Source of the DNA: Hansschlegelia quercus
GTDB lineage: Bacteria > Pseudomonadota > Alphaproteobacteria > Rhizobiales > Methylopilaceae
Direction: 5' to 3'
DNA: 64,000 bases
Assembly (NCBI RefSeq): GCF_004310425.1
Contig: NZ_SIUB01000002.1
Coordinates: 496,001-560,000, forward strand
The notes beneath the pieces were generated by a model. It searched no databases. It was not told the origin of the DNA and was given only the letters and a program-made list of their open reading frames with translations. This document shows positions 1 through 64,000 of the stretch, piece by piece (positions within the stretch are counted from its first letter, which is position 1; the number at the start of each line of letters is the position of its first letter). The translations under genes and the position numbers were made by a program.

Positions 1-574
1 CCGAAGTCAGTGTCTCTTCTCGTCTTAAATCGTCAGCTAGACGAGCTCCGTCTAGAACGAAGACGAGCGTCCTGGCCTTTACGATCTCCAAAAAGCCTTC
101 AACCTTTGCCGTGTTGTCGCGGATAGCTCGATAGCTTTCACCTGCGCGCTCGGTGATCAGAAGGTCGACGCGGTCTTGCCCGCTGTCGGTTGCTAAGCCG
201 AGATGAAAGAAACGCAGCCCTTCGCGGACTGAGGTCCGCTCGGTGTCCGGGATGGGCGCGCCCGTGATCATGCGCGCGAAATAGCATCGCCTTTCAAAGC
301 CGGCGAGCGTCCTGCTTCCAGCAAAGTGCAGTCCCGCAAACGGCCCGCGAAGAAAGCGTTCGTAAATCTCCGTCACGAGCGTGGTCTTGCCAGCCCACCG
401 CTCTCCGATCACCGCCACGACATTCGCGGCCCGCCAACGCATCAGAGCGTCGGCGTCCTCGATCGTCAGTAGATCCGCGTGCGGAAGCCAGAGCCGCTCT
501 GTGTCGGTTGGAGAGGTCTCTTCTGGTTTGGCCTGGTCGAATACGTCAAGATCGGTGTCTTTCTCCTCGATCAT
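1..574 (-). CDS. TRAFAC-like GTPase of a conflict operon (3' end outside window)
   Basis: Only the first 191 codons are inside the window; the gene continues past the left edge. The start at 574 overlaps the stop of the upstream gene by 4 bp (ATGA). Residues 53-66 read VAVIGERWAGKTTL, a good P-loop (GERWAGKTT, residues 57-65) after a hydrophobic strand. About 75 residues later comes VDLLITERAGESY, where a GTPase would show its DxxG switch; the Asp seems replaced by Glu. The pattern resembles the double-GTPase (DO-GTPase) family that sits beside GASH-type helical proteins in predicted NTP-dependent conflict systems. The P-loop is seen in the sequence; the family is from memory and the role is inferred. 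It could instead be another KAP- or STAND-like NTPase, because the diagnostic C-terminal half is missing. Confidence 0.72.
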   Translation of the reverse strand, partial: MIEEKDTDLDVFDQAKPEETSPTDTERLWLPHADLLTIEDADALMRWRAANVVAVIGERWAGKTTLVTEIYERFLRGPFAGLHFAGSRTLAGFERRCYFARMITGAPIPDTERTSVREGLRFFHLGLATDSGQDRVDLLITERAGESYRAIRDNTAKVEGFLEIVKARTLVFVLDGARLADDLRREETLTS

Positions 575-1620
575 AGTGCGGACTCGAGCAACTGCTCGTA
601 GAAGACCTGTTCGGCGAGTTCGCTCGCCTTGAACTCCATATGGGCGTCGAGACCCGTTGCAGACTCAAACGCCTGCACCCAGCCACCCCCACCGATCTCT
701 CGAGCTTTGTTCAGCGCGGTCAGGACGGGACAGATCCCAGGGCGCAGCGGCATTTCGAGACTGAGCGTGTCAAGATCAGCGCTAAGGCCGTCGACGGCCA
801 AAGCAAGTGAGATCGATTTGCTGTCCTTCTTCGCGCTCCGAAGTACTCGCTCAAGCACTGCCGGCGCCGCCACCGGACCAAGATACGACGTCGTGCACAG
901 CTCACCGAGCTCGATGCCGCCGAGCAGGGCAGCCTGCGCAGGGCGAAGGCTGTCGAACGGCTTTCCCGATGAGCGGCTGTGTTCTCCAAACAGCCACCAC
1001 AAAATCTGCGATTCTTCGCGAAGATAATTGAAGTTCGCATTGAGCGCGCTGACCGCGTCCGTCACCTGCTTCGCGACGACCCTATCAGATTCCTGACTCT
1101 CTCCGCGGGTTTTTGAAAGGGCGGCAACCACTTGCGGAATGTCAGCGGCTACTTCGATCGTCTCGGCGAGCTTTGGGGTCGCGCTATGCTTAATCGGCGT
1201 GACGATGGATTGCGGGATCCTGTTCGTAACCGCTCGTTGCTTCAACGCTAATCGAGCTTCGTCGACAAGCCCGACAGCTTCCGTCGGCGACCTTTTGCCC
1301 TGAACCGATCCCGCGACTAGCCCAAGGATCGAGACGGCATCGCCCGCGGCGACGCTCGCTCCCAGTATCGCGGCCGCTACGATTATCGCCTCGCGCTCTC
1401 CTGTGACGAGGGAGAACGTCAAATCCTCCTTGCGAAGCTCGTCACGGAACCATGTAAGATCGGGCCTCAAGCCGTAATACGCGCCTACCAAATCAAGCTT
1501 TTGTTCGTCCGTCGCGTCTTCTTGGACGCGCGTGGCCGACAATTCGCGAAGGTTGATAATCTCGGCAGTGGGCTGGAGGCCGCCAAGCGCGTACCGGTCG
1601 GCGAAATCAATGCTGCTCAT
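571..1620 (-). CDS. All-helical GTPase-associated protein, GASH-like
   Basis: This 349-residue protein has no signal peptide or transmembrane segment and is predicted almost entirely helical. It carries a conserved-looking block, ILWWLFGEHSRSSGKPF (around residues 207-223). The acidic start, all-helical build and length agree with the GASH family (GTPase-associated system all-helical protein) known beside double-GTPases. It overlaps the ATPase gene before it and the GTPase gene after it by 4 bp each, so stoichiometric co-translation is likely. The family match is from memory and has not been searched. If right, the protein is a partner or adaptor of the GTPase and not an enzyme; no catalytic motif is visible. 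Confidence 0.65.
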   Translation of the reverse strand: MSSIDFADRYALGGLQPTAEIINLRELSATRVQEDATDEQKLDLVGAYYGLRPDLTWFRDELRKEDLTFSLVTGEREAIIVAAAILGASVAAGDAVSILGLVAGSVQGKRSPTEAVGLVDEARLALKQRAVTNRIPQSIVTPIKHSATPKLAETIEVAADIPQVVAALSKTRGESQESDRVVAKQVTDAVSALNANFNYLREESQILWWLFGEHSRSSGKPFDSLRPAQAALLGGIELGELCTTSYLGPVAAPAVLERVLRSAKKDSKSISLALAVDGLSADLDTLSLEMPLRPGICPVLTALNKAREIGGGGWVQAFESATGLDAHMEFKASELAEQVFYEQLLESAL

Positions 1621-4600
1621 CTATCGGTGCGCCCTTCAGCTTCTGTTATTGCTTGCTCGAGATCCGCGAGCTTGCCGCGCTCGCTGGCTCGGATGAAGAC
1701 CCGCCTGAACCGCTCGAAATCTGGTTGCGCGATGTCGTTGTCTTCGAGCAAGGCAAGGCGGCCGACGATTTCGGATTTCTGACTAAATGTCAGTCCGTAA
1801 AACCGGATCCCGAGCTCGCGCAGCCTTGTCATTGTTTCCGGGCTAAGTCTTTGCTCGGCCGAGAGGATCTCGAACTCGTTTTTCCTTGGCGCTAAGATGG
1901 CATCGGCGATCTCAGAGTGGTCGAGAGCGCGACTGATGCGGGCGATACAGGCGGAAAGATCAGAGCATATCGGCGAGGATTGGTCGAGCGACCGTGTCGC
2001 CAGTTCTAGGAGGCTTCCCGCTTCGTCCGCCCTCCGCGTCGCGGCGATGCCGTCGGTCAAGCTCGGAGGTCTCGGCGGCGACGAGAGGATCGCATCGAGG
2101 TTCGAAACCCAACTTACTGGACCTCGAGCGTCGAGATCGTTGACGAACAAGTCGATTTCTTCAGCTTTCTCTCTTGCAGGTACCGATCCGCGATCCCTCA
2201 ATGTCGCATGGACGGCATAGCCAACCGGTACGATCCAGTCCTCCTGCCGCGCCGCGAACAGTCGGCGAAGAGCGACATGCGGGATAATCGGATTATTCCC
2301 ATGTTCCAGCAGCCACTGTGCGACGAGACGCATCGCAGGAGAATCCGCTTGGCGTCTCGGTCCGGTGCTCTGCCCGTCGCTTCCGCCCTGAAGCTCGGCC
2401 AACCTTCCGAGACCCTCGGCCCAACGTGAGGGCATTTCCCTAAGTTTTTCCCCGAGTGTCGTCTCTCGCGACAGATCAATAAGCGCACGGGCTTCCCCGC
2501 TCGAAACTGTGCCCGGATCATTATCGACAGCGAGCGCGGCCCAGTGATGCGCCAAGTTAGCGAACGCTTTATCGGCGACCGTTAGCGCCGCGCGCAGAGC
2601 CGCTCTGTCCCCCGATCCACCGCTCGCTAGCGGTAGTCCGCGTAGCAGATGACCCTCACAATGCGCATAGAGCGCGGCGTCCCTGTCCTTGGCCAAGGCG
2701 AGCAGATAGGCCGGGACGCGCCAATCGAACGACGTCTTCCTGCGCTCGATATGGAATAGAAGCCCCTCGATTAATTCCGACGCGCGTGGTGAGGCCAACT
2801 CCGACGTCGCCCGTCCGACGAACCATGCCAGCGAGACAGCGTCATGCGCCTCGGTCGGAACGAGCAATTCAGATGGATCGAGTTCGCGCCAGCGGCCCGT
2901 CTTGATCAACACTGACTGCCGGGCAATGCGGACGGAGGCTGGCATACGCTCGAAAATGACGGGCGAGTTTGGAAGAGCTACGAGACAAGCCTGCACCCTT
3001 CGCCCTTCCAGACGCCGCAGTCCGGCGCCGACGCGCGCCAGATGGGTGTAGGCCAACTCCGCCGGGAGCAGCTTGAAGGCATCGACCGGCATCAGTGGAC
3101 TGGCGCGGCTTCGCAGATAGGCTCTCACGGTTGCGGCGTGCGGCAGGTCCTTTTGCGCCCACGCCGTCGAGAAGTCGTCCGCGGACGGGCCCAGCCGGTC
3201 CACGATCTCACCAGGCGTTTCGGCGGCGAGAAAGGTTGGATCGTCGCCGGCGAGCAGCCGGTAATAGGCGGCTTCGGCCTCGTCGCCCTCGGCCCGGTAA
3301 TGCGAAAGAAGGGCGTCGACGAGCTTCTTGAATTTCACCGGATCGTGTCGGCACATCAGCGGCAGCGTGCGCCCTCGCAGGTCCGCTCGATGGATCAGCG
3401 TCTCCCCGTCGCGCTCGACGATCCAGATCTCGCGGGCCAAACGGTCAAACAGCCGATCGATATCGTCCTGCGGCGCCTCGATAATTGGTCCGATCACGCG
3501 TTTCAATAAGTCGCGGGTGATCTTGCGCGCGACGAGTCCGGGCCACGCGAGCGCCTTTAGCTCGGTCGGGACGTGGTCCAGCATCCGCTTCAAGAAAATC
3601 GCCCCAACGAAATTCTCCGAGGCGCTCTGCCCCAACTCGCCGATCTCTTCCACCACCTTGCCGCGCAGCTGAGGCTCGGTGTCGCGCACGAGCTCCACGC
3701 TCACCCGCAGGGTGAGCGGCTCGCGCCGCTGCTCGGGATCCGTGCGGGAGCCGACGATCCGTTTCGCCCACCGACGTTCCTCCCAATCATTGCCCATCAG
3801 CGCGGCGCCGAGCCTTTCCACCATGAGCCGGGCGTCGGTGACGTCGAGCGCCTTCAGCTCGATGGGTCGCGGTTCCATCGTCAGCCCGCGGATTGTGGAA
3901 AGTTCGACGATTTCGGCCCGTCCCGCGGCAACGATGCGCAGTTCCGGAAACGGCTGATTGCAAAGCCGTTCGATGAACTGTCGAATACCTTCGACGGCTT
4001 CTGGCACGCTCTGGACGATCTCCATCGTGTCGAGCGCCAGGAGAGCGACCCCCTGTTCGTATGCCGCCCCCCGCAACGTCTCCCGGAAGCTGTCAAAGAA
4101 GGTCCTCAACCGGGTCGGGTTGGCGCGTTCTTTCAGTCCAGGATCTGTATCGGCGGCCGACGAAGCCCACTCCCGGTCCACGATCCATTGGCGCATGTCG
4201 CGACGCAGGCGGCTCAGGTCGTCCGCTCGGCTTGGAAATTGGGCGCCAAGCTGCTTCGCGGCTTCGATGAGCAGCTGGGCCGGGTCCTTCGGCTGCAGCG
4301 AAGCGCGATCGAAATCGAAGTAGATGAAAGGCAGAGGCCGAACCGGTCCAAGGAAATGGTCGAGCGCAAACTTCGCCATCAGGGTTGATTTGCCGAGACC
4401 GCCGCCCGCCACGACGGTGAGGCCACGTGCGGATCCATCGTTTAAAAACGTCGCTGCAGTGCGCGTCACGCGGGTGAAGCTACGCGTCACCGCTTCGCTG
4501 ACTGAATGCGAGGCGAGGACATCGACAAAGCCCCGGAGACGCTTGAGTTCGTCCTCTCGGCCCGCGAAGCGATCGCCGCCGCCGTTTGGTGCGCCCACGA

Positions 4601-5234
4601 GAAGCTCGAGCGGCCTCCTGAACTCTGCGAGGGCGAGGAGACGCGCGATCTCGTCAGACGTCGGCAGATTGGTCGTGAGATCCTTGACCGACGACAAGGC
4701 CGCGGCGGCCTCGGCGGCAGCTTGGACATGCTCGGGGGCGGCGCCTTCGAGCCTCGGGGCGTCTTCTCGCAGATAGGATCGCAGCCAGACCGACGCGAGG
4801 TCCTGCGGCTTTGCGTCGGCCGAGCCAAGATTAGCGAGCGTTTTCTTGTCCGACGAAGCCGTTTCGGAAAGGATCGGCTTAAGGGCACCGTGAGTGCGAC
4901 TTTGGCGCAGGATTTCGCCCCGCGCGTCGTTGCGCAACCGCAAGCGTCGCCTCGTGTCCGACGTGACCGCGTCCGATCCGGCGAGCAGCGCCGCCGATAC
5001 TGAGTCGCCGTCTGTGCGTAAAGACGAGGGATCGAAGGTCAGTTGCAGCGCCGCCTCCACTCCGCTCCTTCCCAGGCTGGGGATCAGCATAGAGTCCGCG
5101 AGCCGCGCCGACTCGCTGGCGACCTGCTGAAAGCTTGACAGAAGCTCTTTGCCGCCAAGGCGTTCGAGCGTCTCGGCAAGCGACCTGTCGTTCGCCAAAA
5201 TCTGCAATATCGATTTGGTCTGGTTAGTGATCAT
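1617..5234 (-). CDS. STAND-type ATPase, 1205 residues, conflict-system sensor
   Basis: A large regulatory ATPase. Residues 1-210 are helical. A FAGREDELKRL motif (223-233) precedes the NTPase domain, as in many STAND/NACHT-like proteins. The Walker A motif is GGGLGKST (277-284), after the strand LTVVA. Walker B is probably VALLALDTMEI (396-406), with a sensor-1-like strand RIVAAGR (433-439). The remaining ~750 residues are helix-rich without obvious catalytic motifs, as expected for the winged-helix and superstructure region that senses a ligand and drives oligomerisation. The start overlaps the preceding protease gene by 4 bp. In such systems the STAND protein is usually the sensor or switch and the linked proteases and nuclease are effectors; that role is inferred from context. 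The sensing repeats could not be assigned to a family. Confidence 0.85.
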   Translation of the reverse strand: MITNQTKSILQILANDRSLAETLERLGGKELLSSFQQVASESARLADSMLIPSLGRSGVEAALQLTFDPSSLRTDGDSVSAALLAGSDAVTSDTRRRLRLRNDARGEILRQSRTHGALKPILSETASSDKKTLANLGSADAKPQDLASVWLRSYLREDAPRLEGAAPEHVQAAAEAAAALSSVKDLTTNLPTSDEIARLLALAEFRRPLELLVGAPNGGGDRFAGREDELKRLRGFVDVLASHSVSEAVTRSFTRVTRTAATFLNDGSARGLTVVAGGGLGKSTLMAKFALDHFLGPVRPLPFIYFDFDRASLQPKDPAQLLIEAAKQLGAQFPSRADDLSRLRRDMRQWIVDREWASSAADTDPGLKERANPTRLRTFFDSFRETLRGAAYEQGVALLALDTMEIVQSVPEAVEGIRQFIERLCNQPFPELRIVAAGRAEIVELSTIRGLTMEPRPIELKALDVTDARLMVERLGAALMGNDWEERRWAKRIVGSRTDPEQRREPLTLRVSVELVRDTEPQLRGKVVEEIGELGQSASENFVGAIFLKRMLDHVPTELKALAWPGLVARKITRDLLKRVIGPIIEAPQDDIDRLFDRLAREIWIVERDGETLIHRADLRGRTLPLMCRHDPVKFKKLVDALLSHYRAEGDEAEAAYYRLLAGDDPTFLAAETPGEIVDRLGPSADDFSTAWAQKDLPHAATVRAYLRSRASPLMPVDAFKLLPAELAYTHLARVGAGLRRLEGRRVQACLVALPNSPVIFERMPASVRIARQSVLIKTGRWRELDPSELLVPTEAHDAVSLAWFVGRATSELASPRASELIEGLLFHIERRKTSFDWRVPAYLLALAKDRDAALYAHCEGHLLRGLPLASGGSGDRAALRAALTVADKAFANLAHHWAALAVDNDPGTVSSGEARALIDLSRETTLGEKLREMPSRWAEGLGRLAELQGGSDGQSTGPRRQADSPAMRLVAQWLLEHGNNPIIPHVALRRLFAARQEDWIVPVGYAVHATLRDRGSVPAREKAEEIDLFVNDLDARGPVSWVSNLDAILSSPPRPPSLTDGIAATRRADEAGSLLELATRSLDQSSPICSDLSACIARISRALDHSEIADAILAPRKNEFEILSAEQRLSPETMTRLRELGIRFYGLTFSQKSEIVGRLALLEDNDIAQPDFERFRRVFIRASERGKLADLEQAITEAEGRTDR

Positions 5235-7369
5235 TTCACATTCGGCGGCGGGAAAATGTTGACCATGCTTCCTAGAAGTCCCTGAAGCGCCACGAGTTTT
5301 CCCTGGGATGCGGCACCGGCATCATTCAAAGCCTGTATCACCGCGCCGAAAAGCTCCAGGAACTTGCCGAGCTGTGCGTCAGGCAGGTCCTGTCCTCGGC
5401 TCGACCAAGCGTTGCGAAGTGGGAGTTCGGCGTCGGCTGCGCTGACTAGGGCGGGGTCGAGACGTTCGACGGTCACATGTCCCTGTGCGAAGCAGTCGGG
5501 CCGATAGCCTAAGAAAACCCATCTCAGCCGTTTCAGCGTTTTTGACGTCTGGTCTTCGTCGATCCGCGCGCCTGACAGTCCGGCGACGAGCTCGAGCAAT
5601 TCGGGCGCGAGCCGCGTCTCGTTGAGTCGATCGAACACTATCCATGCGGAACGCCAGCCGTCCTCGACCAGGATCGGCTCAGCGCTGTCGGCGCTCATCG
5701 CGAGGTCGAGCGGGATCGGCTGACCCGTCGTCTTTAACCGCTCCCTCTCCCGGATGGCTTCCGCGCGAACGTCCCGCGGCGGGGGGCGGGTTTCGTCCAG
5801 CGTCCTCGCTAACCACTCCGGCATGGTCTGCGATGCCCAGCGATTAAACTTGTCGCCATCTGCGGCCGCTGTCGGCAGCTCGACGCCGGGCCGCTTGGGC
5901 ATTTCGTTCAGCTTCGACGCCGGAACGCCGAGATGATCGGCCAGCACACGGATCATGTCCTCGATCCGGGTCGGCATGCCTTCTTCCGGGCTTCCGAAGA
6001 CCACGAGTCTCTGTTCGGGGTTCGCCGAAAGCGCGTGCCGCAGAATTTCTGTCGAGAACGTCTTGCCCGCGCCCTCGTCTGGCGCATCGGCGGCATAAAT
6101 CCTGTCAGCGCGCACAGTCGCCCGCCCTGCGATCGCTTGGTCTAGCCACCTCAGATATACCAAGCGGCCGATCACGAGGCGAGGTTGCGAGGCTGGCGGC
6201 GCGAGGTTCCAGATCAGCGAGGACGTCGGAAGCGTGCCTCTAGTCTGGATGGCTTCGCTGACCTTTGAGGCGATCTGCTGTGCGATAAGATCGATCCGGA
6301 CCGCTTGGTTGACGCCTTTTTCCGGAAACTTGGTCGGGTTGTATTCGGCGTTGTGCAGCCCGACGAGCGCGAGATTGCGGGTGAGGCAGGGCGCGCCGGA
6401 GCTGCCCTTGTCGGTTTCTGTTCCGTACCAGAAGCGCGACACGGATTTGTAAACCGCCACGTAGCGGCCGAACCCAACCATGCGGGGATAGGATCTGGGA
6501 TGCTGTGCGATGATCACGTAGCTATCGACGCCGAGCAGCGGATAGGTTTTCGGAAGCTCAATCCAATGGCGCCGACGGCCTCCGGAGAGCTCGATCGACT
6601 CCAGCCCGACCGCCTCGGAGAGGCGAACAAGTGTAAAATCAAGGTTGTTGGCCAGGATTGTATCGCGGCCGGGCAAGGTGATGTCGACAGATCCATCGTC
6701 CGGCAGCGAACTGCTGCCCTGGACATGCCAGTCGTCGGCGAGTTCCACGCGCCGGACCGCGTTTCGAAGCACGGAATGATCCGTGATTTCCGGCGGATCG
6801 ATATAGTCGAAAAACACCGCGCAGCGCTTGGGCACTTCGCTTTCGCCAATGGCCGCGATCGCGCGTTCGAAAACGTGCGCCGCCGTGAGGATAAGATCCG
6901 GCGCGACCAGAAAGCCGGTGCCGCCGATCGGCGATATCTTTTGATCATTATCTAGGTAAGAGCCGATAATGCAGCAGATGCGCGGCTCGAATTCCCTCGC
7001 GAAGCGCATGAGATTGGGACTGCTGATGAAATGATCCCGGCGACGGTGCAGGGCCTGCCGCATATCGTCGGTCAGTCCAGGGTCGACGGCGAAGGGGTCG
7101 ATAGTCCGCAGAAAGGTCGGGCTCCAATCGACCTTTCTGTAAAGCTCGAGCAGCAGTTCGTGCACGCGGGCCTTAGCGTCGTACTGCGACAGGACCGCCG
7201 CCGCGAGCGCGTACAATCGCCCCCGATCGGCGTCGACCGCCGTCTTCCGCAGATCGTCGAGGTCGGGGATCTGGTTCTGCCGGGCGACCACCTGCACCAG
7301 CAAATCCTCGGGCACGGCTTCCGCGATGGCTCTCGCGATGACGTCGATGTCGTTCTGCTGCAAAGCCAT
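5231..7369 (-). CDS. Trypsin-like protease with N-terminal helical (EAD-like) domain and C-terminal P-loop region
   Basis: Of 712 residues, 1-110 are helical and resemble the effector-associated (EAD/death-fold-like) adaptor domains of conflict proteins. Residues 145-345 form a trypsin-like serine protease: TAAHVF gives His165, NNLDFTLVRL gives Asp244 and DKGSSGAP gives Ser324. The C-terminal half has a P-loop-like APDEGAGKTF (429-438), a Walker-B-like AWIVFDRLNE (575-584) and a following strand LRWVFLGYR, so it is probably a degenerate or divergent NTPase. The Walker A lacks its usual first Gly/Ala. There is no signal peptide, so the protease is cytoplasmic. It starts 9 bp after the second protease gene. 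The EAD assignment is an inference from helical pattern and context; the protease triad is seen directly. Confidence 0.85.
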   Translation of the reverse strand: MALQQNDIDVIARAIAEAVPEDLLVQVVARQNQIPDLDDLRKTAVDADRGRLYALAAAVLSQYDAKARVHELLLELYRKVDWSPTFLRTIDPFAVDPGLTDDMRQALHRRRDHFISSPNLMRFAREFEPRICCIIGSYLDNDQKISPIGGTGFLVAPDLILTAAHVFERAIAAIGESEVPKRCAVFFDYIDPPEITDHSVLRNAVRRVELADDWHVQGSSSLPDDGSVDITLPGRDTILANNLDFTLVRLSEAVGLESIELSGGRRRHWIELPKTYPLLGVDSYVIIAQHPRSYPRMVGFGRYVAVYKSVSRFWYGTETDKGSSGAPCLTRNLALVGLHNAEYNPTKFPEKGVNQAVRIDLIAQQIASKVSEAIQTRGTLPTSSLIWNLAPPASQPRLVIGRLVYLRWLDQAIAGRATVRADRIYAADAPDEGAGKTFSTEILRHALSANPEQRLVVFGSPEEGMPTRIEDMIRVLADHLGVPASKLNEMPKRPGVELPTAAADGDKFNRWASQTMPEWLARTLDETRPPPRDVRAEAIRERERLKTTGQPIPLDLAMSADSAEPILVEDGWRSAWIVFDRLNETRLAPELLELVAGLSGARIDEDQTSKTLKRLRWVFLGYRPDCFAQGHVTVERLDPALVSAADAELPLRNAWSSRGQDLPDAQLGKFLELFGAVIQALNDAGAASQGKLVALQGLLGSMVNIFPPPNVK

Positions 7370-7378
7370 TTTGCGACC

Positions 7379-8539
7379 TTAGGGGAGAAAACGGCCCAGT
7401 TGCGGATGCGCGCGTATGGCCGCTGCGGAGATGGCGCGATTACCTTCGGCGGTGTCGCCCCAGTAATGCAGCCCCACCGCGTCCTTAGCTAAGAACTCCA
7501 TCACGCAGCCGCCGGAGTACCCGCCGATCGTCGAGGCATCATGAAGGATGTCTCCCGGCGGAGACAGGGACCGTTCCATGACCTGCCCAAAGCTCACGCG
7601 CTTCTTCTCATCCGGGTCGCCAAACACCGCGCGGACGTCTTTCGGGATACTGGGCATAAGACCCGGATGACCGACGACATAGAGGCGCTCGAGTTCGGCT
7701 TGAGGTTCGGCGCTGACGCCCAGAACGCCCGCGGTATGATTGAGCGGTTCGACGCTCAGTATGGCGGCGTCCACAGGGTCCCCGTCCTCCGCTACGAACA
7801 GAATATCGACGATGCGATAAGCCACTTGGCGCGGCGGAAGGTCGTGGAAGGCGAAATCGAGCATCACCTCAAGGTCTTTACGCAATTTCGCAGCAGTAGT
7901 TCCGGGAATACGCCGCGCGAGCCTTGTTCCGCCTAGCGGGGGGAACACCACGTGCCGGTTTGTGATGGCGAGGTTTGGCGCGATCAGCCAGGCGGTGCCC
8001 TGCACCCAAGACATGCGTCCGGCGAGCAGGTCGACCACGCGGACTGCGGCAGTCGCGTTCGCCGCCGCCATGATCGCTTCGCGATTGTTGTCGGCGATGA
8101 GCGTCCAGATGCTGGCGCCAGGGTACCGGCGCATGTCTTCCAGATCCTGGCCTTCGACGCGCACGGCAGGACGGCCGCGAACATGGATGACGGCCTCGAG
8201 CGCCACAAGATCGTGAGCGGACAGCCCGTCTGCGGATTGACCTTCGGCGAGCGCTTCCGACGCCTTGACGGCGCGTGTCACCAGGCTTCGCGCGAGTCCG
8301 TCCATTTCCTTTTTTCCGCTCATCGCCCCGGCCGCGATGCCGGCGAGCCCTTCGAGCTTGGTGCCTGATGAAGCGGCGTCGAGTTGCTTGGCGATCAACG
8401 CGGCGTCGTCCTTGTTGGGCGGTCCGCACCGCCCCTGCGTGCCCTCATGCCTGCCGCCGACTGAACCGGCGGACCTCTTGTCGAGGAACAGGCGCGCTCG
8501 CCTTGCTGTCGCGCTCGGTTCATTGACCTGATCGTTCAT
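7379..8539 (-). CDS. Cytoplasmic trypsin-like serine protease
   Basis: A 386-residue protein with a trypsin-fold serine protease in its C-terminal half: TAWLIAPNLAITNRHVV gives His196, GDPVDAAILSV gives Asp257 and TIGGYSGGCV gives Ser342. The core continues with VGLHYWG, the usual strand after the serine. The N-terminal 170 residues are helical and Ala-rich and may be a pro- or adaptor region; no signal peptide or membrane segment is seen, unlike periplasmic DegP/HtrA proteins, and there is no PDZ domain. The gene begins 3 bp after the multi-hydrolase gene and ends 9 bp before the next protease gene. A cascade in which one protease activates another is possible but is inference. Confidence 0.88.
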   Translation of the reverse strand: MNDQVNEPSATARRARLFLDKRSAGSVGGRHEGTQGRCGPPNKDDAALIAKQLDAASSGTKLEGLAGIAAGAMSGKKEMDGLARSLVTRAVKASEALAEGQSADGLSAHDLVALEAVIHVRGRPAVRVEGQDLEDMRRYPGASIWTLIADNNREAIMAAANATAAVRVVDLLAGRMSWVQGTAWLIAPNLAITNRHVVFPPLGGTRLARRIPGTTAAKLRKDLEVMLDFAFHDLPPRQVAYRIVDILFVAEDGDPVDAAILSVEPLNHTAGVLGVSAEPQAELERLYVVGHPGLMPSIPKDVRAVFGDPDEKKRVSFGQVMERSLSPPGDILHDASTIGGYSGGCVMEFLAKDAVGLHYWGDTAEGNRAISAAAIRAHPQLGRFLP

Positions 8540-8542
8540 CGA

Positions 8543-11500
8543 TCACGCCCTTTCCGGCAGCGGCGCGCGCGCGAACCGCTCGGTACCGTGGCCCAAAGCC
8601 TCTCTCAAGCCTGCAGACAGGCCCGTCGGCGGCATGGCTTCCCTGGACGCTAGCCGGGTGCGGCTGGCGCGCAACCTCTCGAAGGCGGCGGTGGCAAGTT
8701 CAGGATAGTTCTGGCTGTCGCCAAGCGCAGGTGCCGCGGCCTCCGACGATCCGGCTCCGAAGACGCGGTCCAGCAGGCCCGTCAACTGATCGAGAACGCC
8801 CGAACCCCTCTCGGGCGCCACCGCGTTCAGCGCGGCGAGCGGCTCTCGCTTCAGGGCCCCTTCGGCGTCCACGATGCCGGCCCCGTAGTTCGCGGTGTCG
8901 AATCCGCTGGGGACCTTCGCGGACAGGCGGACGACGGCGCGGAACATCTCCTGCAGGGTTCGACCCGGCGGGAGCTTCGCGATCAGCTCGTCGCGGCCGT
9001 GATGGGCCAGCCACAACGCCGCCACGCCGGCCATATGGGCGGTCGCGAACGAAGTGCCCTGGCCTCCGGACGCCGCGTTCGGCCCGGCCAGATTGCGCGC
9101 GTCGGCCCGCAGCACGAACTCGGCCGGGCCCGACACCGCGATGCTTGGGCCGGAACACGACCCACGCCACGGCTTTCCGGCCGCATTGACGCCCCCCAGC
9201 GCGATCACCTCGGGGTACCGGGCGGGCCAGACGACTTCGCCCACGCAGTTGCCAGCCGCCGCGAGCACGATGATGTTGGATTTGACGGCCGCCTGCACCG
9301 CGGCGCGTAGCGCGGCGCTGGAAATGCCGCCGAGGCTCATGGTGATGACATGCGCGCCCTTCAGCCGGGCATGGTTGATCGCCTGCGCCACCGGGCTCTG
9401 ATCGAAGACGGCGACGGACCGGACGCACCGGATCGGCGTGAGCGCCGCTTGCGGGGCCACGCCGCGCATGATCCCGGCCTTGGGACTAACCACGACGCTG
9501 CCTGTGCCGGTGCCATGGCCGGGGTTCGATCCGCCCGCCAACGGATCGAGCGCGCCCGGCTGCCCGAGTTCGACGAAGTTGGCCGCGCCGGCGGCCTCAT
9601 GGAGGCCGGCGCCGAGCTCGCTGTGTTTGGCGATGACGCCGGTGTCCGGCTGGAACACGCGGACGCCCTTGCCCTCGGCCGCTTTTCCCTTGGTCTGCGA
9701 TAGAGCCCAAGCCTCGGGCACCTTCGTGGTCTTAATCGCCCAGTCCTTGTCGGCCGGGCTGTCGTCGTCGTCGGCCCAGCACCAGAAGGTCAGCCCTCCG
9801 CTTTCCGGCCCCACAGATCTCGTTGCAGGCCGGTCGCCATCGAAGAAATCGGTTCCGAGATCCGGATCGACGGTCGACGCGCCGCTGATCCGCCGGACCA
9901 CGCGCGCGAGGTCGAACAGATCCGGCCGGTCGATCCGCGAGACGCCCGGTATCCGCAGCAGCCTGTGATTCTGTAGCTCGGGCGTCTCGTCAAACAGCGC
10001 CTGGACGTCGAGCGTGAGCCGCAGAGCCGACGACAGCGCCGCAGCCGTCGTGGCGTCGTCCGGCGCGTCACCCTCGAAGTTCAGCGTCATCCGGACATCG
10101 TCCTTGACGCCGCCTTGCTCCTGCTGGCGGAGCCAACCGTCGAGGATCGGCGAGAGATCGTCGAGCGCGAGATCGATGGGAACATCTGCGGCGGCCGCGT
10201 TCGCCGGATCCGAGGGTGACGCCGAACCGCCAGCAGCCGCGGCCAGCCCCGCATCGCGGCTTACGGCCTCGCCGTGCGCCGTGCCGGCCTGGTCTCCGTC
10301 GCGAACCATCTGCGGGAAGACAATATTCGCCGCCGCCTCAATCTCCGCGATCGTGCGCATCTTGGCGCGCCACACCGGTTCGACGGCGAACTCCCACTCG
10401 ACCGCGCTGAGATCCTGATCGAGCATGAAGCCGAAGGTCTGGACCTTGTCGTCGGCGACCGCGACGATGACCTTCCAAAAACGCGACGGGATCGGCACAC
10501 GCACCGTGCCGCTCTCGTCAACGCCCCTAAACTCGCGGTCGTTATCCGACAGCACCGGTGCGGCGAAGACGTTGAGGCGCTCCGCCGCGGCGGCGCGCAG
10601 CACCACGTTCTCGAGCGCTCCCCAATTGCGCGCCGCGGCGCGATTGAAGCCTGCGACCTGGGGCGAGCAGTTGGTGACATGGAACGTGTCGCCATTGGCG
10701 AAGCGGACCTCGTCATAGGTCCCGCCCCACGCGACGTCTTCGCGCCGCACGAGGTGGCCCTTGTCGAAGGCCTTGCGGTCCTTGCTGAAGAACAGGTCCG
10801 GCAACTGCTCGTTCGACGCGATGCGCGGGTCCGTGAACCAGCGCTCCTGGTCGTTGTCACCCATCCCCCCGAGGCCGTCGCGGGTGTAATCATGGTCCGG
10901 CCGCAACTCGGGCCGCTTGCGTGCCGGATTGGCGTCGACATTCGCCGCCGTCACCCAGGCGAGGCGGCGGCGCCGATGCATGATGACCGAGAAATGGTGA
11001 TAGGCGATCTCGACGCCGCCATCTGGAAACCGCACCGCGTCGGCGTTGTCCGCCGGCTGCGGCATCGGGATCTCGACGCCGAGGAATTTGGCGTCGTACC
11101 CCTTTCGGGTCCCGTAGTCGCGATCGCGGACCGGCTCGACTATCGCCTCGGTCGATGGAGCGGCGGCGGGAGCCGGCCACTTCGCGAGCGCCGAGTCGCC
11201 GGCCGCCTTGTGTGGCGCCACCATCGCGGGCGCGCCGGCCTCGATCGTGATGCGGATCGGAAGGTCGAACGTCATGCGCGGCGTGGCCGGGTCGGGGCGG
11301 ACGGCGCGTTCTTGCATTTCGAGCTCCTCCCAGGCTCGGTCACCCGCGTTCGCGCCGGGCGACGGCGTGTGGGCGAACCATACGCCGGCGTCGATCACGC
11401 GTGAGTCGAGATTCAGTGCGTGTGAGGGGACGCTGTAATTTGCCTCTAGGTAGCGTCCGCCGAAGTGCAGCCCGACGACGTGCCCATTCGCGATGTCGAT

Positions 11501-12385
11501 GACGGCCGATCCGGAATTGCCGCCGAGCGTCGAACTATCATGGGTCATCGCGAGGACGTTGTGATCGAAGCTCGTTACCGTCTGGCTGTCCTGCACGGTC
11601 CCCGGTTGGAGACGCTTGACGTTGTAGACTCCCCCGAACACCCGGTCTTGGACGGACGCGGAATTGCGCGGATCGAAAGCCGGGTAGCCGATGACAGCCA
11701 CCTCCTTTCGCCGCAGATCGTCTGGATGGGCGACGCTTAACTTTAGAGGCGCCGACGCCCTTCTAAGACCGGAGACCCTAAGCAGCGCCATGTCCCAGTA
11801 AGGATGGATCAGAACTACGTCGGCCACTCTCAGCAGTTCGTCGGGATCGTCCTCGCTCTCTTTCTTGAAATCGATTCCGGCGTGGTGCCCTGGGCGGAAC
11901 TTGAGAGCCGAAAGGCCCAGGCCGCTCGTGAAGATCTCTGCGACGTGGCGGTTAGTCATCAGCAGTTCGTCCCCGACCACGAAACCGGTGCCGCCATAGG
12001 GAAGCGTCGGATGGCCGGGCAGTTCGATCCGGCCGACCGACTGTAGCGCGGCCGTGATCACCCCTTTCGGTGCCGCTTTGTTGAGATGGACCCAAGAGGA
12101 ATGTGAGACAGAGTAGCTTCCACCGACGATCCGGATGGCGGGCCTCAACTCCGGCAGGATGATCGCTTCGAGGTTGAAAAGCTCGTTGGACGAAAGCGCC
12201 GCCCCGCGGTTGAGCTTGCTTGTGGCCTCGAGAGCGGCTTCTACCCCGGCCGCTCGGCTCGACCAATTTGGGGTCGACGCCTCTTCGCCGATCTCGCCGC
12301 CCAGCGCGACGAGTTTCTCTATCGTTGCTACACCCCCAATTTTTTGTAAATAATTCAGTAGTTTAAGCTCTTTATCAATTTTCAT
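8543..12385 (-). CDS. Trypsin-like protease / DNA-RNA non-specific endonuclease / subtilisin-like protease fusion
   Basis: One 1280-residue polypeptide carries three hydrolase domains. A trypsin-like protease comes first: TNRHVAEIF with His147, HPYWDMALL with Asp198, GGNSGSAV with Ser291. Next is a DNA/RNA non-specific endonuclease (NUC1 type): FDKGHLVRRED with His544, then TNCSPQVAGFNR and the metal-binding Asn segment NWGALEN. Last is a subtilase: VFQPDTGV with Asp914, GHGTGTGS with His957, oxyanion AAGNC, GQGTSFATAHMAG with Ser1112. Linkers around 385-420 and 705-740 (Ala/Pro/Gly-rich) could be cleavage sites. I chose ATG 12385 because GGGGAGG lies 7 bp upstream; a longer reading from 12475 lacks such a site. 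This is the first gene of the operon. No secretion signal, so it would act on cytoplasmic targets. The individual domains are clear; the combined function is inferred. Confidence 0.92.
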   Translation of the reverse strand: MKIDKELKLLNYLQKIGGVATIEKLVALGGEIGEEASTPNWSSRAAGVEAALEATSKLNRGAALSSNELFNLEAIILPELRPAIRIVGGSYSVSHSSWVHLNKAAPKGVITAALQSVGRIELPGHPTLPYGGTGFVVGDELLMTNRHVAEIFTSGLGLSALKFRPGHHAGIDFKKESEDDPDELLRVADVVLIHPYWDMALLRVSGLRRASAPLKLSVAHPDDLRRKEVAVIGYPAFDPRNSASVQDRVFGGVYNVKRLQPGTVQDSQTVTSFDHNVLAMTHDSSTLGGNSGSAVIDIANGHVVGLHFGGRYLEANYSVPSHALNLDSRVIDAGVWFAHTPSPGANAGDRAWEELEMQERAVRPDPATPRMTFDLPIRITIEAGAPAMVAPHKAAGDSALAKWPAPAAAPSTEAIVEPVRDRDYGTRKGYDAKFLGVEIPMPQPADNADAVRFPDGGVEIAYHHFSVIMHRRRRLAWVTAANVDANPARKRPELRPDHDYTRDGLGGMGDNDQERWFTDPRIASNEQLPDLFFSKDRKAFDKGHLVRREDVAWGGTYDEVRFANGDTFHVTNCSPQVAGFNRAAARNWGALENVVLRAAAAERLNVFAAPVLSDNDREFRGVDESGTVRVPIPSRFWKVIVAVADDKVQTFGFMLDQDLSAVEWEFAVEPVWRAKMRTIAEIEAAANIVFPQMVRDGDQAGTAHGEAVSRDAGLAAAAGGSASPSDPANAAAADVPIDLALDDLSPILDGWLRQQEQGGVKDDVRMTLNFEGDAPDDATTAAALSSALRLTLDVQALFDETPELQNHRLLRIPGVSRIDRPDLFDLARVVRRISGASTVDPDLGTDFFDGDRPATRSVGPESGGLTFWCWADDDDSPADKDWAIKTTKVPEAWALSQTKGKAAEGKGVRVFQPDTGVIAKHSELGAGLHEAAGAANFVELGQPGALDPLAGGSNPGHGTGTGSVVVSPKAGIMRGVAPQAALTPIRCVRSVAVFDQSPVAQAINHARLKGAHVITMSLGGISSAALRAAVQAAVKSNIIVLAAAGNCVGEVVWPARYPEVIALGGVNAAGKPWRGSCSGPSIAVSGPAEFVLRADARNLAGPNAASGGQGTSFATAHMAGVAALWLAHHGRDELIAKLPPGRTLQEMFRAVVRLSAKVPSGFDTANYGAGIVDAEGALKREPLAALNAVAPERGSGVLDQLTGLLDRVFGAGSSEAAAPALGDSQNYPELATAAFERLRASRTRLASREAMPPTGLSAGLREALGHGTERFARAPLPERA

Positions 12386-12465
12386 CGCGCGCCTCCCCAC
12401 AAGCCGCTCTAATCCTCGCAATGAGCGCTGTGTTCTCCGTCCCCGAGAGCCTATGAAGACCGCGA

Positions 12466-12481
12466 TTTTACACAAGTAAAA
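12466..12481. promoter_or_regulatory. Palindrome upstream of conflict operon
   Basis: TTTTACACAAGTAAAA has perfect 6-bp arms (TTTTAC/GTAAAA) around a 4-bp centre. It lies about 80 bp upstream of the first operon gene (start 12385) in an AT-richer pocket, where an operator or promoter is expected. No matching regulator gene is present inside the visible operon. It is a candidate site only. Confidence 0.35.
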
Positions 12482-13112
12482 GTAGTGCGAAGGTTAGGTG
12501 TCGGCCGCCGCCGGCGGCATAATGCCGAACAGCTCATGTCGCCGCGGCCCGAATGGCATGCCAGGCGCTGCCGAGACCGGCTGCTGATATTCGCAGCGTC
12601 CCGCTCCCCTCGAACACGATGCGACGGACGGTGGGTAAGTCGAGGTTGAACGGACAGAACGTCGGGGGCCCGCGGGCGTCATCGGGGACGCGCAAAGTGC
12701 TCGCAGAAAGGCTCCAGGCTGAGTGCTGCGATGTCCGCAGCCTCATGAAAGATCGGGTTCCGCCTTTTGCAATGTCAGCTCTCGGGCGACCAGCTGATTT
12801 CCGCTTCTGGCGCCAAGCGGCGGTCGCTGGCGTCGCAGCCTGACACGTAGCGGACGTCCGGTACGGCTCCATGAGCCCTCGATGATCGTCGGCTCGAGCG
12901 CGCGATGTTCCGACTTCGCTGAGCCCCTCGGGGCCACCAGGGCATTGGGCGCTTATATGGAGCCCGCTCGGCCACGCGGTCTCATCGGGATTGCTCGCCG
13001 GGGGTCACCGCTACCGCCGGGAGCCGCCTGTGATGAGAGCCCCATCGTGCTCGGCCGCGGCAAATAGTTCTTCCGATTGTCCCGGATCGCCGCTGCGGGT
13101 CCACTCCGTTTG
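12482..13112. other. About 630 bp without a convincing gene
   Basis: Several short open frames exist on both strands but none has a clear ribosome-binding site, recognisable domain or consistent coding pattern. The stretch separates the conflict operon from the MarR group and may be degenerate DNA or a junction between a transferred island and older chromosome. Confidence 0.5.
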
Positions 13113-13745
13113 TCAGCGGGTCAGGACGAGGTGGGTGGCCAACTCCATCGGCACCGCCTCTGTCACCTTGTACCCAAGGCTCGGCAGGTCAACGCCGGCG
13201 AACAACGATTCTCCGCGGCCGAGTACGACCGGGGAGATCGCTAGGTGCATTTCATCGATCGCTCCCGCCAGCAGGTACTGACGCACCGTGGAGACGCCAC
13301 CGCCGATTTTCACGTCCAGGTCGCCCGCAGCGGCCTGAGCCTGAACGAGCGCCGCCTCTATGCCGTCTGTGACAAAATGGAAGGTCGTCCCGCCCTCCAT
13401 CACAATCGGTGGCCGGGCGTGGTGGGTGAGGATGAAGGTCGGTGCGTGATAAGGGGGATTGTCGCCCCACCAGCCCTTCCATGCGTCGTCCGGCCATGCG
13501 CCGCGGATCGGCCCGAACATGTTTCGGCCGATGATGAAGGCGCCGAAGCCTTTCATGCCGGCATCGGCGAAACGATCCTCAGTCCCGCCATCCTGGCCCG
13601 TCATCGATCGAAACGCGCGGGTCGGGAAGAACCAGTTCATCACTTCGCCTCCGCGCTTTCCTAGCGGATGCTCCAAACCTTGATCTGGGCCCGCCCCGAA
13701 CCCGTCGATGGATACGCCGAAACCCGCTACGCGCACCTTGCCCAT
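13113..13745 (-). CDS. Dihydrofolate reductase family protein (RibD C-terminal type)
   Basis: This 210-residue protein begins VRVAGFGVSIDGF, the typical first strand of the RibD-C/DHFR-like fold, followed by FGAFIIGRNMFG and FILTHHARPP. Near the C-terminus it has DVKIGGGVSTVRQYL, the glycine-rich NADPH-binding segment, and DEMHLAISPVVLGRG. These proteins are NAD(P)H-dependent reductases of mostly unknown substrate, not true folate enzymes. GGAGG precedes the ATG. It is on the same strand as the SRPBCC and MarR genes and probably belongs to one detoxification or stress regulon with them. Confidence 0.9.
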   Translation of the reverse strand: MGKVRVAGFGVSIDGFGAGPDQGLEHPLGKRGGEVMNWFFPTRAFRSMTGQDGGTEDRFADAGMKGFGAFIIGRNMFGPIRGAWPDDAWKGWWGDNPPYHAPTFILTHHARPPIVMEGGTTFHFVTDGIEAALVQAQAAAGDLDVKIGGGVSTVRQYLLAGAIDEMHLAISPVVLGRGESLFAGVDLPSLGYKVTEAVPMELATHLVLTR

Positions 13746-13882
13746 AAGGGGCCTCCGTCTGATACTGAACTGCTGCGTGACCTTCCCGCCGCCGGATCGT
13801 CGTCGCGCCCACAGGCCTCGCGCGGGTGAAGACGCCGATAGGCAGTAGGTTCTGCACCTGCGGCTCCATCGAGCCTTTGGCC

Positions 13883-14401
13883 TCAGACGTTTGCATCAAG
13901 GACGCCGACAAGGTCGTCCAGCTGCTCTAATTGCGCGCCCCAGCCGCTTGTGCTTCCAGACGCCATCGCGTCGTCGAGTGCTTCTTTGGAAGGATAAAGT
14001 TCGCGCACCACGATCCGTGTCGCGCCGTCCTTTTCCTGGAAGATTACCGTGCTGACGGCCCCACCCTCTCCGCCTTCATCATTGGTCCAGACGAGGCGGG
14101 AGTTTGGCGTAACATCGATGTAGCGGCCAAAGAACGCCATGGGCTGCTCCGATGCAGGGTGGCCCATCACCAAACGGTACGAGCCGCCTGTGCGAACATC
14201 AGCCTCGAACGAGATCAGGGTGACACCGCAGGATTTGGGCGCCCACCACCGCTGGAAAAGCTCTGGCTTCGACCATGCTTCGAATACGATGCACGCCCGG
14301 CCATTGACCGTTCCAGTGATGACAAGCTCTCGGTCCGATATCCGCTCTACCGTTGTGCGGGCTTCCCCTTGGGTGCGATCACCCTGTTTGCTCGCGTCCA
14401 T
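13883..14401 (-). CDS. SRPBCC (AHSA1-like) family protein
   Basis: 172 residues with the SRPBCC/AHA1-type ligand-binding pattern: the start of the fold at ISDRELVITGTVNG, then VFEAWSKPELFQRWWAPKS, the very characteristic W-W motif, then GGSYRLVMGHPA and the C-terminal helix LDDAMASGSTSGWGAQLEQLDDL. Such proteins bind hydrophobic small molecules; the ligand is unknown. GGGAGA precedes the ATG at 14401. It lies 141 bp downstream of marR on the same strand, a common arrangement with VOC and GyrI-like neighbours. Confidence 0.92.
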   Translation of the reverse strand: MDASKQGDRTQGEARTTVERISDRELVITGTVNGRACIVFEAWSKPELFQRWWAPKSCGVTLISFEADVRTGGSYRLVMGHPASEQPMAFFGRYIDVTPNSRLVWTNDEGGEGGAVSTVIFQEKDGATRIVVRELYPSKEALDDAMASGSTSGWGAQLEQLDDLVGVLDANV

Positions 14402-14542
14402 CGAGCGTCTCCCTCTGTTTCATTCCTCCAAAACTGGTCCAGCGTCGAAATATGAGGTCCAAGGGTGGCGGTATTTTTCGATCCATGCTGTCTCGTCCGC
14501 CCGCCGGCTCAGGCCGCGCTTGCACCTCTTCGCCAATCATCG

Positions 14543-14983
14543 TCACGCCAGCGCGCTAAGGGCAGTCCGGAGCTCGCAGGCGTCCAGCGCCGGTAGTCCA
14601 GCCTCGACCGCTGCGTGGGTCTCGCGCCAGATCGGCACCGCCGAGGCGAGCGTCTCCCGACCCCGGTCGGTGAGAACCAACAGGCGACTGCGACGATCGT
14701 CGGGATTGATCTCAGCGGTCACCAGCCCTTGCCGCTCTAGTGGCTTCAGCGCCGCTGTGAGTGTCGTTCGATCCATCGCCAGCAGCTTCGCCACCGGCGC
14801 CATCGCCGGGGGCTCGGGCCGGTTGAGCGACATGAGAAGGGAGAACTGACCGTTGGTGATCCCCACCGGTCGCAGCGCATCGTCGAAGCGCCGCGCCAGC
14901 GCCCGAGCCGCTCGCTGAGTATGCAGGCACAGGCAGGTGTCCCGGACCTCCAGCGTCGTCTCAAACGGAACCAACTTTGACAT
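14543..14983 (-). CDS. MarR-family transcriptional regulator
   Basis: A 146-residue winged-helix repressor. Visible parts are the N-terminal dimerisation helix CLHTQRAARALARRFDDALR, the DNA-reading helices MAPVAKLLAMDRTTLTAALKPLERQGLV and the wing INPDDRRSRLLVLTDRG, which is the MarR hallmark. It is divergent from the VOC gene. A perfect 16-bp palindrome lies only 10 bp upstream of its start, so autorepression and control of both transcripts are likely. The inducing ligand is unknown. Confidence 0.95.
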   Translation of the reverse strand: MSKLVPFETTLEVRDTCLCLHTQRAARALARRFDDALRPVGITNGQFSLLMSLNRPEPPAMAPVAKLLAMDRTTLTAALKPLERQGLVTAEINPDDRRSRLLVLTDRGRETLASAVPIWRETHAAVEAGLPALDACELRTALSALA

Positions 14984-14992
14984 GGCTCATGT

Positions 14993-15008
14993 ACGTTGAT
15001 ATCAACGT
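14993..15008. promoter_or_regulatory. MarR operator (perfect 16-bp palindrome)
   Basis: ACGTTGATATCAACGT is perfectly self-complementary. It lies between the divergent marR start (14983) and VOC start (15031). TTGATATCAA-type palindromes are usual MarR-family operators. Occupancy would block both promoters. Confidence 0.75.
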
Positions 15009-15030
15009 GATCGTCAACAGGAGAGAGGGC

Positions 15031-15795
15031 ATGGCGGCGAGCGAAGGTGGGTTCGTCTGGTATGAGCTGATGACGAGCGACGTGAGCGCCGCTGCGGCCT
15101 TCTATGCCAAGGTGGCCGGCTGGAGCATGGCCTACTCACAAATTCCGGGCATGGACTACACGCTCGCGAAAGTCGGGAAGCGGCAGGTCGCCGGCCTGAT
15201 GGGTTTTCCACCCGCCATCAAAAACAAGCAGCCGATGTGGTTCGGCTACATCCTCGTCGCTGATGTCGACGACATGGCGAAGAGGGTTCGCGATGCCGGG
15301 GGCACCGTGCATCGTGAGCCGACCGACATACCGAACGTAGGCCGGTTTGCGGTCGTCGCCGATCCGCAGGGAGCGATGTTCATGCTGTTTCGAGGCAGCG
15401 GTGAACCCGCGCCCGAACTCGCCGCCGACGCGCCGGGCACGGTTGGCTGGCGCGAACTGCATACGACCGATTGGGAGGAAGCTCTTGCCTTCTATCAGGA
15501 CCTGTTCGCCTGGGAGATATCCATGGCGAAAGACATGGGCCCGATGGGCGTCTATCAGACCTTTTCGGTCGCTGGCGCGTGGACAGGTGGGATGATGAAG
15601 GGCGGCGGGTCGCCGTATCCTCATTGGCTTTACTACATCAACGTCGACGACATCGACGCGGCCGCCATGCGCGTCGCCGAGGCGGGCGGCCAAGTGCAGC
15701 ACGGCCCACACGAGGTGCCCGGCGGCAACTGGATCGTCATGGGCAAGGATCCTCAAGGCGCCGAGTTCGCCCTCACCGGATCGCGTCAGACGTGA
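15031..15795 (+). CDS. VOC family protein, two glyoxalase-fold halves
   Basis: 254 residues made of two homologous vicinal-oxygen-chelate halves. The first opens FVWYELMTSDVSAAAAFYAKVAGW and the second VGWRELHTTDWEEALAFYQDLFAW. Each ends with a PQGA segment (DPQGAMFML, DPQGAEFAL). The family covers glyoxalases, dioxygenases and drug-binding resistance proteins; the substrate is not predictable here. I chose ATG 15031 because AGGAGAGAG lies just upstream; an earlier in-frame ATG (14977) would place the operator inside the gene. Its stop overlaps the GTG of the GyrI-like gene (GTGA), so the two are probably co-translated. Confidence 0.93.
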   Translation: MAASEGGFVWYELMTSDVSAAAAFYAKVAGWSMAYSQIPGMDYTLAKVGKRQVAGLMGFPPAIKNKQPMWFGYILVADVDDMAKRVRDAGGTVHREPTDIPNVGRFAVVADPQGAMFMLFRGSGEPAPELAADAPGTVGWRELHTTDWEEALAFYQDLFAWEISMAKDMGPMGVYQTFSVAGAWTGGMMKGGGSPYPHWLYYINVDDIDAAAMRVAEAGGQVQHGPHEVPGGNWIVMGKDPQGAEFALTGSRQT

Positions 15796-16454
15796 GCACA
15801 GCTCCATTCTCACAACGCGTTCTCGAGACTCCGACGATAGTCTCGGTCGCCGAGCAGAGCGCTGCGATCATCAAGATCATTGTCCCCAAGGCTGCCATCC
15901 GAGCCGTGATGCCGCCCGCTATCAAAGAGCTAACCGCGACGCTGGCGGCGCAGGGCATCGCCCCGGCGGGCCCAATGTTCACGCATCACTTGGCGATGGA
16001 TGACGCTGTATTCGACTTCGAGGTCGGGTTCCCCATCGACGGTTCTTTGGCGGAGACAGGGCGGTTACGTTTCGGAAGGTTGCCAGAGGTGGTGGTGGCT
16101 CGTGCGATTTACCGCGGTGGCTATGAGGGTCTCTCCGCCGCGTGGGGCGAGTTGCGGCAGTGGACCGAAACGAATGGGCACCAGAAAGCCATCGACCTCT
16201 GGGAGGTTTATGCCCTCGGTCCCGAGACCGGCAGCAACACCGCCGAGTGGCGGACCGAGCTCAATCAGCCAATCAGCGGTCATGTTCATCGGCGCGATGA
16301 CGCTGCTGACTACGGCTCTCTTTGTCCTGCTGCACGAGGTCCGCATGTCCATGGGCGGCTTCGCGCACGAGGAACTATAGGGCCCTCGCCTTCCAGCGAT
16401 GCTCGAGGCTGTATAAAAAGCTCGGTTATTCTTGCGACATCAGAGATTTATTGA
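15792..16454 (+). CDS. GyrI-like small-molecule-binding protein with an abnormal C-terminal extension
   Basis: From GTG 15792 the protein matches the GyrI/SbmC (AraC effector-binding) fold: VLETPTIVSVAEQ, GPMFTHHLAMDDAVFDFEVGFPI, LPEVVVARAIYRGGYEGLSAAWGEL and the usual ending WEVYALGPETG...AEWRTELNQPI. The family normally stops about here (~160 residues), yet the frame runs on for about 58 residues that look non-coding, to 16454, overlapping the 3' end of the convergent XRE gene. In another frame, 16282-16380 encodes a short hydrophobic peptide. The original stop was probably lost by a small deletion or recombination. The GyrI domain itself seems intact. Confidence 0.8.
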   Translation: MSTAPFSQRVLETPTIVSVAEQSAAIIKIIVPKAAIRAVMPPAIKELTATLAAQGIAPAGPMFTHHLAMDDAVFDFEVGFPIDGSLAETGRLRFGRLPEVVVARAIYRGGYEGLSAAWGELRQWTETNGHQKAIDLWEVYALGPETGSNTAEWRTELNQPISGHVHRRDDAADYGSLCPAARGPHVHGRLRARGTIGPSPSSDARGCIKSSVILATSEIY

Positions 16455-16668
16455 CTCGTATCGTCATCGAAAGATCTTCATCTAACAGTTCAACGCCGGC
16501 CTCGTAGAACACATCGATGATTTTAAGGATAGTCCGTTCGCGTGGCTTAGTGAGGTTGCTCTCGAGCTGTGAGATGGTGTCTCGCGAAAAGCCGCAACGA
16601 GACGCCAGGTCCTGCTGTGACCAACCGACGATTATCCGCGCAGCCTTCACTAACTGAGCGTTAACCAT
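16426..16668 (-). CDS. XRE-family HTH regulator (small)
   Basis: An 80-residue protein consisting of one helix-turn-helix: LVKAARIIVGWSQQDLASRCGFSRDTISQLESNLTKPR, the classical Cro/C1 pattern, followed by a short helix and a strand that may dimerise. Small XRE proteins like this often regulate mobile elements or restriction and toxin modules. Upstream lies an inverted repeat (16680-16700) suited to autorepression. It marks the left side of the probable mobile island. Confidence 0.9.
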   Translation of the reverse strand: MVNAQLVKAARIIVGWSQQDLASRCGFSRDTISQLESNLTKPRERTILKIIDVFYEAGVELLDEDLSMTIRVNKSLMSQE

Positions 16669-16679
16669 AATCCCTAACT

Positions 16680-16700
16680 AACCCTTCACGGTGCAGGGTT
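16680..16700. promoter_or_regulatory. Candidate XRE operator (inverted repeat)
   Basis: AACCCT (16680-16685) and AGGGTT (16695-16700) form a 6-bp inverted repeat with a 9-bp centre, starting 12 bp upstream of the XRE start codon. A second, longer-range inverted repeat overlaps it: GTGCAGGG (16691-16698) and CCCTGCAC (16724-16731). Confidence 0.5.
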
Positions 16701-16923
16701 TGCTATTGCAGGCGCGTCGCGATCCCTGCACTCTCAGCACGTTCCCGATGATCGGGCAAAAGGCGCGATCCTTGATCTCGCGCCTACTGACGGGCCGCTC
16801 CACCTAGGATCAACGCTAAAGCCGATTCTCGCAACGAGACTGGCTTGCGTCCCGTCCACCTGTCGACTTTGGCCCGGAGTATCCCGGGAACCAGTCGCGC
16901 ATCCACCAATCCCTGTTCGTGTA

Positions 16924-16950
16924 CCGCCAGCTTCGCTGGCGGAGGAGGAT
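16924..16950 (+). promoter_or_regulatory. Hairpin abutting the ribosome-binding site of the 16955 gene
   Basis: CCGCCAGC (16924-16931), TTC, GCTGGCGG (16935-16942) makes a perfect 8-bp stem whose 3' arm runs into the GGAGGAGG ribosome-binding site of the gene starting at 16955. It may limit translation initiation or protect the mRNA 5' end. The strong Shine-Dalgarno also fixes the ATG at 16955. Confidence 0.45.
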
Positions 16951-16954
16951 TCGC

Positions 16955-17629
16955 ATGTCTTCAGTTCGCTGCACCGCCTCGAAACTCAAGCCTCGCTCTG
17001 ACCTAAGGGCAAGTGACTTAGAGCGGGATTACGCCTGTCTGATCGAAGAAGCCTCGGACTCGACGGCCGCATTCAACATCCAGGTCGACGGTCCCGACCC
17101 ACTTGTAGAAACGTTGCTTCGCGCCGCTGGCGTTCGCCCGAACTCGACAGTCGTGACGCGCGCTCGCCACGAGGGATTGCGGTTCACGGTCGTCGTTGCG
17201 ACCACTGGCGTATGGCGCGACCAGATGGCGCGTTTGCTGTCGATGCGTCGCGCCGCAAGAAAACTAAATATCCGCGTTCTTTTAGTGCCTGCAGGCCGGC
17301 TGCGGCGACCGCTATTTCGCGAGAATTGCCGTCTTGTCTCGCGCTGCCGGGACATCGAGATCACCGCGTCCGATCGCGCCGCCGTCCTCGACCGTGTCGC
17401 ATTGGATCCGCATGCCACACTCGGTGATTGCGCCGCCTGCGTCGTCGCCTCCAATGATCCCGTTGGCGCGGTGTTGTCGTTGGCTGCTTCCGGTGCGATC
17501 GCGATCGACTTCAACTGCCACATCAACGGCTTCTCCCGGGTTTCGTCCCCGACAAACCGGCAGTGCATGCCGGTGGACCGCCTATACGCGGCAGCCGGGA
17601 TGCAGCTACTTGCGAGAGCCCGGTCATGA
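16955..17629 (+). CDS. Unknown 224-residue protein upstream of AAA-M41 protease
   Basis: I do not recognise a family. The protein is basic and has no signal peptide or membrane segment. Its middle shows strand-like segments (LRFTVVVATTGVW, LNIRVLLVPAGRLRR) and a helix-turn region. The end (GDCAACVVASNDPVGAVLSLAASGAIAIDF followed by HINGFSRVS) recalls in layout the C-terminal part of TnsA-type endonucleases, but no PD-(D/E)xK core is visible, so that link is weak. Its stop overlaps the start of the AAA-M41 gene (ATGA), so it probably serves that protease, perhaps as an adaptor or substrate. Confidence 0.75.
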   Translation: MSSVRCTASKLKPRSDLRASDLERDYACLIEEASDSTAAFNIQVDGPDPLVETLLRAAGVRPNSTVVTRARHEGLRFTVVVATTGVWRDQMARLLSMRRAARKLNIRVLLVPAGRLRRPLFRENCRLVSRCRDIEITASDRAAVLDRVALDPHATLGDCAACVVASNDPVGAVLSLAASGAIAIDFNCHINGFSRVSSPTNRQCMPVDRLYAAAGMQLLARARS

Positions 17630-19536
17630 ATGGCGAGTCTTCAGCCGGCATCGACGAGCTGGAGCTCGGCAACGAAGCAGATCCGCGCTCCTTCGCCCAA
17701 ATCCTTGTCGATAATGCAATCGACAGGGTTTTTACCGAGGAACTCGCCAGCGAATGCTGGGGGCGCCAGCTAACAGTTGTCCTCGAAGTTCCAAACGAGC
17801 AGTGGTCCGAGCGCGCCATTGCGCGGATCGCGGAAACCGTACGCGCGGCCGCAGTATCTGGTGGGGAGATCAAGGGCCATCTTCGGCCCTACACTTTCCG
17901 CCGGAAGCCTTCGCTTCAGACGCGCCCGACCGACGATGCACTTGCGATCGAAATGTTGAACGCCGTCGGACACGGGCGATCGATCATCGGCGTATTCAGT
18001 CCTAGTTCGGCGCCGCTGCCGCTGCTTACGGATCGCCCGGACGTACACTTGGAAACGGGAAGGCCTAGCCGTTCCGATATCGCCCGCGCAGTGCAGACCG
18101 CCACGGATCAGATCCTCGATCCGGACGCCCTCCCCCCGCTGGACGGTGGCGACCTCGATGGCCTTGCGCTGGCTGTTCGACCGAGAGCGTCGGCGGCTGA
18201 AACATGTTCGCGCTTGTTCGCCCTCGCTCGCCCGCCGATCTTCGATGAAGACGTGCCCGACCTCAGGGATTTCGCGGCTTTTGGCGAGGCTCGAGCTTGG
18301 GGACTTACGGTCCTCCGAGCTATCGAGCGGATCAAAAGCGGCGATCCAACTGCTGGTATGAATGACCTTCCGCGTGGGGTTCTGCTCGTTGGTCCTCCGG
18401 GCACTGGCAAGACGCTGTTCGCGAGCGCCTTGGCAAAGACCCTCGGAATCAACGCCATTCTGACCTCAGCTTCAGAGTGGCTTGCATCCGGAGACAGCCA
18501 CTTAGGAGCCGTCGTCAAAGCGATGAGGACCTCTGTGGAACAGGCTCGTTCGAGACGGCCGTGCATCCTTTTTATCGATGAATGCGACTCGATCGTCGAC
18601 CGTGATCTCGAACGAGGGGACAGCGTCAGCTGGTGGGTAAATTTTGTGAACGCAGTGCTCACTGCAGTGGACGGAGCTGTCCGAAACCGCGGAGTGATTC
18701 TGATCGGCGCCTGCAACAACATGAGCAGGGTGGATCCGGCCCTCCGCCGTTCGGGGCGGATGGAAAGGGTGATCGAACTTGGGCTGCCTACTGAATGCGA
18801 GCGCGAGGCGATCCTTGCTCACTACCTGAAGGGGGTTATCGATCCCGCGAGTGTCGCGACACTTGCACGGCGATCTGAGGGTCGCACGGGCGCCGATCTG
18901 GAGCGCGCGGTGAGGGAGGCGAAGGCTGCAGCCGCAGACGCCGAGCGGCAGATCCTTCTGCGGGACTTAGTCGAAGTGCTTTTCCCAAAATCGCACGCCG
19001 GTGAGAGCTCAAGACACGTCGCGGCTCATGAAGCAGGACACGCGGTGACTGCCGTCCTTCTTGGCGTTGAGGTCCGGCAGGTCGACCTTCGAGGCTTCAC
19101 CCGGCTTACCAACTCAGCGCTCCAGACCCGAGAGGCGATCGCAAAGCACCTCACCGTCCTAATGGCAGGACGAGCGGCGGACGAGATCCTGTGCGGTACG
19201 GCTGTGTCGGGCGCCGGGGGGTCAGCGCAATCAGACCTCGGCCTCGCGACAAAGCTCTCCTCGATCGGACATGCGGCTCTGGGCTTCGGCTCAACCCTAA
19301 GGTACCGCGCTGCCATTGATGGAGCCGCGGCGCTTATCGAGACCGATCCAGCTTTCGCGCGCCTTGTGGAGCGCGACCTGCAAGCCGCGCTCCGGCGCGC
19401 ACGCCGTCTGCTGCTGCGGCACAAAAACGCGCTCAAAGCTGTCGCCGTTCGTCTTGAGGCCGAGCATTTCCTCGACGGAGATCAGGTTGCGCAACTTGTT
19501 CGTGACAATCAGGGGGCCCGATCATGGATTATCTAA
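17626..19536 (+). CDS. Soluble FtsH-like AAA+ ATPase fused to M41 zinc peptidase
   Basis: 636 residues. The N-terminal 240 are unassigned. The AAA+ domain has Walker A GPPGTGKT (257-264), Walker B ILFIDE (314-319), sensor ACNN (362-365) and arginine-finger context ALRRSGRMERVI. The C-terminal peptidase has HEAGH (468-472) and the third zinc ligand in AQSDLGLATKL (Asp537), as in FtsH. Unlike FtsH no transmembrane segments are present, so it would degrade soluble proteins in the cytoplasm. ATG 17626 overlaps the preceding stop and was chosen over an earlier in-frame start for that coupling. A DUF6634 gene overlaps the 3' end. Such proteases are found in alphaproteobacterial accessory regions; the target is unknown. 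Confidence 0.9.
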   Translation: MNGESSAGIDELELGNEADPRSFAQILVDNAIDRVFTEELASECWGRQLTVVLEVPNEQWSERAIARIAETVRAAAVSGGEIKGHLRPYTFRRKPSLQTRPTDDALAIEMLNAVGHGRSIIGVFSPSSAPLPLLTDRPDVHLETGRPSRSDIARAVQTATDQILDPDALPPLDGGDLDGLALAVRPRASAAETCSRLFALARPPIFDEDVPDLRDFAAFGEARAWGLTVLRAIERIKSGDPTAGMNDLPRGVLLVGPPGTGKTLFASALAKTLGINAILTSASEWLASGDSHLGAVVKAMRTSVEQARSRRPCILFIDECDSIVDRDLERGDSVSWWVNFVNAVLTAVDGAVRNRGVILIGACNNMSRVDPALRRSGRMERVIELGLPTECEREAILAHYLKGVIDPASVATLARRSEGRTGADLERAVREAKAAAADAERQILLRDLVEVLFPKSHAGESSRHVAAHEAGHAVTAVLLGVEVRQVDLRGFTRLTNSALQTREAIAKHLTVLMAGRAADEILCGTAVSGAGGSAQSDLGLATKLSSIGHAALGFGSTLRYRAAIDGAAALIETDPAFARLVERDLQAALRRARRLLLRHKNALKAVAVRLEAEHFLDGDQVAQLVRDNQGARSWII

Positions 19537-19820
19537 CCGAGGCTGAACGGTTGGAACGGCTCGCTTGCGACTTGAGGCTGATGCACGCGAATGACGGCGC
19601 GCCAACGGTCAGTCAGCTCGAGGGAGCTCCGGTCCTAACAAACTGGTCTCGCGTACGCTTCCCCGTCAGGGGCTTCGTCGGGATCGTTAGCGGTCATCCG
19701 AGATTTGGCAGCAACAAAAGCGTCAGCACCAGCCAGGTGTGGACCGAAGGGAACGGCTGGGTCCGCACCCTCAGCCGATTTTATTTGCTTTCCGATCCCG
19801 AGAACGGCTCGAACGGCTGA
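19524..19820 (+). CDS. DUF6634-like small protein
   Basis: 98 residues, overlapping the protease gene by 13 bp. It carries the pattern I associate with DUF6634: LACDLRLMHANDG, LEGAPVLTNW, a GHP motif in VSGHPRFG, TSQVW, and the ending GWVRTLSRFYLL. No catalytic motif or membrane segment is visible and the function is unknown. Translational overlap places it in one operon with the 16955 and 17626 genes. The family name is from memory and would need a profile search. Confidence 0.8.
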   Translation: MDYLTEAERLERLACDLRLMHANDGAPTVSQLEGAPVLTNWSRVRFPVRGFVGIVSGHPRFGSNKSVSTSQVWTEGNGWVRTLSRFYLLSDPENGSNG

Positions 19821-20324
19821 GACGTGTTCGAGTCTTTGTGGCTGGCCCGATGAGGCTTCGTTCCTCATCGAGAGTCTTACAGTTCCAGGAACGCGACCGC
19901 CGAAGCTTAGCCCCAGCAACCTTCTGATATTGCCCGGGCGGGTTCTTCGTTTCTCAGGAAACAGCAAGAGTCAACTGCCTTATTTTGATTCGATCGACCC
20001 GCTTTTTTGAAAAAATATCGCGCAGTCGACTCGTGACTTTCTAGGTCTCGGGCGATGGTCGATGAGTGCCGGGCGATAGCTGCGGGCAACCTCGAAAAGA
20101 AAGGACGAGCGAAGGTCAAAATGAAAAGGCGTCCGACAGAAGTCGGACGCCTTCAAGAAAGTGCTTCGGGCCAAAGGCTAGCAACCAACCCCGAAACGCT
20201 TCGACGAAACCGGCCGAGACCTGTTTCACAGCCGCACTGAAGCGGCTGAGACCAGAGTCGCACGCCCCCCTGAAATTCACAAACGAGCCGGCGAAAAAAA
20301 ACTCTCGCCCGGCAAGGAGGACCT
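19821..20324 (+). other. Gene-free 0.5 kb leader before tnsA
   Basis: No coding frame is convincing. The stretch is less GC-rich in places (around 19980-20020). It has a strong hairpin (20126-20153), a weaker stem CAGCCGC/GCGGCTG near 20229-20248, and repeated GGGCGAT words near 20052-20076. It is where a Tn7-like end and the tnsA promoter would be expected, but no clear TGT...ACA terminal repeat was recognised. Confidence 0.5.
20126..20153 (+). terminator. Strong 12-bp hairpin with AGAA tetraloop
   Basis: AAGGCGTCCGAC and GTCGGACGCCTT pair perfectly over 12 bp. No long U-tract follows, so it could be a Rho-independent-like terminator of the AAA-M41 operon or a structural element near a transposon end. 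Confidence 0.5.
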
Positions 20325-21050
20325 GTGCCTGCATTTACCCCCAAACACCTTCTGGACTGCCCGGACACGCAGACCTTTGAGGTCTTCGCCGAGCCGCTTC
20401 CGAGCCGGGCGTCGCGCTTCCCGGCGCTGAAGTCGAAAGGCTCGTCACGCGGCGAAATCTACTGCGCCTCGTCTGGCCGCATCATCGTCTACGAAAGCGC
20501 TCTCGAACGCCGTGCCGCGGTGATCTGTCTGGCGTCCCCGGATGTCGTGGACATCTGGGATCAGCCGCCGCCGGTCATCTACACCATTGGCGCCGGCGGA
20601 ATCGAACGCCGTCACACCTTCGATTTCCGGTTGGTCCTGAAAAACTCCTGCCGGATCGCTGTCGCTGTCAAGCCCTATGAGCGGGCAATCGCGACGTGTT
20701 TTTTCCACCATATGCGCTTGATTGCTCGGCAGCTCGATCGGTCTTTCGCAGATAAGGTGGTCGTGCTCACCGAGCGCGAACTCGATCCGATTGCAGTGCA
20801 GCATGCGGAACTCGTGCTCATCGCGCGCCGCTCACACGACCCCGAAGCTGATGCTGCCATCCAGCACGTTGCCGCATCACTTATCGGAGCGGTTTCAGTA
20901 AACCAGCTCGTGGACCGCACGGGTCTCCAAGGACGGGGCTTCTACGCTATCGCTCGCGCGATCGGCATCGGCATGCTGCAGCCTGTCTCATACGGTCCCC
21001 TCTGCGGCTACACGATGGTCAAGTCGCTGGTTTCGGAGGGTCGCCTGTGA
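20325..21050 (+). CDS. tnsA: TnsA-like endonuclease of Tn7-like transposon
   Basis: 241 residues from GTG 20325, set by AAGGAGG five bases upstream. The PD-(D/E)xK nuclease core is visible: VYESALERRAAV (Glu57/Glu61), HTFDFRLV (Asp100) and IAVAVKPYE (Lys116). A helical region follows, ending in GLQGRGFYAIARAIGIG, compatible with the C-terminal helix-turn-helix of TnsA. In Tn7-type elements TnsA cleaves the 5' ends so that, with TnsB, the element is cut out completely (cut-and-paste). Its stop overlaps the tnsB GTG. It is first in a four-gene module. Confidence 0.88.
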   Translation: MPAFTPKHLLDCPDTQTFEVFAEPLPSRASRFPALKSKGSSRGEIYCASSGRIIVYESALERRAAVICLASPDVVDIWDQPPPVIYTIGAGGIERRHTFDFRLVLKNSCRIAVAVKPYERAIATCFFHHMRLIARQLDRSFADKVVVLTERELDPIAVQHAELVLIARRSHDPEADAAIQHVAASLIGAVSVNQLVDRTGLQGRGFYAIARAIGIGMLQPVSYGPLCGYTMVKSLVSEGRL

Positions 21051-23188
21051 CCAACGCTCCGCTCCGGCTCGCCATCACGGGCGACGATCGCGTCGTAATC
21101 GATTGCGTGAATTACCGCGTCCTCGAAACCTTCCCGAGCTATTTGCTCGCTCCGGTCGACAGCCCGCGCGAAATTCTTCAGCTCTCGCAGGAAGAGTTCA
21201 ACTCCGCGTCGGAAAGCAACCGCTTTTCGATCGACAGAAACTATTTCAACCTGCGTTCCGCTCGTGCCCGGCAGCTCGGCGGCACCAGCAGCATCATCCA
21301 CCTAAATTGGGAGGACCAGCAGATCATCCTGCATAGGCAGGACTGGGTCGATCGATTTTTGACGCTTGAGGAGGCGACCGCTCATCTAAAGTCACTCAAG
21401 CGGATCACGCGTTCCGATACAAAGATGGCCACGGCGATCGAGCTGATCGGGCGTGAACTTGCAGAGAAGGCGCGTATCACTACGAAACGGGCAGATGTTG
21501 CCGTAGGCAAGGCTTTCGGCTCACCGTCTGCCCGCACCTTGCGCAACTGGGTTTGCTTGTACGAACTTGCCAACTTCGATCCCTTGGCGCTGCGGGACCA
21601 GCGCTTTCGGAGTGGAAATCGTTCGCTTCGTTGCCATTCGAAAATCCACGCGCTGATGGTCAAGGCCCGGCGCGCCTACCTCAATCCGCGGCAGCCCCTG
21701 CTTAAGGACGTGTATTACGACCTGAAGAAGGACATCGAGGCGCTGAACGAGGTCCGCCGCGCACACCGCAAGGGCGCTCTCCCCGTCCCGTGCCAGGACA
21801 CCTTTTCGAAATTCATTCAGTCACTGGGGGAATTTGAGGTTTACGCCGGCCGGAACGGCTTAGAGGCTGCGCGTAAGAAATACTACGTCAGCAGCCGCGG
21901 CCAACTGATCACCCAGATTGGCCAGATCGTCGAGATGGACGAGTGGACGGTCCAGTTACACAAGCTGCTGATCGAGGCCGGGATATACGACGCCTTCTCT
22001 GACGAGGAGCGGGCGCTTATCGAGAAGACACGTTGGTCTCTGAGCGTTGCCGAAGACGCTGCAACGCGTTGCGTCATCGGCATGCGCATCGCACCGACCG
22101 CGAGCACGCAGAACGCTCTCGACACCTTGAAGATGTGCTTCGAGGACAAGTCCGCTTTTTCGGACGCCGCCGGTTGCGCGACCGCCTGGAAATTCCGGAC
22201 GGGTATGGCGCTGATGAGGACCGACAACGGGTCGCCTTATGTGAGCGAGAAATTCCGTCTCGCGGTGACAGCCGTCGGGGCAACCGCGGACCGCACGCCG
22301 GCGGGCCGGCCGCAACTTCGCGGCCGCATTGAAAGGCTGTTCTCGACGATCGCCACAGGTCTCACGACGCTGTTCGAGGGACGCACCTTCAAGGACGTCG
22401 TCGCAGGCGCCCACTATCCCTCTAGCGAGCGGGCGGTCTTGACGGTTGAGGAGATTGGACTGGCGATCTGCCGTTTTGTTGTCGACATTTACCATAACAC
22501 CCCGCATTCGGGACTGGGCGGCGACACGCCGGCAGAGACTTGGGCCCGGTTGGAAAAGGCGTCGGGGGTAATCCCTCTCCCGAGCGTAAACGTTCGGCGC
22601 GCGGTCTTTGGTCGTAAGGTTTGGCGGCGGATCACCGATCACGGCGTCGAAGTCGCGGGTCTCTTTTACCAGAGTGACCGGCTTCAGGAACGCCGGCGCA
22701 AGATCGGCGACGGCGCGAAGGTGGAGGTCAGCATTGACCTGGCCGACATTGGCCACGTCTCGGCCCGCTTGGACGAGGGTTGGATTGCCGTCCAGTGCTT
22801 GGACGATAGCGTGCAGGGCGTACCTTTTCACGAGTACGCACACGTTGCGAAGCAGGTTGAACAGGCGCGCGCCGAAAAACGCACCAACCTCGCCAAGATC
22901 ATCGACAACGCACGCCAATACCTACGCGATCTGAACCGCTCCGCGGTCAAACGCGCGAACATCGCCTCGCTCGAATTGTCCGACCGGGCGCTTGAGGCTG
23001 AGCTCAAGTCGCTCCAGGTCGGCTTCGGCCTGCCGCCAGCCTTCAACCAGTCTTCAAGGCAGACTGGCCTTGCCGACGGATTATTGGCAGGCGGTTACGC
23101 CGTCCCTGGAAGGCCGGGCGAAAAGACGATCGATAATGTCGGTCCAATCGGCGGTGATGACGACTTCGACCTGGAGGAGATGTCGTGA
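21047..23188 (+). CDS. tnsB: TnsB-like DDE transposase
   Basis: 713 residues with a retroviral-integrase/Mu-type catalytic core. The triad is Asp298 (IVEMDEWTVQL), Asp393 (MRTDNGSPYVSEKF) and Glu429 (RPQLRGRIERLF), which gives the diagnostic D-D-35-E spacing. Upstream lie helical DNA-binding segments (RTLRNWVCLYELANFD). After the core come the Mu-C-like beta-barrel (VNVRRAVFGRKVWRRITDHGV) and a C-terminal tail likely to contact TnsC. It cuts and joins the 3' ends of the element. It starts at GTG 21047, overlapping tnsA, and its stop overlaps tnsC. Confidence 0.95.
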   Translation: MTNAPLRLAITGDDRVVIDCVNYRVLETFPSYLLAPVDSPREILQLSQEEFNSASESNRFSIDRNYFNLRSARARQLGGTSSIIHLNWEDQQIILHRQDWVDRFLTLEEATAHLKSLKRITRSDTKMATAIELIGRELAEKARITTKRADVAVGKAFGSPSARTLRNWVCLYELANFDPLALRDQRFRSGNRSLRCHSKIHALMVKARRAYLNPRQPLLKDVYYDLKKDIEALNEVRRAHRKGALPVPCQDTFSKFIQSLGEFEVYAGRNGLEAARKKYYVSSRGQLITQIGQIVEMDEWTVQLHKLLIEAGIYDAFSDEERALIEKTRWSLSVAEDAATRCVIGMRIAPTASTQNALDTLKMCFEDKSAFSDAAGCATAWKFRTGMALMRTDNGSPYVSEKFRLAVTAVGATADRTPAGRPQLRGRIERLFSTIATGLTTLFEGRTFKDVVAGAHYPSSERAVLTVEEIGLAICRFVVDIYHNTPHSGLGGDTPAETWARLEKASGVIPLPSVNVRRAVFGRKVWRRITDHGVEVAGLFYQSDRLQERRRKIGDGAKVEVSIDLADIGHVSARLDEGWIAVQCLDDSVQGVPFHEYAHVAKQVEQARAEKRTNLAKIIDNARQYLRDLNRSAVKRANIASLELSDRALEAELKSLQVGFGLPPAFNQSSRQTGLADGLLAGGYAVPGRPGEKTIDNVGPIGGDDDFDLEEMS

Positions 23189-24186
23189 TCGCCGCCGACG
23201 CCCTGCTGTCGACTGCCGCCGCAAACGTGGTCAATAGCTACGTGCCCGTCACCGAGCGAGACAAGAAGTTGGCCAGCGAGGTCGACCGTCTCGTGCAGAT
23301 CGCGCTTTCCCGCACTGAATCGCATGGTGGGACCCCGCCGCGCGAAGCGCCCGGTCTGCTGGTCGTCGGCGCCAGCGGCGCGGGCAAAACCACCGCGATC
23401 CACCACATCCTCGGCCGGCATCCACGCCTGAAGAACTTCGGCGTGGAGGGTGAGCTCTGCCCGATGATCTCATTTGATGCGCCGGCGCCGACGACCCTCC
23501 TCCAGCTCGGTCGCGAGCTGCTGCGTGCGACCGGTTATCCGATCATGAACGACCCGAAGCGCCACATTGTTTGGGAGATGGTCCGTGACCGTCTCCGCCT
23601 AACTGGTGTCGTCGCCATCCACATTGACGAGTTTCATAACGTCACGCGAACCGCGAACTCGATCGAACGCGACCAGATCCTCGCGACGCTTAAGTCGCTC
23701 TTGAACGACCGGCATTGGCCGGTCGCACTGCTGCTGTCGGGACTGCCTGAAGTCGTCGACTTCGTTAACGCTGATCCTCAGGTGGCGCGGCGAATGCGCG
23801 CTATTTCGTTCAGCCGGTTGGTAGCGCCAGTCGATGTTCCGTTCGTCGGAAAGATTGTCGTCAAGCTGACGTCGAAAGCGACATGCCCCTGCCCCGGCGG
23901 ATTCTCGGAGGAAATCGCGCCGCGGCTCATCCATGCGGCGGACGGCTCATTGGGGATCCTCGTCGAAATAATCGTCGAAGCGATCGGACACGCCCTACGA
24001 CGCGCCGAACCCCTCTGCATTCAGCATTTTGAGGACGCGTACGCGCTTCGCACCGCGTGCTCACGATCCGTGAACCCGTTCGCGGCAGAGGAGTGGGAGA
24101 CAATTGAGGTAACTCGTCTTCTCGCTACGACGCCACAGAAGGAACCCGCCCCCGGAAAACCGCCCCGCGGCGGGAGGAAGGCCTAG
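23185..24186 (+). CDS. tnsC: TnsC/TniB-like AAA+ transposition regulator
   Basis: 333 residues. Walker A is GASGAGKTT (62-70) and Walker B VVAIHIDEFHN (142-152), followed by LLLSGLPEVVDFV, the sensor-1 strand typical of TniB and TnsC. These ATPases form filaments on target DNA and bridge the target selector (TniQ) and the TnsA-TnsB transposase. The size is nearer to TniB than to the long TnsC of Tn7. It starts at GTG 23185 overlapping tnsB and ends 2 bp before tniQ, so the whole module is one operon. Confidence 0.93.
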   Translation: MIAADALLSTAAANVVNSYVPVTERDKKLASEVDRLVQIALSRTESHGGTPPREAPGLLVVGASGAGKTTAIHHILGRHPRLKNFGVEGELCPMISFDAPAPTTLLQLGRELLRATGYPIMNDPKRHIVWEMVRDRLRLTGVVAIHIDEFHNVTRTANSIERDQILATLKSLLNDRHWPVALLLSGLPEVVDFVNADPQVARRMRAISFSRLVAPVDVPFVGKIVVKLTSKATCPCPGGFSEEIAPRLIHAADGSLGILVEIIVEAIGHALRRAEPLCIQHFEDAYALRTACSRSVNPFAAEEWETIEVTRLLATTPQKEPAPGKPPRGGRKA

Positions 24187-24188
24187 CC

Positions 24189-25976
24189 ATGCGCCTCAAC
24201 CTCCGCGTCGATCTTCTCAAAGGTGAGAGCCTCGCGAGCTTTCTCTGCCGCTTAGCCGCAGTGAACGGCGTTCGCCTGCAGGCTTTTTGCAGCCACCTTG
24301 GGATCAGTTCTCGGTCTTTGATCGACGGGGACGTCCTCGCAATTGCGAAGGTCGCTACTTTGGCCGCCGTTGATCCACGAGCATTAATGGAAGAGGCCGT
24401 CATCAAAGTGGAGACTGGCTTCAAGTTGCGGGGCGAACTCCTGCAGCGGAGCAGCCTCCACAGGCAGGAGCTGTTCGTCTGCCCCGCATGCCTGCAGGAA
24501 GACGCCAGCGTCGGCAGCGCCACGTACATTCGGACGCTCTGGCAGGTGGAGCATCTCCGTGCTTGCCCGATCCATGACATCGAACTCTCAGATTTGGGAA
24601 CACCCCGCAATCCGTCAGTCTCAGACGATGTGCTTGCTCGTATCGAACCTCACCTCGCGGAGCTCAAACTATTGACCGCGGCGGCGCCGCGCGCCCTACC
24701 CTCGACGTTCGAGCTCTACGTGCGCAATCGGCTCGGGACGCGGCGCCAAGCTCATCCTTTTCTGGATGAGCTTGAACTGCATGCTGCTGCCCGCTTTTCC
24801 GAAATGCTCGGTGCGACTGCGTTGTATGGCCTCTGGCCTGCTCTTCAGCAATTTACCGTGGCCGCCCGGCGAGCGGCAGCGGATGAGGGTTTCGGAATTG
24901 CGTCGCTTGGAACTGACGCCATTCGAGCATTCTTAGGCAAGCTTCAGACCGACCGCACGGGCTCTGGTGGGGGGCCCCAGGCGGTCTTTGGGAGCCTGTA
25001 TAATTGGGTCGCCCGAGGCGCCCCTCACCCAGCTTTTGACCCTATCCGCGATGTCTTCCGAGAGCACATCGTTGAGACGATGCCTGTGGCCGCTGGCGAA
25101 GTCGTCCTCGGGCGGAAGGTCGAACGTCGGATCGTTCACTCAGTTCGTTCGATGCATCGTGAGACAGGGCTGCACCCTAAACGGCTGAGGAAGATCTTAG
25201 AAGCTTCCGCCAGATCTGAAACCGCGCGATCGAACGGTCCCAACATCCTTATTGAGGCCGATCGCGGGGCTGAGCTCATGACCCCATTCGTCGACGCTTT
25301 GTCGCTGAAGGAAGCCGCCACGTACTTAGGCTCAGATCGTGTTCATACGCGTTTGCTGCTGACCGCCGGGTTCATCCAATCGCTGAGCGCGACGGGCGGC
25401 AGAATGGCTTTCGCGAGGTCCGACCTGGACGCATTTCTGTCTACGCTGAGAGAAGGCGCAGACACGCTATCCCCTGATGATCCGCACGCGGCGTCTTTGC
25501 CGCTCGCGGCGAAACGGGCGAACTGCTCCGCAATGGAGATCGTAAAACTGGTGATTGAAGGCAGACTCGCGCGCCGCGGTAGTTTTCCTGGAGCGAGCGG
25601 GTATTTAGCGCTGCTGGTAGACTTTACCGAGGTGCGAAGTCTCGTTCGGGGCGCTCCGCTTGAGGACCTGCCTCGCCGCCGAGTCATCAAGGAGTTGAAA
25701 ACGACTTCCACCGTTGTGGACGCGTTGATCAAGCACCGAATGCTACTTACAGAATCTCGGATCAACCCCTCGAACCGTTGCCCAGTCGAGGTCGTGCCCC
25801 GAAAGGCTCTGGACGCCTTCCGGCAAACCTACGGAACTCTGTTCGAAATCGCGGCGGAGAACGGGTGTCACCATTTGAGGATGAAGGCGACACTCGAGAG
25901 CCGAGGCATCCAGCCGGCGCTTCCCCGCGAGACCTTCCACGCATCGTTTTATCGCAGAGCCGATTTGCAGCCTTAG
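24189..25976 (+). CDS. tniQ: TniQ/TnsD-family target-selection protein
   Basis: 595 residues. The N-terminus has the TniQ pattern (ESLASFLCRLAAVNG) and a zinc ribbon with VCPACL (Cys98, Cys101) and RACPIHD (Cys126, His129). The long C-terminal part has several probable helix-turn-helix blocks (LKEAATYLGSDRVHTRLLLTAG; LAAKRANCSAMEIVKLVIEG) suited to sequence-specific DNA binding, so it is TnsD-like rather than a short TniQ. It would choose the insertion site; which one is unknown. No Cascade or Cas12k genes are nearby, so there is no sign of a CRISPR-guided version. Confidence 0.92.
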   Translation: MRLNLRVDLLKGESLASFLCRLAAVNGVRLQAFCSHLGISSRSLIDGDVLAIAKVATLAAVDPRALMEEAVIKVETGFKLRGELLQRSSLHRQELFVCPACLQEDASVGSATYIRTLWQVEHLRACPIHDIELSDLGTPRNPSVSDDVLARIEPHLAELKLLTAAAPRALPSTFELYVRNRLGTRRQAHPFLDELELHAAARFSEMLGATALYGLWPALQQFTVAARRAAADEGFGIASLGTDAIRAFLGKLQTDRTGSGGGPQAVFGSLYNWVARGAPHPAFDPIRDVFREHIVETMPVAAGEVVLGRKVERRIVHSVRSMHRETGLHPKRLRKILEASARSETARSNGPNILIEADRGAELMTPFVDALSLKEAATYLGSDRVHTRLLLTAGFIQSLSATGGRMAFARSDLDAFLSTLREGADTLSPDDPHAASLPLAAKRANCSAMEIVKLVIEGRLARRGSFPGASGYLALLVDFTEVRSLVRGAPLEDLPRRRVIKELKTTSTVVDALIKHRMLLTESRINPSNRCPVEVVPRKALDAFRQTYGTLFEIAAENGCHHLRMKATLESRGIQPALPRETFHASFYRRADLQP

Positions 25977-25998
25977 GTAAAATCTCTTGTAGTAGCTC

Positions 25999-26022
25999 AG
26001 CCCCCGTTTGGGGGCTTTTTTT
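25999..26022 (+). terminator. Rho-independent terminator after tniQ
   Basis: AGCCCCC, GTTT, GGGGGCT followed by a run of T. A textbook intrinsic terminator 23 bp after the tniQ stop. Confidence 0.9.
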
Positions 26023-26068
26023 ATGGCTGACGGCCTCGGGGCTTCTCTTTACCGCCCGACGAATGCGT

Positions 26069-26103
26069 TGTTGCGGCAACCTTTCCGCATGTGTTGCGGC
26101 AAC
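26069..26103. repeat. Two direct repeats of TGTTGCGGCAAC, 23 bp apart
   Basis: TGTTGCGGCAAC occurs at 26069-26080 and 26092-26103. They are flanked by inverted CGCCCGACG (26053-26061) and CGTCGGGCG (about 26112-26120). Repeats of roughly helical-turn spacing just outside a Tn7-like module are what TnsB-binding ends look like, but no matching copy was found on the tnsA side. Confidence 0.5.
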
Positions 26104-26220
26104 ATGGCGTTTGAACGTCGGGCGAAAACCGTTGGGAATTGAGGACTTTGCTTGAAGCCGTGCGGAAGACTTTAGGTCGGCCTTTCAGTCATCACCCCCT
26201 AATTCGTCAGAATCTAACAA

Positions 26221-26251
26221 AGCTCGGTTTGGCCAAACGCCGAACCGAGCT
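26221..26251. repeat. 9-bp inverted repeat (AGCTCGGTT/AACCGAGCT)
   Basis: A perfect stem with a 13-base loop in the gene-free 25977-26535 gap. No T-tract follows closely. It may be a terminator remnant or a structured end sequence. Confidence 0.45.
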
Positions 26252-26356
26252 CGCGGCGCTTTCGGTATTAAAAATAGTTATTCACAGATTTAGTAAGAAA
26301 TCATATCCGATCTGACTTTATGAAAACAGAAAAACATGTAGTGTTAAGATTTCGTT

Positions 26357-26385
26357 GTTGACATTACGAATCGAATTAAATAGAA
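26357..26385 (+). promoter_or_regulatory. Possible promoter, AT-rich
   Basis: TTGACA at 26357-26362 is followed 17 bases later by TAGAAA. The surrounding 26260-26390 is clearly AT-richer than the rest of the window. A hairpin begins immediately downstream, so any transcript would be short or regulated. Confidence 0.35.
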
Positions 26386-26420
26386 AAGGGGGCGCCGGTT
26401 TATGACCGTCGCCCCCTTCG
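26386..26420. terminator. Hairpin AAGGGGGCG/CGCCCCCTT
   Basis: Nine perfect base pairs enclose an inner GGT/ACC stem. It has A-rich sequence on one side and TTCGTCTTT on the other, so it may terminate in either direction. Confidence 0.6.
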
Positions 26421-26535
26421 TCTTTGAGTTTCGCGGTCAGCGGTGCCGCGGGGCACCGGAGACAGCTAGACTCGGCCTTGACACCCGAACACTAGCTTCC
26501 GAAGGGCAACTCCACAAGCCGCTGGAGGATGCCAA

Positions 26536-26712
26536 ATGGCTCCCATGAAGTCGGGCGAGATCGCCAAGAAGTCAGGTCAGTACGAAATCGTCGGACCTAA
26601 AGGTGGGAAGACCGGAGAGGAGAGGACCGTCACTCGCGGTGAACCTCTGCCGCCAACACCGCGCCCCGGACAGGGGTTCAAGCTGACCGACCCGACGAAA
26701 CACAAACGCTGA
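26536..26712 (+). CDS. 58-residue YjzC-like small protein
   Basis: A short gene with a good ribosome-binding site (GGAGG, 26524-26528). The product is basic and Gly/Pro/Lys-rich: MAPMKSGEIAKKSGQYEIVG, then GKTGEERTVTRGEPLPPTP and an end in HKR. The KSGQYE...GE.LPPTP...F.L pattern is one I associate with small YjzC-like proteins found beside ImmA/IrrE genes. The function is unknown. A 12-bp hairpin separates it from the metallopeptidase gene downstream. Confidence 0.75.
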   Translation: MAPMKSGEIAKKSGQYEIVGPKGGKTGEERTVTRGEPLPPTPRPGQGFKLTDPTKHKR

Positions 26713-26728
26713 CGCGAAAGCTGAGGTG

Positions 26729-26756
26729 GGCTGCGGCGGGCTATCCCGCCGCAGCC
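26729..26756 (+). terminator. 12-bp GC hairpin between small protein and ImmA genes
   Basis: GGCTGCGGCGGG and CCCGCCGCAGCC pair perfectly around CTAT, followed by TTTC. It should end or attenuate the transcript of the small gene before the ImmA gene. Confidence 0.75.
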
Positions 26757-26790
26757 TTTCGGGGCCATCTACGGATAGTCGGAGCGGGCA

Positions 26791-27381
26791 ATGCGGAACG
26801 CATCGGAAGTCGACGATGTTGTCGAAAGAGTGAGGAAGAAACTAGGAATCTACAATCAAGAAAAATTCGATATAATTGAAATTCTCTCAACTAAGTTGAA
26901 GGGTCACATTGCGGGGTTTACCCTTCAGGTGTGGGCCGATCATTATTTCACTGACGAAGAAGCTTGGTTCGATTCAGAAGGACCAAAGATTGTCGTAAAG
27001 CAATCGGTATACGACGGTGCCGCGCTTGGAAACCAGCGCGATGTCTTCACTTTGACGCATGAACTCGGCCATTTAATACTAGGGCATCGTGGGGTCCGCT
27101 TCCGGAAAACGGAACGAGATCGTCAAGCTCAGCATGACAGAATAACCGGCGATGAAGAGCATGAAGCTAGATTGTTTGCTGCCGCGTTTATAGCGCCGAC
27201 TGCGATGCTCTACCCGGGAATTACAGTCGCGGAGATACGTAATAGGTTTATTTTGAGCGAAACTGCCGCACAAAAGCGGCTAAACGAATATAATCAATAT
27301 TGGCGGCGAAAGAATAAAATGGAACGTCCGCTCCCGCAGAATGTCATCGATTTTCTAGCAGAATTCGAGAAGAGGAGATAG
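26791..27381 (+). CDS. ImmA/IrrE family metallo-endopeptidase
   Basis: 196 residues with the zinc protease motif FTLTHELGHLILGH (His90, Glu91, His94) and a downstream acidic helix DEEHEARLFAAAFIAP carrying the third ligand, as in ImmA and IrrE. ImmA-type peptidases cleave XRE-type repressors to switch on mobile elements or stress genes. No XRE gene is adjacent here; the nearest small XRE gene is at 16426, on the far side of the transposon module. Base composition is clearly more AT-rich than the following genes, a sign of transfer. GGAG precedes the ATG. Confidence 0.92.
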   Translation: MRNASEVDDVVERVRKKLGIYNQEKFDIIEILSTKLKGHIAGFTLQVWADHYFTDEEAWFDSEGPKIVVKQSVYDGAALGNQRDVFTLTHELGHLILGHRGVRFRKTERDRQAQHDRITGDEEHEARLFAAAFIAPTAMLYPGITVAEIRNRFILSETAAQKRLNEYNQYWRRKNKMERPLPQNVIDFLAEFEKRR

Positions 27382-27388
27382 CGACCAT

Positions 27389-28027
27389 CTAGCAATGTCT
27401 AAGAGCCAACGCATGTTCGATCGCCGGACACCTCCCCTTCATCCCGCCCTCGACATCCGCGCTCTCCAGCAGCGTGACGTCGTAGGCTCCGGCGTAGAGC
27501 GCCCTCACCTCCTCGTCCGTCACTGAAAACGGCGGGCCCCCGATCAGGCTCTGGTCGTAGACGTAAGTCACGAGGATCTGCGGCGCGCAGGCCGTGGCGG
27601 CCGCGACGTGGGCGGCGTAACGCTTCCGCGTCTCCGGCGGCAAGGCGACGAGAGCGGCGCGGTCGTACACCGCTTCGACGCGGCCGAGCGTCTCGGCGTC
27701 GAGATCGAAGATGTCGCCGACGACGATGTCGACGCCCTCCGCCCGATAGAGCTTCAGCCGTCCGCGATCCTCGATCGTTGGCGCGACGCCGAGCTCTTCG
27801 AACAATTGCTCGACCGCCGTCTCGACGAGCTCGCAGCCCGCGACGCAAAAACCCTCGCCCAGCAGCCAGTGGATGTCGCGGCTCTTGCCGCAGAGCGGCA
27901 TGAAGATGCGCGCGCCGGGCGCCAGCCCCAGCGCCGGCAGATGCCGCGCCAGCAGCGGGTTCACGTCCGCCCGGTGCCAGCCGAGCCGGCCTTCGCGCCA
28001 CCGAGCGCGCCAGAAATCCGCGTCCAT
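27389..28027 (-). CDS. tpm: Thiopurine S-methyltransferase
   Basis: 212 residues, class I SAM-dependent methyltransferase. The start MDADFWRARWREGRLGWHR is the TPMT signature, with ARIFMPLCGKSRDIHWLLGEGF as the SAM-binding loop, DIVVGDIFDL, and VYDRAALVALPPETRKRYA. The enzyme methylates thiol, selenium or tellurium compounds. AGGAG precedes the ATG. It converges with the ImmA gene with a 7-bp gap, so it forms the first chromosomal gene beyond the island. Confidence 0.95.
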   Translation of the reverse strand: MDADFWRARWREGRLGWHRADVNPLLARHLPALGLAPGARIFMPLCGKSRDIHWLLGEGFCVAGCELVETAVEQLFEELGVAPTIEDRGRLKLYRAEGVDIVVGDIFDLDAETLGRVEAVYDRAALVALPPETRKRYAAHVAAATACAPQILVTYVYDQSLIGGPPFSVTDEEVRALYAGAYDVTLLESADVEGGMKGRCPAIEHALALRHC

Positions 28028-28137
28028 GCGCGCTCCTTACGACCGCCGTCCCCGGCGCATTCCGCGCGGCCTGCTTAACAAGTTTTTACAATCCGTTCGG
28101 CATGCTCTTCTGGAACACTCGTCCGGGAACCACATCC

Positions 28138-28389
28138 ATGAGCGTCAGCGCCATTGGCGGCGGGTCGGCCGCCGCAAGCCTGCTATCCTCCGTCAGCTCG
28201 AATTCCTCGTCTTCGTCCGACACCACCACGACGACCGAGACGGCGGCCGACGGCTCCGTCACCACCACGGTGACGGACGCCAGCGGCAAGGTGATCTCGG
28301 TCACGACGACCCCGGCGCCAAAATCCGACGACGAACCGTCGACGGGCGGATCGAGCTCCTCTCTGGGACTGCTCGACAAACTGGCCTAA
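28138..28389 (+). CDS. Small Ser/Thr-rich protein
   Basis: 83 residues, low-complexity and rich in Ser and Thr (SSNSSSSSDTTTTTETAADG), with a short strand region VTTTVTDASGKVISVTTTP and an amphipathic tail LGLLDKLA. There is no signal peptide and no strong ribosome-binding site. Third-position GC is high and the codon pattern is regular, which favours a real gene. I do not recognise a family. Confidence 0.55.
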   Translation: MSVSAIGGGSAAASLLSSVSSNSSSSSDTTTTTETAADGSVTTTVTDASGKVISVTTTPAPKSDDEPSTGGSSSSLGLLDKLA

Positions 28390-28926
28390 GCCGCCGCATG
28401 AGCGACATCCGCGCGGAGAGCGCCAGGACGGACCTGAAACGGGAGCTCTCTGAGCGATAGGAATATTATCTTGACATTTGCCGCCCTCTGAGGCAGCCTT
28501 TGGTCGCCTTCTCCCATATGGAGGCGTCGTCGGGCCGTCCGGCGGCGCGGGAGAAGGGCGGAGCCTGCGGCGGGAAGGAACGGCCTTCTTGTCCCGGGAG
28601 CCCGGCTGAGGGCGTGGGGGTCGTAGACCTTCCGTCATCACGGCGCCTCACGTGCGGCACTACGACCGCCCGTGGTCCGAGCGCGCTTCAGCCGCGTCCT
28701 AAAACCGTGCGCGGGGCGCCGTAGCGCCAACCAAACACACATTCGAGGCTCTGCGGCGTACCCGCGCCTCCATCCTGCTCTCTGAACCCTCGGATCGAAC
28801 GCGTCGCTCCCCCGCCGGAGCGCTTCCGCGCGCCCTCGTGAGGACGGCCTCGCTTGCCCGTGGGCGCAGACGACCCTACTGACGACGGCCGCCGCTGTTT
28901 CGCGGGACGCATCAGGGGGAAACGAC
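28390..28926. other. About 540 bp without a recognisable gene
   Basis: Open frames occur on both strands but look like chance frames of GC-rich DNA. A TTGACA occurs near 28473 without a convincing -10 partner. It includes the promoter and leader of the DUF3829 gene. Confidence 0.5.
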
Positions 28927-29865
28927 GTGAAAAGCTTGCGCGTGTTGACGATCGCCGCAATGGCCTGCGCGACGCCGGTCCTGGCCCAGGCGCCCGCCGA
29001 GCCCGCGCCCGCCGCCCAGCCCGCGGAGACGGCCGCGACGCAGGCGAGAATCGTCAAGCTCAACGCCTATGTCGCCCTGCTCAACCGGACGCTCCGCGCC
29101 TCCGAGTCGATCGAGCGCTACGAGAGCTGGGTGCGGAACATGAAGTCCGGGCCGACCGGCAAGGAGAGCATCGTCTACGGGCTCTACTCGCTCTATGACG
29201 TCAGCGGCGAGATCGAGAAGGCGAAGGCCGCGACGACGGCCGAGCCTGCGATGCCGGAACTCGACGCTGCGATCCCCGCCTACATCGCGGCCTACGAGGC
29301 GCTCGCGCCCGTTGTGACCGAGGCGGACGGCTATTACGAGCGGCAGGACTACAAGGACGACAAGATGGCCGGCGGCAAGGCGCTGCACGCCCGGCTCGCG
29401 CCGGCGGCGGCCGCCTACACGGCCGAGCGCGCCAAGGTGGACAAGCTGTTTGCGGCCGAGAAGGAGAAGGCCGACGAGGCGGAGCTCGCGCTGATCGAGC
29501 AGACGCAGGGGCGCAAGGCGCGCTGGCACGTCGCCAACGTCATGGTCCGCGCGCGCCATGTCGTCGACCTGTTCCCGAACGAGAACAAGCCGGTGGTCGA
29601 CATGCCGGTCTTCGAAGCCGCGATCCTGACCTACGCCGCGGCGGTCAAGGACATGGACGCCTATTCCGCCGCGAACCCGAACTCGTTCTTCGTGTTCGAG
29701 TCACGGCCCCGCTCCTTCCTCGGCAAGCTGCGCGAATTCCGCGACAAGCTGCAGAAGGCGAAGGGCGACGCCCGCAAGGGCGCAGGGCGCGACCTGACGT
29801 GGCTGGTCAACGACTACAACACGATGGTCTCGACCTCGGAGAGCGCCACGCAGTTCGCGAAATAG
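28927..29865 (+). CDS. Exported DUF3829 (YiiG-like) protein
   Basis: 312 residues with a Sec signal peptide (MKSLRVLTIAAMACATPVLA, probable cut after ALA or VLA). The mature part is helical: KLNAYVALLNRTLRASESIERYESW, ...ADGYYERQDYKDDKMAGGKALH..., and an end in GRDLTWLVNDYNTMV, which match the DUF3829/YiiG family of periplasmic or lipid-anchored proteins of unknown role. An Ala/Pro-rich linker follows the signal peptide. Monocistronic by context. Confidence 0.88.
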   Translation: MKSLRVLTIAAMACATPVLAQAPAEPAPAAQPAETAATQARIVKLNAYVALLNRTLRASESIERYESWVRNMKSGPTGKESIVYGLYSLYDVSGEIEKAKAATTAEPAMPELDAAIPAYIAAYEALAPVVTEADGYYERQDYKDDKMAGGKALHARLAPAAAAYTAERAKVDKLFAAEKEKADEAELALIEQTQGRKARWHVANVMVRARHVVDLFPNENKPVVDMPVFEAAILTYAAAVKDMDAYSAANPNSFFVFESRPRSFLGKLREFRDKLQKAKGDARKGAGRDLTWLVNDYNTMVSTSESATQFAK

Positions 29866-29975
29866 CGCCGCCCGGCGGGTGGCCCGACGACTGGTAAGAT
29901 GATCCGGAACGAGGAAGCGCGCCGGCGGTTGACGATTGAGACGGACAAGCGTGCGGCTGCGAGATTCCCTGCCAG

Positions 29976-30515
29976 ATGACAATCCCCGACGACAGAGCCG
30001 ACCGCATCACGCAACAGACCTCGCCCGAGGAGCTCGGGCCGGTTCTGGACAGAAACATCCGTCACCTGAAGCGACGTCGCAAAGCCGAAGCCGCGAGAGC
30101 GTCGACGGAAGAGGTCATCGCCCGCCGCATCACGGCCGTCGCCGGCAGCATGGCCTTCGTCTACGTTCACCTCGCGGCCGTGGTCGCCTGGGTGCTGGTG
30201 AATCTGGGCTTGGTCCCCTTCGCGCCGGCTTTTGATCCGACCTTCGTCATCCTGGCGACGGCGGCCTCGGTCGAAGCCATCTTCCTGTCGACCTTCGTGC
30301 TGATCAGCCAGAACCGGGACGCGGCGATGGCCGAACGGCGGGCCGAACTCGACCTGCACATCAACCTTCTCTCCGAGCGCGAGATCACGACGCTTGTCGG
30401 GCTAATGCGGGAGATCGCTAAAAAGCTCGACGTGCCCGTCGATGAAGACCGCGAACTCGACGACGCCGAGCGGAAGATCGCGCCGGAGAAGGTGCTCGAC
30501 CGGCTCGACGCCTGA
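29976..30515 (+). CDS. DUF1003 membrane protein
   Basis: 179 residues. The cytoplasmic N-terminus is followed by two transmembrane helices (MAFVYVHLAAVVAWVLVNLG and FVILATAASVEAIFLSTFVLI) joined by a short FDPTF loop, then SQNRDAAMAERRAELDLHINLLSEREITTL, the typical DUF1003 sequence. The function is unknown. It converges with the YcaQ gene; the stops are 3 bp apart. Confidence 0.93.
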   Translation: MTIPDDRADRITQQTSPEELGPVLDRNIRHLKRRRKAEAARASTEEVIARRITAVAGSMAFVYVHLAAVVAWVLVNLGLVPFAPAFDPTFVILATAASVEAIFLSTFVLISQNRDAAMAERRAELDLHINLLSEREITTLVGLMREIAKKLDVPVDEDRELDDAERKIAPEKVLDRLDA

Positions 30516-30518
30516 CGA

Positions 30519-31679
30519 TCACCCAGGTGGACCTCCGGACTGAAACCACTCAAAGCGATCAAGAGCCTGATCGATGGCGGCTTTGAACGCGGCGGCGGGC
30601 TCGCCGAACCATGTCCACTTCTGGATGAGCAGTCGCCGGGCCTTGCGGTCCATCTTGAGGTCGATCGCGGCGACGATCCGATCGCCGGCGAGCACCGGGA
30701 GCGCGAAGTAGCCGAGCACGCGCTTTTCGGCCGGCACGTAGGCCTCGAACCGATGCTCGTGCCCGAAGAACGTCTTGAGCCGCTTGCGCTGTATGACCAG
30801 AGGGTCGAACGGCGACAGGATGTGGACCCGCTCCCGGTCCGGTTCGGCTGGCCCTCCAGCCTCAAGGGTGGACACAGGCGCCCAGTAAGGCGTCGTAACC
30901 CCCTCCAGGGCGACGCTCGCGAGCCGCTTGCGCTTCACCTCCGTCTCGATCGCCTCGGCGACGAGCCGCTTGGCCGGGAGATCGCCATAGCAGATCGAGT
31001 CGAGGCTCACGACGGCCTGGGAGCGCAGCGCCCGCGCGAGCAGATAGCTCGCATATTGCCTCTCGGTCGCGGGCGACGGCCGCCGACGCCAGCCGAAATG
31101 CCGCTTGGTCAACTCATAAGTCTTCAGCATGCCGGTCCGGCGACTGATCGTCAGGTCGCCGGCGAAGAAGCCGAACCTCAACGCGCGCTTGGAGGGTTTG
31201 CGGCTTCCCCACGGATGCGTCTTGTCGACCAGCACGTCATCGTCGATGTCGCGGATCGACAGCGGACCGTTCTTCGAGATCCGCCGCTGCAGCGCCGCGT
31301 AGTCGTCGCCAGGATCCGCCGCGAACATCCTTTCCGGCGCGGATCTGACCCTCTCCATCGCGGGAACGAAGAACCGGTAATCCGCCGCCGGCACATAAGC
31401 GAGCGCGTGCGTCCAGTATTCGAAGACCGACTTGTCGGCCGACTGCGCCGCTTCGAGATCGCTGGTCCGGTACGACGGGATACGAGTCTGCAGGATGTGA
31501 TGGTGGCTGCGCTCGATCACGTTGATCGTGTCGATCTGCACGTATCCGAGATGCTCGACCGCCCGTCTGACGGCGTCCGGGCCTTCGCCGAACGGCGCGT
31601 CCTCATCGAGCTTCTGGGCGCTCAGCCAGGCGCCGCGCGCGGCCGCGAGGCTGATCGGATAGGTGCGCGCGGCCATCAA
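30519..31679 (-). CDS. YcaQ/AlkX-type DNA glycosylase
   Basis: 386 residues of the HTH_42 winged-helix family. The catalytic QxD motif is visible in GYVQIDTINVIERSHHHIL (Gln48, Asp50), followed by FEYWTHALAYVPAADYRFF and a C-terminal LSPFDPLVIQRKRLKTFFGHEHRFEAYVPAEKRVLGYFALPVL, all hallmarks. E. coli YcaQ unhooks interstrand crosslinks and removes bulky alkylated bases; the Gln-x-Asp form (rather than Gln-x-Gln of AlkZ) fits YcaQ. Cytoplasmic and full-length. Confidence 0.93.
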   Translation of the reverse strand: MMAARTYPISLAAARGAWLSAQKLDEDAPFGEGPDAVRRAVEHLGYVQIDTINVIERSHHHILQTRIPSYRTSDLEAAQSADKSVFEYWTHALAYVPAADYRFFVPAMERVRSAPERMFAADPGDDYAALQRRISKNGPLSIRDIDDDVLVDKTHPWGSRKPSKRALRFGFFAGDLTISRRTGMLKTYELTKRHFGWRRRPSPATERQYASYLLARALRSQAVVSLDSICYGDLPAKRLVAEAIETEVKRKRLASVALEGVTTPYWAPVSTLEAGGPAEPDRERVHILSPFDPLVIQRKRLKTFFGHEHRFEAYVPAEKRVLGYFALPVLAGDRIVAAIDLKMDRKARRLLIQKWTWFGEPAAAFKAAIDQALDRFEWFQSGGPPG

Positions 31680-31940
31680 GCATACTGCCGGAGATCAGGT
31701 TTGCGTCGTCGCCTGGCGGTCTACGATCGGGGCGATCGCGCCGGCAGCGGGCCACCACCCTGCTGCATCCAGGCGGCCGAGGCCAATACGAGCTGCAGGG
31801 AAGCGGCGGCCGGCGCTCGGAAAATAGGCGAATTGACGCCTCGCAGCCGCGCGGCGCGAAGTGCCGGTCAGACGGGTCTCGTGACGCGGACCTCGACCCG
31901 CCGAGAAGCGTGCTGCGGAACATTGAAATGACGGGAGAGC

Positions 31941-32195
31941 GTGTTGAGCGATAAGAGCCACGAAAAAGGGCCGCGGATTCATCAGTTCGTTCAATTCGCT
32001 CTAGACGGCGTCGAAGGCGGCCGCAGCGGGGACTATCGGGGGCGCATCACCCATGTCAGCCTCAGCGAAGTGACCCTATCCATCCTGACCACCGCCGGCC
32101 CGTTTACGGCGACCATCCCCCACGATTGGCTCAAGCCGTCCGACGCCTCCGGCGAATGGACCGCCCGCGCACGTATCGCCCCGAACGATCCGTAG
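31941..32195 (+). CDS. Small protein of unknown function
   Basis: 84 residues from GTG 31941 (GGGAGAGC just upstream). It has a strand-rich core, YRGRITHVSLSEVTLSILTTAGPFTATIPHDWL, with no membrane or signal segment. No family recognised. Coding pattern and ribosome-binding site support it. Confidence 0.6.
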   Translation: MLSDKSHEKGPRIHQFVQFALDGVEGGRSGDYRGRITHVSLSEVTLSILTTAGPFTATIPHDWLKPSDASGEWTARARIAPNDP

Positions 32196-32371
32196 AGCCG
32201 AGCTTTCTGAGCGGAGTCCAGACGGCCGGCGGCGGAACGCCGGAGCCGTCCGACAGCCGGTGCGCTGCTTGGATAACGGCAAGCACGGCGCCGCGCTTAA
32301 ATCATAATACATAATAAAATTGACGCCTTTCTGCAGACCTGCGCTTTGTCGACCAACGATGGAGGCGCGCT

Positions 32372-32764
32372 ATGCTTCATCCTTACTATTTTGTTCTTAT
32401 TACTGTTTTGGCATACGGATCATCGGCGGCGAAAGCTGATGACGGCGCTGTCACGCAGGGTCGCGACTTCGACACGGCGTCCGTGGCGGCCGCGACCGAT
32501 GGCGGGCTGTCGATCACGGTTTCCGTCCGGACGAACGGACTTCGCGTCAACAGCACGTCGAGCATCACTCTTCGCGACAACGGAAAGCCGATCTTCGGTC
32601 CTGAGACGCGCCCCGACGCCGCGTGGCGGCAACAGGTTCGTGCGTTCGGGCGAGGTCCCCATGATCTGCGCGTTGAGTGCGGCCACGAGAACTCGAAGCC
32701 TGTCTTCTGCCGTCTCGAGATAGAGGAACAACGCGCGGAGGGATCCTCAGGTGCCGGGCGCTAG
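32372..32764 (+). CDS. Secreted small protein of unknown function
   Basis: 130 residues with an N-terminal hydrophobic signal (YYFVLITVLAYGSSAAKA). The mature part is beta-rich (LSITVSVRTNGLRVNSTSSITLRDNG) and has two cysteines near the end (VECGHENSKPVFCRLEIEE) that could form a disulphide. The 5' flank is AT-rich. No family recognised. Confidence 0.6.
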   Translation: MLHPYYFVLITVLAYGSSAAKADDGAVTQGRDFDTASVAAATDGGLSITVSVRTNGLRVNSTSSITLRDNGKPIFGPETRPDAAWRQQVRAFGRGPHDLRVECGHENSKPVFCRLEIEEQRAEGSSGAGR

Positions 32765-32969
32765 ACGTACAGGAGACTGGCCTCGCCACGTTTACAGAAG
32801 CGCCGCTGGTCGGGCCTTTGCTCCTAAACCGAAATGGCGTCCGCAGGCGCGGGCAGCGCCTCATCTACAGCCGCCGGCCGCGTTCGCCGATCGTTAGGCA
32901 TCTTCGACTTTCGTCGGGAACGACTTCCGCGTGGGATGGTTTCCCGCCCGCTAGCGAAGGAGCGGGTCG

Positions 32970-33191
32970 ATGGCGATCGAGAATGCGACGAATCAAGAGA
33001 AACTGGCTGCCGTTGAATTTCGCCAGCGCGTCCGGAGACTGCAGATCGCCGACCTTAACGACCGCATCGCTTTGCGGCGTGAAGAGGGGCATTGCACCCA
33101 GCATCTCGAAGAGAAGGTCGAGCAGCTCGAGCTCGACCTCGCCGAACTCGCGCGTCTGGTTCCGATCTATGCGAGTTGCGTGCGATTTTGA
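32970..33191 (+). CDS. Small coiled-coil protein
   Basis: 73 residues, nearly all helical with a heptad pattern in the second half (LEEKVEQLELDLAELARLV). AAGGAG precedes the ATG. No family recognised. Confidence 0.6.
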   Translation: MAIENATNQEKLAAVEFRQRVRRLQIADLNDRIALRREEGHCTQHLEEKVEQLELDLAELARLVPIYASCVRF

Positions 33192-33380
33192 TGACCCGTC
33201 GCTAAGGCGAGCGGCGACGCGGCCTACATGATCGGCTCCAAGAGCGCATTTCGGTTCAGCCGGGAATATGCCCCTGACCGGCGCGCCGGTCGCCCCGCGA
33301 CTCCGCACGCCTGCGGGCGTCGGGAGAGGTTCCCGCTTTAAGCGGCGGGGCGACCGAAGGCGCCGCCCCGCCGCCTTCGC

Positions 33381-35495
33381 TCACTTCATTCCGAGGCGAA
33401 CCTTCAGTCCCGCCTTTGCGACGAAGCCGGGGCTGGCGTCGGCGGCGAGATAGCGCGTGTATTTCTTGTCGGTGACGTTGTTGAGGTTCAGATAGGCGGT
33501 CGCCGCCTCGCTGATCGCGTAGGAGCCGTAGAGATCGATCCGGTTGAAGGAGGGCGCCTTCACCAGAGCGCTGTCCCCGAATGAGCCGAGGCTCGAGTCG
33601 GTCGCGTCGCGCTTGCCGTACCAGGTCCACCGCACGCCCGCGTCGAGCCGCTCGTCGAAGGCCCGGAAACCGATCGTGGTCGAGAGCTTCTGCGGCTGGA
33701 CGCTGATGAGGTCGCCGCCGTTCTCCTTGTTGCGCCCATGCTGATAGGCGTAGGCGAGCAGGCCGTAGACCCGGCCCATGTCGTACTGGCCTTCAAGCTC
33801 GAAGCCTTTGATGCGCGCCTTGGCGATGTTGTCGTAAGTCTGATTGGGAATTGTGATGAACGGGCCGCCCGGAAATAGTTGGAACGGCGTTCCCGGCCTT
33901 TCAGCAAGATCGATGAAGTTCGTCACATCGTTCTGGAAGACGTTCGCTTTCAGCCTGACCTTGTCCTCAGCGACGAAGACGCCATCCCGCTTGACGTTGA
34001 CGCCGATCTCTTTCGTTCGACCGACTTCGGGTTTGAGGTCGAAATTGGGAAGAAGATCGAAGGTCGAGCCAGGGACGCCGGGGATAACAGCGGGGTGGGT
34101 CCCGCTGATCAGCGTCTCGGTCACCGATGGAGCACGGTAGCCTTCTGCATAGGTGCCGTAGACGCTCAGCCAGGGCAGCGGCGTTACAGCGACCGTGCCC
34201 TTCGGCGACAGGCGACCGCCATCCGCCTTCTTGCCGTCCCCCTTGAGCTGGTAATGATCGTAGCGCAGGCCGCCGATCAACTCGAGCCAGTGGTACCTGG
34301 CCTGCCACTCGGCGAAGCCGCCCGACACGGTCCGCTCGCCCGTCGGCGTGAAGAGGTCGTTGGTGCCCGCGCTATCCTCCACGTGCACCTTGTCGCGGAA
34401 GACGTCCGCGCCGTAGGTCAGCGTGTTCTCGACCTCGCCTGTCGTGAAGCGTGACGAATTGTGGATGTCGGCGCCCACCGTGTCGATCTTGAAGAACAGA
34501 TTGGTGCCCGCGGCAGCGCCGAAGGCTCCGGGCGTCAGGCGCTCCTGATCGTCCTCCGTCCGCGTCCAATAGGCGGAGGTCGACAGGTCGATCAGCGGGT
34601 TGTCGGGGCTCGCGAAGGTCCACTTCACCGACGCCTGCTTCTGATCGACGTCATGCTTGACGCGACGCGCGGGCGGCCCCCAGGCACCGTTTGTGTAGTC
34701 GGCGCCGTAGACGAGGCCGGAAAAAGTGAGCTCGTGGCCGTCAGCGGGGCGGATCCTGAGCTTGGCCATGCCGGACTCGATCGACTGGCCTGAATCCTGA
34801 ACCTTGTCGCCGTCGCCGTCGTCATAGCTGTCGCTGTGACGCTTGACGCCGCCGATCACGATGTCAGCCGCGTCGCCGGCGCGCGCGCCCACGAAGGTGG
34901 AGCCCATCAGTTCGCCGGTGTTGCTGGCCGCGGAGCCGTTGAACAGGACGCCGGCCTTCTCGCCGGCCTTGATGACGTCGTCCGCCGTCTTGGTGTCGAT
35001 CGACACCACGCCGCCGATCGCGCCTGAACCGTAGACATTCGCGACCGGCCCACGGACGACGTCCACGGAGGAGATCATCTCCGGATCAAGATAGAACATG
35101 CCGTTCGCGTTGTGCCCGGAGCGCTGATAGTCCTGCCGCGCGCCGTCGACGATCACCGCGACGCGGCCGAAATCCTGCAGGCCACGGATCGAGATCGAGG
35201 TCGCAGGATCGTCCGGCTCCTCCTGCGTCGCGTCGACGCCTGGCAGCGCTTCGAAGACGTCGGAGACGCGCCGCGGCCCGATGCGCGCGAGATCCTTCTC
35301 ACGCAGTGAACTCACCGCGGCCTTGGCGCCGATTGTCTCTTCTTTGGTTTTCGTCGCAAGCACGGTGATCGGCTCGAGGGTCGAAGTCTCCTCGGCGGTG
35401 GGTGCGGCGGCCTGTTGGGCGAAGCCCGGCGTCGCGAAGACGAGCGCGGACGCGCTCGCGAGAGCGAGCGTCCGCAAGCGAACGGCAATCGTCAT
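33381..35495 (-). CDS. TonB-dependent haem/haemoglobin receptor
   Basis: 704 residues. The signal peptide is TIAVRLRTLALASASALVFATPGFA. Then come a TonB-box-like stretch, the plug domain (VSDVFEALPGVDATQEEPDDPATSISIRGLQDFGRVAVIVDGARQ, of which the IRG...V.VDG part is classic) and a 22-strand barrel ending in the aromatic-poor LKVRLGMK. FRAP- and NPDL-like motifs of haem receptors are approximated by GYRAPSVTE and NFDLKPE. Start 35495 follows GGGGA; a longer reading from 35606 lacks a site. It is divergent from hemP-hmuTUV, so it is probably the outer-membrane receptor of that haem system. Confidence 0.92.
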   Translation of the reverse strand: MTIAVRLRTLALASASALVFATPGFAQQAAAPTAEETSTLEPITVLATKTKEETIGAKAAVSSLREKDLARIGPRRVSDVFEALPGVDATQEEPDDPATSISIRGLQDFGRVAVIVDGARQDYQRSGHNANGMFYLDPEMISSVDVVRGPVANVYGSGAIGGVVSIDTKTADDVIKAGEKAGVLFNGSAASNTGELMGSTFVGARAGDAADIVIGGVKRHSDSYDDGDGDKVQDSGQSIESGMAKLRIRPADGHELTFSGLVYGADYTNGAWGPPARRVKHDVDQKQASVKWTFASPDNPLIDLSTSAYWTRTEDDQERLTPGAFGAAAGTNLFFKIDTVGADIHNSSRFTTGEVENTLTYGADVFRDKVHVEDSAGTNDLFTPTGERTVSGGFAEWQARYHWLELIGGLRYDHYQLKGDGKKADGGRLSPKGTVAVTPLPWLSVYGTYAEGYRAPSVTETLISGTHPAVIPGVPGSTFDLLPNFDLKPEVGRTKEIGVNVKRDGVFVAEDKVRLKANVFQNDVTNFIDLAERPGTPFQLFPGGPFITIPNQTYDNIAKARIKGFELEGQYDMGRVYGLLAYAYQHGRNKENGGDLISVQPQKLSTTIGFRAFDERLDAGVRWTWYGKRDATDSSLGSFGDSALVKAPSFNRIDLYGSYAISEAATAYLNLNNVTDKKYTRYLAADASPGFVAKAGLKVRLGMK

Positions 35496-35627
35496 GTCTT
35501 TCCCCGAAATGTCCCGAACGCCATCGGCTGGCTGGCGATCGTTTCGGGGATCGCGGGCTGGCAGGCGATACGCGCCGGGTTGCCGGCGCGCTCTGACTTC
35601 AGCCACTACGGCAGCACAGCTAGGCGC

Positions 35628-35657
35628 GTCAATAAGAACGCGTTTTTTTATTGACGA
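35628..35657. promoter_or_regulatory. 9-bp inverted repeat between haem receptor and hemP
   Basis: CGTCAATAA (35628-35636) and TTATTGACG (35649-35657) are exact inverted copies 12 bp apart, in the AT-rich divergent promoter region. A second small palindrome, GAATT/AATTC (35710-35724), lies just before hemP. Iron-responsive control (Fur/Irr/RirA type) is expected for these genes, but neither repeat matches a consensus well enough to name the regulator. Confidence 0.5.
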
Positions 35658-35728
35658 AACATCGGCATGACTGCGCTTATGCCACAGCTACGCAGAACTA
35701 TACTTTGTAGAATTGGAATAATTCGCGA

Positions 35729-35905
35729 ATGCAACCCCCGCCCCCTGCCCCGCCGCCGCAGTCCGAGCGCACCGTGTCGATCGCGGCCGACACTGTGGAC
35801 AGCGCCGCTTTGATCGGTCCTGCGCGGGAATTACTGATCCGCCATGGCGACGCCACCTACCGGCTTCGCATCACGTCCCAGAACAAGATGATCCTGACGA
35901 AATGA
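35729..35905 (+). CDS. hemP: Haemin uptake protein HemP
   Basis: 58 residues. The end of the protein, LIGPARELLIRHGDATYRLRITSQNKMILTK, is the HemP family core, in which a short beta-rich domain ends in KLILTK. The first 20 residues are a Pro-rich, variable tail. The stop overlaps the next ATG (ATGA). HemP/HmuP proteins act with the haem-uptake genes, in some species as activators of the receptor gene. Confidence 0.9.
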   Translation: MQPPPPAPPPQSERTVSIAADTVDSAALIGPARELLIRHGDATYRLRITSQNKMILTK

Positions 35906-36843
35906 GCGAGGCTCGAGAGCTGCATCCGGCCGCCGAGATCTCCCGCCGCGCCGTCCTGCTCGGAATGTCCGCCTCGGCCCTCGCGCTGCGGCCCAGCCAG
36001 GCGATGGCGAAGGCCGCCGGCGACAAGATCGTCACGCTTGGAGGCGGCGTAACCGAGATCGTCTATGCGCTTGGCGCGGGCGACCGGATCGTCGCGGTGG
36101 ACCTGACGTCGACCTATCCCGCCGCCGCGCGCGGAAAACCGAATGTCGGCTACTACCGGCGCCTCTCGGCGGAAGGCGTGTTGGCTCTCGCCCCAACCGC
36201 GATCGTTGCGGCCGACGGCGCGGGACCCAAGGAGACCATGGACGTGCTGGCCTCGGCCGCGGTCCCGCTGGTGTCGCTCGCCGAAGTCCGCCGCCCCGGC
36301 GACGTCGCGACCCGCATTCGTGCGGTCGCAGAGGCGATTGGCGAGCAGGAGCGCGGCACCGCGCTCGCCGATGCCGTATCCGCGGATCTGTCTACGCTCG
36401 CGGAAGACATCTTCCACATACAGAAACGGCAGCGCACGCTGATCCTGCTCGGGCCCTCCAATGGCGGCCCGCTGACCGCCGCCGGCAGCCAATCCACCGG
36501 CGCGCTCGCGCTGGAGCTCGTCGGCGGCGACAATGTCGCGGCGTCGATGACGGGCTGGAAGCCGCTCGTCGACGAGGCCGTGCTCGCGCTCTATCCCGAG
36601 GCCGTCATCGTCATGGCGACCGGCGCGCCGGTTTCGGTCGACGCTGTCGCGCGGCACCCGGCGCTCGCCGGTTCGGCGGCGGTGCGAGACAATCGCGTGG
36701 TGGCGGCCGACGCGCTCGGTCTGGTCGGCTTCGGGCCGCGGGTCGCCCATATCGCCCAGGGTGTCGCAAAGCGGATCTATTCCGATCAGGCGTTTCGAGA
36801 GCTGCCGGCGCGCCCTTGGACGGAGCAAGCGCCGCCCAAGTGA
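35902..36843 (+). CDS. hmuT: Haemin-binding periplasmic protein HmuT
   Basis: 313 residues with a twin-arginine-like signal (ISRRAVLLGMSASALAL). The substrate-binding fold is of the BtuF/HemT type: KIVTLGGGVTEIVYALGAGDRIVAVDLTSTYPAA, GYYRRLSAEGVLALAPTAIVA, and a central helix followed by TLILLGPSNGGPLTAAGSQSTGALALELVG. It carries haem from the outer-membrane receptor to HmuU. It overlaps hemP and hmuU by 4 bp each. Confidence 0.93.
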   Translation: MSEARELHPAAEISRRAVLLGMSASALALRPSQAMAKAAGDKIVTLGGGVTEIVYALGAGDRIVAVDLTSTYPAAARGKPNVGYYRRLSAEGVLALAPTAIVAADGAGPKETMDVLASAAVPLVSLAEVRRPGDVATRIRAVAEAIGEQERGTALADAVSADLSTLAEDIFHIQKRQRTLILLGPSNGGPLTAAGSQSTGALALELVGGDNVAASMTGWKPLVDEAVLALYPEAVIVMATGAPVSVDAVARHPALAGSAAVRDNRVVAADALGLVGFGPRVAHIAQGVAKRIYSDQAFRELPARPWTEQAPPK

Positions 36844-37889
36844 CCAAATTCTCAGGCGTTTCCGCGGCCATCGCTCTGCTGGTCTTCGCGGTCGTCGCGT
36901 CGCTGTCGATCGGACCCGTCGCGATCGGGCCGACGCGGCTTGGCGAAGTGTTCAACGCGATCGTCGCGAACGGCGGCCGGGCCGGCCTGCCGGCGGAGTT
37001 CGTGCGCGACGCCACCATTCTCGCCGACATCAGGGCGCCGCGAACCGTGCTCGGCGCGCTTGTCGGCGCGGCGATGGCGCTCGCGGGCGCGGTGATGCAG
37101 GGCATGTTCCGCAACCCTCTCGCCGATCCCGGCCTCATCGGCGTGTCGTCGGGCGCCGCCTTCGCCGCCGTGTCGTGGATCGTGCTGGGCGAGGGCGTCG
37201 CCCATCTCCTGCCTCAGGCGCTGGCGGAGCTCGGGATGCCGCTGGCGGCTTTCGCGGGAGGGCTCGCCACCACGCTTCTGCTCGCGCGCATCGCCTCCCG
37301 CGACGGGCGCACCGAGATCGCGGTGATGCTGCTCGCGGGCGTCGCGCTCGGCGCGCTGTCGGCGGCGGGGACCGGCCTGCTGGTGTTCACCGCCCGCGAC
37401 GACCAGCTGCGCGCCTTCCTGTTCTGGACGCTCGGCAGTCTCGGCGGCGCGACCTGGTTCAAGATCGCGCTCGCCCTCCCCTTCATGCTCGCGCTCGGGC
37501 TTGCGGCGCCGTTCCTGGCTCGGGGCCTGGACGCGGTCGCGCTCGGCGAACGCGCGGCCTTCCATGTCGGAATTGACGTCGAGCGGCTGAAGCGTGTGGC
37601 GGTGGTCGGCGTCGCGGCGGCGGTCGCGGCGGCCGTCGCGAGCGCAGGCACGATCGGCTTCGTCGGGCTCGCCGCACCGCATCTGGTCCGGCTGGCGATC
37701 GGTCCCGGCCACCGGGCGCTTCTGCCGGCGTCAGCCGTGCTCGGCGCGGCGCTGCTTCTGCTATCGGACGTCGCCGCCCGCACGCTCGCGACGCCGGCCG
37801 AGTTGCCGATCGGCGTGGTGACGGCCGCCTTCGGCGCGCCGTTCTTCCTCTGGCTCCTGATGCGCCGACGCGGCCGGATGGTCGGATGA
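36840..37889 (+). CDS. hmuU: Haemin ABC transporter permease HmuU
   Basis: 349 residues of the FecCD/BtuC permease family with about ten hydrophobic helices. The signature region RAPRTVLGALVGAAMALAGAVMQGMFRNPLADPGLIGVSSGAA is textbook, as is GTIGFVGLAAPHLVRLAIGPGHR. I chose GTG 36840, which overlaps the hmuT stop as GTGA; an upstream TTG at 36816 is also in frame. It forms the inner-membrane channel with HmuV. Confidence 0.94.
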   Translation: MTKFSGVSAAIALLVFAVVASLSIGPVAIGPTRLGEVFNAIVANGGRAGLPAEFVRDATILADIRAPRTVLGALVGAAMALAGAVMQGMFRNPLADPGLIGVSSGAAFAAVSWIVLGEGVAHLLPQALAELGMPLAAFAGGLATTLLLARIASRDGRTEIAVMLLAGVALGALSAAGTGLLVFTARDDQLRAFLFWTLGSLGGATWFKIALALPFMLALGLAAPFLARGLDAVALGERAAFHVGIDVERLKRVAVVGVAAAVAAAVASAGTIGFVGLAAPHLVRLAIGPGHRALLPASAVLGAALLLLSDVAARTLATPAELPIGVVTAAFGAPFFLWLLMRRRGRMVG

Positions 37890-38674
37890 GCGGGTTGCTG
37901 GCGGAAGCCGTCTCCGTGCGGCTCGGCGGCCGGCTGGTCCTCGACCAGGCGAGCGTCTTGGTGCGTCCCGGCGAGGTGGTGGTCCTGATCGGGCCGAACG
38001 GCGCGGGCAAGTCGACGCTGCTCTCCGCGCTCGCCGGCGACGTCACGCCGACGAGCGGCCGCGTCCTTCTGGACGGCGCGGAGGTCGGTTCGTTTCGGCC
38101 ACGCGCGCTGGCGCGGCGGCGCGCTGTGCTGGCCCAGACCAACGACCTCGCCTTCCCGTTCACGGTGGGCGAAACCGCCCGTCTCGGCCTGCCTGTCGGG
38201 ATCGCGCGGCGTGAAGCGGACGCGATCGTCGCGCGCAATCTCGCGCTCGTCGGTCTGGGCGATGCGGCCGGCCGGCCGTGCTCGGAGCTGTCCGGCGGCG
38301 AGCGGCAACGGGCGCACCTCGCCCGCGTGATGGCGCAGCTCGACGCCGAACCCGATGGCGCGCCGCGCTATCTGATGCTCGACGAGCCGACCGCCAATCT
38401 CGACCTCGAACACCAGCTCGCGACACTCGCCGTCGCGCGCCGACATGCGGAGGCCGGTGGCGGGGTGCTCGCGGTGCTGCACGACGTCAATCTCGCGGCG
38501 ATGGCCGCCGACGTGATCGTCGCGCTGAAGGCCGGGGCAATCGTCGCCGCCGGCGCGCCGCACGACGTCGTCACCGACAAACTTGTCCGGACGCTCTACC
38601 GCGTGGACGCCGAAGTGCGAGGCGTTCCGGAAGGACCGTTCCTCTTGCCGCAATCGGCGCGCAGCGAAACCTGA
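37886..38674 (+). CDS. hmuV: Haemin ABC transporter ATP-binding protein HmuV
   Basis: 262 residues. Walker A is GPNGAGKST, the ABC signature LSGGERQRAHLARV, Walker B YLMLDEPTANLD and the switch histidine lies in AVLHDVNLAAM. The N-terminal strand LLAEAVSVRLGGRLVLDQASVLV and the length fit HmuV/FecE-type ATPases. It overlaps hmuU by 4 bp and ends the hemP-hmuTUV operon. Confidence 0.95.
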   Translation: MSGLLAEAVSVRLGGRLVLDQASVLVRPGEVVVLIGPNGAGKSTLLSALAGDVTPTSGRVLLDGAEVGSFRPRALARRRAVLAQTNDLAFPFTVGETARLGLPVGIARREADAIVARNLALVGLGDAAGRPCSELSGGERQRAHLARVMAQLDAEPDGAPRYLMLDEPTANLDLEHQLATLAVARRHAEAGGGVLAVLHDVNLAAMAADVIVALKAGAIVAAGAPHDVVTDKLVRTLYRVDAEVRGVPEGPFLLPQSARSET

Positions 38675-38693
38675 GCCGCGCTGTCGCGGCCCC

Positions 38694-39272
38694 TTACGGG
38701 CGCGCCCCGCCGGCCATCTGCTGGAACACGCCGTCGCGGCGAACCAAAGCGTGGAACAGAGCCGCGGCGACGTGGAGCAGCACCAGCGTGAAGAAGACGA
38801 AGGCGAGGGTGCGGTGCGCGTCCCAGAGCAGGGCGTGGAGCTCACGGCTTGGCGCGACGATGGGCGGCAAGTTGAAGCCTCCCCACAGCGTGATCGGATA
38901 GTCCGCGGCGGACAGCATCGCCCAACCGATGAGCGGCATGGCGACCATCAGCCCATAGAACGCGTAGTGCGAGGCCTTCGCAGCGAGCTTCATCGGCGAA
39001 GGCAGGTCCACGGGCAACGGCGGCGCTCCATAGCGGAAGCGGACGGCGATACGGATGATCACCAGCGCAAGCAGCGCGACGCCAAGCGGCTTGTGGATCG
39101 AAACGAGCGTCAGATGGGTCGCCGCAATGGTCGAGACCATGCCGACGCCGATGAACAGCATGGCGATAATGCCGGCCGCCATCAGCCAGTGGATCAGGCG
39201 CTGCAGCGGCGTGAAACGCGGAAGCTCATCAGCCACGGCGTCTGCTTTGGGGAAAGAAGCGGCATCGGTCAT
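38694..39272 (-). CDS. Cytochrome b561-type membrane protein
   Basis: 192 residues with four transmembrane helices and paired histidines suited to two b haems: RLIHWLMAAG, VSIHKPLGVALL, ASHYAFYGLMVAMPLIGWAML and LLHVAAALFHALVRRDGV. It belongs to the bacterial cytochrome b561 family, which carries electrons across the inner membrane. The start overlaps the stop of the catalase-like gene upstream by 4 bp, so it is likely the electron partner of that periplasmic peroxidase. Confidence 0.93.
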   Translation of the reverse strand: MTDAASFPKADAVADELPRFTPLQRLIHWLMAAGIIAMLFIGVGMVSTIAATHLTLVSIHKPLGVALLALVIIRIAVRFRYGAPPLPVDLPSPMKLAAKASHYAFYGLMVAMPLIGWAMLSAADYPITLWGGFNLPPIVAPSRELHALLWDAHRTLAFVFFTLVLLHVAAALFHALVRRDGVFQQMAGGARP

Positions 39273-40303
39273 TTGGCGGGATAATCCTTGGCCTCGGCCG
39301 TGCGCCGGTCGAACGAAACGGCGTAGGCGGCGGAGCGCGCGGCGGGGAACGGATCGTCCGAGGTCCTGATCCCCAACGGCAGCACAGTCGGGTCGAAATT
39401 GACGTCACGGCACGGGCCGTCGGCCTCGGGCTCGACCTTGTCGGCGATCAGCTTCCCGACCTCGACCGTGCGGCGGTCGGCCGGCCATGCCTTGCTCGGA
39501 TCGGCTGTCGGGTCGCCGGGATCCGCTACCGTCACGACAAGCGTCCAGCGCGCAGGGCCGGCCGCAATGCGCTGGGTGATCTCTTCCTGCAGGAAGTCAG
39601 GTCCGCGCTTGGCGATATCGTCTGCGGGAACCGAAACCGGCGGGGCCTCGGGGACCCAGGACCACCGCACGGCGCGATCCTTACCCCCGGCGTCCGTGAA
39701 GATGAAGCTGTTCAAACCGTTATAGCGTTCCTCGGCGTAGCTCGCGGTCCAGGGCGCGGTCTTGGTCCAGCCGCCGAAGCCGGCGATCTCCGGATGGGTG
39801 GCGGCGAAATTCTTCATCGCCTCTGGCGCCTTGCTGCCCGATGCCTGCAGCAACTCGTAGAAGGCTTGTGGCGTCGAGACCGGGAAGACCGGCGCGCTGA
39901 TCTGGGCGCTGCGCCATTCCTGCCCGTCGGGCGTCGAGATCCTGACGCTGAAGCCGCGGACGCGCGCCTTGGCGTCCGGGGCGACCGGGCTGGGGGTGCC
40001 AAAGTTGAAGCGGCCAACAACGGGGTAGCGCCCGGCTTCGAAGACCTGCGCCTTGGAAAGCTCCGCTCCCGCGCCGTTCGACTCGAAGGACCCGGTGAAG
40101 CAGACGCCCTTGGCGTGGTTGCGGCGATGGCCGAGCGCCGGCCCGCCCGGCGGGGCGAATGCGTCCACGACCTTGGCGGGGGTCAATCGGTCCGGCGACA
40201 GCCAGCCAGCCGTGTAGGCGAAGGCGGCTGCGCCTCCGCCGACCACGAACCCGATCGCCGTAAGCGACGCCAGCAACGAGCGTGAGCGGGTTGGGTCTGC
40301 CAA
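39269..40303 (-). CDS. Catalase-family peroxidase (SrpA-like)
   Basis: 344 residues. An uncleaved or cleaved N-terminal hydrophobic segment ([26 protein letters not shown]) directs it to the periplasm. The catalase core is seen at [20 protein letters not shown] (active-site His), [24 protein letters not shown], and [15 protein letters not shown]. It is shorter than true catalases, as in the SrpA group of haem peroxidases. The TTG at 40303 has GGGGGA upstream and is preferred to the in-frame TTG at 40321. Paired with a cytochrome b561 gene, a common arrangement. Confidence 0.9.
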
Positions 40304-40514
40304 GGAAATCCCCCTATCCAAGTTCGGCCGGTCCGCGTCGATCGACTTTTCCGGCCTGTCGCGTCCCTCTTCGGAGGCGACGGCGGGAGCGTTACCGACG
40401 TCCGCAAAATACCTGGAGGCCCGCGGCCGGCCGACGTGTCGTGAAACGTCCTGCTTTGAAAAGCCGTACCTAGCTCACGATATTGGCGTCATACGACGGG
40501 CGAAGGAGACGGGG

Positions 40515-41039
40515 ATGACCGAGACAACCGAACGCGCAGTCCTGGCAGGCGGGTGCTTCTGGGGAATGCAGGACCTGATCCGCAGGCAGCCCGGCGTGCT
40601 CTCCACCCGTGTCGGATATAGCGGCGGCGACGTTCCGAACGCGACCTATCGCAACCATGGCACGCATGCCGAGGCGATCGAGATCATCTACGATCCGAAG
40701 GTCACGAGCTTCCGCCGGATGCTGGAGTTCTTCTTCCAGATCCACGATCCCACCACCCCGAACCGGCAGGGCAACGATCGCGGCACGGGCTATCGCTCGG
40801 CGATCTTCACTCTCGACGAGGACCAGCGTCGGATCGCGGAGGAGACCATCGCCGATGTCGACGCTTCCGGTCTGTGGCCGGGCAAGGTGGTGACCGAGGT
40901 CTCGGCGGCGGGCCCGTTCTGGGAGGCCGAGCCGGAGCATCAAGACTACCTCGAGCGGTTCCCGGCCGGCTACACCTGCCACTTCATCCGACCGAACTGG
41001 CGGCTCCCTGCCCGCGAAGAGGTTCGGCAGGCTAGCTGA
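40515..41039 (+). CDS. msrA: Peptide methionine sulfoxide reductase MsrA
   Basis: 174 residues with the catalytic motif [14 protein letters not shown] (GCFWG, catalytic Cys), [25 protein letters not shown] and a C-terminal YPxG-like segment. It reduces methionine-S-sulfoxide in proteins. GAAGGAGA precedes the ATG. The C-terminal resolving cysteine may be the one in [12 protein letters not shown]. An intrinsic terminator follows. Confidence 0.95.
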
Positions 41040-41057
41040 TCAAGCGTCCGCAATGGA

Positions 41058-41088
41058 AAGCCCAGGCGATCCTCGTCCGGGCTTTTTT
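41058..41088 (+). terminator. Rho-independent terminator after msrA
   Basis: AAGCCCAGG pairs with CCGGGCT (one bulged A) around a CGATCCTCGT loop, followed by TTTTTT. Confidence 0.85.
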
Positions 41089-41162
41089 GCGCACATGACA
41101 TGCTGCGTCGCGGAGCTGCCGACGCTCCTCGCTTGGGATCGCGCGCTTAAGGAAATCAAGCG

Positions 41163-42392
41163 ATGAGCGGGATCGTCATCGTCGGCGCGGGCCAGGCGGG
41201 GTTTCAGCTGTGCGCTTCGCTCCGGCAGGCGGGGTTCACTGGAGCGCTGACGATTGTCGGCGAAGAGCCGGCGCTTCCCTACAGCCGTCCGCCGCTCTCG
41301 AAAGCCTATCTGGCCGGCGAGGCGGCTCGCGACGCGCTCGCGCTGAGGCCGGTCGCCTTCTACGCCGAGCACGACGTGACGGCGCTGACGTCGGAACGGG
41401 TCACATCGATCGATCGCGCGGAACGGCTCGTCCGGCTCCAGTCCGGCGGGATTATCGCCTACGATCACCTCGTCCTCGCCACCGGCGCGCGCAATCGCCC
41501 GCTGTTAGTTCCAGGCGCAAATCTCCCTGGCGTTCTTCAGCTTCGCACCATCGCGGACGCTGACGCGCTGATGGCGGAGATGGGGCGGGCCCGCTCGGTC
41601 GCGATCGTCGGCGCCGGCTTCATCGGGCTGGAGTTCGCCGCTGTCTGCGCGGCGATGGGGATCTCCGTCACGGTTCTCGAAGGCGCCGGCCGTGTCCTGT
41701 CCCGATCTGTCTCCGCCCCCATGGCCGCGGCGATCGAGGTGGCGCATGTCTCCGCCGGGGTAATCTTCGTGTACGACGCGGTCGTCAGCGCCGTGACCGG
41801 CGCAGCCCGCGCCGACGGCGTCGCGACCAGCGACGGCCGGCGCTTCCCCGCGGACCTCGTGCTGGTCGGCATCGGCGTTCTGCCCAATGGGGAGCTCGCC
41901 ACGGATGCCGGCCTCGCTGTCTCGAGCGGGATCGACGTCGACGCATTTCTCGCAACCAGCGATCCGTCGATCTCGGCGATCGGCGACTGCGTCAACGTCC
42001 CCTCCCCGTTTGCAGATGGGGCGCGGGTGCGGATCGAATCCGTTCAGAACGCTGTCGACGGCGCGCGCTGCCTCGCCGCACGGCTGACGGGCAAGCCCGC
42101 ACCCTACGCCGCCGTGCCGTGGTTCTGGAGCGATCAGGGACCGCTGAAGCTGCAGATTGCGGGTTTGGGGACGCCTCACAACCTCGCCGTCGTGCGCGGC
42201 GAGCCGGCCAGCGGGGCGTTCTCGACCTTCTGCTATCGCGGCGGCCGACTGGTCGGCGTCGAGTCGCTGAATCGCGCGGCCGATCACATGATCGCGCGGC
42301 GCCTGCTTCAATCCGGTGCGAGCCTCGCTCCTGAGCAGGCGGCCGATCCGGCTTTCAATCTCAAGGCGCTCGCTCTGAACGCCGGGCGCTAG
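41163..42392 (+). CDS. FAD-dependent oxidoreductase, ferredoxin/rubredoxin reductase type
   Basis: 409 residues. The FAD-binding GxGxxG is in IVIVGAGQAGFQLCASLRQAG, the NAD-binding one in VAIVGAGFIGLEFAAVCAAMG, and the second FAD motif in ISAIGDCVNVPSPF. The C-terminal reductase domain WFWSDQGPLKLQIAGL is typical of partners of Rieske or [2Fe-2S] ferredoxins and of P450 systems. No ferredoxin gene is adjacent, so the partner is unknown. Cytoplasmic. Confidence 0.94.
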   Translation: MSGIVIVGAGQAGFQLCASLRQAGFTGALTIVGEEPALPYSRPPLSKAYLAGEAARDALALRPVAFYAEHDVTALTSERVTSIDRAERLVRLQSGGIIAYDHLVLATGARNRPLLVPGANLPGVLQLRTIADADALMAEMGRARSVAIVGAGFIGLEFAAVCAAMGISVTVLEGAGRVLSRSVSAPMAAAIEVAHVSAGVIFVYDAVVSAVTGAARADGVATSDGRRFPADLVLVGIGVLPNGELATDAGLAVSSGIDVDAFLATSDPSISAIGDCVNVPSPFADGARVRIESVQNAVDGARCLAARLTGKPAPYAAVPWFWSDQGPLKLQIAGLGTPHNLAVVRGEPASGAFSTFCYRGGRLVGVESLNRAADHMIARRLLQSGASLAPEQAADPAFNLKALALNAGR

Positions 42393-42399
42393 GCACGTA

Positions 42400-43098
42400 T
42401 CACGCCCGAAGCGCGACGTCGTAGCGGAGCCGGACGACGCCGTCCTTCGCGGAGCTCTCCTTCAGGGTGAGCTTGAGGAGGTTGGAGAGGCTGACGTCGC
42501 CCGATTCGAAGATCGCCCGCTCGGCCGTCAGCCCGACGATCGCCGGCCAGATCAGCACGACGATCTCGTCGACCAAGCCGGCCTTGAGGAACGTCCCGTT
42601 CACCCCGCCCCCGCCTTCCAGTAGCAGGCGCTTCACGCCGAGCTCGCGCGCGAGCAGATCGAGCGCTGCCGCGAGGTCGATGTCGGAACCGTCGGAGACG
42701 ACATAGGAGACGCCGTCGCTAGCGAGCTCTGCGAGATGGGCGTCGGAGACGGCGGAGGCCAGCAGGACGACGACATGCTCGCCGCCGATATCCGGCTTGT
42801 CGAAATGGAGCTTGCCCGAGGGGTCGACGATGATGGCGTAGCCCGCCGCGTCGCGCGTCGCGAAATGATGCGGCCGCTCCGGCGCGTCGAAGGATTCCGG
42901 CGGATGCGCCTTAGCCTTCGACATCTCTGCGCCGGTCACGCGGCCGATAATCCAGCCATCCCCCTCGAAATCCTCATGCGCTGACTCGAACGCCTTGCCC
43001 CGTGCGGCGATCTCCTCCTTGGCGCCGTCGCCCGTGCGGCCGGATTTGAGCCTCCCGTCGAGCGAGCTCACCATCAGGCATGTGAGATGCGGCTTCAT
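42400..43098 (-). CDS. RibD C-terminal-type reductase
   Basis: 232 residues. The start MKPHLTCLMVSSLDGRLKSGR is the first strand and SxDG motif of RibD-C/DHFR-like reductases, with GWIIGRVTGAEM, and RLLLEGGGGVNGTFLKAGLVDEIVVLIWPAIVGL as the NADPH-binding and closing segments. Similar to the riboflavin-pathway reductase but standing alone, outside a rib cluster, so the substrate is uncertain. Converges with the oxidoreductase gene. Confidence 0.92.
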   Translation of the reverse strand: MKPHLTCLMVSSLDGRLKSGRTGDGAKEEIAARGKAFESAHEDFEGDGWIIGRVTGAEMSKAKAHPPESFDAPERPHHFATRDAAGYAIIVDPSGKLHFDKPDIGGEHVVVLLASAVSDAHLAELASDGVSYVVSDGSDIDLAAALDLLARELGVKRLLLEGGGGVNGTFLKAGLVDEIVVLIWPAIVGLTAERAIFESGDVSLSNLLKLTLKESSAKDGVVRLRYDVALRA

Positions 43099-43153
43099 CG
43101 GCGGACTCCGTTACTAGCAGGAACGGCCGAGGTAGCGCGGGCAGTAAGGGCGT

Positions 43154-43561
43154 CTAGGCCGGAGGCGCTTCTGCGAACTTCCGCATCGCAGCGACCACCT
43201 GCTCCTGCCGGTAAGGCTTGGAGAAGAACAGGCTGCGATCGGGAAGTTGCACATCCGTCAGCTTGACGTGGCCGGACGTGACGATGATCTCGATCGGTGG
43301 CCAGCGGTCCCGGATCAGCGCGGCGAGCTTCAGCCCGTCGATCCCGCGCGGCATGTCGATGTCGGTGAAGACGATCCGAATATCGAGCCTCTCCTCGAGG
43401 ATCAGGAGCGCTTCCGTAGCGTCGGCTGCCTCGAGCGCTTGGAAGCCCGCCTCCTCCACCATATCGACCGCCATCATCCGCAGAATAGGCTCGTCCTCGA
43501 CGACAAGGACCACCTGCGGCGGCGACGTCCGCGCATAGGGGGAACGATCATCGACCGTCAT
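43154..43561 (-). CDS. Stand-alone response regulator receiver protein
   Basis: 135 residues, one receiver domain and no output domain: acidic pair Glu22-Asp23 (VVEDEP), phosphoacceptor Asp67 (VFTDIDMPRGIDG), Thr/Ser in VTSGHV and Lys115 (FSKPY). The start overlaps the histidine kinase stop by 4 bp, so it is the kinase's partner. FixJ-free single receivers next to HWE kinases are common in this group and usually relay phosphate or bind a protein partner. Confidence 0.95.
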   Translation of the reverse strand: MTVDDRSPYARTSPPQVVLVVEDEPILRMMAVDMVEEAGFQALEAADATEALLILEERLDIRIVFTDIDMPRGIDGLKLAALIRDRWPPIEIIVTSGHVKLTDVQLPDRSLFFSKPYRQEQVVAAMRKFAEAPPA

Positions 43562-45177
43562 GAATTACGCACCTGCTCGAGAGGAGCGCGGAACTCCGCC
43601 TCCAACCCCGTTGGGGAATAACGGAGCAGCACGCCGCCCGTTCCGACCAAACCCATATGGATCAGCCGCGACCCGAAGCCGCGTCCCGCAGGTTCGTGGG
43701 TCGCGGGCCCGCCCGACTCCCGCCAATCGAGCACGATCTCTCGAGCGTCGCCCTCCCCTTCAAGACGCCAGACCACTGAGACGAGACCGCCTTCCGCCGA
43801 TAGCGCGCCGTGCTTGACGGCGTTGGTGCCCATCTCGTGCAGCAACAATGAAAGCGAAAGCGCGGCGCGCGGTCCGAGGTCGATTTCGGGGCCGGAGATT
43901 GCGACACGGCTCCGCGTAGCAAACGTTTCAAGCACCGTATCCGTGAGAACGTCCAGGCGCGCGGCGGTCCAGCTTTCGGCGAGTAGCACGTCGTGCGCGG
44001 CGGAGAGCGCGTGAAGCCGCTTGGTGAAGGCCTCCACGGGCCCGCGATCCGGCACGGACTTGAGCGTCTGAATAGCGATGGCCTGTATCATGGCCATCAT
44101 GTTCTTCATGCGGTGACTGAGCTCCTGGTTCAGCACCGCGCGCTCGTTCTCGGCCCGGACCCGTGCGACGCCGGCCTGGATCCGGTCGGCGACGTTGCGC
44201 AGGAAGGTCAGCGCTTCCGGCGTCCATTCCCGCGGCTCGCGATCATGCACGATCAGCAGCGCCACCACGCGCCCGTGATCCCGCACGGGAACGTTGACCA
44301 TGGCGGAGACTGCGATCTTCTCCATCCGCTCATAGGTAGCGGCGGTCCGGGGATCGGTCCGGGCGTCCGAGATCACCAGCAATTCGTCGCTTTCAGGGGC
44401 CCCGCCGAGCAGATCGCCATAATCCGTGAAGCGGTGACGGCCGACAATGCTCGACACGCCCTCGGCGCTCCAGTCGGAGACGATGTCGATGTGCTCAAGC
44501 CCCCCGTCGAGATAGCCAAAGCCGGCGCGCGTGACGCCGAGGGTCCGCGCCACCAGCTCCGAGGCGACCTGGACGACTTCGTCGATATCGTCGAGGTCGC
44601 GGAGGCGGTCGCCGAGCTCGAGCAGCGCGTTGCGACGCTCCACCGCCTCAAGCCCCGAGCGCACCAGCGCGTCGCGTTCGCCGAGCGCGCGCCGCAGCTC
44701 CATCTGGCTCATCACCTGCCGGCCGAGCGTGCGCAACGCGTCGGCTTGCCGGTCGGTCAGTCCTTCCGGGCGCGGCTTGCCGTCGATGACGCAGAGGCTG
44801 CCGAGCACGTGCCCCTCCGCAGTCCTCAAGGGGGCGCCGGCATAGAAGCGGATGTACGGCTCGCCAGTCACCAGCGGGTTGTCGCGGCTGCGCGCGTCAG
44901 CCGACAGGTCCGGGATGACGAGAAGGTCGGGCTCGGCGAGCGCGTGGGCGCAGACGGAGCTGCCGAGATCCGTGCCGCACGGCTCAAACCCGACGCGCGC
45001 CTTGAACCACTGGCGGTCGCCCGCGACGAGACTGACGAGCGAGACCGGAGTCTCGCAGATCAGGCTCGCCAGTCGGACGATGTCGTCAAATCCGGGCTCG
45101 GGCGGCGTGTCGAGGATATCGTGCTCGGCCAGCACGGCGAGCCTCGCCTCGTCTCTCGTGAGTTCCGGCGGGTTCAC
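43558..45177 (-). CDS. HWE-type histidine kinase with GAF sensors
   Basis: About 539 residues. The N-terminal GAF (TRDEARLAVLAEHDILDTPPEPGFDDIVRLA...) and a second GAF (LGDRLRDLDDIDEVVQVASELVARTLGVTRAGFGYLDGG) sense unknown ligands. The kinase core has ELSHRMKNMMAMIQAIAIQTL (phospho-His) and HEMGTNAVKHGALS (N box) with a WRLEGE/DWRESGGP segment, the HWE hallmark. No membrane segment. The GTG at 45177 gives the usual VNPPELTRDE start; ATG 45231 is an alternative without a good site. Translationally coupled to the response regulator. Confidence 0.93.
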   Translation of the reverse strand: MNPPELTRDEARLAVLAEHDILDTPPEPGFDDIVRLASLICETPVSLVSLVAGDRQWFKARVGFEPCGTDLGSSVCAHALAEPDLLVIPDLSADARSRDNPLVTGEPYIRFYAGAPLRTAEGHVLGSLCVIDGKPRPEGLTDRQADALRTLGRQVMSQMELRRALGERDALVRSGLEAVERRNALLELGDRLRDLDDIDEVVQVASELVARTLGVTRAGFGYLDGGLEHIDIVSDWSAEGVSSIVGRHRFTDYGDLLGGAPESDELLVISDARTDPRTAATYERMEKIAVSAMVNVPVRDHGRVVALLIVHDREPREWTPEALTFLRNVADRIQAGVARVRAENERAVLNQELSHRMKNMMAMIQAIAIQTLKSVPDRGPVEAFTKRLHALSAAHDVLLAESWTAARLDVLTDTVLETFATRSRVAISGPEIDLGPRAALSLSLLLHEMGTNAVKHGALSAEGGLVSVVWRLEGEGDAREIVLDWRESGGPATHEPAGRGFGSRLIHMGLVGTGGVLLRYSPTGLEAEFRAPLEQVRNS

Positions 45178-45373
45178 TGCTCGTCTCGCATCGAGGCACT
45201 TAGGCTGAGAAAGGACGGCAAGTCCCGCCATAAAACAATAACGCGGCGCCCAGTCGCATTTCGCAGTTAAAGGCGTTGCTGGCGACGCTCCGATGCACGT
45301 CGTAGTGATCGAACGATGATGCAAAGCCGTGCGCCCCGCGCCCTACGACGGTCGGCCAATCTCAGGAGCTGTC

Positions 45374-46270
45374 ATGTCCCGCCTCTATGTCGTGCTCGAC
45401 GTCTTCACCGGAGATGCGCTCGCCGGCAATCCGCTGGCCGTCGTGCTTGACGCCTCCGGCCTCGACAGCGGCGGCATGCAGGCCATCGCCCGTGAGTTCA
45501 ATCTGTCCGAGACGGTCTTTCTGCTGCCAGCCGACGACGAGGCCCGGAAGGCGAAGCTCAGGATCTTCACGCCGGCCCGAGAACTACCGTTCGCCGGCCA
45601 TCCGACGGTCGGGACCGCGGTCCTGCTCGGCCTGATGGACGCTGTCGCCGGCAAGGGACGCGAGGCCGCTTTCGAGATCGAGGAGGCGGTTGGCGTCATC
45701 GCATGCCGCACCCGCGCGACGACCAAGCGGTCAGGCGTCGCGACCTTCGCGCTGCCACGCCTGCCGGAAGCTTCCGGACCCCCGCCCGACGCGGCGGCGG
45801 TCGCGGCCGCTCTCGGTCTGGAGCCGGACGATATCGGCTTCGACGATCACGTCGTGGCGCGCTTCGACGCCGGCAACCCGTTCTGCTTCGTTCCGCTGAA
45901 GTCCGTGGCGGCGCTTGGACGCGCCACGCCCGATTTCGCGCGCTGGACGGCGTTCGCCGCCGATCGCGGCGCCTTCCTCTACACGAGCGAAACCGGCGAC
46001 CCCGCACTCGCATTCCGCGCGCGGATGTTCTCGGCCAGCATCCGCGAGGACCCGGCGACGGGCTCCGCGGTTGCGGCCTTCGCCGGCGCGATCATGGCCT
46101 TTGACAACCCAGGGGACGGCGAGAGCGCGATCTCGATCGGACAGGGCTTCGAAATGGGCCGACCGAGCTTGATCGAACTCGGCCTGAACGTCACCGACGG
46201 GGCCCTGATCTCGGCGACGATCGGCGGCGCCGCGGTGGTGGTCGCGGAGGGAACGCTTTTCGTCCGCTGA
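45374..46270 (+). CDS. PhzF family isomerase/epimerase-like protein
   Basis: 298 residues with a two-lobed PhzF/diaminopimelate-epimerase-like fold: YVVLDVFTGDALAGNPLAVVLDA, NLSETVFLLPA (active-site Glu), FAGHPTVGTAVLLG and EDPATGSAVAAFAG. The substrate is unknown; these proteins are not confined to phenazine producers. The ATG at 45374 has AGGAG six bases upstream. Confidence 0.93.
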   Translation: MSRLYVVLDVFTGDALAGNPLAVVLDASGLDSGGMQAIAREFNLSETVFLLPADDEARKAKLRIFTPARELPFAGHPTVGTAVLLGLMDAVAGKGREAAFEIEEAVGVIACRTRATTKRSGVATFALPRLPEASGPPPDAAAVAAALGLEPDDIGFDDHVVARFDAGNPFCFVPLKSVAALGRATPDFARWTAFAADRGAFLYTSETGDPALAFRARMFSASIREDPATGSAVAAFAGAIMAFDNPGDGESAISIGQGFEMGRPSLIELGLNVTDGALISATIGGAAVVVAEGTLFVR

Positions 46271-46294
46271 GGCGACCATGGCGTCGAGCGGCTT

Positions 46295-47836
46295 CTACCG
46301 CCGCACGGTCTCTCCCAGCCTCTTGCGCTGCAGCTTGCCGTTCGCGGACCGCGGAAGACGGTCGACGAAGTGGAATATCTTCGGCCGCTTGTAAGAGGCG
46401 AGCTTCTCCGCGCAGACGCTCGCGAGCGCCGCTTCGTCCGGCCCCGCGCCCTCCTTCAGCACCATGAACGCCGCGATGACCGAGAGATCCTCGCGCACCC
46501 GCCATTCGGCGACGCCGACATCGGCCACGCTCGGATGATCAAAAAGCGCCGCCTCCACCTCGGCCGGCGACACGCGATAGCCGAGCGCGTTCATGATGTC
46601 GTCCGCGCGGCCGTGGTGCCAGAGGTAGCCGTCTTCGTCGAACGAGACGAGATCGCCGGAAACGAACCAGTCGCCACGGAAAACCGCCTCGTCCTCCTCC
46701 GGACGGCGCCAGTAGCCGCGCATCAAGCCGGGATCGGAGCGATGCACCGCGAGCAGCCCCGTCTCACCCGCGGGAACCGGTGTCTCGCCGCCTTCGACCG
46801 GCAGGGCCGCAACCTTGCGGCCGCGCTGTGGACGGCCGGGCGAGCCCGGCTTCGTCGGCGTCGTCGGTGAAGACGACACGAAGGTCGAAATCTCGCTCAT
46901 CCCGAACGCCTCGTAGATTTCGAGCCCCGTCTTCGCCCGCCATTCGTCGAGCAGCGCGATCGGCAGCGCCTCGCCCGCGGCGAGGCCGTGCCTGAGGCTC
47001 GGGAGCCGCATTCCCTCGGCCCAGCCGCGTTTCAGAATCTGCCGGTAGACGCCTGGCACCGCGGCGAAGATCGTGGCGCCCAGCCGCTCGATCAGGCGGG
47101 GCCAGTCGGCGGGGTCGGACACGCCGCGGGCGAGCGCCGCCGTCGCCCCGCAGGACCACGGGTCGAGCACGCCGACGCCGAGCGTATAGGTCCAGTTAAA
47201 GGCCCCCGCGTGCAGCACGAGGTCGTCTTCCAAAAGCCCCAGCCAGTCCTCGCGCATCGGCGCGCGGCCGAGCGCGACGCGGTGGGCATGGAGAACGCCC
47301 TTGGGGCGTCCCGTCGTGCCGGAGGTATAGACGAGATAGGCGGGATCTTCCGCCGAGGTCGGGGCGTAGTCCGCGAGCGGGACCGCCGCCTTGAGGCCGG
47401 CGAAGGCGGCGGGATCGATGATTCTGGCCTCCCCGTAGCCGGCCTCGTCGGCGCTTTCGCGGCCGAGGATCACGGCCGCTGCGCCGGCGTCCGAAACGAG
47501 GAACCGCGCCTCGTCGGGCGTCAGCATCATCGATGTCGGAACCGCGACATGCCCCGCTGCGATTACGGCGAAGAAGGCGAGGATGGTGTCCGGCTCGTTG
47601 CCCATGCGGATCACGACGCGTGACCCGGCCTCGAGGCCGAGACCGTCGATGCCACCGGCGAGGCCCAACACGGCGTGGCCGATTTCGCCGAAGGTCATCG
47701 ACACCGGCGCCACGTCGTCGCCGGAAGCGACCAGCAGGCCGATCTTGCCGGCGCGTCGCGCCGCGTTTTCGGCGAGGCTGAAGCGCGCAAGGTTGAAGGG
47801 TTCGCTCAACGCTCCGCCGCTCCTGCCGAGGTCCAT
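46295..47836 (-). CDS. Acyl-CoA synthetase (AMP-forming)
   Basis: 513 residues of the ANL superfamily. AMP/ATP motif AYLVYTSGTTGRPKGVLHAH, then EIYEAFGMSEISTF, GDLVSFDEDGYLWHHGRADDIMNALGYRVSPAEVEAAL and catalytic Lys in PRSANGKLQRKRL. It activates a carboxylic acid to an acyl-CoA; the acid is not predictable, although the sequence recalls benzoate/acetate-type ligases. A longer in-frame reading upstream is not coding and overlaps the divergent asparaginase gene, so I start at ATG 47836. Confidence 0.93.
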   Translation of the reverse strand: MDLGRSGGALSEPFNLARFSLAENAARRAGKIGLLVASGDDVAPVSMTFGEIGHAVLGLAGGIDGLGLEAGSRVVIRMGNEPDTILAFFAVIAAGHVAVPTSMMLTPDEARFLVSDAGAAAVILGRESADEAGYGEARIIDPAAFAGLKAAVPLADYAPTSAEDPAYLVYTSGTTGRPKGVLHAHRVALGRAPMREDWLGLLEDDLVLHAGAFNWTYTLGVGVLDPWSCGATAALARGVSDPADWPRLIERLGATIFAAVPGVYRQILKRGWAEGMRLPSLRHGLAAGEALPIALLDEWRAKTGLEIYEAFGMSEISTFVSSSPTTPTKPGSPGRPQRGRKVAALPVEGGETPVPAGETGLLAVHRSDPGLMRGYWRRPEEDEAVFRGDWFVSGDLVSFDEDGYLWHHGRADDIMNALGYRVSPAEVEAALFDHPSVADVGVAEWRVREDLSVIAAFMVLKEGAGPDEAALASVCAEKLASYKRPKIFHFVDRLPRSANGKLQRKRLGETVRR

Positions 47837-47980
47837 GATCGAACGGGCGCTCCGCCCTCCAGAACGGACGCCGGTATAATCCGGGCCGGACGCGCGCGGC
47901 CACCGCGACGAAGGGGGGTGTACCCGCGGCCCGGCGCGGGCCAAGCTCGCAAGGTCTCGCAGCGCACCATGGAGCCTCCG

Positions 47981-49111
47981 ATGTCCAAGAGCCCGAACGC
48001 GACGCAGAACATCCAACGGCGGAGGGCCGTCCCGCTGGTGCTGATCCTCGCCTTCATCGCCGTCCCAGTGATCGCCGCCGCGCAGGAAATAAAGCCGGCG
48101 ACGGAGGCCGCCGCCGTCGCCAGACCCAACATCGTGATCATCGGCACGGGCGGCACGATCGCAGGCGCCGGCGCCTCGTCGGTCAACACCGGCGACTACG
48201 ACAGCGCCAAGGTTGCGGTCGACAAGATCATCGCCGCCGTGCCGGAGATGAAGCAGGTCGCCAACGTCCGCGGCGAGCAGATCTTTCAGATCGGCTCCGA
48301 GAGCTTCAACGACGAGAGGCTGCTGAAGCTCGCCAAGCGCGTCTCGGAACTGGTGAAGCAGCCGGACGTCGACGCCGTGATGATCACCCACGGCACCGAC
48401 ACGATCGAGGAGACGTCCTACTTCCTGAACCTGACGCTGAAGACCGAAAAACCGGTCGTCATCGTCGGCGCGATGCGGCCGGGCACCGCGCTGTCGGCGG
48501 ACGGACCGCTCAACCTCTACAACGCCGCCATCGTGGCGGCTTCGGAGGAGGCGCGCGGCAAAGGCGTGCTGGTGGTGATGAACGACGAGATCCATTCCGC
48601 GCGCGACGTCACGAAGTCGAACGCGCTGAAGGTCGAGACCTTCAAGTCGCTGTACGGACCGCTCGGCGTGGTGGTCGAGAGCAAACCGTATTTCTATCGC
48701 CTGCCCTCGCGGCCGCACACGACGGCGACCGAGTTCGACATCGACCAGATCAACGGGCCGCTGCCCGAGGTCGACGTGTTCTACGCCCACGCCAGCATGA
48801 ACCCGAAGATGCTGGACGCGATCGCGGGCCTCGGACCCAAAGCGCTGATCTATGTCGGCTCGGGCAACGGCAGCGTGGCCGACTACATGGAGGAGCCGCT
48901 GAAGCAGGTGAGCGCGAAGGGCATCGTCGTCGTCCGCGCGACCCGCACCGGCAGCGGCCTGGTGGTGCGCAACGGCGAAGAGAAGGACGACGAGAACGGT
49001 TGGATTGTTACCGCCGACCAGAACGCGCAGAAGGCGCGCATGCTGGTTTCGCTGGCGCTGACGAAGACGCAGGACCCGAAAGCCATCGAGGCGATGCTCT
49101 ACAAGTATTGA
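47981..49111 (+). CDS. Periplasmic type II L-asparaginase
   Basis: 376 residues with a signal peptide or anchor (RRAVPLVLILAFIAVPVIAAA). Active-site motifs are NIVIIGTGGTIAGAG (first catalytic Thr) and VMITHGTDTIEETSYFL (second Thr plus Asp), with VIVGAMRPGTALSADGPLNLYNA typical of type II enzymes. It hydrolyses asparagine (and often glutamine) in the periplasm. The ATG at 47981 has GGAG upstream. Confidence 0.95.
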   Translation: MSKSPNATQNIQRRRAVPLVLILAFIAVPVIAAAQEIKPATEAAAVARPNIVIIGTGGTIAGAGASSVNTGDYDSAKVAVDKIIAAVPEMKQVANVRGEQIFQIGSESFNDERLLKLAKRVSELVKQPDVDAVMITHGTDTIEETSYFLNLTLKTEKPVVIVGAMRPGTALSADGPLNLYNAAIVAASEEARGKGVLVVMNDEIHSARDVTKSNALKVETFKSLYGPLGVVVESKPYFYRLPSRPHTTATEFDIDQINGPLPEVDVFYAHASMNPKMLDAIAGLGPKALIYVGSGNGSVADYMEEPLKQVSAKGIVVVRATRTGSGLVVRNGEEKDDENGWIVTADQNAQKARMLVSLALTKTQDPKAIEAMLYKY

Positions 49112-49189
49112 GCCTCAGCGGGCCTGAAACGCCTTCTCGAGGGCCGCGCCTTCGGATCGAACGTCAGCGGAGCTTCCGCCGAGCAATGG

Positions 49190-49510
49190 TCAGTTGGTCT
49201 TCGACTTCGCTGGCTTTGCGCCGGAATCCTCGTAGGCCAGCATGTTGTCCTTGCCGAAGACCGCCTTGTCGCCCGGCATCGCCGACAGGCCGTAGGCCAT
49301 CGTCGGCGCGCGCAGTTCGCAGCCGCCGGGACAGTCCAGCCTGACGGTCTCGCCCGCTTCGATCTTCGTCTTCGGCTCCTCGACGCCGCGATCGGCCGTG
49401 ACCTCGACAGCCTTGTCCGACAGGTTGGTGACCGTCACGGCAAGAGCGGGAGCAGTCGTCAAGACGAGCGCGCCAAGGGCAGCCATGACGCCCGCTGTTT
49501 TCTTCATCAT
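49190..49510 (-). CDS. Small periplasmic protein with CPGGC motif
   Basis: 106 residues with a clear signal peptide (AGVMAALGALVLTTAPALA). The mature part is beta-rich (VTVTNLSDKAVEVTADRG) and contains LDCPGGCELRAPTM, two cysteines three apart that may form a disulphide or bind metal. The Lys-rich tail is short. GGAGGA precedes the ATG. No family recognised. Confidence 0.8.
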   Translation of the reverse strand: MMKKTAGVMAALGALVLTTAPALAVTVTNLSDKAVEVTADRGVEEPKTKIEAGETVRLDCPGGCELRAPTMAYGLSAMPGDKAVFGKDNMLAYEDSGAKPAKSKTN

Positions 49511-49883
49511 CGATCATTCCTCCTGCGCCCGATAAGTCTGAGACAGTTCAATCAGGCCGATACGGCGGCGCTCACCCGTTTGACATGATGATCATTCAAA
49601 ACTCGACATGCAGTGATCTTCGGCAGACGGATCGATCAGGCAATACCTTCAACGAAGACGTGAAACCCATCGCAATCGAGCTGACGGCTATGTGATGTTC
49701 CGAGCGCTTTCTGAGACGCCACCGCCCTTCTCGGCCGTTCGCTTTATCGAACAACCGCGATTTACTAAGATCTAAGTCTTATGATACGTCCATGTTCCTA
49801 GGTATTTAATCTACATTCATAGTTTGCCGGCGCATTGAAAGGCTGGCCGCGACACAGTGAGACCGAGGAGCTATCTCACGTCC
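49511..49883. other. Gene-free 370 bp, AT-richer
   Basis: No convincing coding frame. It contains the promoter regions of the divergent genes. 49735-49830 is notably AT-rich. No clear operator was recognised. Confidence 0.5.
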
Positions 49884-50672
49884 ATGCCACGTTTCGCCGC
49901 CAACCTGACCCTCATGTTCGCCGATCGGCCGTTCCTGGAGCGCTTCCCGGCGGCCGCGACCGCCGGTTTCGACGCGATCGAATTTCTGTTCCCTTACGAG
50001 CATCCGCCCGAGGTGATCGCCGGCCGTATCGCTGCCGCGGGGCTTGACCTCGCGCTCTTCAACCTATCGCCCGGCGACTGGGCGAAGGGCGATAGGGGTC
50101 TCGCCGCCCTGCCCTCGCGTGCGGCGGAATTCCGAGCGAGCGTCGACCTCGCGCTGCGCTACGCCGCAGCGACGGGAGCGCAGCGGCTTCACGTGATGGC
50201 TGGGCTCGCGCCGGCTGACGATCTCGCGGCGGGCCGGGCTTACCGAGAGGCGCTCCGCTTTGCCTGCGACAAGGCGGGCGAAGCCGGGCTGACCATTCTG
50301 ATCGAACCGATCAACGCTCGCGACATGCCCGGCTACTACCTGTCGGACTTCCGCCGCGCTGCGGACCTCATCGCCGAGCTCGACCGCTCGAACCTCAAGC
50401 TGCAGTTCGACGTCTATCACCGTCAGATCCTGCATGGGGACGTGCTGACCGGTCTCCGCGAGTTCGCGCCGATCATTAGCCATGTCCAGGTCGCGTCTGT
50501 TCCGCGGCGTGCGGAGCCGAACTCCGGCGAGCTGAACGACACATTGGTTTTCGAGGCGCTGGACGCTCTCGGCTATGCCGGCTTCGTCGGCTGCGAGTAT
50601 CGCCCCGCTGGCGTCACGGAGGAGGGGCTCGGTTGGTTCGCGCCCTACCGCAGGCGCGCGGACTCGCGCTAG
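49884..50672 (+). CDS. Hydroxypyruvate isomerase family protein
   Basis: 262 residues, TIM-barrel of the Hyi/OtnI family: MPRFAANLTLMFADRPFLERFPAAATAGFDAIEFLFPYEHPP, the second metal/acid motif LTILIEPINARDMPGYYLSD (Glu), LKLQFDVYHRQI and SHVQVASVPRRAEPNSGELN, then VGCEYRPAG (Glu). It interconverts hydroxypyruvate and tartronate semialdehyde or a related 2-oxo-acid, which touches serine-cycle and glycerate metabolism in methylotrophs; the true substrate is uncertain. Confidence 0.92.
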   Translation: MPRFAANLTLMFADRPFLERFPAAATAGFDAIEFLFPYEHPPEVIAGRIAAAGLDLALFNLSPGDWAKGDRGLAALPSRAAEFRASVDLALRYAAATGAQRLHVMAGLAPADDLAAGRAYREALRFACDKAGEAGLTILIEPINARDMPGYYLSDFRRAADLIAELDRSNLKLQFDVYHRQILHGDVLTGLREFAPIISHVQVASVPRRAEPNSGELNDTLVFEALDALGYAGFVGCEYRPAGVTEEGLGWFAPYRRRADSR

Positions 50673-50712
50673 AAGACAGCGCCCTCCCCTCGAACCCCGG
50701 ACACAAGCCACC

Positions 50713-51804
50713 ATGCGCTGGTCGCCCCAGCAGGATGCGGCGCTAGCCTCCGTCTCGGACTGGCTGAAGCGCCCTCGCGCCCAGATCTTCCGCCTGTTCG
50801 GCTACGCCGGCACGGGCAAAACCACGCTCGCCCGGCATCTAGCGGAAGACCTCGACGGCGACGTCGCCTTCGGCGCCTATACCGGCAAGGCCGCGCTCGT
50901 CATGCGCTCCAAGGGTTGCGAGGGCGCGAGCACGATCCACGCGATGATGTACCGCCCGCGCGGCGGCGACGAAGAAGGCCCGTCCTTCGCCGTGAACCGG
51001 GACGGCGCGGCTTCGAAGGCGGACCTGATCGTCATCGACGAATGCTCGATGGTGGACGAGGAGCTCGGCCGCGACCTGCTCTCCTTCGGCAAAAAGGTGC
51101 TGGTGCTGGGCGATCCCGCGCAGCTGCCGCCCGTTAAGGGCGGAGGCTTTTTCACCGAAGGCGAGCCCGACGCGATGCTGACCGAGGTCCACCGCCAGGC
51201 GGTCGACGATCCCATCATCGCGATGTCGCTTGCGGTTCGCGAGGGCCGCGAGCTCGACTTCGGCCAGTATGGCGAAAGCCGCGTGGTCTCGCGACGCGAG
51301 ATCCGCTCGGAAGACGTCACGGGCGCTGATCAGGTGCTTGTGGGCACGAACCGGACGCGGCGGCTTTATAATGGCCGTCTCCGGGAGCTGAAGGGGCTGC
51401 TCGACCCGATGCCCGCGGTCGGCGACAAGCTCGTATGCCTGCGGAACGATAAGGCCAAGGGCCTGTTCAACGGCGGCACCTGGACCGTGCAGCGACTGAA
51501 GACCGCCGACGCGACGCGCGTGAAGATGGACGTCCTGCCGGAGGACGACAGCGGCAAGCGATCGGTCTCGATCTCCGTGCTGAAGGCGTTCTTCGAAGGA
51601 GACGCAGAGGCGATACCCTTCGCCCAGCGGCGGCGCTCGGATGAGTTCGACTACGGCTATGCGCTCACCGTCCATAAAGCGCAGGGGTCGCAGTGGGACG
51701 ACGTGGCCTTGTTCGACGAGAGCTTCGCCTTTCGCGAAAATCGCACGCGCTGGCTTTATACGGGCCTGACGCGCGCTGCGAAGCGGGTGACGGTGATCCG
51801 CTAG
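50713..51804 (+). CDS. RecD-like ATP-dependent DNA helicase
   Basis: 363 residues, short superfamily 1 helicase. Walker A is GYAGTGKTTLARHL, motif Ia GAYTGKAALVM, motif II VIDECSMVDEEL, motif III VLGDPAQLPPV, and the C-terminal motifs are YALTVHKAQGSQWDDV and RTRWLYTGLTRAAKRV. It resembles the stand-alone RecD-like/phage Dda group and not the full RecD of RecBCD. ATG 50713 is chosen; longer readings upstream lack coding character. Confidence 0.93.
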   Translation: MRWSPQQDAALASVSDWLKRPRAQIFRLFGYAGTGKTTLARHLAEDLDGDVAFGAYTGKAALVMRSKGCEGASTIHAMMYRPRGGDEEGPSFAVNRDGAASKADLIVIDECSMVDEELGRDLLSFGKKVLVLGDPAQLPPVKGGGFFTEGEPDAMLTEVHRQAVDDPIIAMSLAVREGRELDFGQYGESRVVSRREIRSEDVTGADQVLVGTNRTRRLYNGRLRELKGLLDPMPAVGDKLVCLRNDKAKGLFNGGTWTVQRLKTADATRVKMDVLPEDDSGKRSVSISVLKAFFEGDAEAIPFAQRRRSDEFDYGYALTVHKAQGSQWDDVALFDESFAFRENRTRWLYTGLTRAAKRVTVIR

Positions 51805-51817
51805 GCTCCACTTCCGC

Positions 51818-52168
51818 TTACGGGAAGCACTTCACTTCGGCCTCGGCCTGCGCGCGACGCAGGTTCGCGACCTTGTCGCGGAGCTCCCCGGACGAGCGGA
51901 ACAGTTCCGACGATTGGCCAGCGACCTTGTTCATGCGCAGGACCACCTCCGCCTCCTCGTATTCTGAGTAAGGCAGGATGGTCGCGATCGTGTCGATCGA
52001 GCATGAGCAGTGCTCGAGCGCCTCTCGCGTCTGGCCGTTCGCCGCCATGCAGCCGAAGACGTAGTCGGCCTTGTCGACCGTGGAGTAATCGTCGCCGACG
52101 CCGGCGCGGGCAGCGCCCGAAAGCGCGCCCAGCACAACAAGGGCGACGAAAGCTTGCTTCATCATCAC
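51818..52168 (-). CDS. Exported cysteine-containing protein, methylotrophy region
   Basis: 116 residues with a signal peptide (FVALVVLGALSGAARA). The mature part is helical and has three cysteines in FGCMAANGQTREALEHCSCS and one near the end (EVKCFP), so disulphides are likely. Its start overlaps the preceding exported protein's stop by 4 bp. No family recognised by name. Confidence 0.8.
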   Translation of the reverse strand: MMMKQAFVALVVLGALSGAARAGVGDDYSTVDKADYVFGCMAANGQTREALEHCSCSIDTIATILPYSEYEEAEVVLRMNKVAGQSSELFRSSGELRDKVANLRRAQAEAEVKCFP

Positions 52169-52842
52169 TGCTTGGCTCCGGCGTCCGCGGCCTTCTGCGG
52201 CTGCAGGTTCAGCTCTTCGACGACGAGGTCGCCGCCATCTTTCTTTGGCGTGACCGAGCGCAGCGAAACCAGCCCGCCGGGAACCTCGTCGGCGAATGTC
52301 AGCTCATAGGTCAGGCCTGCGAAATCCTGCAGCTTCGCCTTGTTCTGATCGTTGACGAAGGGCATCAGCAGGAACCGCCATCCGTCGAGCTCGCGCCCCG
52401 CATAGTTCACCTTTACGGGCTCGACGTCCTGATTCCGGATCGCGTCCATGATGCGGTTGCGAATGTAGAAGGGGCTGCCGCCCGTCTGCTTCTGCATCTC
52501 GCGCACCTCGCGCTCCATGACGGCGACGACCACGGGGTTCCCGGAGCGCGCCATGTTCTGGAGCTGGTTGGCGCGCGCGCCGGTGAACATGTCGATCGTG
52601 ACGGAATTGGTGGCCCCGGTCGGGCCAACAGTCACCGCGATCTGGTCCTCGAACGCAGCCTCAAGCCTCTTGTCGTCAGTCTTGCGGACAAAGTGGTAGC
52701 TGATGGTCGAGCCGTCAGGCGCATTCTTCAGAGTGGGAGCCTCGAAGACGAGATCGACCGCCGTCGGGGCGGCGAACGCTGCGTCGAAGGGCAGCGCGAG
52801 ACAAGCGGCGAACCCAGCCGCGCTCAGACGAAACAGACGCAT
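52165..52842 (-). CDS. Exported protein of unknown function
   Basis: 225 residues from ATG 52842 with signal peptide FRLSAAGFAACLALPFDAAFA. The mature part is beta-rich: VDLVFEAPTLKNAPDGSTISYHFVRKTDDKR, NSVTIDMFTGARANQL and LTYELTFADEVPGGLVSLRSVTP, resembling a periplasmic barrel-like domain. Co-transcribed with the cysteine-containing protein. It lies beside an OmpR-type two-component system and 4 kb from fae; a link to C1 metabolism is inference. Confidence 0.82.
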   Translation of the reverse strand: MRLFRLSAAGFAACLALPFDAAFAAPTAVDLVFEAPTLKNAPDGSTISYHFVRKTDDKRLEAAFEDQIAVTVGPTGATNSVTIDMFTGARANQLQNMARSGNPVVVAVMEREVREMQKQTGGSPFYIRNRIMDAIRNQDVEPVKVNYAGRELDGWRFLLMPFVNDQNKAKLQDFAGLTYELTFADEVPGGLVSLRSVTPKKDGGDLVVEELNLQPQKAADAGAKQ

Positions 52843-52993
52843 GACAAGCCTTCCCTCGGTGGTCGGCCTTCGAGGCTCACGCATCTTGAGACGCGCGAGG
52901 CGGGCCGCTTCTTGAGCTCTTCATATCGTCGATCGAACCATGACGCCAAGATGGCGAAAGGCGCGGTCGCCCGTTCGAAGCGGCGAAGGGTGG

Positions 52994-53680
52994 TCAGCCC
53001 GGGGTGAACATGAACCCGCGGCCGCGCACGGTGACGATCAGGCGCCCTCCATCGGGCATCGCCTCCCCGAGCTTGTGCCTGAGGTAGCCGATATAGACGT
53101 CCACGACATTCAGCGACGCTCCGCCATGACCGGCCCACAATGCGGCGAACACGTCCGCGCGGCTCAGCGGCTCGCCGGGATGGCGCATGAGCAGGCTGAG
53201 CAGATCGACCTCGCGCTCCGTCAGTCGCGCCTGGCCCTCTTTCGTCGTCACGGTGCGTGTGTCGAGATCGAGATCGAGGGGCGGCACGACGAGGTGGCGC
53301 AGATCGGCGCCGTCATTCTCCCGGCGCAGTTCCTGGACCCGTACGCGGGCGAGCAGCTCCTCGAAATTGAACGGCTTCACCAGATAGTCGTCGGCGCCTG
53401 CCAGCAGTCCCTCGGTGCGATCCTCGACGCTCGATTTCGCCGACAGCATGATGATCGGCGCGGTCTGGCCGGCGGCGCGCAGCGCCCGGCAGACATCGAT
53501 CCCCGAGCGGTCCGGCAACATCACGTCCAGGATGATCGCGCGCAGCGGCTTGCCCGTGGCGGCGATCAGCGCCTTGCCGCCGTCGTCGACCAGCTCGACT
53601 TCGTAGGATTCCGCCGCGAAGCCCCTGCGCAACACCGACCCGATGTCCGCATCGTCTTCGACAATCAGGATCGTCATCAT
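52994..53680 (-). CDS. OmpR-family response regulator
   Basis: 228 residues. Receiver domain with Glu8-Asp9 (ILIVEDDADIG), phosphoacceptor Asp52 (IILDVMLPDRSG), and LVKPFNFEELLARV. The C-terminal winged helix has LTEREVDLLSLLMRHPGEPLSRADVFAALWAGHG and VDVYIGYLRHKLGEAMPDGGRLIVTVRGRGFMF. ATG 53680 overlaps the histidine kinase stop by 4 bp, so both are one operon. Methylobacterium uses a comparable pair (MxbDM) to control methanol oxidation; equivalence is not shown. Confidence 0.96.
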   Translation of the reverse strand: MMTILIVEDDADIGSVLRRGFAAESYEVELVDDGGKALIAATGKPLRAIILDVMLPDRSGIDVCRALRAAGQTAPIIMLSAKSSVEDRTEGLLAGADDYLVKPFNFEELLARVRVQELRRENDGADLRHLVVPPLDLDLDTRTVTTKEGQARLTEREVDLLSLLMRHPGEPLSRADVFAALWAGHGGASLNVVDVYIGYLRHKLGEAMPDGGRLIVTVRGRGFMFTPG

Positions 53681-55305
53681 TGGGCTCCGATGGCGAGCCG
53701 CGGCGCATGCGCCGGCAGCCGAATGGTCACGGTGGTGCCGGGCTTCTCGCCCGTCGCAGCGGTGCGGCTCTCGACGCCGATCGCCCCGCCATGGCGTTCG
53801 ACGACCCATTTTGCGAGCGCGAGACCGATACCGAAGCCGGTGTCGCCATCACTTGCCGCCTTGCCGCGGTAGAAGCGCTCGAAGACGTGCGGCAGGTCCG
53901 TCTCCGCTATTCCCTCGCCGTCGTCAGCCACAGAGAGAAACGCGCGGCCGCCCTCCCCGCCGATTCGGAGACCAATCGTCCCGCCTTCGCGCGTGTGGCG
54001 GAGCGCGTTGGCGACGAGTCCCTCCAGCACCTGGCGAAGCCAGTCGGCGTCGGCCTCCACGACCGGCTCCGGCCCAGCCTGATCAACCGCGACGGAGACG
54101 CCGCGACTGCGCGCGACGCCGGAAACGCTTTCCACGACCGATTCCGCGATCTCGACCAAAGAGACCGGCGCGAACTCGAGCTCAAGCTGCCCGCTTTCGG
54201 AGCGGGCCACGCGCAGCAGATCCTCGACGCGCCGGTGCAGCGCGCGCGCGCGGGTGCGGATGGTGGACAGCGCCGACTTCAGGTCTGCGGTGTCCGGCCG
54301 GCCGCGCAGGGTCACGTCGGCTTCGCCGAGGATGACGGTGAGCGGCGTACGAAGCTCATGGCTGACGTCGGTGAAGAACCGCCGACGCGCCTGGTCGATA
54401 TCGGACAGGCGCTCATTGGCGCGGCGAAGCTCGGCCGTCCGCGTGTCCACCGCCTCCTGCAGCCGAAGCTGGGCGGCGAGCAGTTGCGCCTCGCGCCGCG
54501 ACAGCGACTGAGCCATGCGATTGAAACGCGTCATAAGGAGGCTGAGCTCGTCATGGCCGCGCACGTCGAGCCGCACGCCGGTGCGGCCGCGCGCGATGTC
54601 GCCGGCCGCGATCGCGACCTGCGAGATGTGCTTGAGGACAGGACCTGCGATCGTGCGGTAGAGGCCCCAGGCCACCAGCGCCGCGATCAGGAGCGACAGG
54701 ATGGCGTAAGGCGTAAGCCGGTCTCCAAGCTCCGCCATCGCTTGCTCGGCCTCGCGCGCGTCGCTGCGCTCCTCTTCGATCGCCTGGCCAAGCGCTGGCG
54801 AGAACCCACTGGCGAAAGCGTCCAGCGCTGTTTTTACGCGCTCTGGCGCGTCGCCCTCTCCGGCGCGCGCATCACGGATCGCCTGCAGCGTCTGCCGATC
54901 GAGAAACTCGAAGCGCGCGCGCATGAATGCGAAGACGCGGCTGCGCGCAGCTATCAGCGTGGATCCCGCCTCATCGCCGCGCCGAGCGACCTCACGGGCA
55001 AGTTCCTCGTCCAGTCGCGCAAAGACCTCCTGCACGCGCTTCCGCGGCAGCGACAGGCGATCAGATTGGAGCTCCCGGCTTTGCGTGGTCTGGAGCGCGA
55101 TGAGCGCGTAATCGCCGACGCGACTCGATATCGTCGAGAGATGTTCAAGGCGACGCTGCGCCGAAGCGAGTTCGCCGACATGCCGGTCCGCAACGATGAA
55201 GGTCCACGCCGCCGCGGCGGCGGCTGCGGCGATCGCCACCACCACCGTCGCGACCAGAATGGCGAGTTTCAGCCTAAGGGAGCGAAAGAGACGGCGCGTG
55301 ATCAT
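53677..55305 (-). CDS. Sensor histidine kinase with HAMP domain
   Basis: 542 residues. Two transmembrane helices (about 10-34 and 198-217) bracket a 160-residue helical periplasmic sensor. HAMP follows (TIAGPVLKHISQVAIAAGDIARGRTGVRLDVRGHDELSLL), then HisKA with His316 (FFTDVSHELRTPLTV) and HATPase (VLEGLVANALRHTREGG, SVADDGEGI, GFGIGLALAKWVVERHGG). It phosphorylates the OmpR-type partner. The ligand is unknown. Confidence 0.95.
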   Translation of the reverse strand: MITRRLFRSLRLKLAILVATVVVAIAAAAAAAAWTFIVADRHVGELASAQRRLEHLSTISSRVGDYALIALQTTQSRELQSDRLSLPRKRVQEVFARLDEELAREVARRGDEAGSTLIAARSRVFAFMRARFEFLDRQTLQAIRDARAGEGDAPERVKTALDAFASGFSPALGQAIEEERSDAREAEQAMAELGDRLTPYAILSLLIAALVAWGLYRTIAGPVLKHISQVAIAAGDIARGRTGVRLDVRGHDELSLLMTRFNRMAQSLSRREAQLLAAQLRLQEAVDTRTAELRRANERLSDIDQARRRFFTDVSHELRTPLTVILGEADVTLRGRPDTADLKSALSTIRTRARALHRRVEDLLRVARSESGQLELEFAPVSLVEIAESVVESVSGVARSRGVSVAVDQAGPEPVVEADADWLRQVLEGLVANALRHTREGGTIGLRIGGEGGRAFLSVADDGEGIAETDLPHVFERFYRGKAASDGDTGFGIGLALAKWVVERHGGAIGVESRTAATGEKPGTTVTIRLPAHAPRLAIGAQ

Positions 55306-55357
55306 CCGCGCCGCCCGGTTCTGGCGGAACGGCGCGAGGCCGATCCGCGCACGACGC

Positions 55358-55603
55358 TCATTTCTTCAGGGCCTTCCTGGCGTCGGCGACGGCGTCGAGG
55401 CACTCGTCATATTCCTTCTCGCCCTTCTCACGCTCTGCGACGCGAAGCGCCGTCTTGAGGGATTCGGTCGTCGCTCTCCCGTGCTCCTTGGCCTGTTCCA
55501 TGCGGATCATGGCGATGCCGGCGTCGCAGTCGGCTGCGTCGTCAGCGCGGGCAGCTGGGAGCGTGGCGAGAAGGGCGAGCGATGCGAGGAGATAGATGCG
55601 CAT
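55358..55603 (-). CDS. Small exported helical protein
   Basis: 81 residues with a signal peptide (MRIYLLASLALLATLPAARA). The mature part is charged and helical with two cysteines (DDAADCDAGIAMIRM and KEYDECLDAVADARKALKK). It lies between the 147-residue exported protein and the kinase gene on the same strand. No family recognised. Confidence 0.75.
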   Translation of the reverse strand: MRIYLLASLALLATLPAARADDAADCDAGIAMIRMEQAKEHGRATTESLKTALRVAEREKGEKEYDECLDAVADARKALKK

Positions 55604-55613
55604 GGCCGTTCCC

Positions 55614-56057
55614 TCACTTCGCGACGATCGTGCCGGTCATCCCACGGCTCTCGAGACCCTCGATCCACCATTTGAAGGAGCCGGGACGGATGACCACGAA
55701 CTCAAGACGGATCGCGCCTTTGTCGTCCCATTCGAGATGGTGCGGCGCACCGGGACCGTGGATCTCCAGGTGATCGATCACGATCTGGTTGATCCAGATG
55801 TTCCGGAAGAACTCGGGCGAGAAGAACTTATACTCCTTGCCGCCATTCGAGATGATGTCGATTTGATACGCCTTGCCGGACTCGAGCTCGAAATCCTTCT
55901 GGCTGACGGTGTAATCGTCGCCGTTCTCCCCGCCGAGCACGAGATCGGGCAATGTCGTGCGCCCCTTGGCGAGGTCGATCGCTGAGGCCGGCGTGAAGCC
56001 GACGCCGACCGCGAGCGCCGCCGCAAAGGCGAGCCTGGCGAATAACCGTTTCAGCAT
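55614..56057 (-). CDS. Exported beta-rich protein
   Basis: 147 residues with a signal peptide (LFARLAFAAALAVGVGFTPASA). The mature chain is beta-rich: DYTVSQKDFELESGKAYQIDIISNGGKEYKFFSPEFFRNIWI, then APHHLEWDDKGAIRLEFVVIRPGSFKWWIEGLESRGMTGTIVAK. The ending resembles a small cupredoxin-like fold, though metal ligands are incomplete (two His in PHHLEW, no Cys). The role is unknown. Confidence 0.82.
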   Translation of the reverse strand: MLKRLFARLAFAAALAVGVGFTPASAIDLAKGRTTLPDLVLGGENGDDYTVSQKDFELESGKAYQIDIISNGGKEYKFFSPEFFRNIWINQIVIDHLEIHGPGAPHHLEWDDKGAIRLEFVVIRPGSFKWWIEGLESRGMTGTIVAK

Positions 56058-56322
56058 TGAACGCGTCTCCCGGACGGACCGCTTTCGGTCCTTTTTTGTG
56101 TCTGAACGGGTGGCTTACGCCGCAGAGCGCCAGCGGCCAACCGTTCTTGCCAAACGAGATACGCCCGTGAGCCGCGATGCCGTACGCAACGGCGCCAAAC
56201 GCAGCCTCATCAGCGCCGTATGACCTGACGAAGATTAGTTTAGCGGCCGGGTAGCGTCTATATTACGAAGTATTATTCTTCTCTTATAATTTATAACTTA
56301 AGTCGACTACCTATTCGCCAGC

Positions 56323-56529
56323 TCAGTGAGCGAGACGCGCCTCGCGCGCGTCGCCGCACTTCCATCTCGAGATCATGTATCCGGGATGCTCTTCGCTCCA
56401 CTCCGCGATTGCGGGCACTGCGGAGGCGAGGCACATTCGGGCGTCGCCCAGCGACGCGCCGATCAGCATGCGCTCTTCGTGGCAGACGTCAGGCGAGCCG
56501 GAGAGACAAACGAGCAGAACGAGGTTCAT
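56323..56529 (-). CDS. Small cysteine-containing protein
   Basis: 68 residues. The N-terminus is mildly hydrophobic (MNLVLLVCLSGSPDVC) and could be a short signal. Three or four cysteines (Cys8, Cys16, Cys33, Cys58) and the ending GYMISRWKCG follow a pattern common in small alphaproteobacterial exported proteins. The family is not recognised by name. Confidence 0.7.
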   Translation of the reverse strand: MNLVLLVCLSGSPDVCHEERMLIGASLGDARMCLASAVPAIAEWSEEHPGYMISRWKCGDAREARLAH

Positions 56530-56897
56530 GGCTACGCTCCCGATAGCGACAGGTGCGGCACGCGTCGTCGCGCGGCCGCACCGCAGTCGAATCGGAGCGG
56601 CGTAATCATGTTACCCTTATTATGCTGCGTCGCAATATGACGGTGCTGCGACGCACCGCCACGCGCGCGCGTGATCTAAAGCCCAAGGGCCTGCGGCGCT
56701 TCAGCCCAGGAAATCCCGAATGCGCCCCTTGCCGTTTGCGGGTCGTCCCGACTAGTGTGCGCGCCGCATGTCCACTCGATGCTATCCGGCCAACCGGTTC
56801 CTCTCCGGAACGCAGTCGCAACGATAGTCTGGGGCATCGGCCGGCGGCGCTGTTGAGGCGACGCCGGGTTACACCTGCTGAAGCTGGGAGGATGCTT

Positions 56898-57410
56898 ATG
56901 GCTAAGATTACCAAGACGCTCATCGGTGAGTCGCTGGTTGGCGACGGCAATGAGGTCGCTCACATCGACCTGATCATCGGACCGCGCGGTTCGTCCGCCG
57001 AGTCCGCGTTCGTCAACGCGCTCACCAACAACAAGGACGGCTTCACGTCGCTCCTCGCTGTCGTGGCGCCGAACCTGCTCGCGAAGCCGAACACGATCCT
57101 CTTCAACAAGGTCACCATCAAGGACGCCCGTCAGGCCGTCCAGATGTTTGGCCCGGCGCAGTACGGCGTCGCGAAGGCGGTTGTGGACTCGATCGCGGAA
57201 GGCGTGATCCCTGAGGACGAAGCCGACGACCTGTTCATCTCGGTCGGCGTGTTCATCCACTGGGAAGCGGCCGACGACGCCAAGATCCAGCAGTACAACT
57301 ACGAGGCGACCAAGGAAGCCCTCAAGCGCGCCGTCACCGGCGAGCCGAAGGCCAAGGACGTCGTGGCTCAGTCCGCGACCGCCAAGCACCCCTTCGCCTC
57401 GAACGCCTAG
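56898..57410 (+). CDS. fae: Formaldehyde-activating enzyme
   Basis: 170 residues, the standard length. It is a near-canonical Fae: [101 protein letters not shown]. The catalytic His is in VAHIDL. Fae condenses formaldehyde with tetrahydromethanopterin, the entry of the C1 oxidation route. GGGAGGA and ATG 56898 fix the start. Two hairpins follow the stop. Its presence marks the organism as a methylotroph or C1 oxidiser. Confidence 0.97.
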
Positions 57411-57512
57411 AGCGGAAACCACCCTGGACAGACCCCGCCTGCAGCAAAGCCTCCAGGCCTGCTCCAGCGGTTGGCCGCTCTTCTCACTGGTAAGTAAGAC
57501 GGTCGGTTACGG

Positions 57513-57534
57513 CCCGAGGCGAAATGCTTCGGGT
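57513..57534 (+). terminator. Hairpin downstream of fae
   Basis: CCCGAGGC and GCTTCGGG pair over 8 bp (one G-T) around a short GAAAT loop. It may stabilise or end the fae transcript. Confidence 0.6.
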
Positions 57535-57559
57535 CGCAACCAGTCAGTCACGGGCGCGG

Positions 57560-57590
57560 CCCGGAGCTCTGCTCCGGGTCGTTTTCGTTT
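57560..57590. terminator. Strong terminator between fae and the ABC operon
   Basis: CCCGGAGC, TCT, GCTCCGGG followed by TCGTTTTCGTTT. A good intrinsic terminator for fae; the converging ABC operon ends 16 bp away and may use the opposite side. Confidence 0.8.
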
Positions 57591-57606
57591 ATGAGCTTTG
57601 TGGTCT

Positions 57607-58350
57607 TCAGCCGTTGACGGCGGCGACCGATTGAAGCCGCCCGACCACTAGGTCGCGCACCCGCTCAATCTCGCCAGGGATGCGCCGCGCTTCGCGGGTC
57701 AATGGAACCGTGATGTCCCGTGCGATCCGCGCCGGCGGCCCCTCCAGCACGACGATCCGATCCGCAAGGCGGACGGCCTCGCGGCTGTCGTGGGTCACGA
57801 ACAGCGTCGTCGTCGGCCGCGCCGCGATCAAATCGTTCAGCAGATCGTGGAGCTTTGCCGTATTCGCCTCGTCGAGCGAGACGAAGGGCTCATCCATCAA
57901 CAGGAGCTCAGGCTCGACCGCGAAACCGCGGGCGAGCGCGACGCGCCTCTGCATGCCGAGAGACAGACGCTCGGGATAGACGTCTTCTGAGCCGGCAAGC
58001 CCGACATCGGCAATCGCCGCACGGGCGCGCTTCAGACTGTCCGCCCCTTGGGGCAGCGGCAGCGCCACGTTCTGAAGAACGGTGCGCCATGGCAGCAGGC
58101 GGGGGCTTTGGAAGACGTAGCTGATACGTGGCCTTCTGCCGTTCGTGAAGTCGAGCCTGCCCGTAAACGCCTTATCGACGCCCGCGATCATGTTGAGCAG
58201 CGTGGTCTTGCCGAGACCCGAGGGGCCGAGCAGCGCGACAAAGGCGCGGTCGGCGATTTCGAGACGGAAGTCCTTGTAAAGCGGCGGATTGGCGCCGCCG
58301 CTCGCCCCTGGGAAGGCCTTCTCCCCGATCTCGACCACGAGCCCGGTCAT
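57607..58350 (-). CDS. ABC transporter ATP-binding protein (nitrate/sulfonate/taurine type)
   Basis: 247 residues. Walker A is LLGPSGLGKTTLLNMIAG (Gly replaces the usual Ser/Cys region normally), the signature LSLGMQRRVALARGF, Walker B LLLMDEPFVSLDEAN and switch His VTHDSREAVRLADRIVVL. It is of the SsuB/TauB/NrtD type. The start at 58350 overlaps the permease stop by 4 bp; a longer reading from 58620 would lie inside the permease gene. It energises import of an unknown organic substrate. Confidence 0.93.
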   Translation of the reverse strand: MTGLVVEIGEKAFPGASGGANPPLYKDFRLEIADRAFVALLGPSGLGKTTLLNMIAGVDKAFTGRLDFTNGRRPRISYVFQSPRLLPWRTVLQNVALPLPQGADSLKRARAAIADVGLAGSEDVYPERLSLGMQRRVALARGFAVEPELLLMDEPFVSLDEANTAKLHDLLNDLIAARPTTTLFVTHDSREAVRLADRIVVLEGPPARIARDITVPLTREARRIPGEIERVRDLVVGRLQSVAAVNG

Positions 58351-59093
58351 CGACGCCACCTGTTCGCCGCCTGCTCCCAAGGCTGGATAATGCCGAGCTC
58401 TATCGCCTGAACGATAAACCCGAAAGCGAACGCATAGGCGAGAATGGTCGCCACGTCGAAGAGCTGAAAGGCGGTCTGAAGTTCGAACCCCACGCCGTTG
58501 GGCCGACCCAGAAGCTCGACCACCAAGACGATCTTCCAGACGAGCGCGAGCCCCGACCTGGCGGCGGCCGCAAAGAACGGCGCGAGCTGCGGGAGGATCA
58601 CGTGACGCAACGTCTTCCATGGACCGAACCCGTAGACGGCGGCCATTTCCGCAAGATCGCGGCTGAGCGACGCCGCGCCCTCACGCAACGTCACTGCGAC
58701 GTTCGGGATCTTGTTGATCGCCACCGCCGCGACCGCCGCGGATTCGATGAGGCCGAACCAAACGTAGCAGAGGATGATGATGACGAGCGCCGGCAGGTTC
58801 AGGAACAGCACCACCCAAGGGCCGATCAGCCGGTCCGCCGTCCGCGACATGCCGAGCAGAATGCCGAGCGCGGACCCGAGCGTCATCGCCAGCAGGAAAC
58901 TCGCGGCGACGCGCGCGAGCGTCACGAGGAGATTGTAGAACAGGGCGCCTGACTTAGCGGTGACGACCAGGGCGTCTATAACGAGCGGGGGCGTCGGCAG
59001 CAGGCGGAAGTCGCCATGCGCCAGCGCGATCACCCACCAGACCGCAACGAAAACGGCGAGCGAAATTGCCGACCACCCAAGCCTGGACGCCAA
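58347..59093 (-). CDS. ABC transporter permease (nitrate/sulfonate/taurine type)
   Basis: 248 residues with about six transmembrane helices and the SsuC/TauC-like coupling segment EMAAVYGFGPWKTLRHVILPQLAPFFAAAARSGLALVWKIVL (EAA motif). It pairs with the ATPase encoded just downstream. 10 bp separate it from the substrate-binding gene upstream. Confidence 0.93.
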   Translation of the reverse strand: MASRLGWSAISLAVFVAVWWVIALAHGDFRLLPTPPLVIDALVVTAKSGALFYNLLVTLARVAASFLLAMTLGSALGILLGMSRTADRLIGPWVVLFLNLPALVIIILCYVWFGLIESAAVAAVAINKIPNVAVTLREGAASLSRDLAEMAAVYGFGPWKTLRHVILPQLAPFFAAAARSGLALVWKIVLVVELLGRPNGVGFELQTAFQLFDVATILAYAFAFGFIVQAIELGIIQPWEQAANRWRR

Positions 59094-59103
59094 CGTCGCC
59101 GCC

Positions 59104-60087
59104 TCAGACCTTAGGCTGCCAGAAAAGCCCCGGATCGAACCTAGGATTGGCGCCGACGAATTCGGCGCCGCCGAGATCAGTCAGCAGATCGTAGAGCTTC
59201 TTCGACGAGTTAAGTTGAGCTTCGCCGAACGGTCCCGGAATGCCGGCCCGGAAATAGTCGCGGAGGCGGACGAACTCCGCGGGGTCGCCAAGCTTCATCG
59301 AAGGCTTCAGGCGCTCCCAGGCGGCGTCGGACGTCTTGAGCACGTCGTTCGCGGCGGCGACGGCGCGGAAGAAGCCGGCGAGCGCATCGCCGGACTTCTG
59401 CTCGACCGACTCCCTCCAGACGAACCCCACGAGAGAAGGCTGCGGCGTCAGGCCGAGCCTAGCCATGATCTCTGAGACGTCGATCAGCCGCTTGTATCCC
59501 TGCGCGTCCAACCGAGCCGCGAAGTTCCAAAACGTCAGGGCGGCGTCGATCCGACCAAGGCGCAATTGTTCGGAGAGCAGCGGGGGCGCTCCGAACACCG
59601 GCTCGACCATGGTCGCGATGTCGCCATCGACCTCCTTGTGAGCATAGGCGCGGAACAGCAGCCAGCTCTTGTCGAGCGGTCCGCCCGCCACGCCGACGCG
59701 CTTGCCCTTGAGGTCGGCGAGCGAGCGGATCGCGGAATCCTTGCCGACCATCAGTGCGCCTAGAGCGCCTGAATAGGGCGCAAAGCGGAATGGCTCGCCA
59801 TCGATCCGGCGGCGCATCGCCCAGGGCCAGTCGCTGACCGCCAGATCGGCGTCGCCAGCCTGGAGCGCGACCGTCAGCGCCTGAGTGGACGCCAGTTCGG
59901 TCCGCTCGAACGCCGTGTTCTCGCGCGCGTCGAGCCCTTCCGCCTTCACCGTGTCCAGCAGCCAGTTGACAGTGCCGAACTTCAGGGTGGCGATCCGTAG
60001 CGAGGACGACGCGCGGGCAGGCATAACGGTAGCCGCAAGCCCCGCGGCGGCGAGCCCGAGCACGTCGCGGCGGTGGAGCATCGTCAT
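59104..60087 (-). CDS. ABC transporter substrate-binding protein (SsuA/THI5-like)
   Basis: About 327 residues with a twin-arginine-type signal (MLHRRDVLGLAAAGLAATVMPARA). The mature fold is SsuA-like: LRIATLKFGTVNWLLDTVKAEGLD, ALTVALQAGDADLAVSDWPWAMRRR, LKGKRVGVAGGPLDKSWLLFRAY. It would deliver a small organic ligand to the permease. ATG 60087 (GGGAAG upstream) or a GTG at 60090 is the start. The location between fae and the PQQ-linked cluster suggests a link to methylotrophy; the ligand is unknown. Confidence 0.93.
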   Translation of the reverse strand: MTMLHRRDVLGLAAAGLAATVMPARASSSLRIATLKFGTVNWLLDTVKAEGLDARENTAFERTELASTQALTVALQAGDADLAVSDWPWAMRRRIDGEPFRFAPYSGALGALMVGKDSAIRSLADLKGKRVGVAGGPLDKSWLLFRAYAHKEVDGDIATMVEPVFGAPPLLSEQLRLGRIDAALTFWNFAARLDAQGYKRLIDVSEIMARLGLTPQPSLVGFVWRESVEQKSGDALAGFFRAVAAANDVLKTSDAAWERLKPSMKLGDPAEFVRLRDYFRAGIPGPFGEAQLNSSKKLYDLLTDLGGAEFVGANPRFDPGLFWQPKV

Positions 60088-60215
60088 CACAGGTCTTCCC
60101 TAGTCAGGTATTCCGTCGGAGCGAGATCAGAGGTCAGCGACACTGCATGCGCCGCGTAGGCGGCCTTCACTGCCGCGAGGACAGCGGGCGCAGAGGCAGT
60201 GAGGTCATTGACGCC
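60087..60215 (-). pseudogene. Possible remnant of a coding sequence before the ABC operon
   Basis: The last 38 or so codons of a minus-strand frame that stops at 60087 read PAVLAAVKAAYAAHAVSLTSDL and APTEYLTREDL, with normal GC-rich codon use. The upstream part of the frame (60216-60356) does not look coding and becomes AT-rich. It may be the 3' end of a decayed gene. I do not recognise the family. It could be a chance frame. Confidence 0.3.
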
Positions 60216-60499
60216 GCCCCATCCAATTGTTCTTGGCGGCGTTCGTAAACCGACCGCCGCGCTTGTTGCCGTCTCCGGGCACAAGTTCGCAGCCCTAATT
60301 AGGTAATTCAAGCAATCGCCAGAACTTATTATCTTCTTATGGCTTGCTTTGGCCATCTTTCCCTAGGCATAGCGGAACCTACCTGCGACTTATTGCCGAA
60401 GTGGGAGACCCGGGATCGGATGGCGGCCTCCCTGTCTTTTCGCGATGATCGCCGACGCTAAAACAAAGGAGCGGGTAAACCGCTCTCGGGAGACGTCCA

Positions 60500-60541
60500 T
60501 GATCGACACGTTCGCTACGGCGAAAGCCGCGCAGCCGTGAA
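60500..60541 (+). CDS. 13-codon leader overlapping the SBP gene start
   Basis: ATG ATC GAC ... CCG TGA encodes MIDTFATAKAAQP and its stop overlaps the GTG of the next gene (GTGA, 60537-60540). GGGAGA lies 7 bases upstream of this ATG, while the GTG has no site of its own. It may act as a translational-coupling leader. It could also be chance. Confidence 0.4.
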
Positions 60542-61772
60542 GGTTCTTCCTTTTCTTGCCATTGCCGCCGCGCTCATCGCGACGCCAGCTGCGCCCCGCG
60601 CGCAGGACGCCACGCCACCTTCCTCTGTTCCTGGTCCCGCGCCTAAGAGCGCCGCCGCAGCAATGGAGTTTCCTTTCGGCGTCATCCGGCAGTTCCCGGC
60701 CAACCCGCCGTGGTGGAACAACATCGTCACGTTGCCGCCCGACGATGACGGGGTAGCCGGCGCTGCGCTGGGGATCACCGACAACAATACGACTGGCCGC
60801 TTCGTCAAACAGGACTACAAGATCGTCGGCGAGGAGCTCGTTCCCAACGACGAAGACCCGATGCCAGCGTTTAACCGTCTGCTCGAGGCAGGCGCGAAAT
60901 ACATCGTCGCCGCCGTTCCGGCCGACGCCTTGCTCAAGATGGCGGATGCGGTAAAGGACAAGGGCGTCATCCTCTTCAACGCCTCCGCAACGGATGACCG
61001 ACTTCGCCAAGCAGATTGCCGTTCAGACATCCTCCACACGGCGCCCAGCCGGGCGATGCTGACAGACGCGCTCGCCCAATATCTCGTCACCAAGCGCTGG
61101 GGGAAATGGCTTCTGCTGACAGGCCGCCATCCGGATGACAAGCTTTACGCTGATGCCGTGAAGCGCTCGGCTAAGAAGTTCGGCGCGAAGATTGTCGAGG
61201 AGAAGACCTGGGACTTCGGCCCCGACGCCCGCGAGACCGGCAACAACGTCATCCCTGTCTTCACCCAGAGCTCGGCTTATGACGTCATCGTCATAGCGGA
61301 CGAGCTGGGCGAGTTCGGCCCGTTGATAGGCTATCGCAGTTGGGATGCGCGTCCGACGGCCGGAACCGCAGGCCTCATCGCGACGACCTGGAGCGTGACA
61401 GTCACCGGCTGGGGCGCCGAGCAGATCCAGAACCGCTTCTTCCGCCAGTCGAAGCGCGGGATGCGCCCGCTCGATTTTCAGATGTGGCTCGCGATGCGCA
61501 CGATCGGCGAAACGGCCGCGCGGACCCGCAGCAACGATCCCAAGGCGCTTCGCGACTACATCTTCGGACCGCGATTCGAACTTGCCGGTTTCAAGGGCGG
61601 CTCGTTCTCCTACCGACCTTGGGATAACCAGCTTCGCCAGCCGATCGTGCTTACGACGGCCGAGGCGCTGGTTGCGGCCTCGCCCCAGGAAGGCTTTCTT
61701 CACCAGACGAACCCGCTCGACACGATCGGTTTCGACAAGCCCGAGAGCCAGTGCCGGTTCCCCGGCCAGTGA
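60537..61772 (+). CDS. PQQ/lanthanide-associated ABC transporter substrate-binding protein (LutA-like)
   Basis: 411 residues from GTG 60537 with signal peptide VLPFLAIAAALIATPAAPRA. It belongs to the periplasmic binding-protein fold I (branched-chain amino-acid type): VTLPPDDDGVAGAALGITDNNTTGRFVKQDYKIV, GVILFNASATDDRLRQADCR, and KWGKWLLLTGRHPDDKLYADAVKRSAKKFGAKIV. This subfamily is found next to PQQ-dependent alcohol dehydrogenases and as LutA in lanthanide-utilisation clusters. Downstream are the matching beta-propeller, ATPase and permease, which supports the call. The real ligand is not established; a metallophore-bound lanthanide is one proposal. Confidence 0.88.
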   Translation: MKVLPFLAIAAALIATPAAPRAQDATPPSSVPGPAPKSAAAAMEFPFGVIRQFPANPPWWNNIVTLPPDDDGVAGAALGITDNNTTGRFVKQDYKIVGEELVPNDEDPMPAFNRLLEAGAKYIVAAVPADALLKMADAVKDKGVILFNASATDDRLRQADCRSDILHTAPSRAMLTDALAQYLVTKRWGKWLLLTGRHPDDKLYADAVKRSAKKFGAKIVEEKTWDFGPDARETGNNVIPVFTQSSAYDVIVIADELGEFGPLIGYRSWDARPTAGTAGLIATTWSVTVTGWGAEQIQNRFFRQSKRGMRPLDFQMWLAMRTIGETAARTRSNDPKALRDYIFGPRFELAGFKGGSFSYRPWDNQLRQPIVLTTAEALVAASPQEGFLHQTNPLDTIGFDKPESQCRFPGQ

Positions 61773-61824
61773 TCCCGCCGAGCTTGCTCCGGCGTATGGG
61801 CGACAGATCCTCCAGGAGAGATCG

Positions 61825-62829
61825 ATGAATCCTTCGATTCGACGCCGCGTCCTCCTCCCGCTTGTCCGCGCCGGCGCTGTCGCCGCCGGTCTGACCGCCG
61901 CGTTCGCGCCCGGCGCTGCGTTCGCCGGCAAGGTCTTCGTGACCAATGAGCGCGACCACACCATGACCGTGATCGACAGCGACTCGCTGAAGACGCTGGA
62001 GACGGTCAAGACAGGCCGGCGTCCGCGCGGCCTCACCGCAAGCCCGGACGGCAAGTTGATCTACGTCTGCGCGAGCGATGACAACCGCGTCGAGGTCTAC
62101 GATTCCTCGACGTACAAGATGCTGCGGACGCTGCCCTCCGGTCCCGATCCGGAGCTCTTCGTGCTGCATCCTTCAGGAAACCCCCTCTACATCGCGAACG
62201 AGGACGACGCGCTCGTCACGATCGTCGACACCGACACCGGCAAGGTTCAGGGTGAGATCCCTGTCGGCGTCGAGCCGGAGGGCATGGGCATCAGCCCCGA
62301 CGGCAAGGTGCTGGTGAACACGTCCGAAACCACCAGCATGGCGCATTTCATCGACACCTCGACCAAACAGATCGTGGAAAACGTCCTCGTCGACAGCCGG
62401 CCGCGCTACGCCGAGTTCACGCCCGACGGAAAGACCGTCTGGGTCTCCGCCGAGGTCGGAGGCACGGTCTCCGTGATCGACATCGCCGGTCATCAGGTCG
62501 TGAAGCGCCTCACGTTCCAGATCCCCGGCGTGACCGAAGACGCGATCCAGCCGGTCGGCATCCGCATCACCAAGGACGGCTCCACCGCGTTCGTCGCCCT
62601 CGGACCGGCGAACCGCGTGGCCGTCGTCGACACGAAGACCTACGAGGTGAAGAAATATCTGCTTGTCGGCCAGCGGGTCTGGCAGCTCGCCTTCTCGCCC
62701 GACGAGAAGACGCTTTACTCCAGCAACGGCAACTCCAACGACATCTCGGTCATCGACGTCGCTTCCGAAAAGGTGACGAAGTCAGTGACCACAGGCCGTT
62801 CGCCCTGGGGCGTCGTGGCGGTTCCCTAA
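61825..62829 (+). CDS. PQQ-associated YVTN beta-propeller protein (LutD-like)
   Basis: 334 residues with a signal peptide (RRVLLPLVRAGAVAAGLTAAFAPGAAFA) and about seven YVTN-type blades, for example KVFVTNERDHTMTVIDSDSLK and TLYSSNGNSNDISVIDVASEK. CAGGAGAG precedes the ATG at 61825. This group accompanies PQQ-alcohol dehydrogenase ABC systems. In Methylobacterium a protein of this type (LutD) is a periplasmic lanthanide-uptake component; that identity is inferred from neighbours. Confidence 0.93.
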   Translation: MNPSIRRRVLLPLVRAGAVAAGLTAAFAPGAAFAGKVFVTNERDHTMTVIDSDSLKTLETVKTGRRPRGLTASPDGKLIYVCASDDNRVEVYDSSTYKMLRTLPSGPDPELFVLHPSGNPLYIANEDDALVTIVDTDTGKVQGEIPVGVEPEGMGISPDGKVLVNTSETTSMAHFIDTSTKQIVENVLVDSRPRYAEFTPDGKTVWVSAEVGGTVSVIDIAGHQVVKRLTFQIPGVTEDAIQPVGIRITKDGSTAFVALGPANRVAVVDTKTYEVKKYLLVGQRVWQLAFSPDEKTLYSSNGNSNDISVIDVASEKVTKSVTTGRSPWGVVAVP

Positions 62830-62905
62830 GCCGCTCGACGGGAACGCTGCATCGCCTTACATGGGCTGCTCGAAGAACGGCGCGTGACGCCGCGATGAGG
62901 CGACA

Positions 62906-63694
62906 ATGAACGCCGACACGCCGACATCTGCTGGACTGCCGGAAGCCTCACTCGTGGTGAAGGGCGTCACTCACGCCTTCGGACCGAAGAAGGCGCTCGA
63001 CGACGTTTCGCTGGAGGCGCCGAGCAGCGCCTTTACGGCGCTCGTCGGGCAGAACGGCGCGGGCAAGACCACGCTGTTCTCGTTGATCACGCGGCTTTAC
63101 GACAATCGCTCCGGATCCATCCGCGTGCTCGGCCATGACGTGCGGCGACAGCCCGCAGAAGCCCTGTCGCGCATGGGAGTGGTGTTCCAGTCGCGCACGC
63201 TCGATCTCGAACTCAGCGTGATGCAGAACCTGCTCTACCACGCGGCGCTCCACGGCATCGGACGCTCGGCGGCGAAACGCGCCGCCGCGACGGCGCTCTC
63301 GCGGGTCGGGCTCGAGTCGCGCGCCAAGGATCGGGTGCGCGCGCTTTCCGGCGGCCAAATGCGCCGCGTGGAAATTGCCCGCGCCCTGCTGCACGGGCCG
63401 AGCCTGCTGCTGCTCGACGAGCCCACCACCGGCCTGGACATCGGCTCGCGCCGACAGCTCCTCGAGGAGGTTCGCAGGCTGATCGCCGAAGACGGCATCG
63501 GCGTGCTTTGGGCAACTCACCTCGTCGATGAGATCGAGGTCGCCGACCGGGTCGTCGCGCTACACAAGGGCCGCGTGATGGCGAGCGGATCAGTGGGCGA
63601 AATCAGGGCGCGCGGGAAGTCCGAAGACGTCGGCGCGGCCTTCCTCCGGATCATCGGCGAGGACGACGAGGCCCTTTCGAGGGTGAGCGCATGA
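62906..63694 (+). CDS. PQQ/lanthanide-associated ABC ATP-binding protein (LutE-like)
   Basis: 262 residues. Walker A is LVGQNGAGKTTLFSLITRLYDN, the signature LSGGQMRRVEIARALLHGP, Walker B LLLLDEPTTGLD and switch His WATHLVDEIEVADRVV. It is of the ABC-2 exporter/DrrA-like group, matching the ATPase of PQQ-dependent alcohol dehydrogenase clusters. It overlaps the permease gene by 4 bp. In Lut systems this ATPase pairs with LutA and LutF. Confidence 0.93.
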   Translation: MNADTPTSAGLPEASLVVKGVTHAFGPKKALDDVSLEAPSSAFTALVGQNGAGKTTLFSLITRLYDNRSGSIRVLGHDVRRQPAEALSRMGVVFQSRTLDLELSVMQNLLYHAALHGIGRSAAKRAAATALSRVGLESRAKDRVRALSGGQMRRVEIARALLHGPSLLLLDEPTTGLDIGSRRQLLEEVRRLIAEDGIGVLWATHLVDEIEVADRVVALHKGRVMASGSVGEIRARGKSEDVGAAFLRIIGEDDEALSRVSA

Positions 63695-64000
63695 GCGTGA
63701 CCACCGGCTCAGCCGCGCCAGGCGGCGTCAGTGCGCGCGGCTATCTGATCTGCCTGCTAGGCGTGGTTTGGCGCGAGGGCTTGCGCTTTCTTCACCAGCG
63801 CGGTCGTTTCCTTTCCGCGCTCGTGAGGCCTCTGGTCTGGCTGTTCATATTCGCGGCCGGTTTCCGCGCGACGCTCGGCGTCTCGATCATCCCGCCTTAC
63901 GAGACCTACATCCTCTATGAGGTCTATATCGCGCCTGGCCTGATCGCGATGATCCAGCTGTTCAACGGGCTGCAGTCCTCGTTGTCGATGGTCTACGACC
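63691..64000 (+). CDS. ABC-2-type permease (LutF-like), cut by window end
   Basis: Only the first ~103 residues are visible. After a short cytoplasmic start come YLICLLGVVWREGLRFLHQRGRFLSALVRPLVWLFIFAAGFRATLG and YILYEVYIAPGLIAMIQLFNGLQSSLSMVYD, the start of an ABC-2 permease. ATG 63691 overlaps the ATPase stop. It completes the transporter with the ATPase encoded just upstream. Confidence 0.92.
   Translation, partial: MSVTTGSAAPGGVSARGYLICLLGVVWREGLRFLHQRGRFLSALVRPLVWLFIFAAGFRATLGVSIIPPYETYILYEVYIAPGLIAMIQLFNGLQSSLSMVYD

Follow-up and report, generated by a model that had tools for sequence, protein, structure and literature searches.

A trypsin-nuclease-subtilase protein of Hansschlegelia quercus in an operon that appears to join a protease-NLR cascade to a GTPase module

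Why would a bacterium place two proteases and a nuclease in one polypeptide, and what could hold such a chain in check? The question is raised by a window of 64,000 nucleotides from Hansschlegelia quercus (contig NZ_SIUB01000002.1, positions 496,001 to 560,000), in which an open reading frame running from 12385 to 8543 on the minus strand encodes a protein of 1280 residues, here called P1 (8543..12385, stop included). The ATG start lies at 12385 with GGGGAGG upstream, the stop is at 8543, and the opposite (plus) frame is full of stops. Pfam matches to Trypsin_2 (residues 132-306, E 1e-18), Endonuclease_NS (456-694, 7e-32) and Peptidase_S8 (905-1131, 2e-22), all exceeding the curated cut-offs, together with catalytic residues and AlphaFold2 models, give the order trypsin, NucA endonuclease, I9 propeptide and subtilase. 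A sequence-only reading of the window had described one polypeptide with three intact enzymes, and this was borne out: the catalytic residues lie where it had placed them and are conserved among relatives, while structure prediction, the check that it had named, gave confident trypsin, NucA and subtilase folds. Degenerate domains were rejected on both residue conservation and predicted structure. Judged from the sequence, this architecture with its conserved sites is far more than chance would be expected to yield.

The chain begins with an N-terminal module (residues 1-110, 12056..12385; all window coordinates given here are on the minus strand), which relatives also have, at 27-52% identity by BLAST. 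The trypsin-like protease follows (residues 111-340, 11366..12055), with its triad His147/Asp198/Ser291 kept in 58/58 relatives. Its model was matched by Foldseek to Esp and DegP, and the V8/Esp glutamyl endopeptidases are its best solved sequence relatives. The features of these V8-like (S1B) enzymes were found, namely a Thr at S-5 (Thr286) and the His of GxH in the S1 pocket (His307), each present in all 58 relatives. The same Glu-type S1 signature is common to all three trypsins of the operon (P1, P2 and P3). S1 residues are not decisive for specificity in every V8-like protease.

Residues 421-698 (10292..11125) form an endonuclease of the NucA/EndoG type, assigned by Pfam and by Foldseek matches of its model to EndoG and the Serratia nuclease. 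The active-site residues were located at His544 (within DKGH), Asn581 and Glu592, together with the motif N587-WGALEN, and His544 is kept in 49 of the 51 relatives. Low-complexity linkers had been proposed between the domains. This holds for linker 2 (residues 699-762, 10100..10291), which is rich in Ala, Pro, Gly, Ser and Asp by composition and model. It does not wholly hold for linker 1 (residues 341-420, 11126..11365), partly of low confidence in the AlphaFold2 model, in which W352 and P376 are invariant in 43/43 trypsin-NucA relatives and position 356 is acidic in 40 of these, nor for residues 764-841 (9863..10096), which proved to be an I9-type subtilisin propeptide.

This propeptide was assigned by fold: Inhibitor_I9 gave no Pfam match in P1 at E 0.1, while AlphaFold2 produced the order beta-alpha-beta-beta-alpha-beta, and Foldseek aligned the propeptide-subtilase part over some 430-470 columns with pro-Tk-subtilisin and with pro-subtilisin E in its unprocessed form (3whi). 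With such a propeptide following linker 2, the subtilase resembles a zymogen in the model. Its catalytic domain (residues 867-1183, 8837..9787; Pfam, alignment, Foldseek) has Asp914, His957, Asn1046 and Ser1112 invariant or nearly so among 18 aligned subtilases, and AlphaFold2 with a dedicated alignment modelled it confidently (pLDDT 88, pTM 0.92). This model supersedes a run on residues 81-1280, in which the subtilase fell below pLDDT 50 because the alignment was poor in that region. A helical tail (residues 1186-1280, 8546..8830; LSAGLR..LG), recognized by sequence comparison, closes the chain and is 41-44% identical in Hoeflea, Asticcacaulis and Pseudomonas chlororaphis.

Between propeptide and subtilase lies a loop (residues 845-866, 9788..9853), mostly disordered, with pLDDT below 50 at 845-865, that contains Glu861 (codon 9803-9805). 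An equivalent Glu is found in 11/11 trypsin-linked subtilases and is missing from this place in most unlinked ones; it is also absent from two looser neighbours in Mesorhizobium (L035 and L039), where the subtilase lies about 1.7 kb from the trypsin-NucA gene. The conserved Glu matches the predicted Glu-type S1 signature of all three operon trypsins, and Glu861 is a candidate activation cleavage site. Since the trypsin-linked subtilases are a related group, its conservation may also reflect shared descent.

Subtilases and NucA-type nucleases belong to families that are commonly secreted, and P1 might accordingly be read as an exoenzyme or as a polymorphic toxin directed against other cells. 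We consider this highly improbable and rejected it. In agreement with the earlier claim that a secretion signal is absent, neither a hydrophobic N-terminus nor a membrane segment was found in P1 with 19-residue Kyte-Doolittle windows, the peak mean of 1.35 being located within the S8 core. Moreover, P1 has no trafficking domain and no adjoining immunity gene, and its operon partners are cytoplasmic NTPases.

The three-domain architecture of P1 is not new. Trypsin and subtilisin domains around NucA in one polypeptide are described as 'System 3', the coupling of peptidase domains to NucA, in the section on it in Kaur et al. 2020 (PMC7159879), which places the system mostly in alphaproteobacteria and already proposes a proteolytic cascade for it. 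Like System 3 as described there, the present locus has a trypsin and NucA core with the subtilisin flanking NucA in the same chain, several trypsin paralogues, and bDLD2 and STAND NTPase components. The I9 propeptide and conserved Glu loop on the subtilase are absent from that description. The P1 chain alone is thus one more member of a published architecture. The search for proteins of the same domain order that had been suggested earlier recovered the same chain from Hoeflea (L020) and Asticcacaulis (L021), in both with the P2, P3 and P4 genes behind it.

Comparison of relatives indicates that the trypsin head is constant and the attached effector varies (NucA, NucA+S8, S8, Endonuclease I, Lipase_3, NucA+S41, NucA+alpha/beta-hydrolase or AAA), as would be expected of an effector carrier. 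In P. chlororaphis (L036) a trypsin-subtilase without nuclease accompanies P2-P3-P4, and the nuclease is likewise missing beside trypsin and S8 in rhizobial relatives whose operons are similar in other respects. The closest relative that has been tested is LypC, the trypsin-endonuclease protein of the CARD-NLR-like LypABC operon of Caulobacter: lysis is lost with its trypsin serine variant S296A and retained with the nuclease variants H471A/N505A, the nuclease residues being dispensable, and LypC of Caulobacter endophyticus has no nuclease (PMC13236601). The two proteases of P1 could therefore be the acting parts, P1 being mainly a protease that activates a lytic factor as proposed for LypABC, with the nuclease an auxiliary or folding cassette. 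We think this rather unlikely: the nuclease active site is preserved as noted above, the NucA domain shares 55-57% identity with its Hoeflea and Asticcacaulis counterparts and equals the trypsin in conservation, and most relatives keep a nuclease, in some cases the unrelated Endonuclease I. No relatives of P1 or P4 were found on viral contigs.

P1 is the head of an eight-gene operon in which genes overlap by 4-8 bp. P2 (7379..8539, 386 aa) is a second trypsin-like protease (Trypsin_2, 4e-9, and catalytic motifs) with orthologues in L020, L021, L036 and L029. P3 (5231..7369, 712 aa) combines a Death-like/CARD-type bDLD2 domain (residues 6-97, 1.8e-38), a trypsin (Trypsin_2, 2.6e-12) and a C-terminal P-loop-like region with the motif DEGAGKT at 431; a sequence search of its bDLD2 against solved CARD structures gave no match, and the CARD identity is taken from the literature. 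P4 (1617..5234, 1205 aa) is an NLR-like (STAND) ATPase, identified by its P-loop GGGLGKST at 277 and by alignment to the NLRs of L020, L021, L036, L029 and L045; several NLR relatives show weak to clear NACHT/NPHP3_N matches. PADLOC returned weak generic matches only. The shared NLR backbone varies at its C-terminus, which carries nothing, a pYEATS domain or, as in P4, a GTPase-associated adaptor domain (GAAD; residues about 1138-1198, 1641..1823; Pfam 2.1e-16).

The GAAD of P4 is up to 63% identical to that of Aeromonas metallophosphoesterases, and a complete GTPase module lies downstream of P4, partly past the window edge: the GASH protein P5 (571..1620, 349 aa; PF19994, 5.8e-37), the DO-GTPase2 P6 (1..574, continuing as L075:11649-12575; PF19993, 1.7e-42), DO-GTPase1 (L075:10762-11652; PF19975, 5.2e-69) and GAP1-N1 (L075:8775-10769; PF20012, 2.9e-28). 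One DO-GTPase of GAP1-N1 systems is described as having an N-terminal zinc ribbon; no Pfam match to such a ribbon was found in the DO-GTPases P6 and P7. The gene order is that of metallophosphoesterase-GAAD systems. In the GAP1-N1 GTPase-centric systems described by Kaur et al. 2020, and in the Aeromonas plasmid L083, the order is likewise GAAD protein, GASH, DO-GTPase2, DO-GTPase1, GAP1, with identities to L083 of 63% (GAAD), 44% (GASH), 44% (DO2), 54% (DO1) and 39% (GAP1). The GAAD carrier is a metallophosphoesterase in systems such as L083, whereas here it is the NLR of a protease cascade.

By gene content, two described systems, one of the CARD-NLR type and one a GTPase module, are joined in one operon. 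They may merely be co-transcribed side by side, given that the P1-P4 homologues in L020, L021, L036 and L029 have no GTPase genes within the fetched flanks and that the GTPase module elsewhere works with a metallophosphoesterase. We are doubtful of such independence, since the NLR polypeptide itself carries the GTPase system's adaptor, this GAAD occupies the place that the effector-GAAD gene takes in other GTPase operons and is the sole one found in the source genome, and the genes overlap. Further NLR-GAAD hybrids were found neither in 72,556 plasmids nor in about 370 genomes of the class; a GAAD above the cut-off was present in 2/385 and 3/398 sampled genomes, the window's own genome counted. 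The joined operon was thus seen at one locus, on which the GAAD coupling rests.

Taken with the proposal in PMC7159879 and the trypsin-activated nucleases of PMC12799240, the earlier suggestion that P1 is an effector under internal control, set free by proteolysis, offers the best account of the chain. We find it reasonably likely that P1 is the executioner of an abortive-infection-type operon of the NucA-trypsin/CARD-NLR kind, activated by proteolysis through a GTPase-GAAD-NLR cascade. Resting P1 would be a three-enzyme proenzyme, its subtilase restrained by the propeptide and its nuclease tethered between both proteases. The GTPase module would act as the switch and drive assembly of P4 through the GAAD; assembled P4 would recruit the CARD-type protease P3, and P2. 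Proteases with V8-like, presumably Glu-preferring S1 pockets would then cleave P1 at Glu861 among other sites, possibly in linker 1, and the freed subtilase and nuclease would break down the infected cell's proteins and nucleic acids. The full series, in which two immune relays run from GTPase switch to GAAD, NLR, Glu-specific proteases and finally the activated subtilase and freed nuclease, is possible but a little short of probable. If it is correct, the GAAD would be a portable plug that puts an NLR under the control of a GTPase sensor.

In this operon a bacterial alarm resembling an inflammasome appears to be connected to a second alarm based on GTPases, and P1 probably carries out the killing step of a layered cell-death system directed against viruses. 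The operon can be regarded as a natural experiment in plugging bacterial immune modules together, since the same GTPase module can be equipped either with a phosphoesterase or with an entire CARD-type protease cascade. Three points become directly testable: the binding partner of GAAD, a role of DO-GTPase/GAP1 systems as sensors upstream of NLRs, and activation of the subtilase, in the manner of a caspase zymogen, at a single conserved Glu.

The locus differs in composition from its closest described counterparts. In System 3 (PMC7159879), bDLD2, trypsin and STAND NTPase form one protein, whereas here a bDLD2-trypsin protein (P3) and a separate ATPase (P4) are found, the latter a GAAD-bearing NLR accompanied by the complete GAP1-N1 GTPase module. 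With LypABC (PMC13236601) and the Lysobacter CARD-gasdermin system (Wein et al. 2025, as cited in PMC13236601 and PMC12409349) it shares a CARD-type domain-trypsin-ATPase protein (P3), an NLR-like ATPase (P4) and a trypsin-endonuclease protein (the first half of P1). Unlike in these, no gasdermin was found, and the propeptide and subtilase on P1, the extra trypsin P2 and the GTPase module are added. Finally, activation of MBL-type nucleases by trypsin in phage defence has been shown experimentally (PMC12799240), and the Hachiman/AVAST and canu pairs described there offer an analogy, with a trypsin-type protease and a nuclease in an immune operon and activation by cleavage. Membership of P1 in these gated pairs was rejected on the NucA/EndoG fold of its nuclease: theirs is of the MBL type and encoded by a separate gene, whereas that of P1 is of the NucA/His-Me type and fused.

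P1, a chain of 1280 residues read on the minus strand from 12385 to 8543, with a good ribosome-binding sequence before its ATG, carries Trypsin_2, Endonuclease_NS and Peptidase_S8 domains, all far over the Pfam cut-off. The sequence-only reading had described a trypsin-like protease, a nuclease and a subtilase in one polypeptide. This was confirmed by the Pfam matches, by catalytic residues that sit where it had placed them and are conserved, and by the absence of any membrane-like stretch in P1. The trypsin triad is kept in 58/58 related chains and the nuclease His544 in 49/51 relatives, while the subtilase catalytic residues show little or no variation across 18 subtilases.

Structure prediction with AlphaFold2 returned all three folds. 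The trypsin and nuclease domains were confidently modeled; Foldseek grouped the former with Esp/DegP-type proteases, the latter with EndoG/Serratia nuclease. A second run covered residues 760-1280 (pLDDT 88, pTM 0.92). The stretch after the nuclease is not low-complexity linker alone but also holds a beta-alpha-beta-beta-alpha-beta domain typical of I9 propeptides (764-841); the loop that comes next (845-865) is disordered, and is followed by the subtilase and a helical tail. Because of this propeptide fold, and because unprocessed pro-subtilisin E (3whi) and pro-Tk-subtilisin match over propeptide plus catalytic domain (Foldseek), the modeled subtilase looks like a zymogen.

Four genes, P2 to P5, lie downstream on the same minus strand, with gaps of at most 9 bases or overlaps of 4-8 bases. 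They encode, in order, a trypsin (P2), a bDLD2-trypsin-P-loop-like protein (P3), an NLR-like ATPase with a C-terminal GTPase-associated adaptor domain, GAAD (P4), and GASH (P5). In DNA fetched beyond the window edge, the operon goes on with DO-GTPase2, DO-GTPase1 and GAP1-N1. The order GAAD protein, GASH, DO-GTPase2, DO-GTPase1, GAP1 is the same in an Aeromonas plasmid system and another genome, but there the GAAD carrier is a metallophosphoesterase, whereas here it is the NLR-like P4. By alignment, the NLRs nearest P4 stop before GAAD or have pYEATS at that place. GAAD is rare, passing the cut-off in 2/385 and 3/398 sampled genomes (source genome included), and no second NLR-GAAD hybrid was found in 72,556 plasmids or about 370 class genomes. 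The P1-type chain was already described in 2020 (PMC7159879), in a paper whose consulted sections make no mention of a hybrid with a GAP1-N1 system.

Several neighboring or related loci were also noted. In two related operons (L029, L045), pYEATS forms the NLR C-terminus, a swappable plug. On a Rhizobium sp. TH2 plasmid (L082:8425-15053), a STAND protein homologous to P4, truncated and 40% identical, lies opposite a 1716-aa GDSL-lipase/amidase/M74/subtilase protein. On the plus strand of the window (17563-25976), an FtsH-like AAA-M41 gene precedes Tn7-like genes for TnsA-like (below cut-off), rve/Mu-type transposase, TniB and TniQ proteins. The genes past the operon (L075:2303-7190, minus strand), which encode one more trypsin-like protein along with a DUF6361 and a PLD-like protein, are possibly another defense module.

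In the best-supported reading, P1 would stay inside the cell as a proenzyme until a protease assembly of the NLR/CARD type activates it, with the GTPase module probably driving that assembly by way of GAAD. The parts, their integrity and their order can be seen in the sequence; the protease cascade, its cleavage sites and a role in phage defense we infer. LypABC supports the need for trypsin heads, with the caution that killing may not be the work of the nuclease (PMC13236601).

All three operon trypsins carry the S1 residues of glutamyl endopeptidases, a Thr five positions ahead of the catalytic Ser and a His in a GLH motif; each is kept in 58/58 members of the P1 family, and among proteins of solved structure V8/Esp come closest in sequence to the P1 trypsin. 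Glu861, a candidate cleavage site in the propeptide-subtilase loop, is invariant in 11/11 subtilases that are either fused to a trypsin or encoded right next to one. This Glu was not found at this position in L014, L016, L017 and L019, which have no such trypsin in their surroundings; L018 is ambiguous. The exceptions are two Mesorhizobium subtilases (L035/L039), near a trypsin-NucA gene yet without this Glu. The apparent tracking of trypsin linkage by Glu861 is a correlation among related sequences, not proof. In linker 1, between trypsin and nuclease, an acidic residue at 356 (40/43 relatives) is a second, weaker candidate cleavage site. The surrounding motif, W...(D/E)...xPLxITxxLG (P1 352-384, window 11234-11332), hardly varies among 43 trypsin-NucA relatives, although its flanks do.

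Short exact seeds recovered at least 55 loci from 84,980 species genomes. The search for other chains of the same three-domain order succeeded in Hoeflea and Asticcacaulis, where the same P2, P3 and P4 genes follow. In P. chlororaphis the nuclease is cleanly missing from a P1-like chain. Rhizobium phaseoli, Sinorhizobium and Ruegeria have a reversed subtilase-trypsin chain adjoining a further trypsin gene, with an ATPase-like gene alongside in R. phaseoli and Ruegeria; Polaromonas encodes a subtilase-trypsin chain along with a P3-like protease, an ATPase and NucA, the last as a gene of its own. In Bosea, a planctomycete and another MAG, the subtilase is a neighboring gene, not fused. Other cargoes behind the P1-type trypsin head are Endonuclease I, Lipase_3, NucA plus S41 peptidase, NucA plus DUF900 hydrolase, and AAA ATPase. 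Judged from this range of predicted cargoes, the trypsin head stays constant while the effectors are cassettes that can be swapped. P1 is lacking in 12 congeneric genomes, consistent with horizontal acquisition.

Massilia loci L060, L063 and L066 carry about 600 residues after the trypsin head, candidate unknown effectors, with no further Pfam match there in L060 and L063. Myxobacteria (L058, L068, L069, L072) have Endonuclease I in place of NucA on the trypsin head. Finally, a Rokubacteriota trypsin-NucA-S41 peptidase chain (L055:9854-13753) is a second two-protease sandwich around NucA, its C-terminal protease being unrelated.
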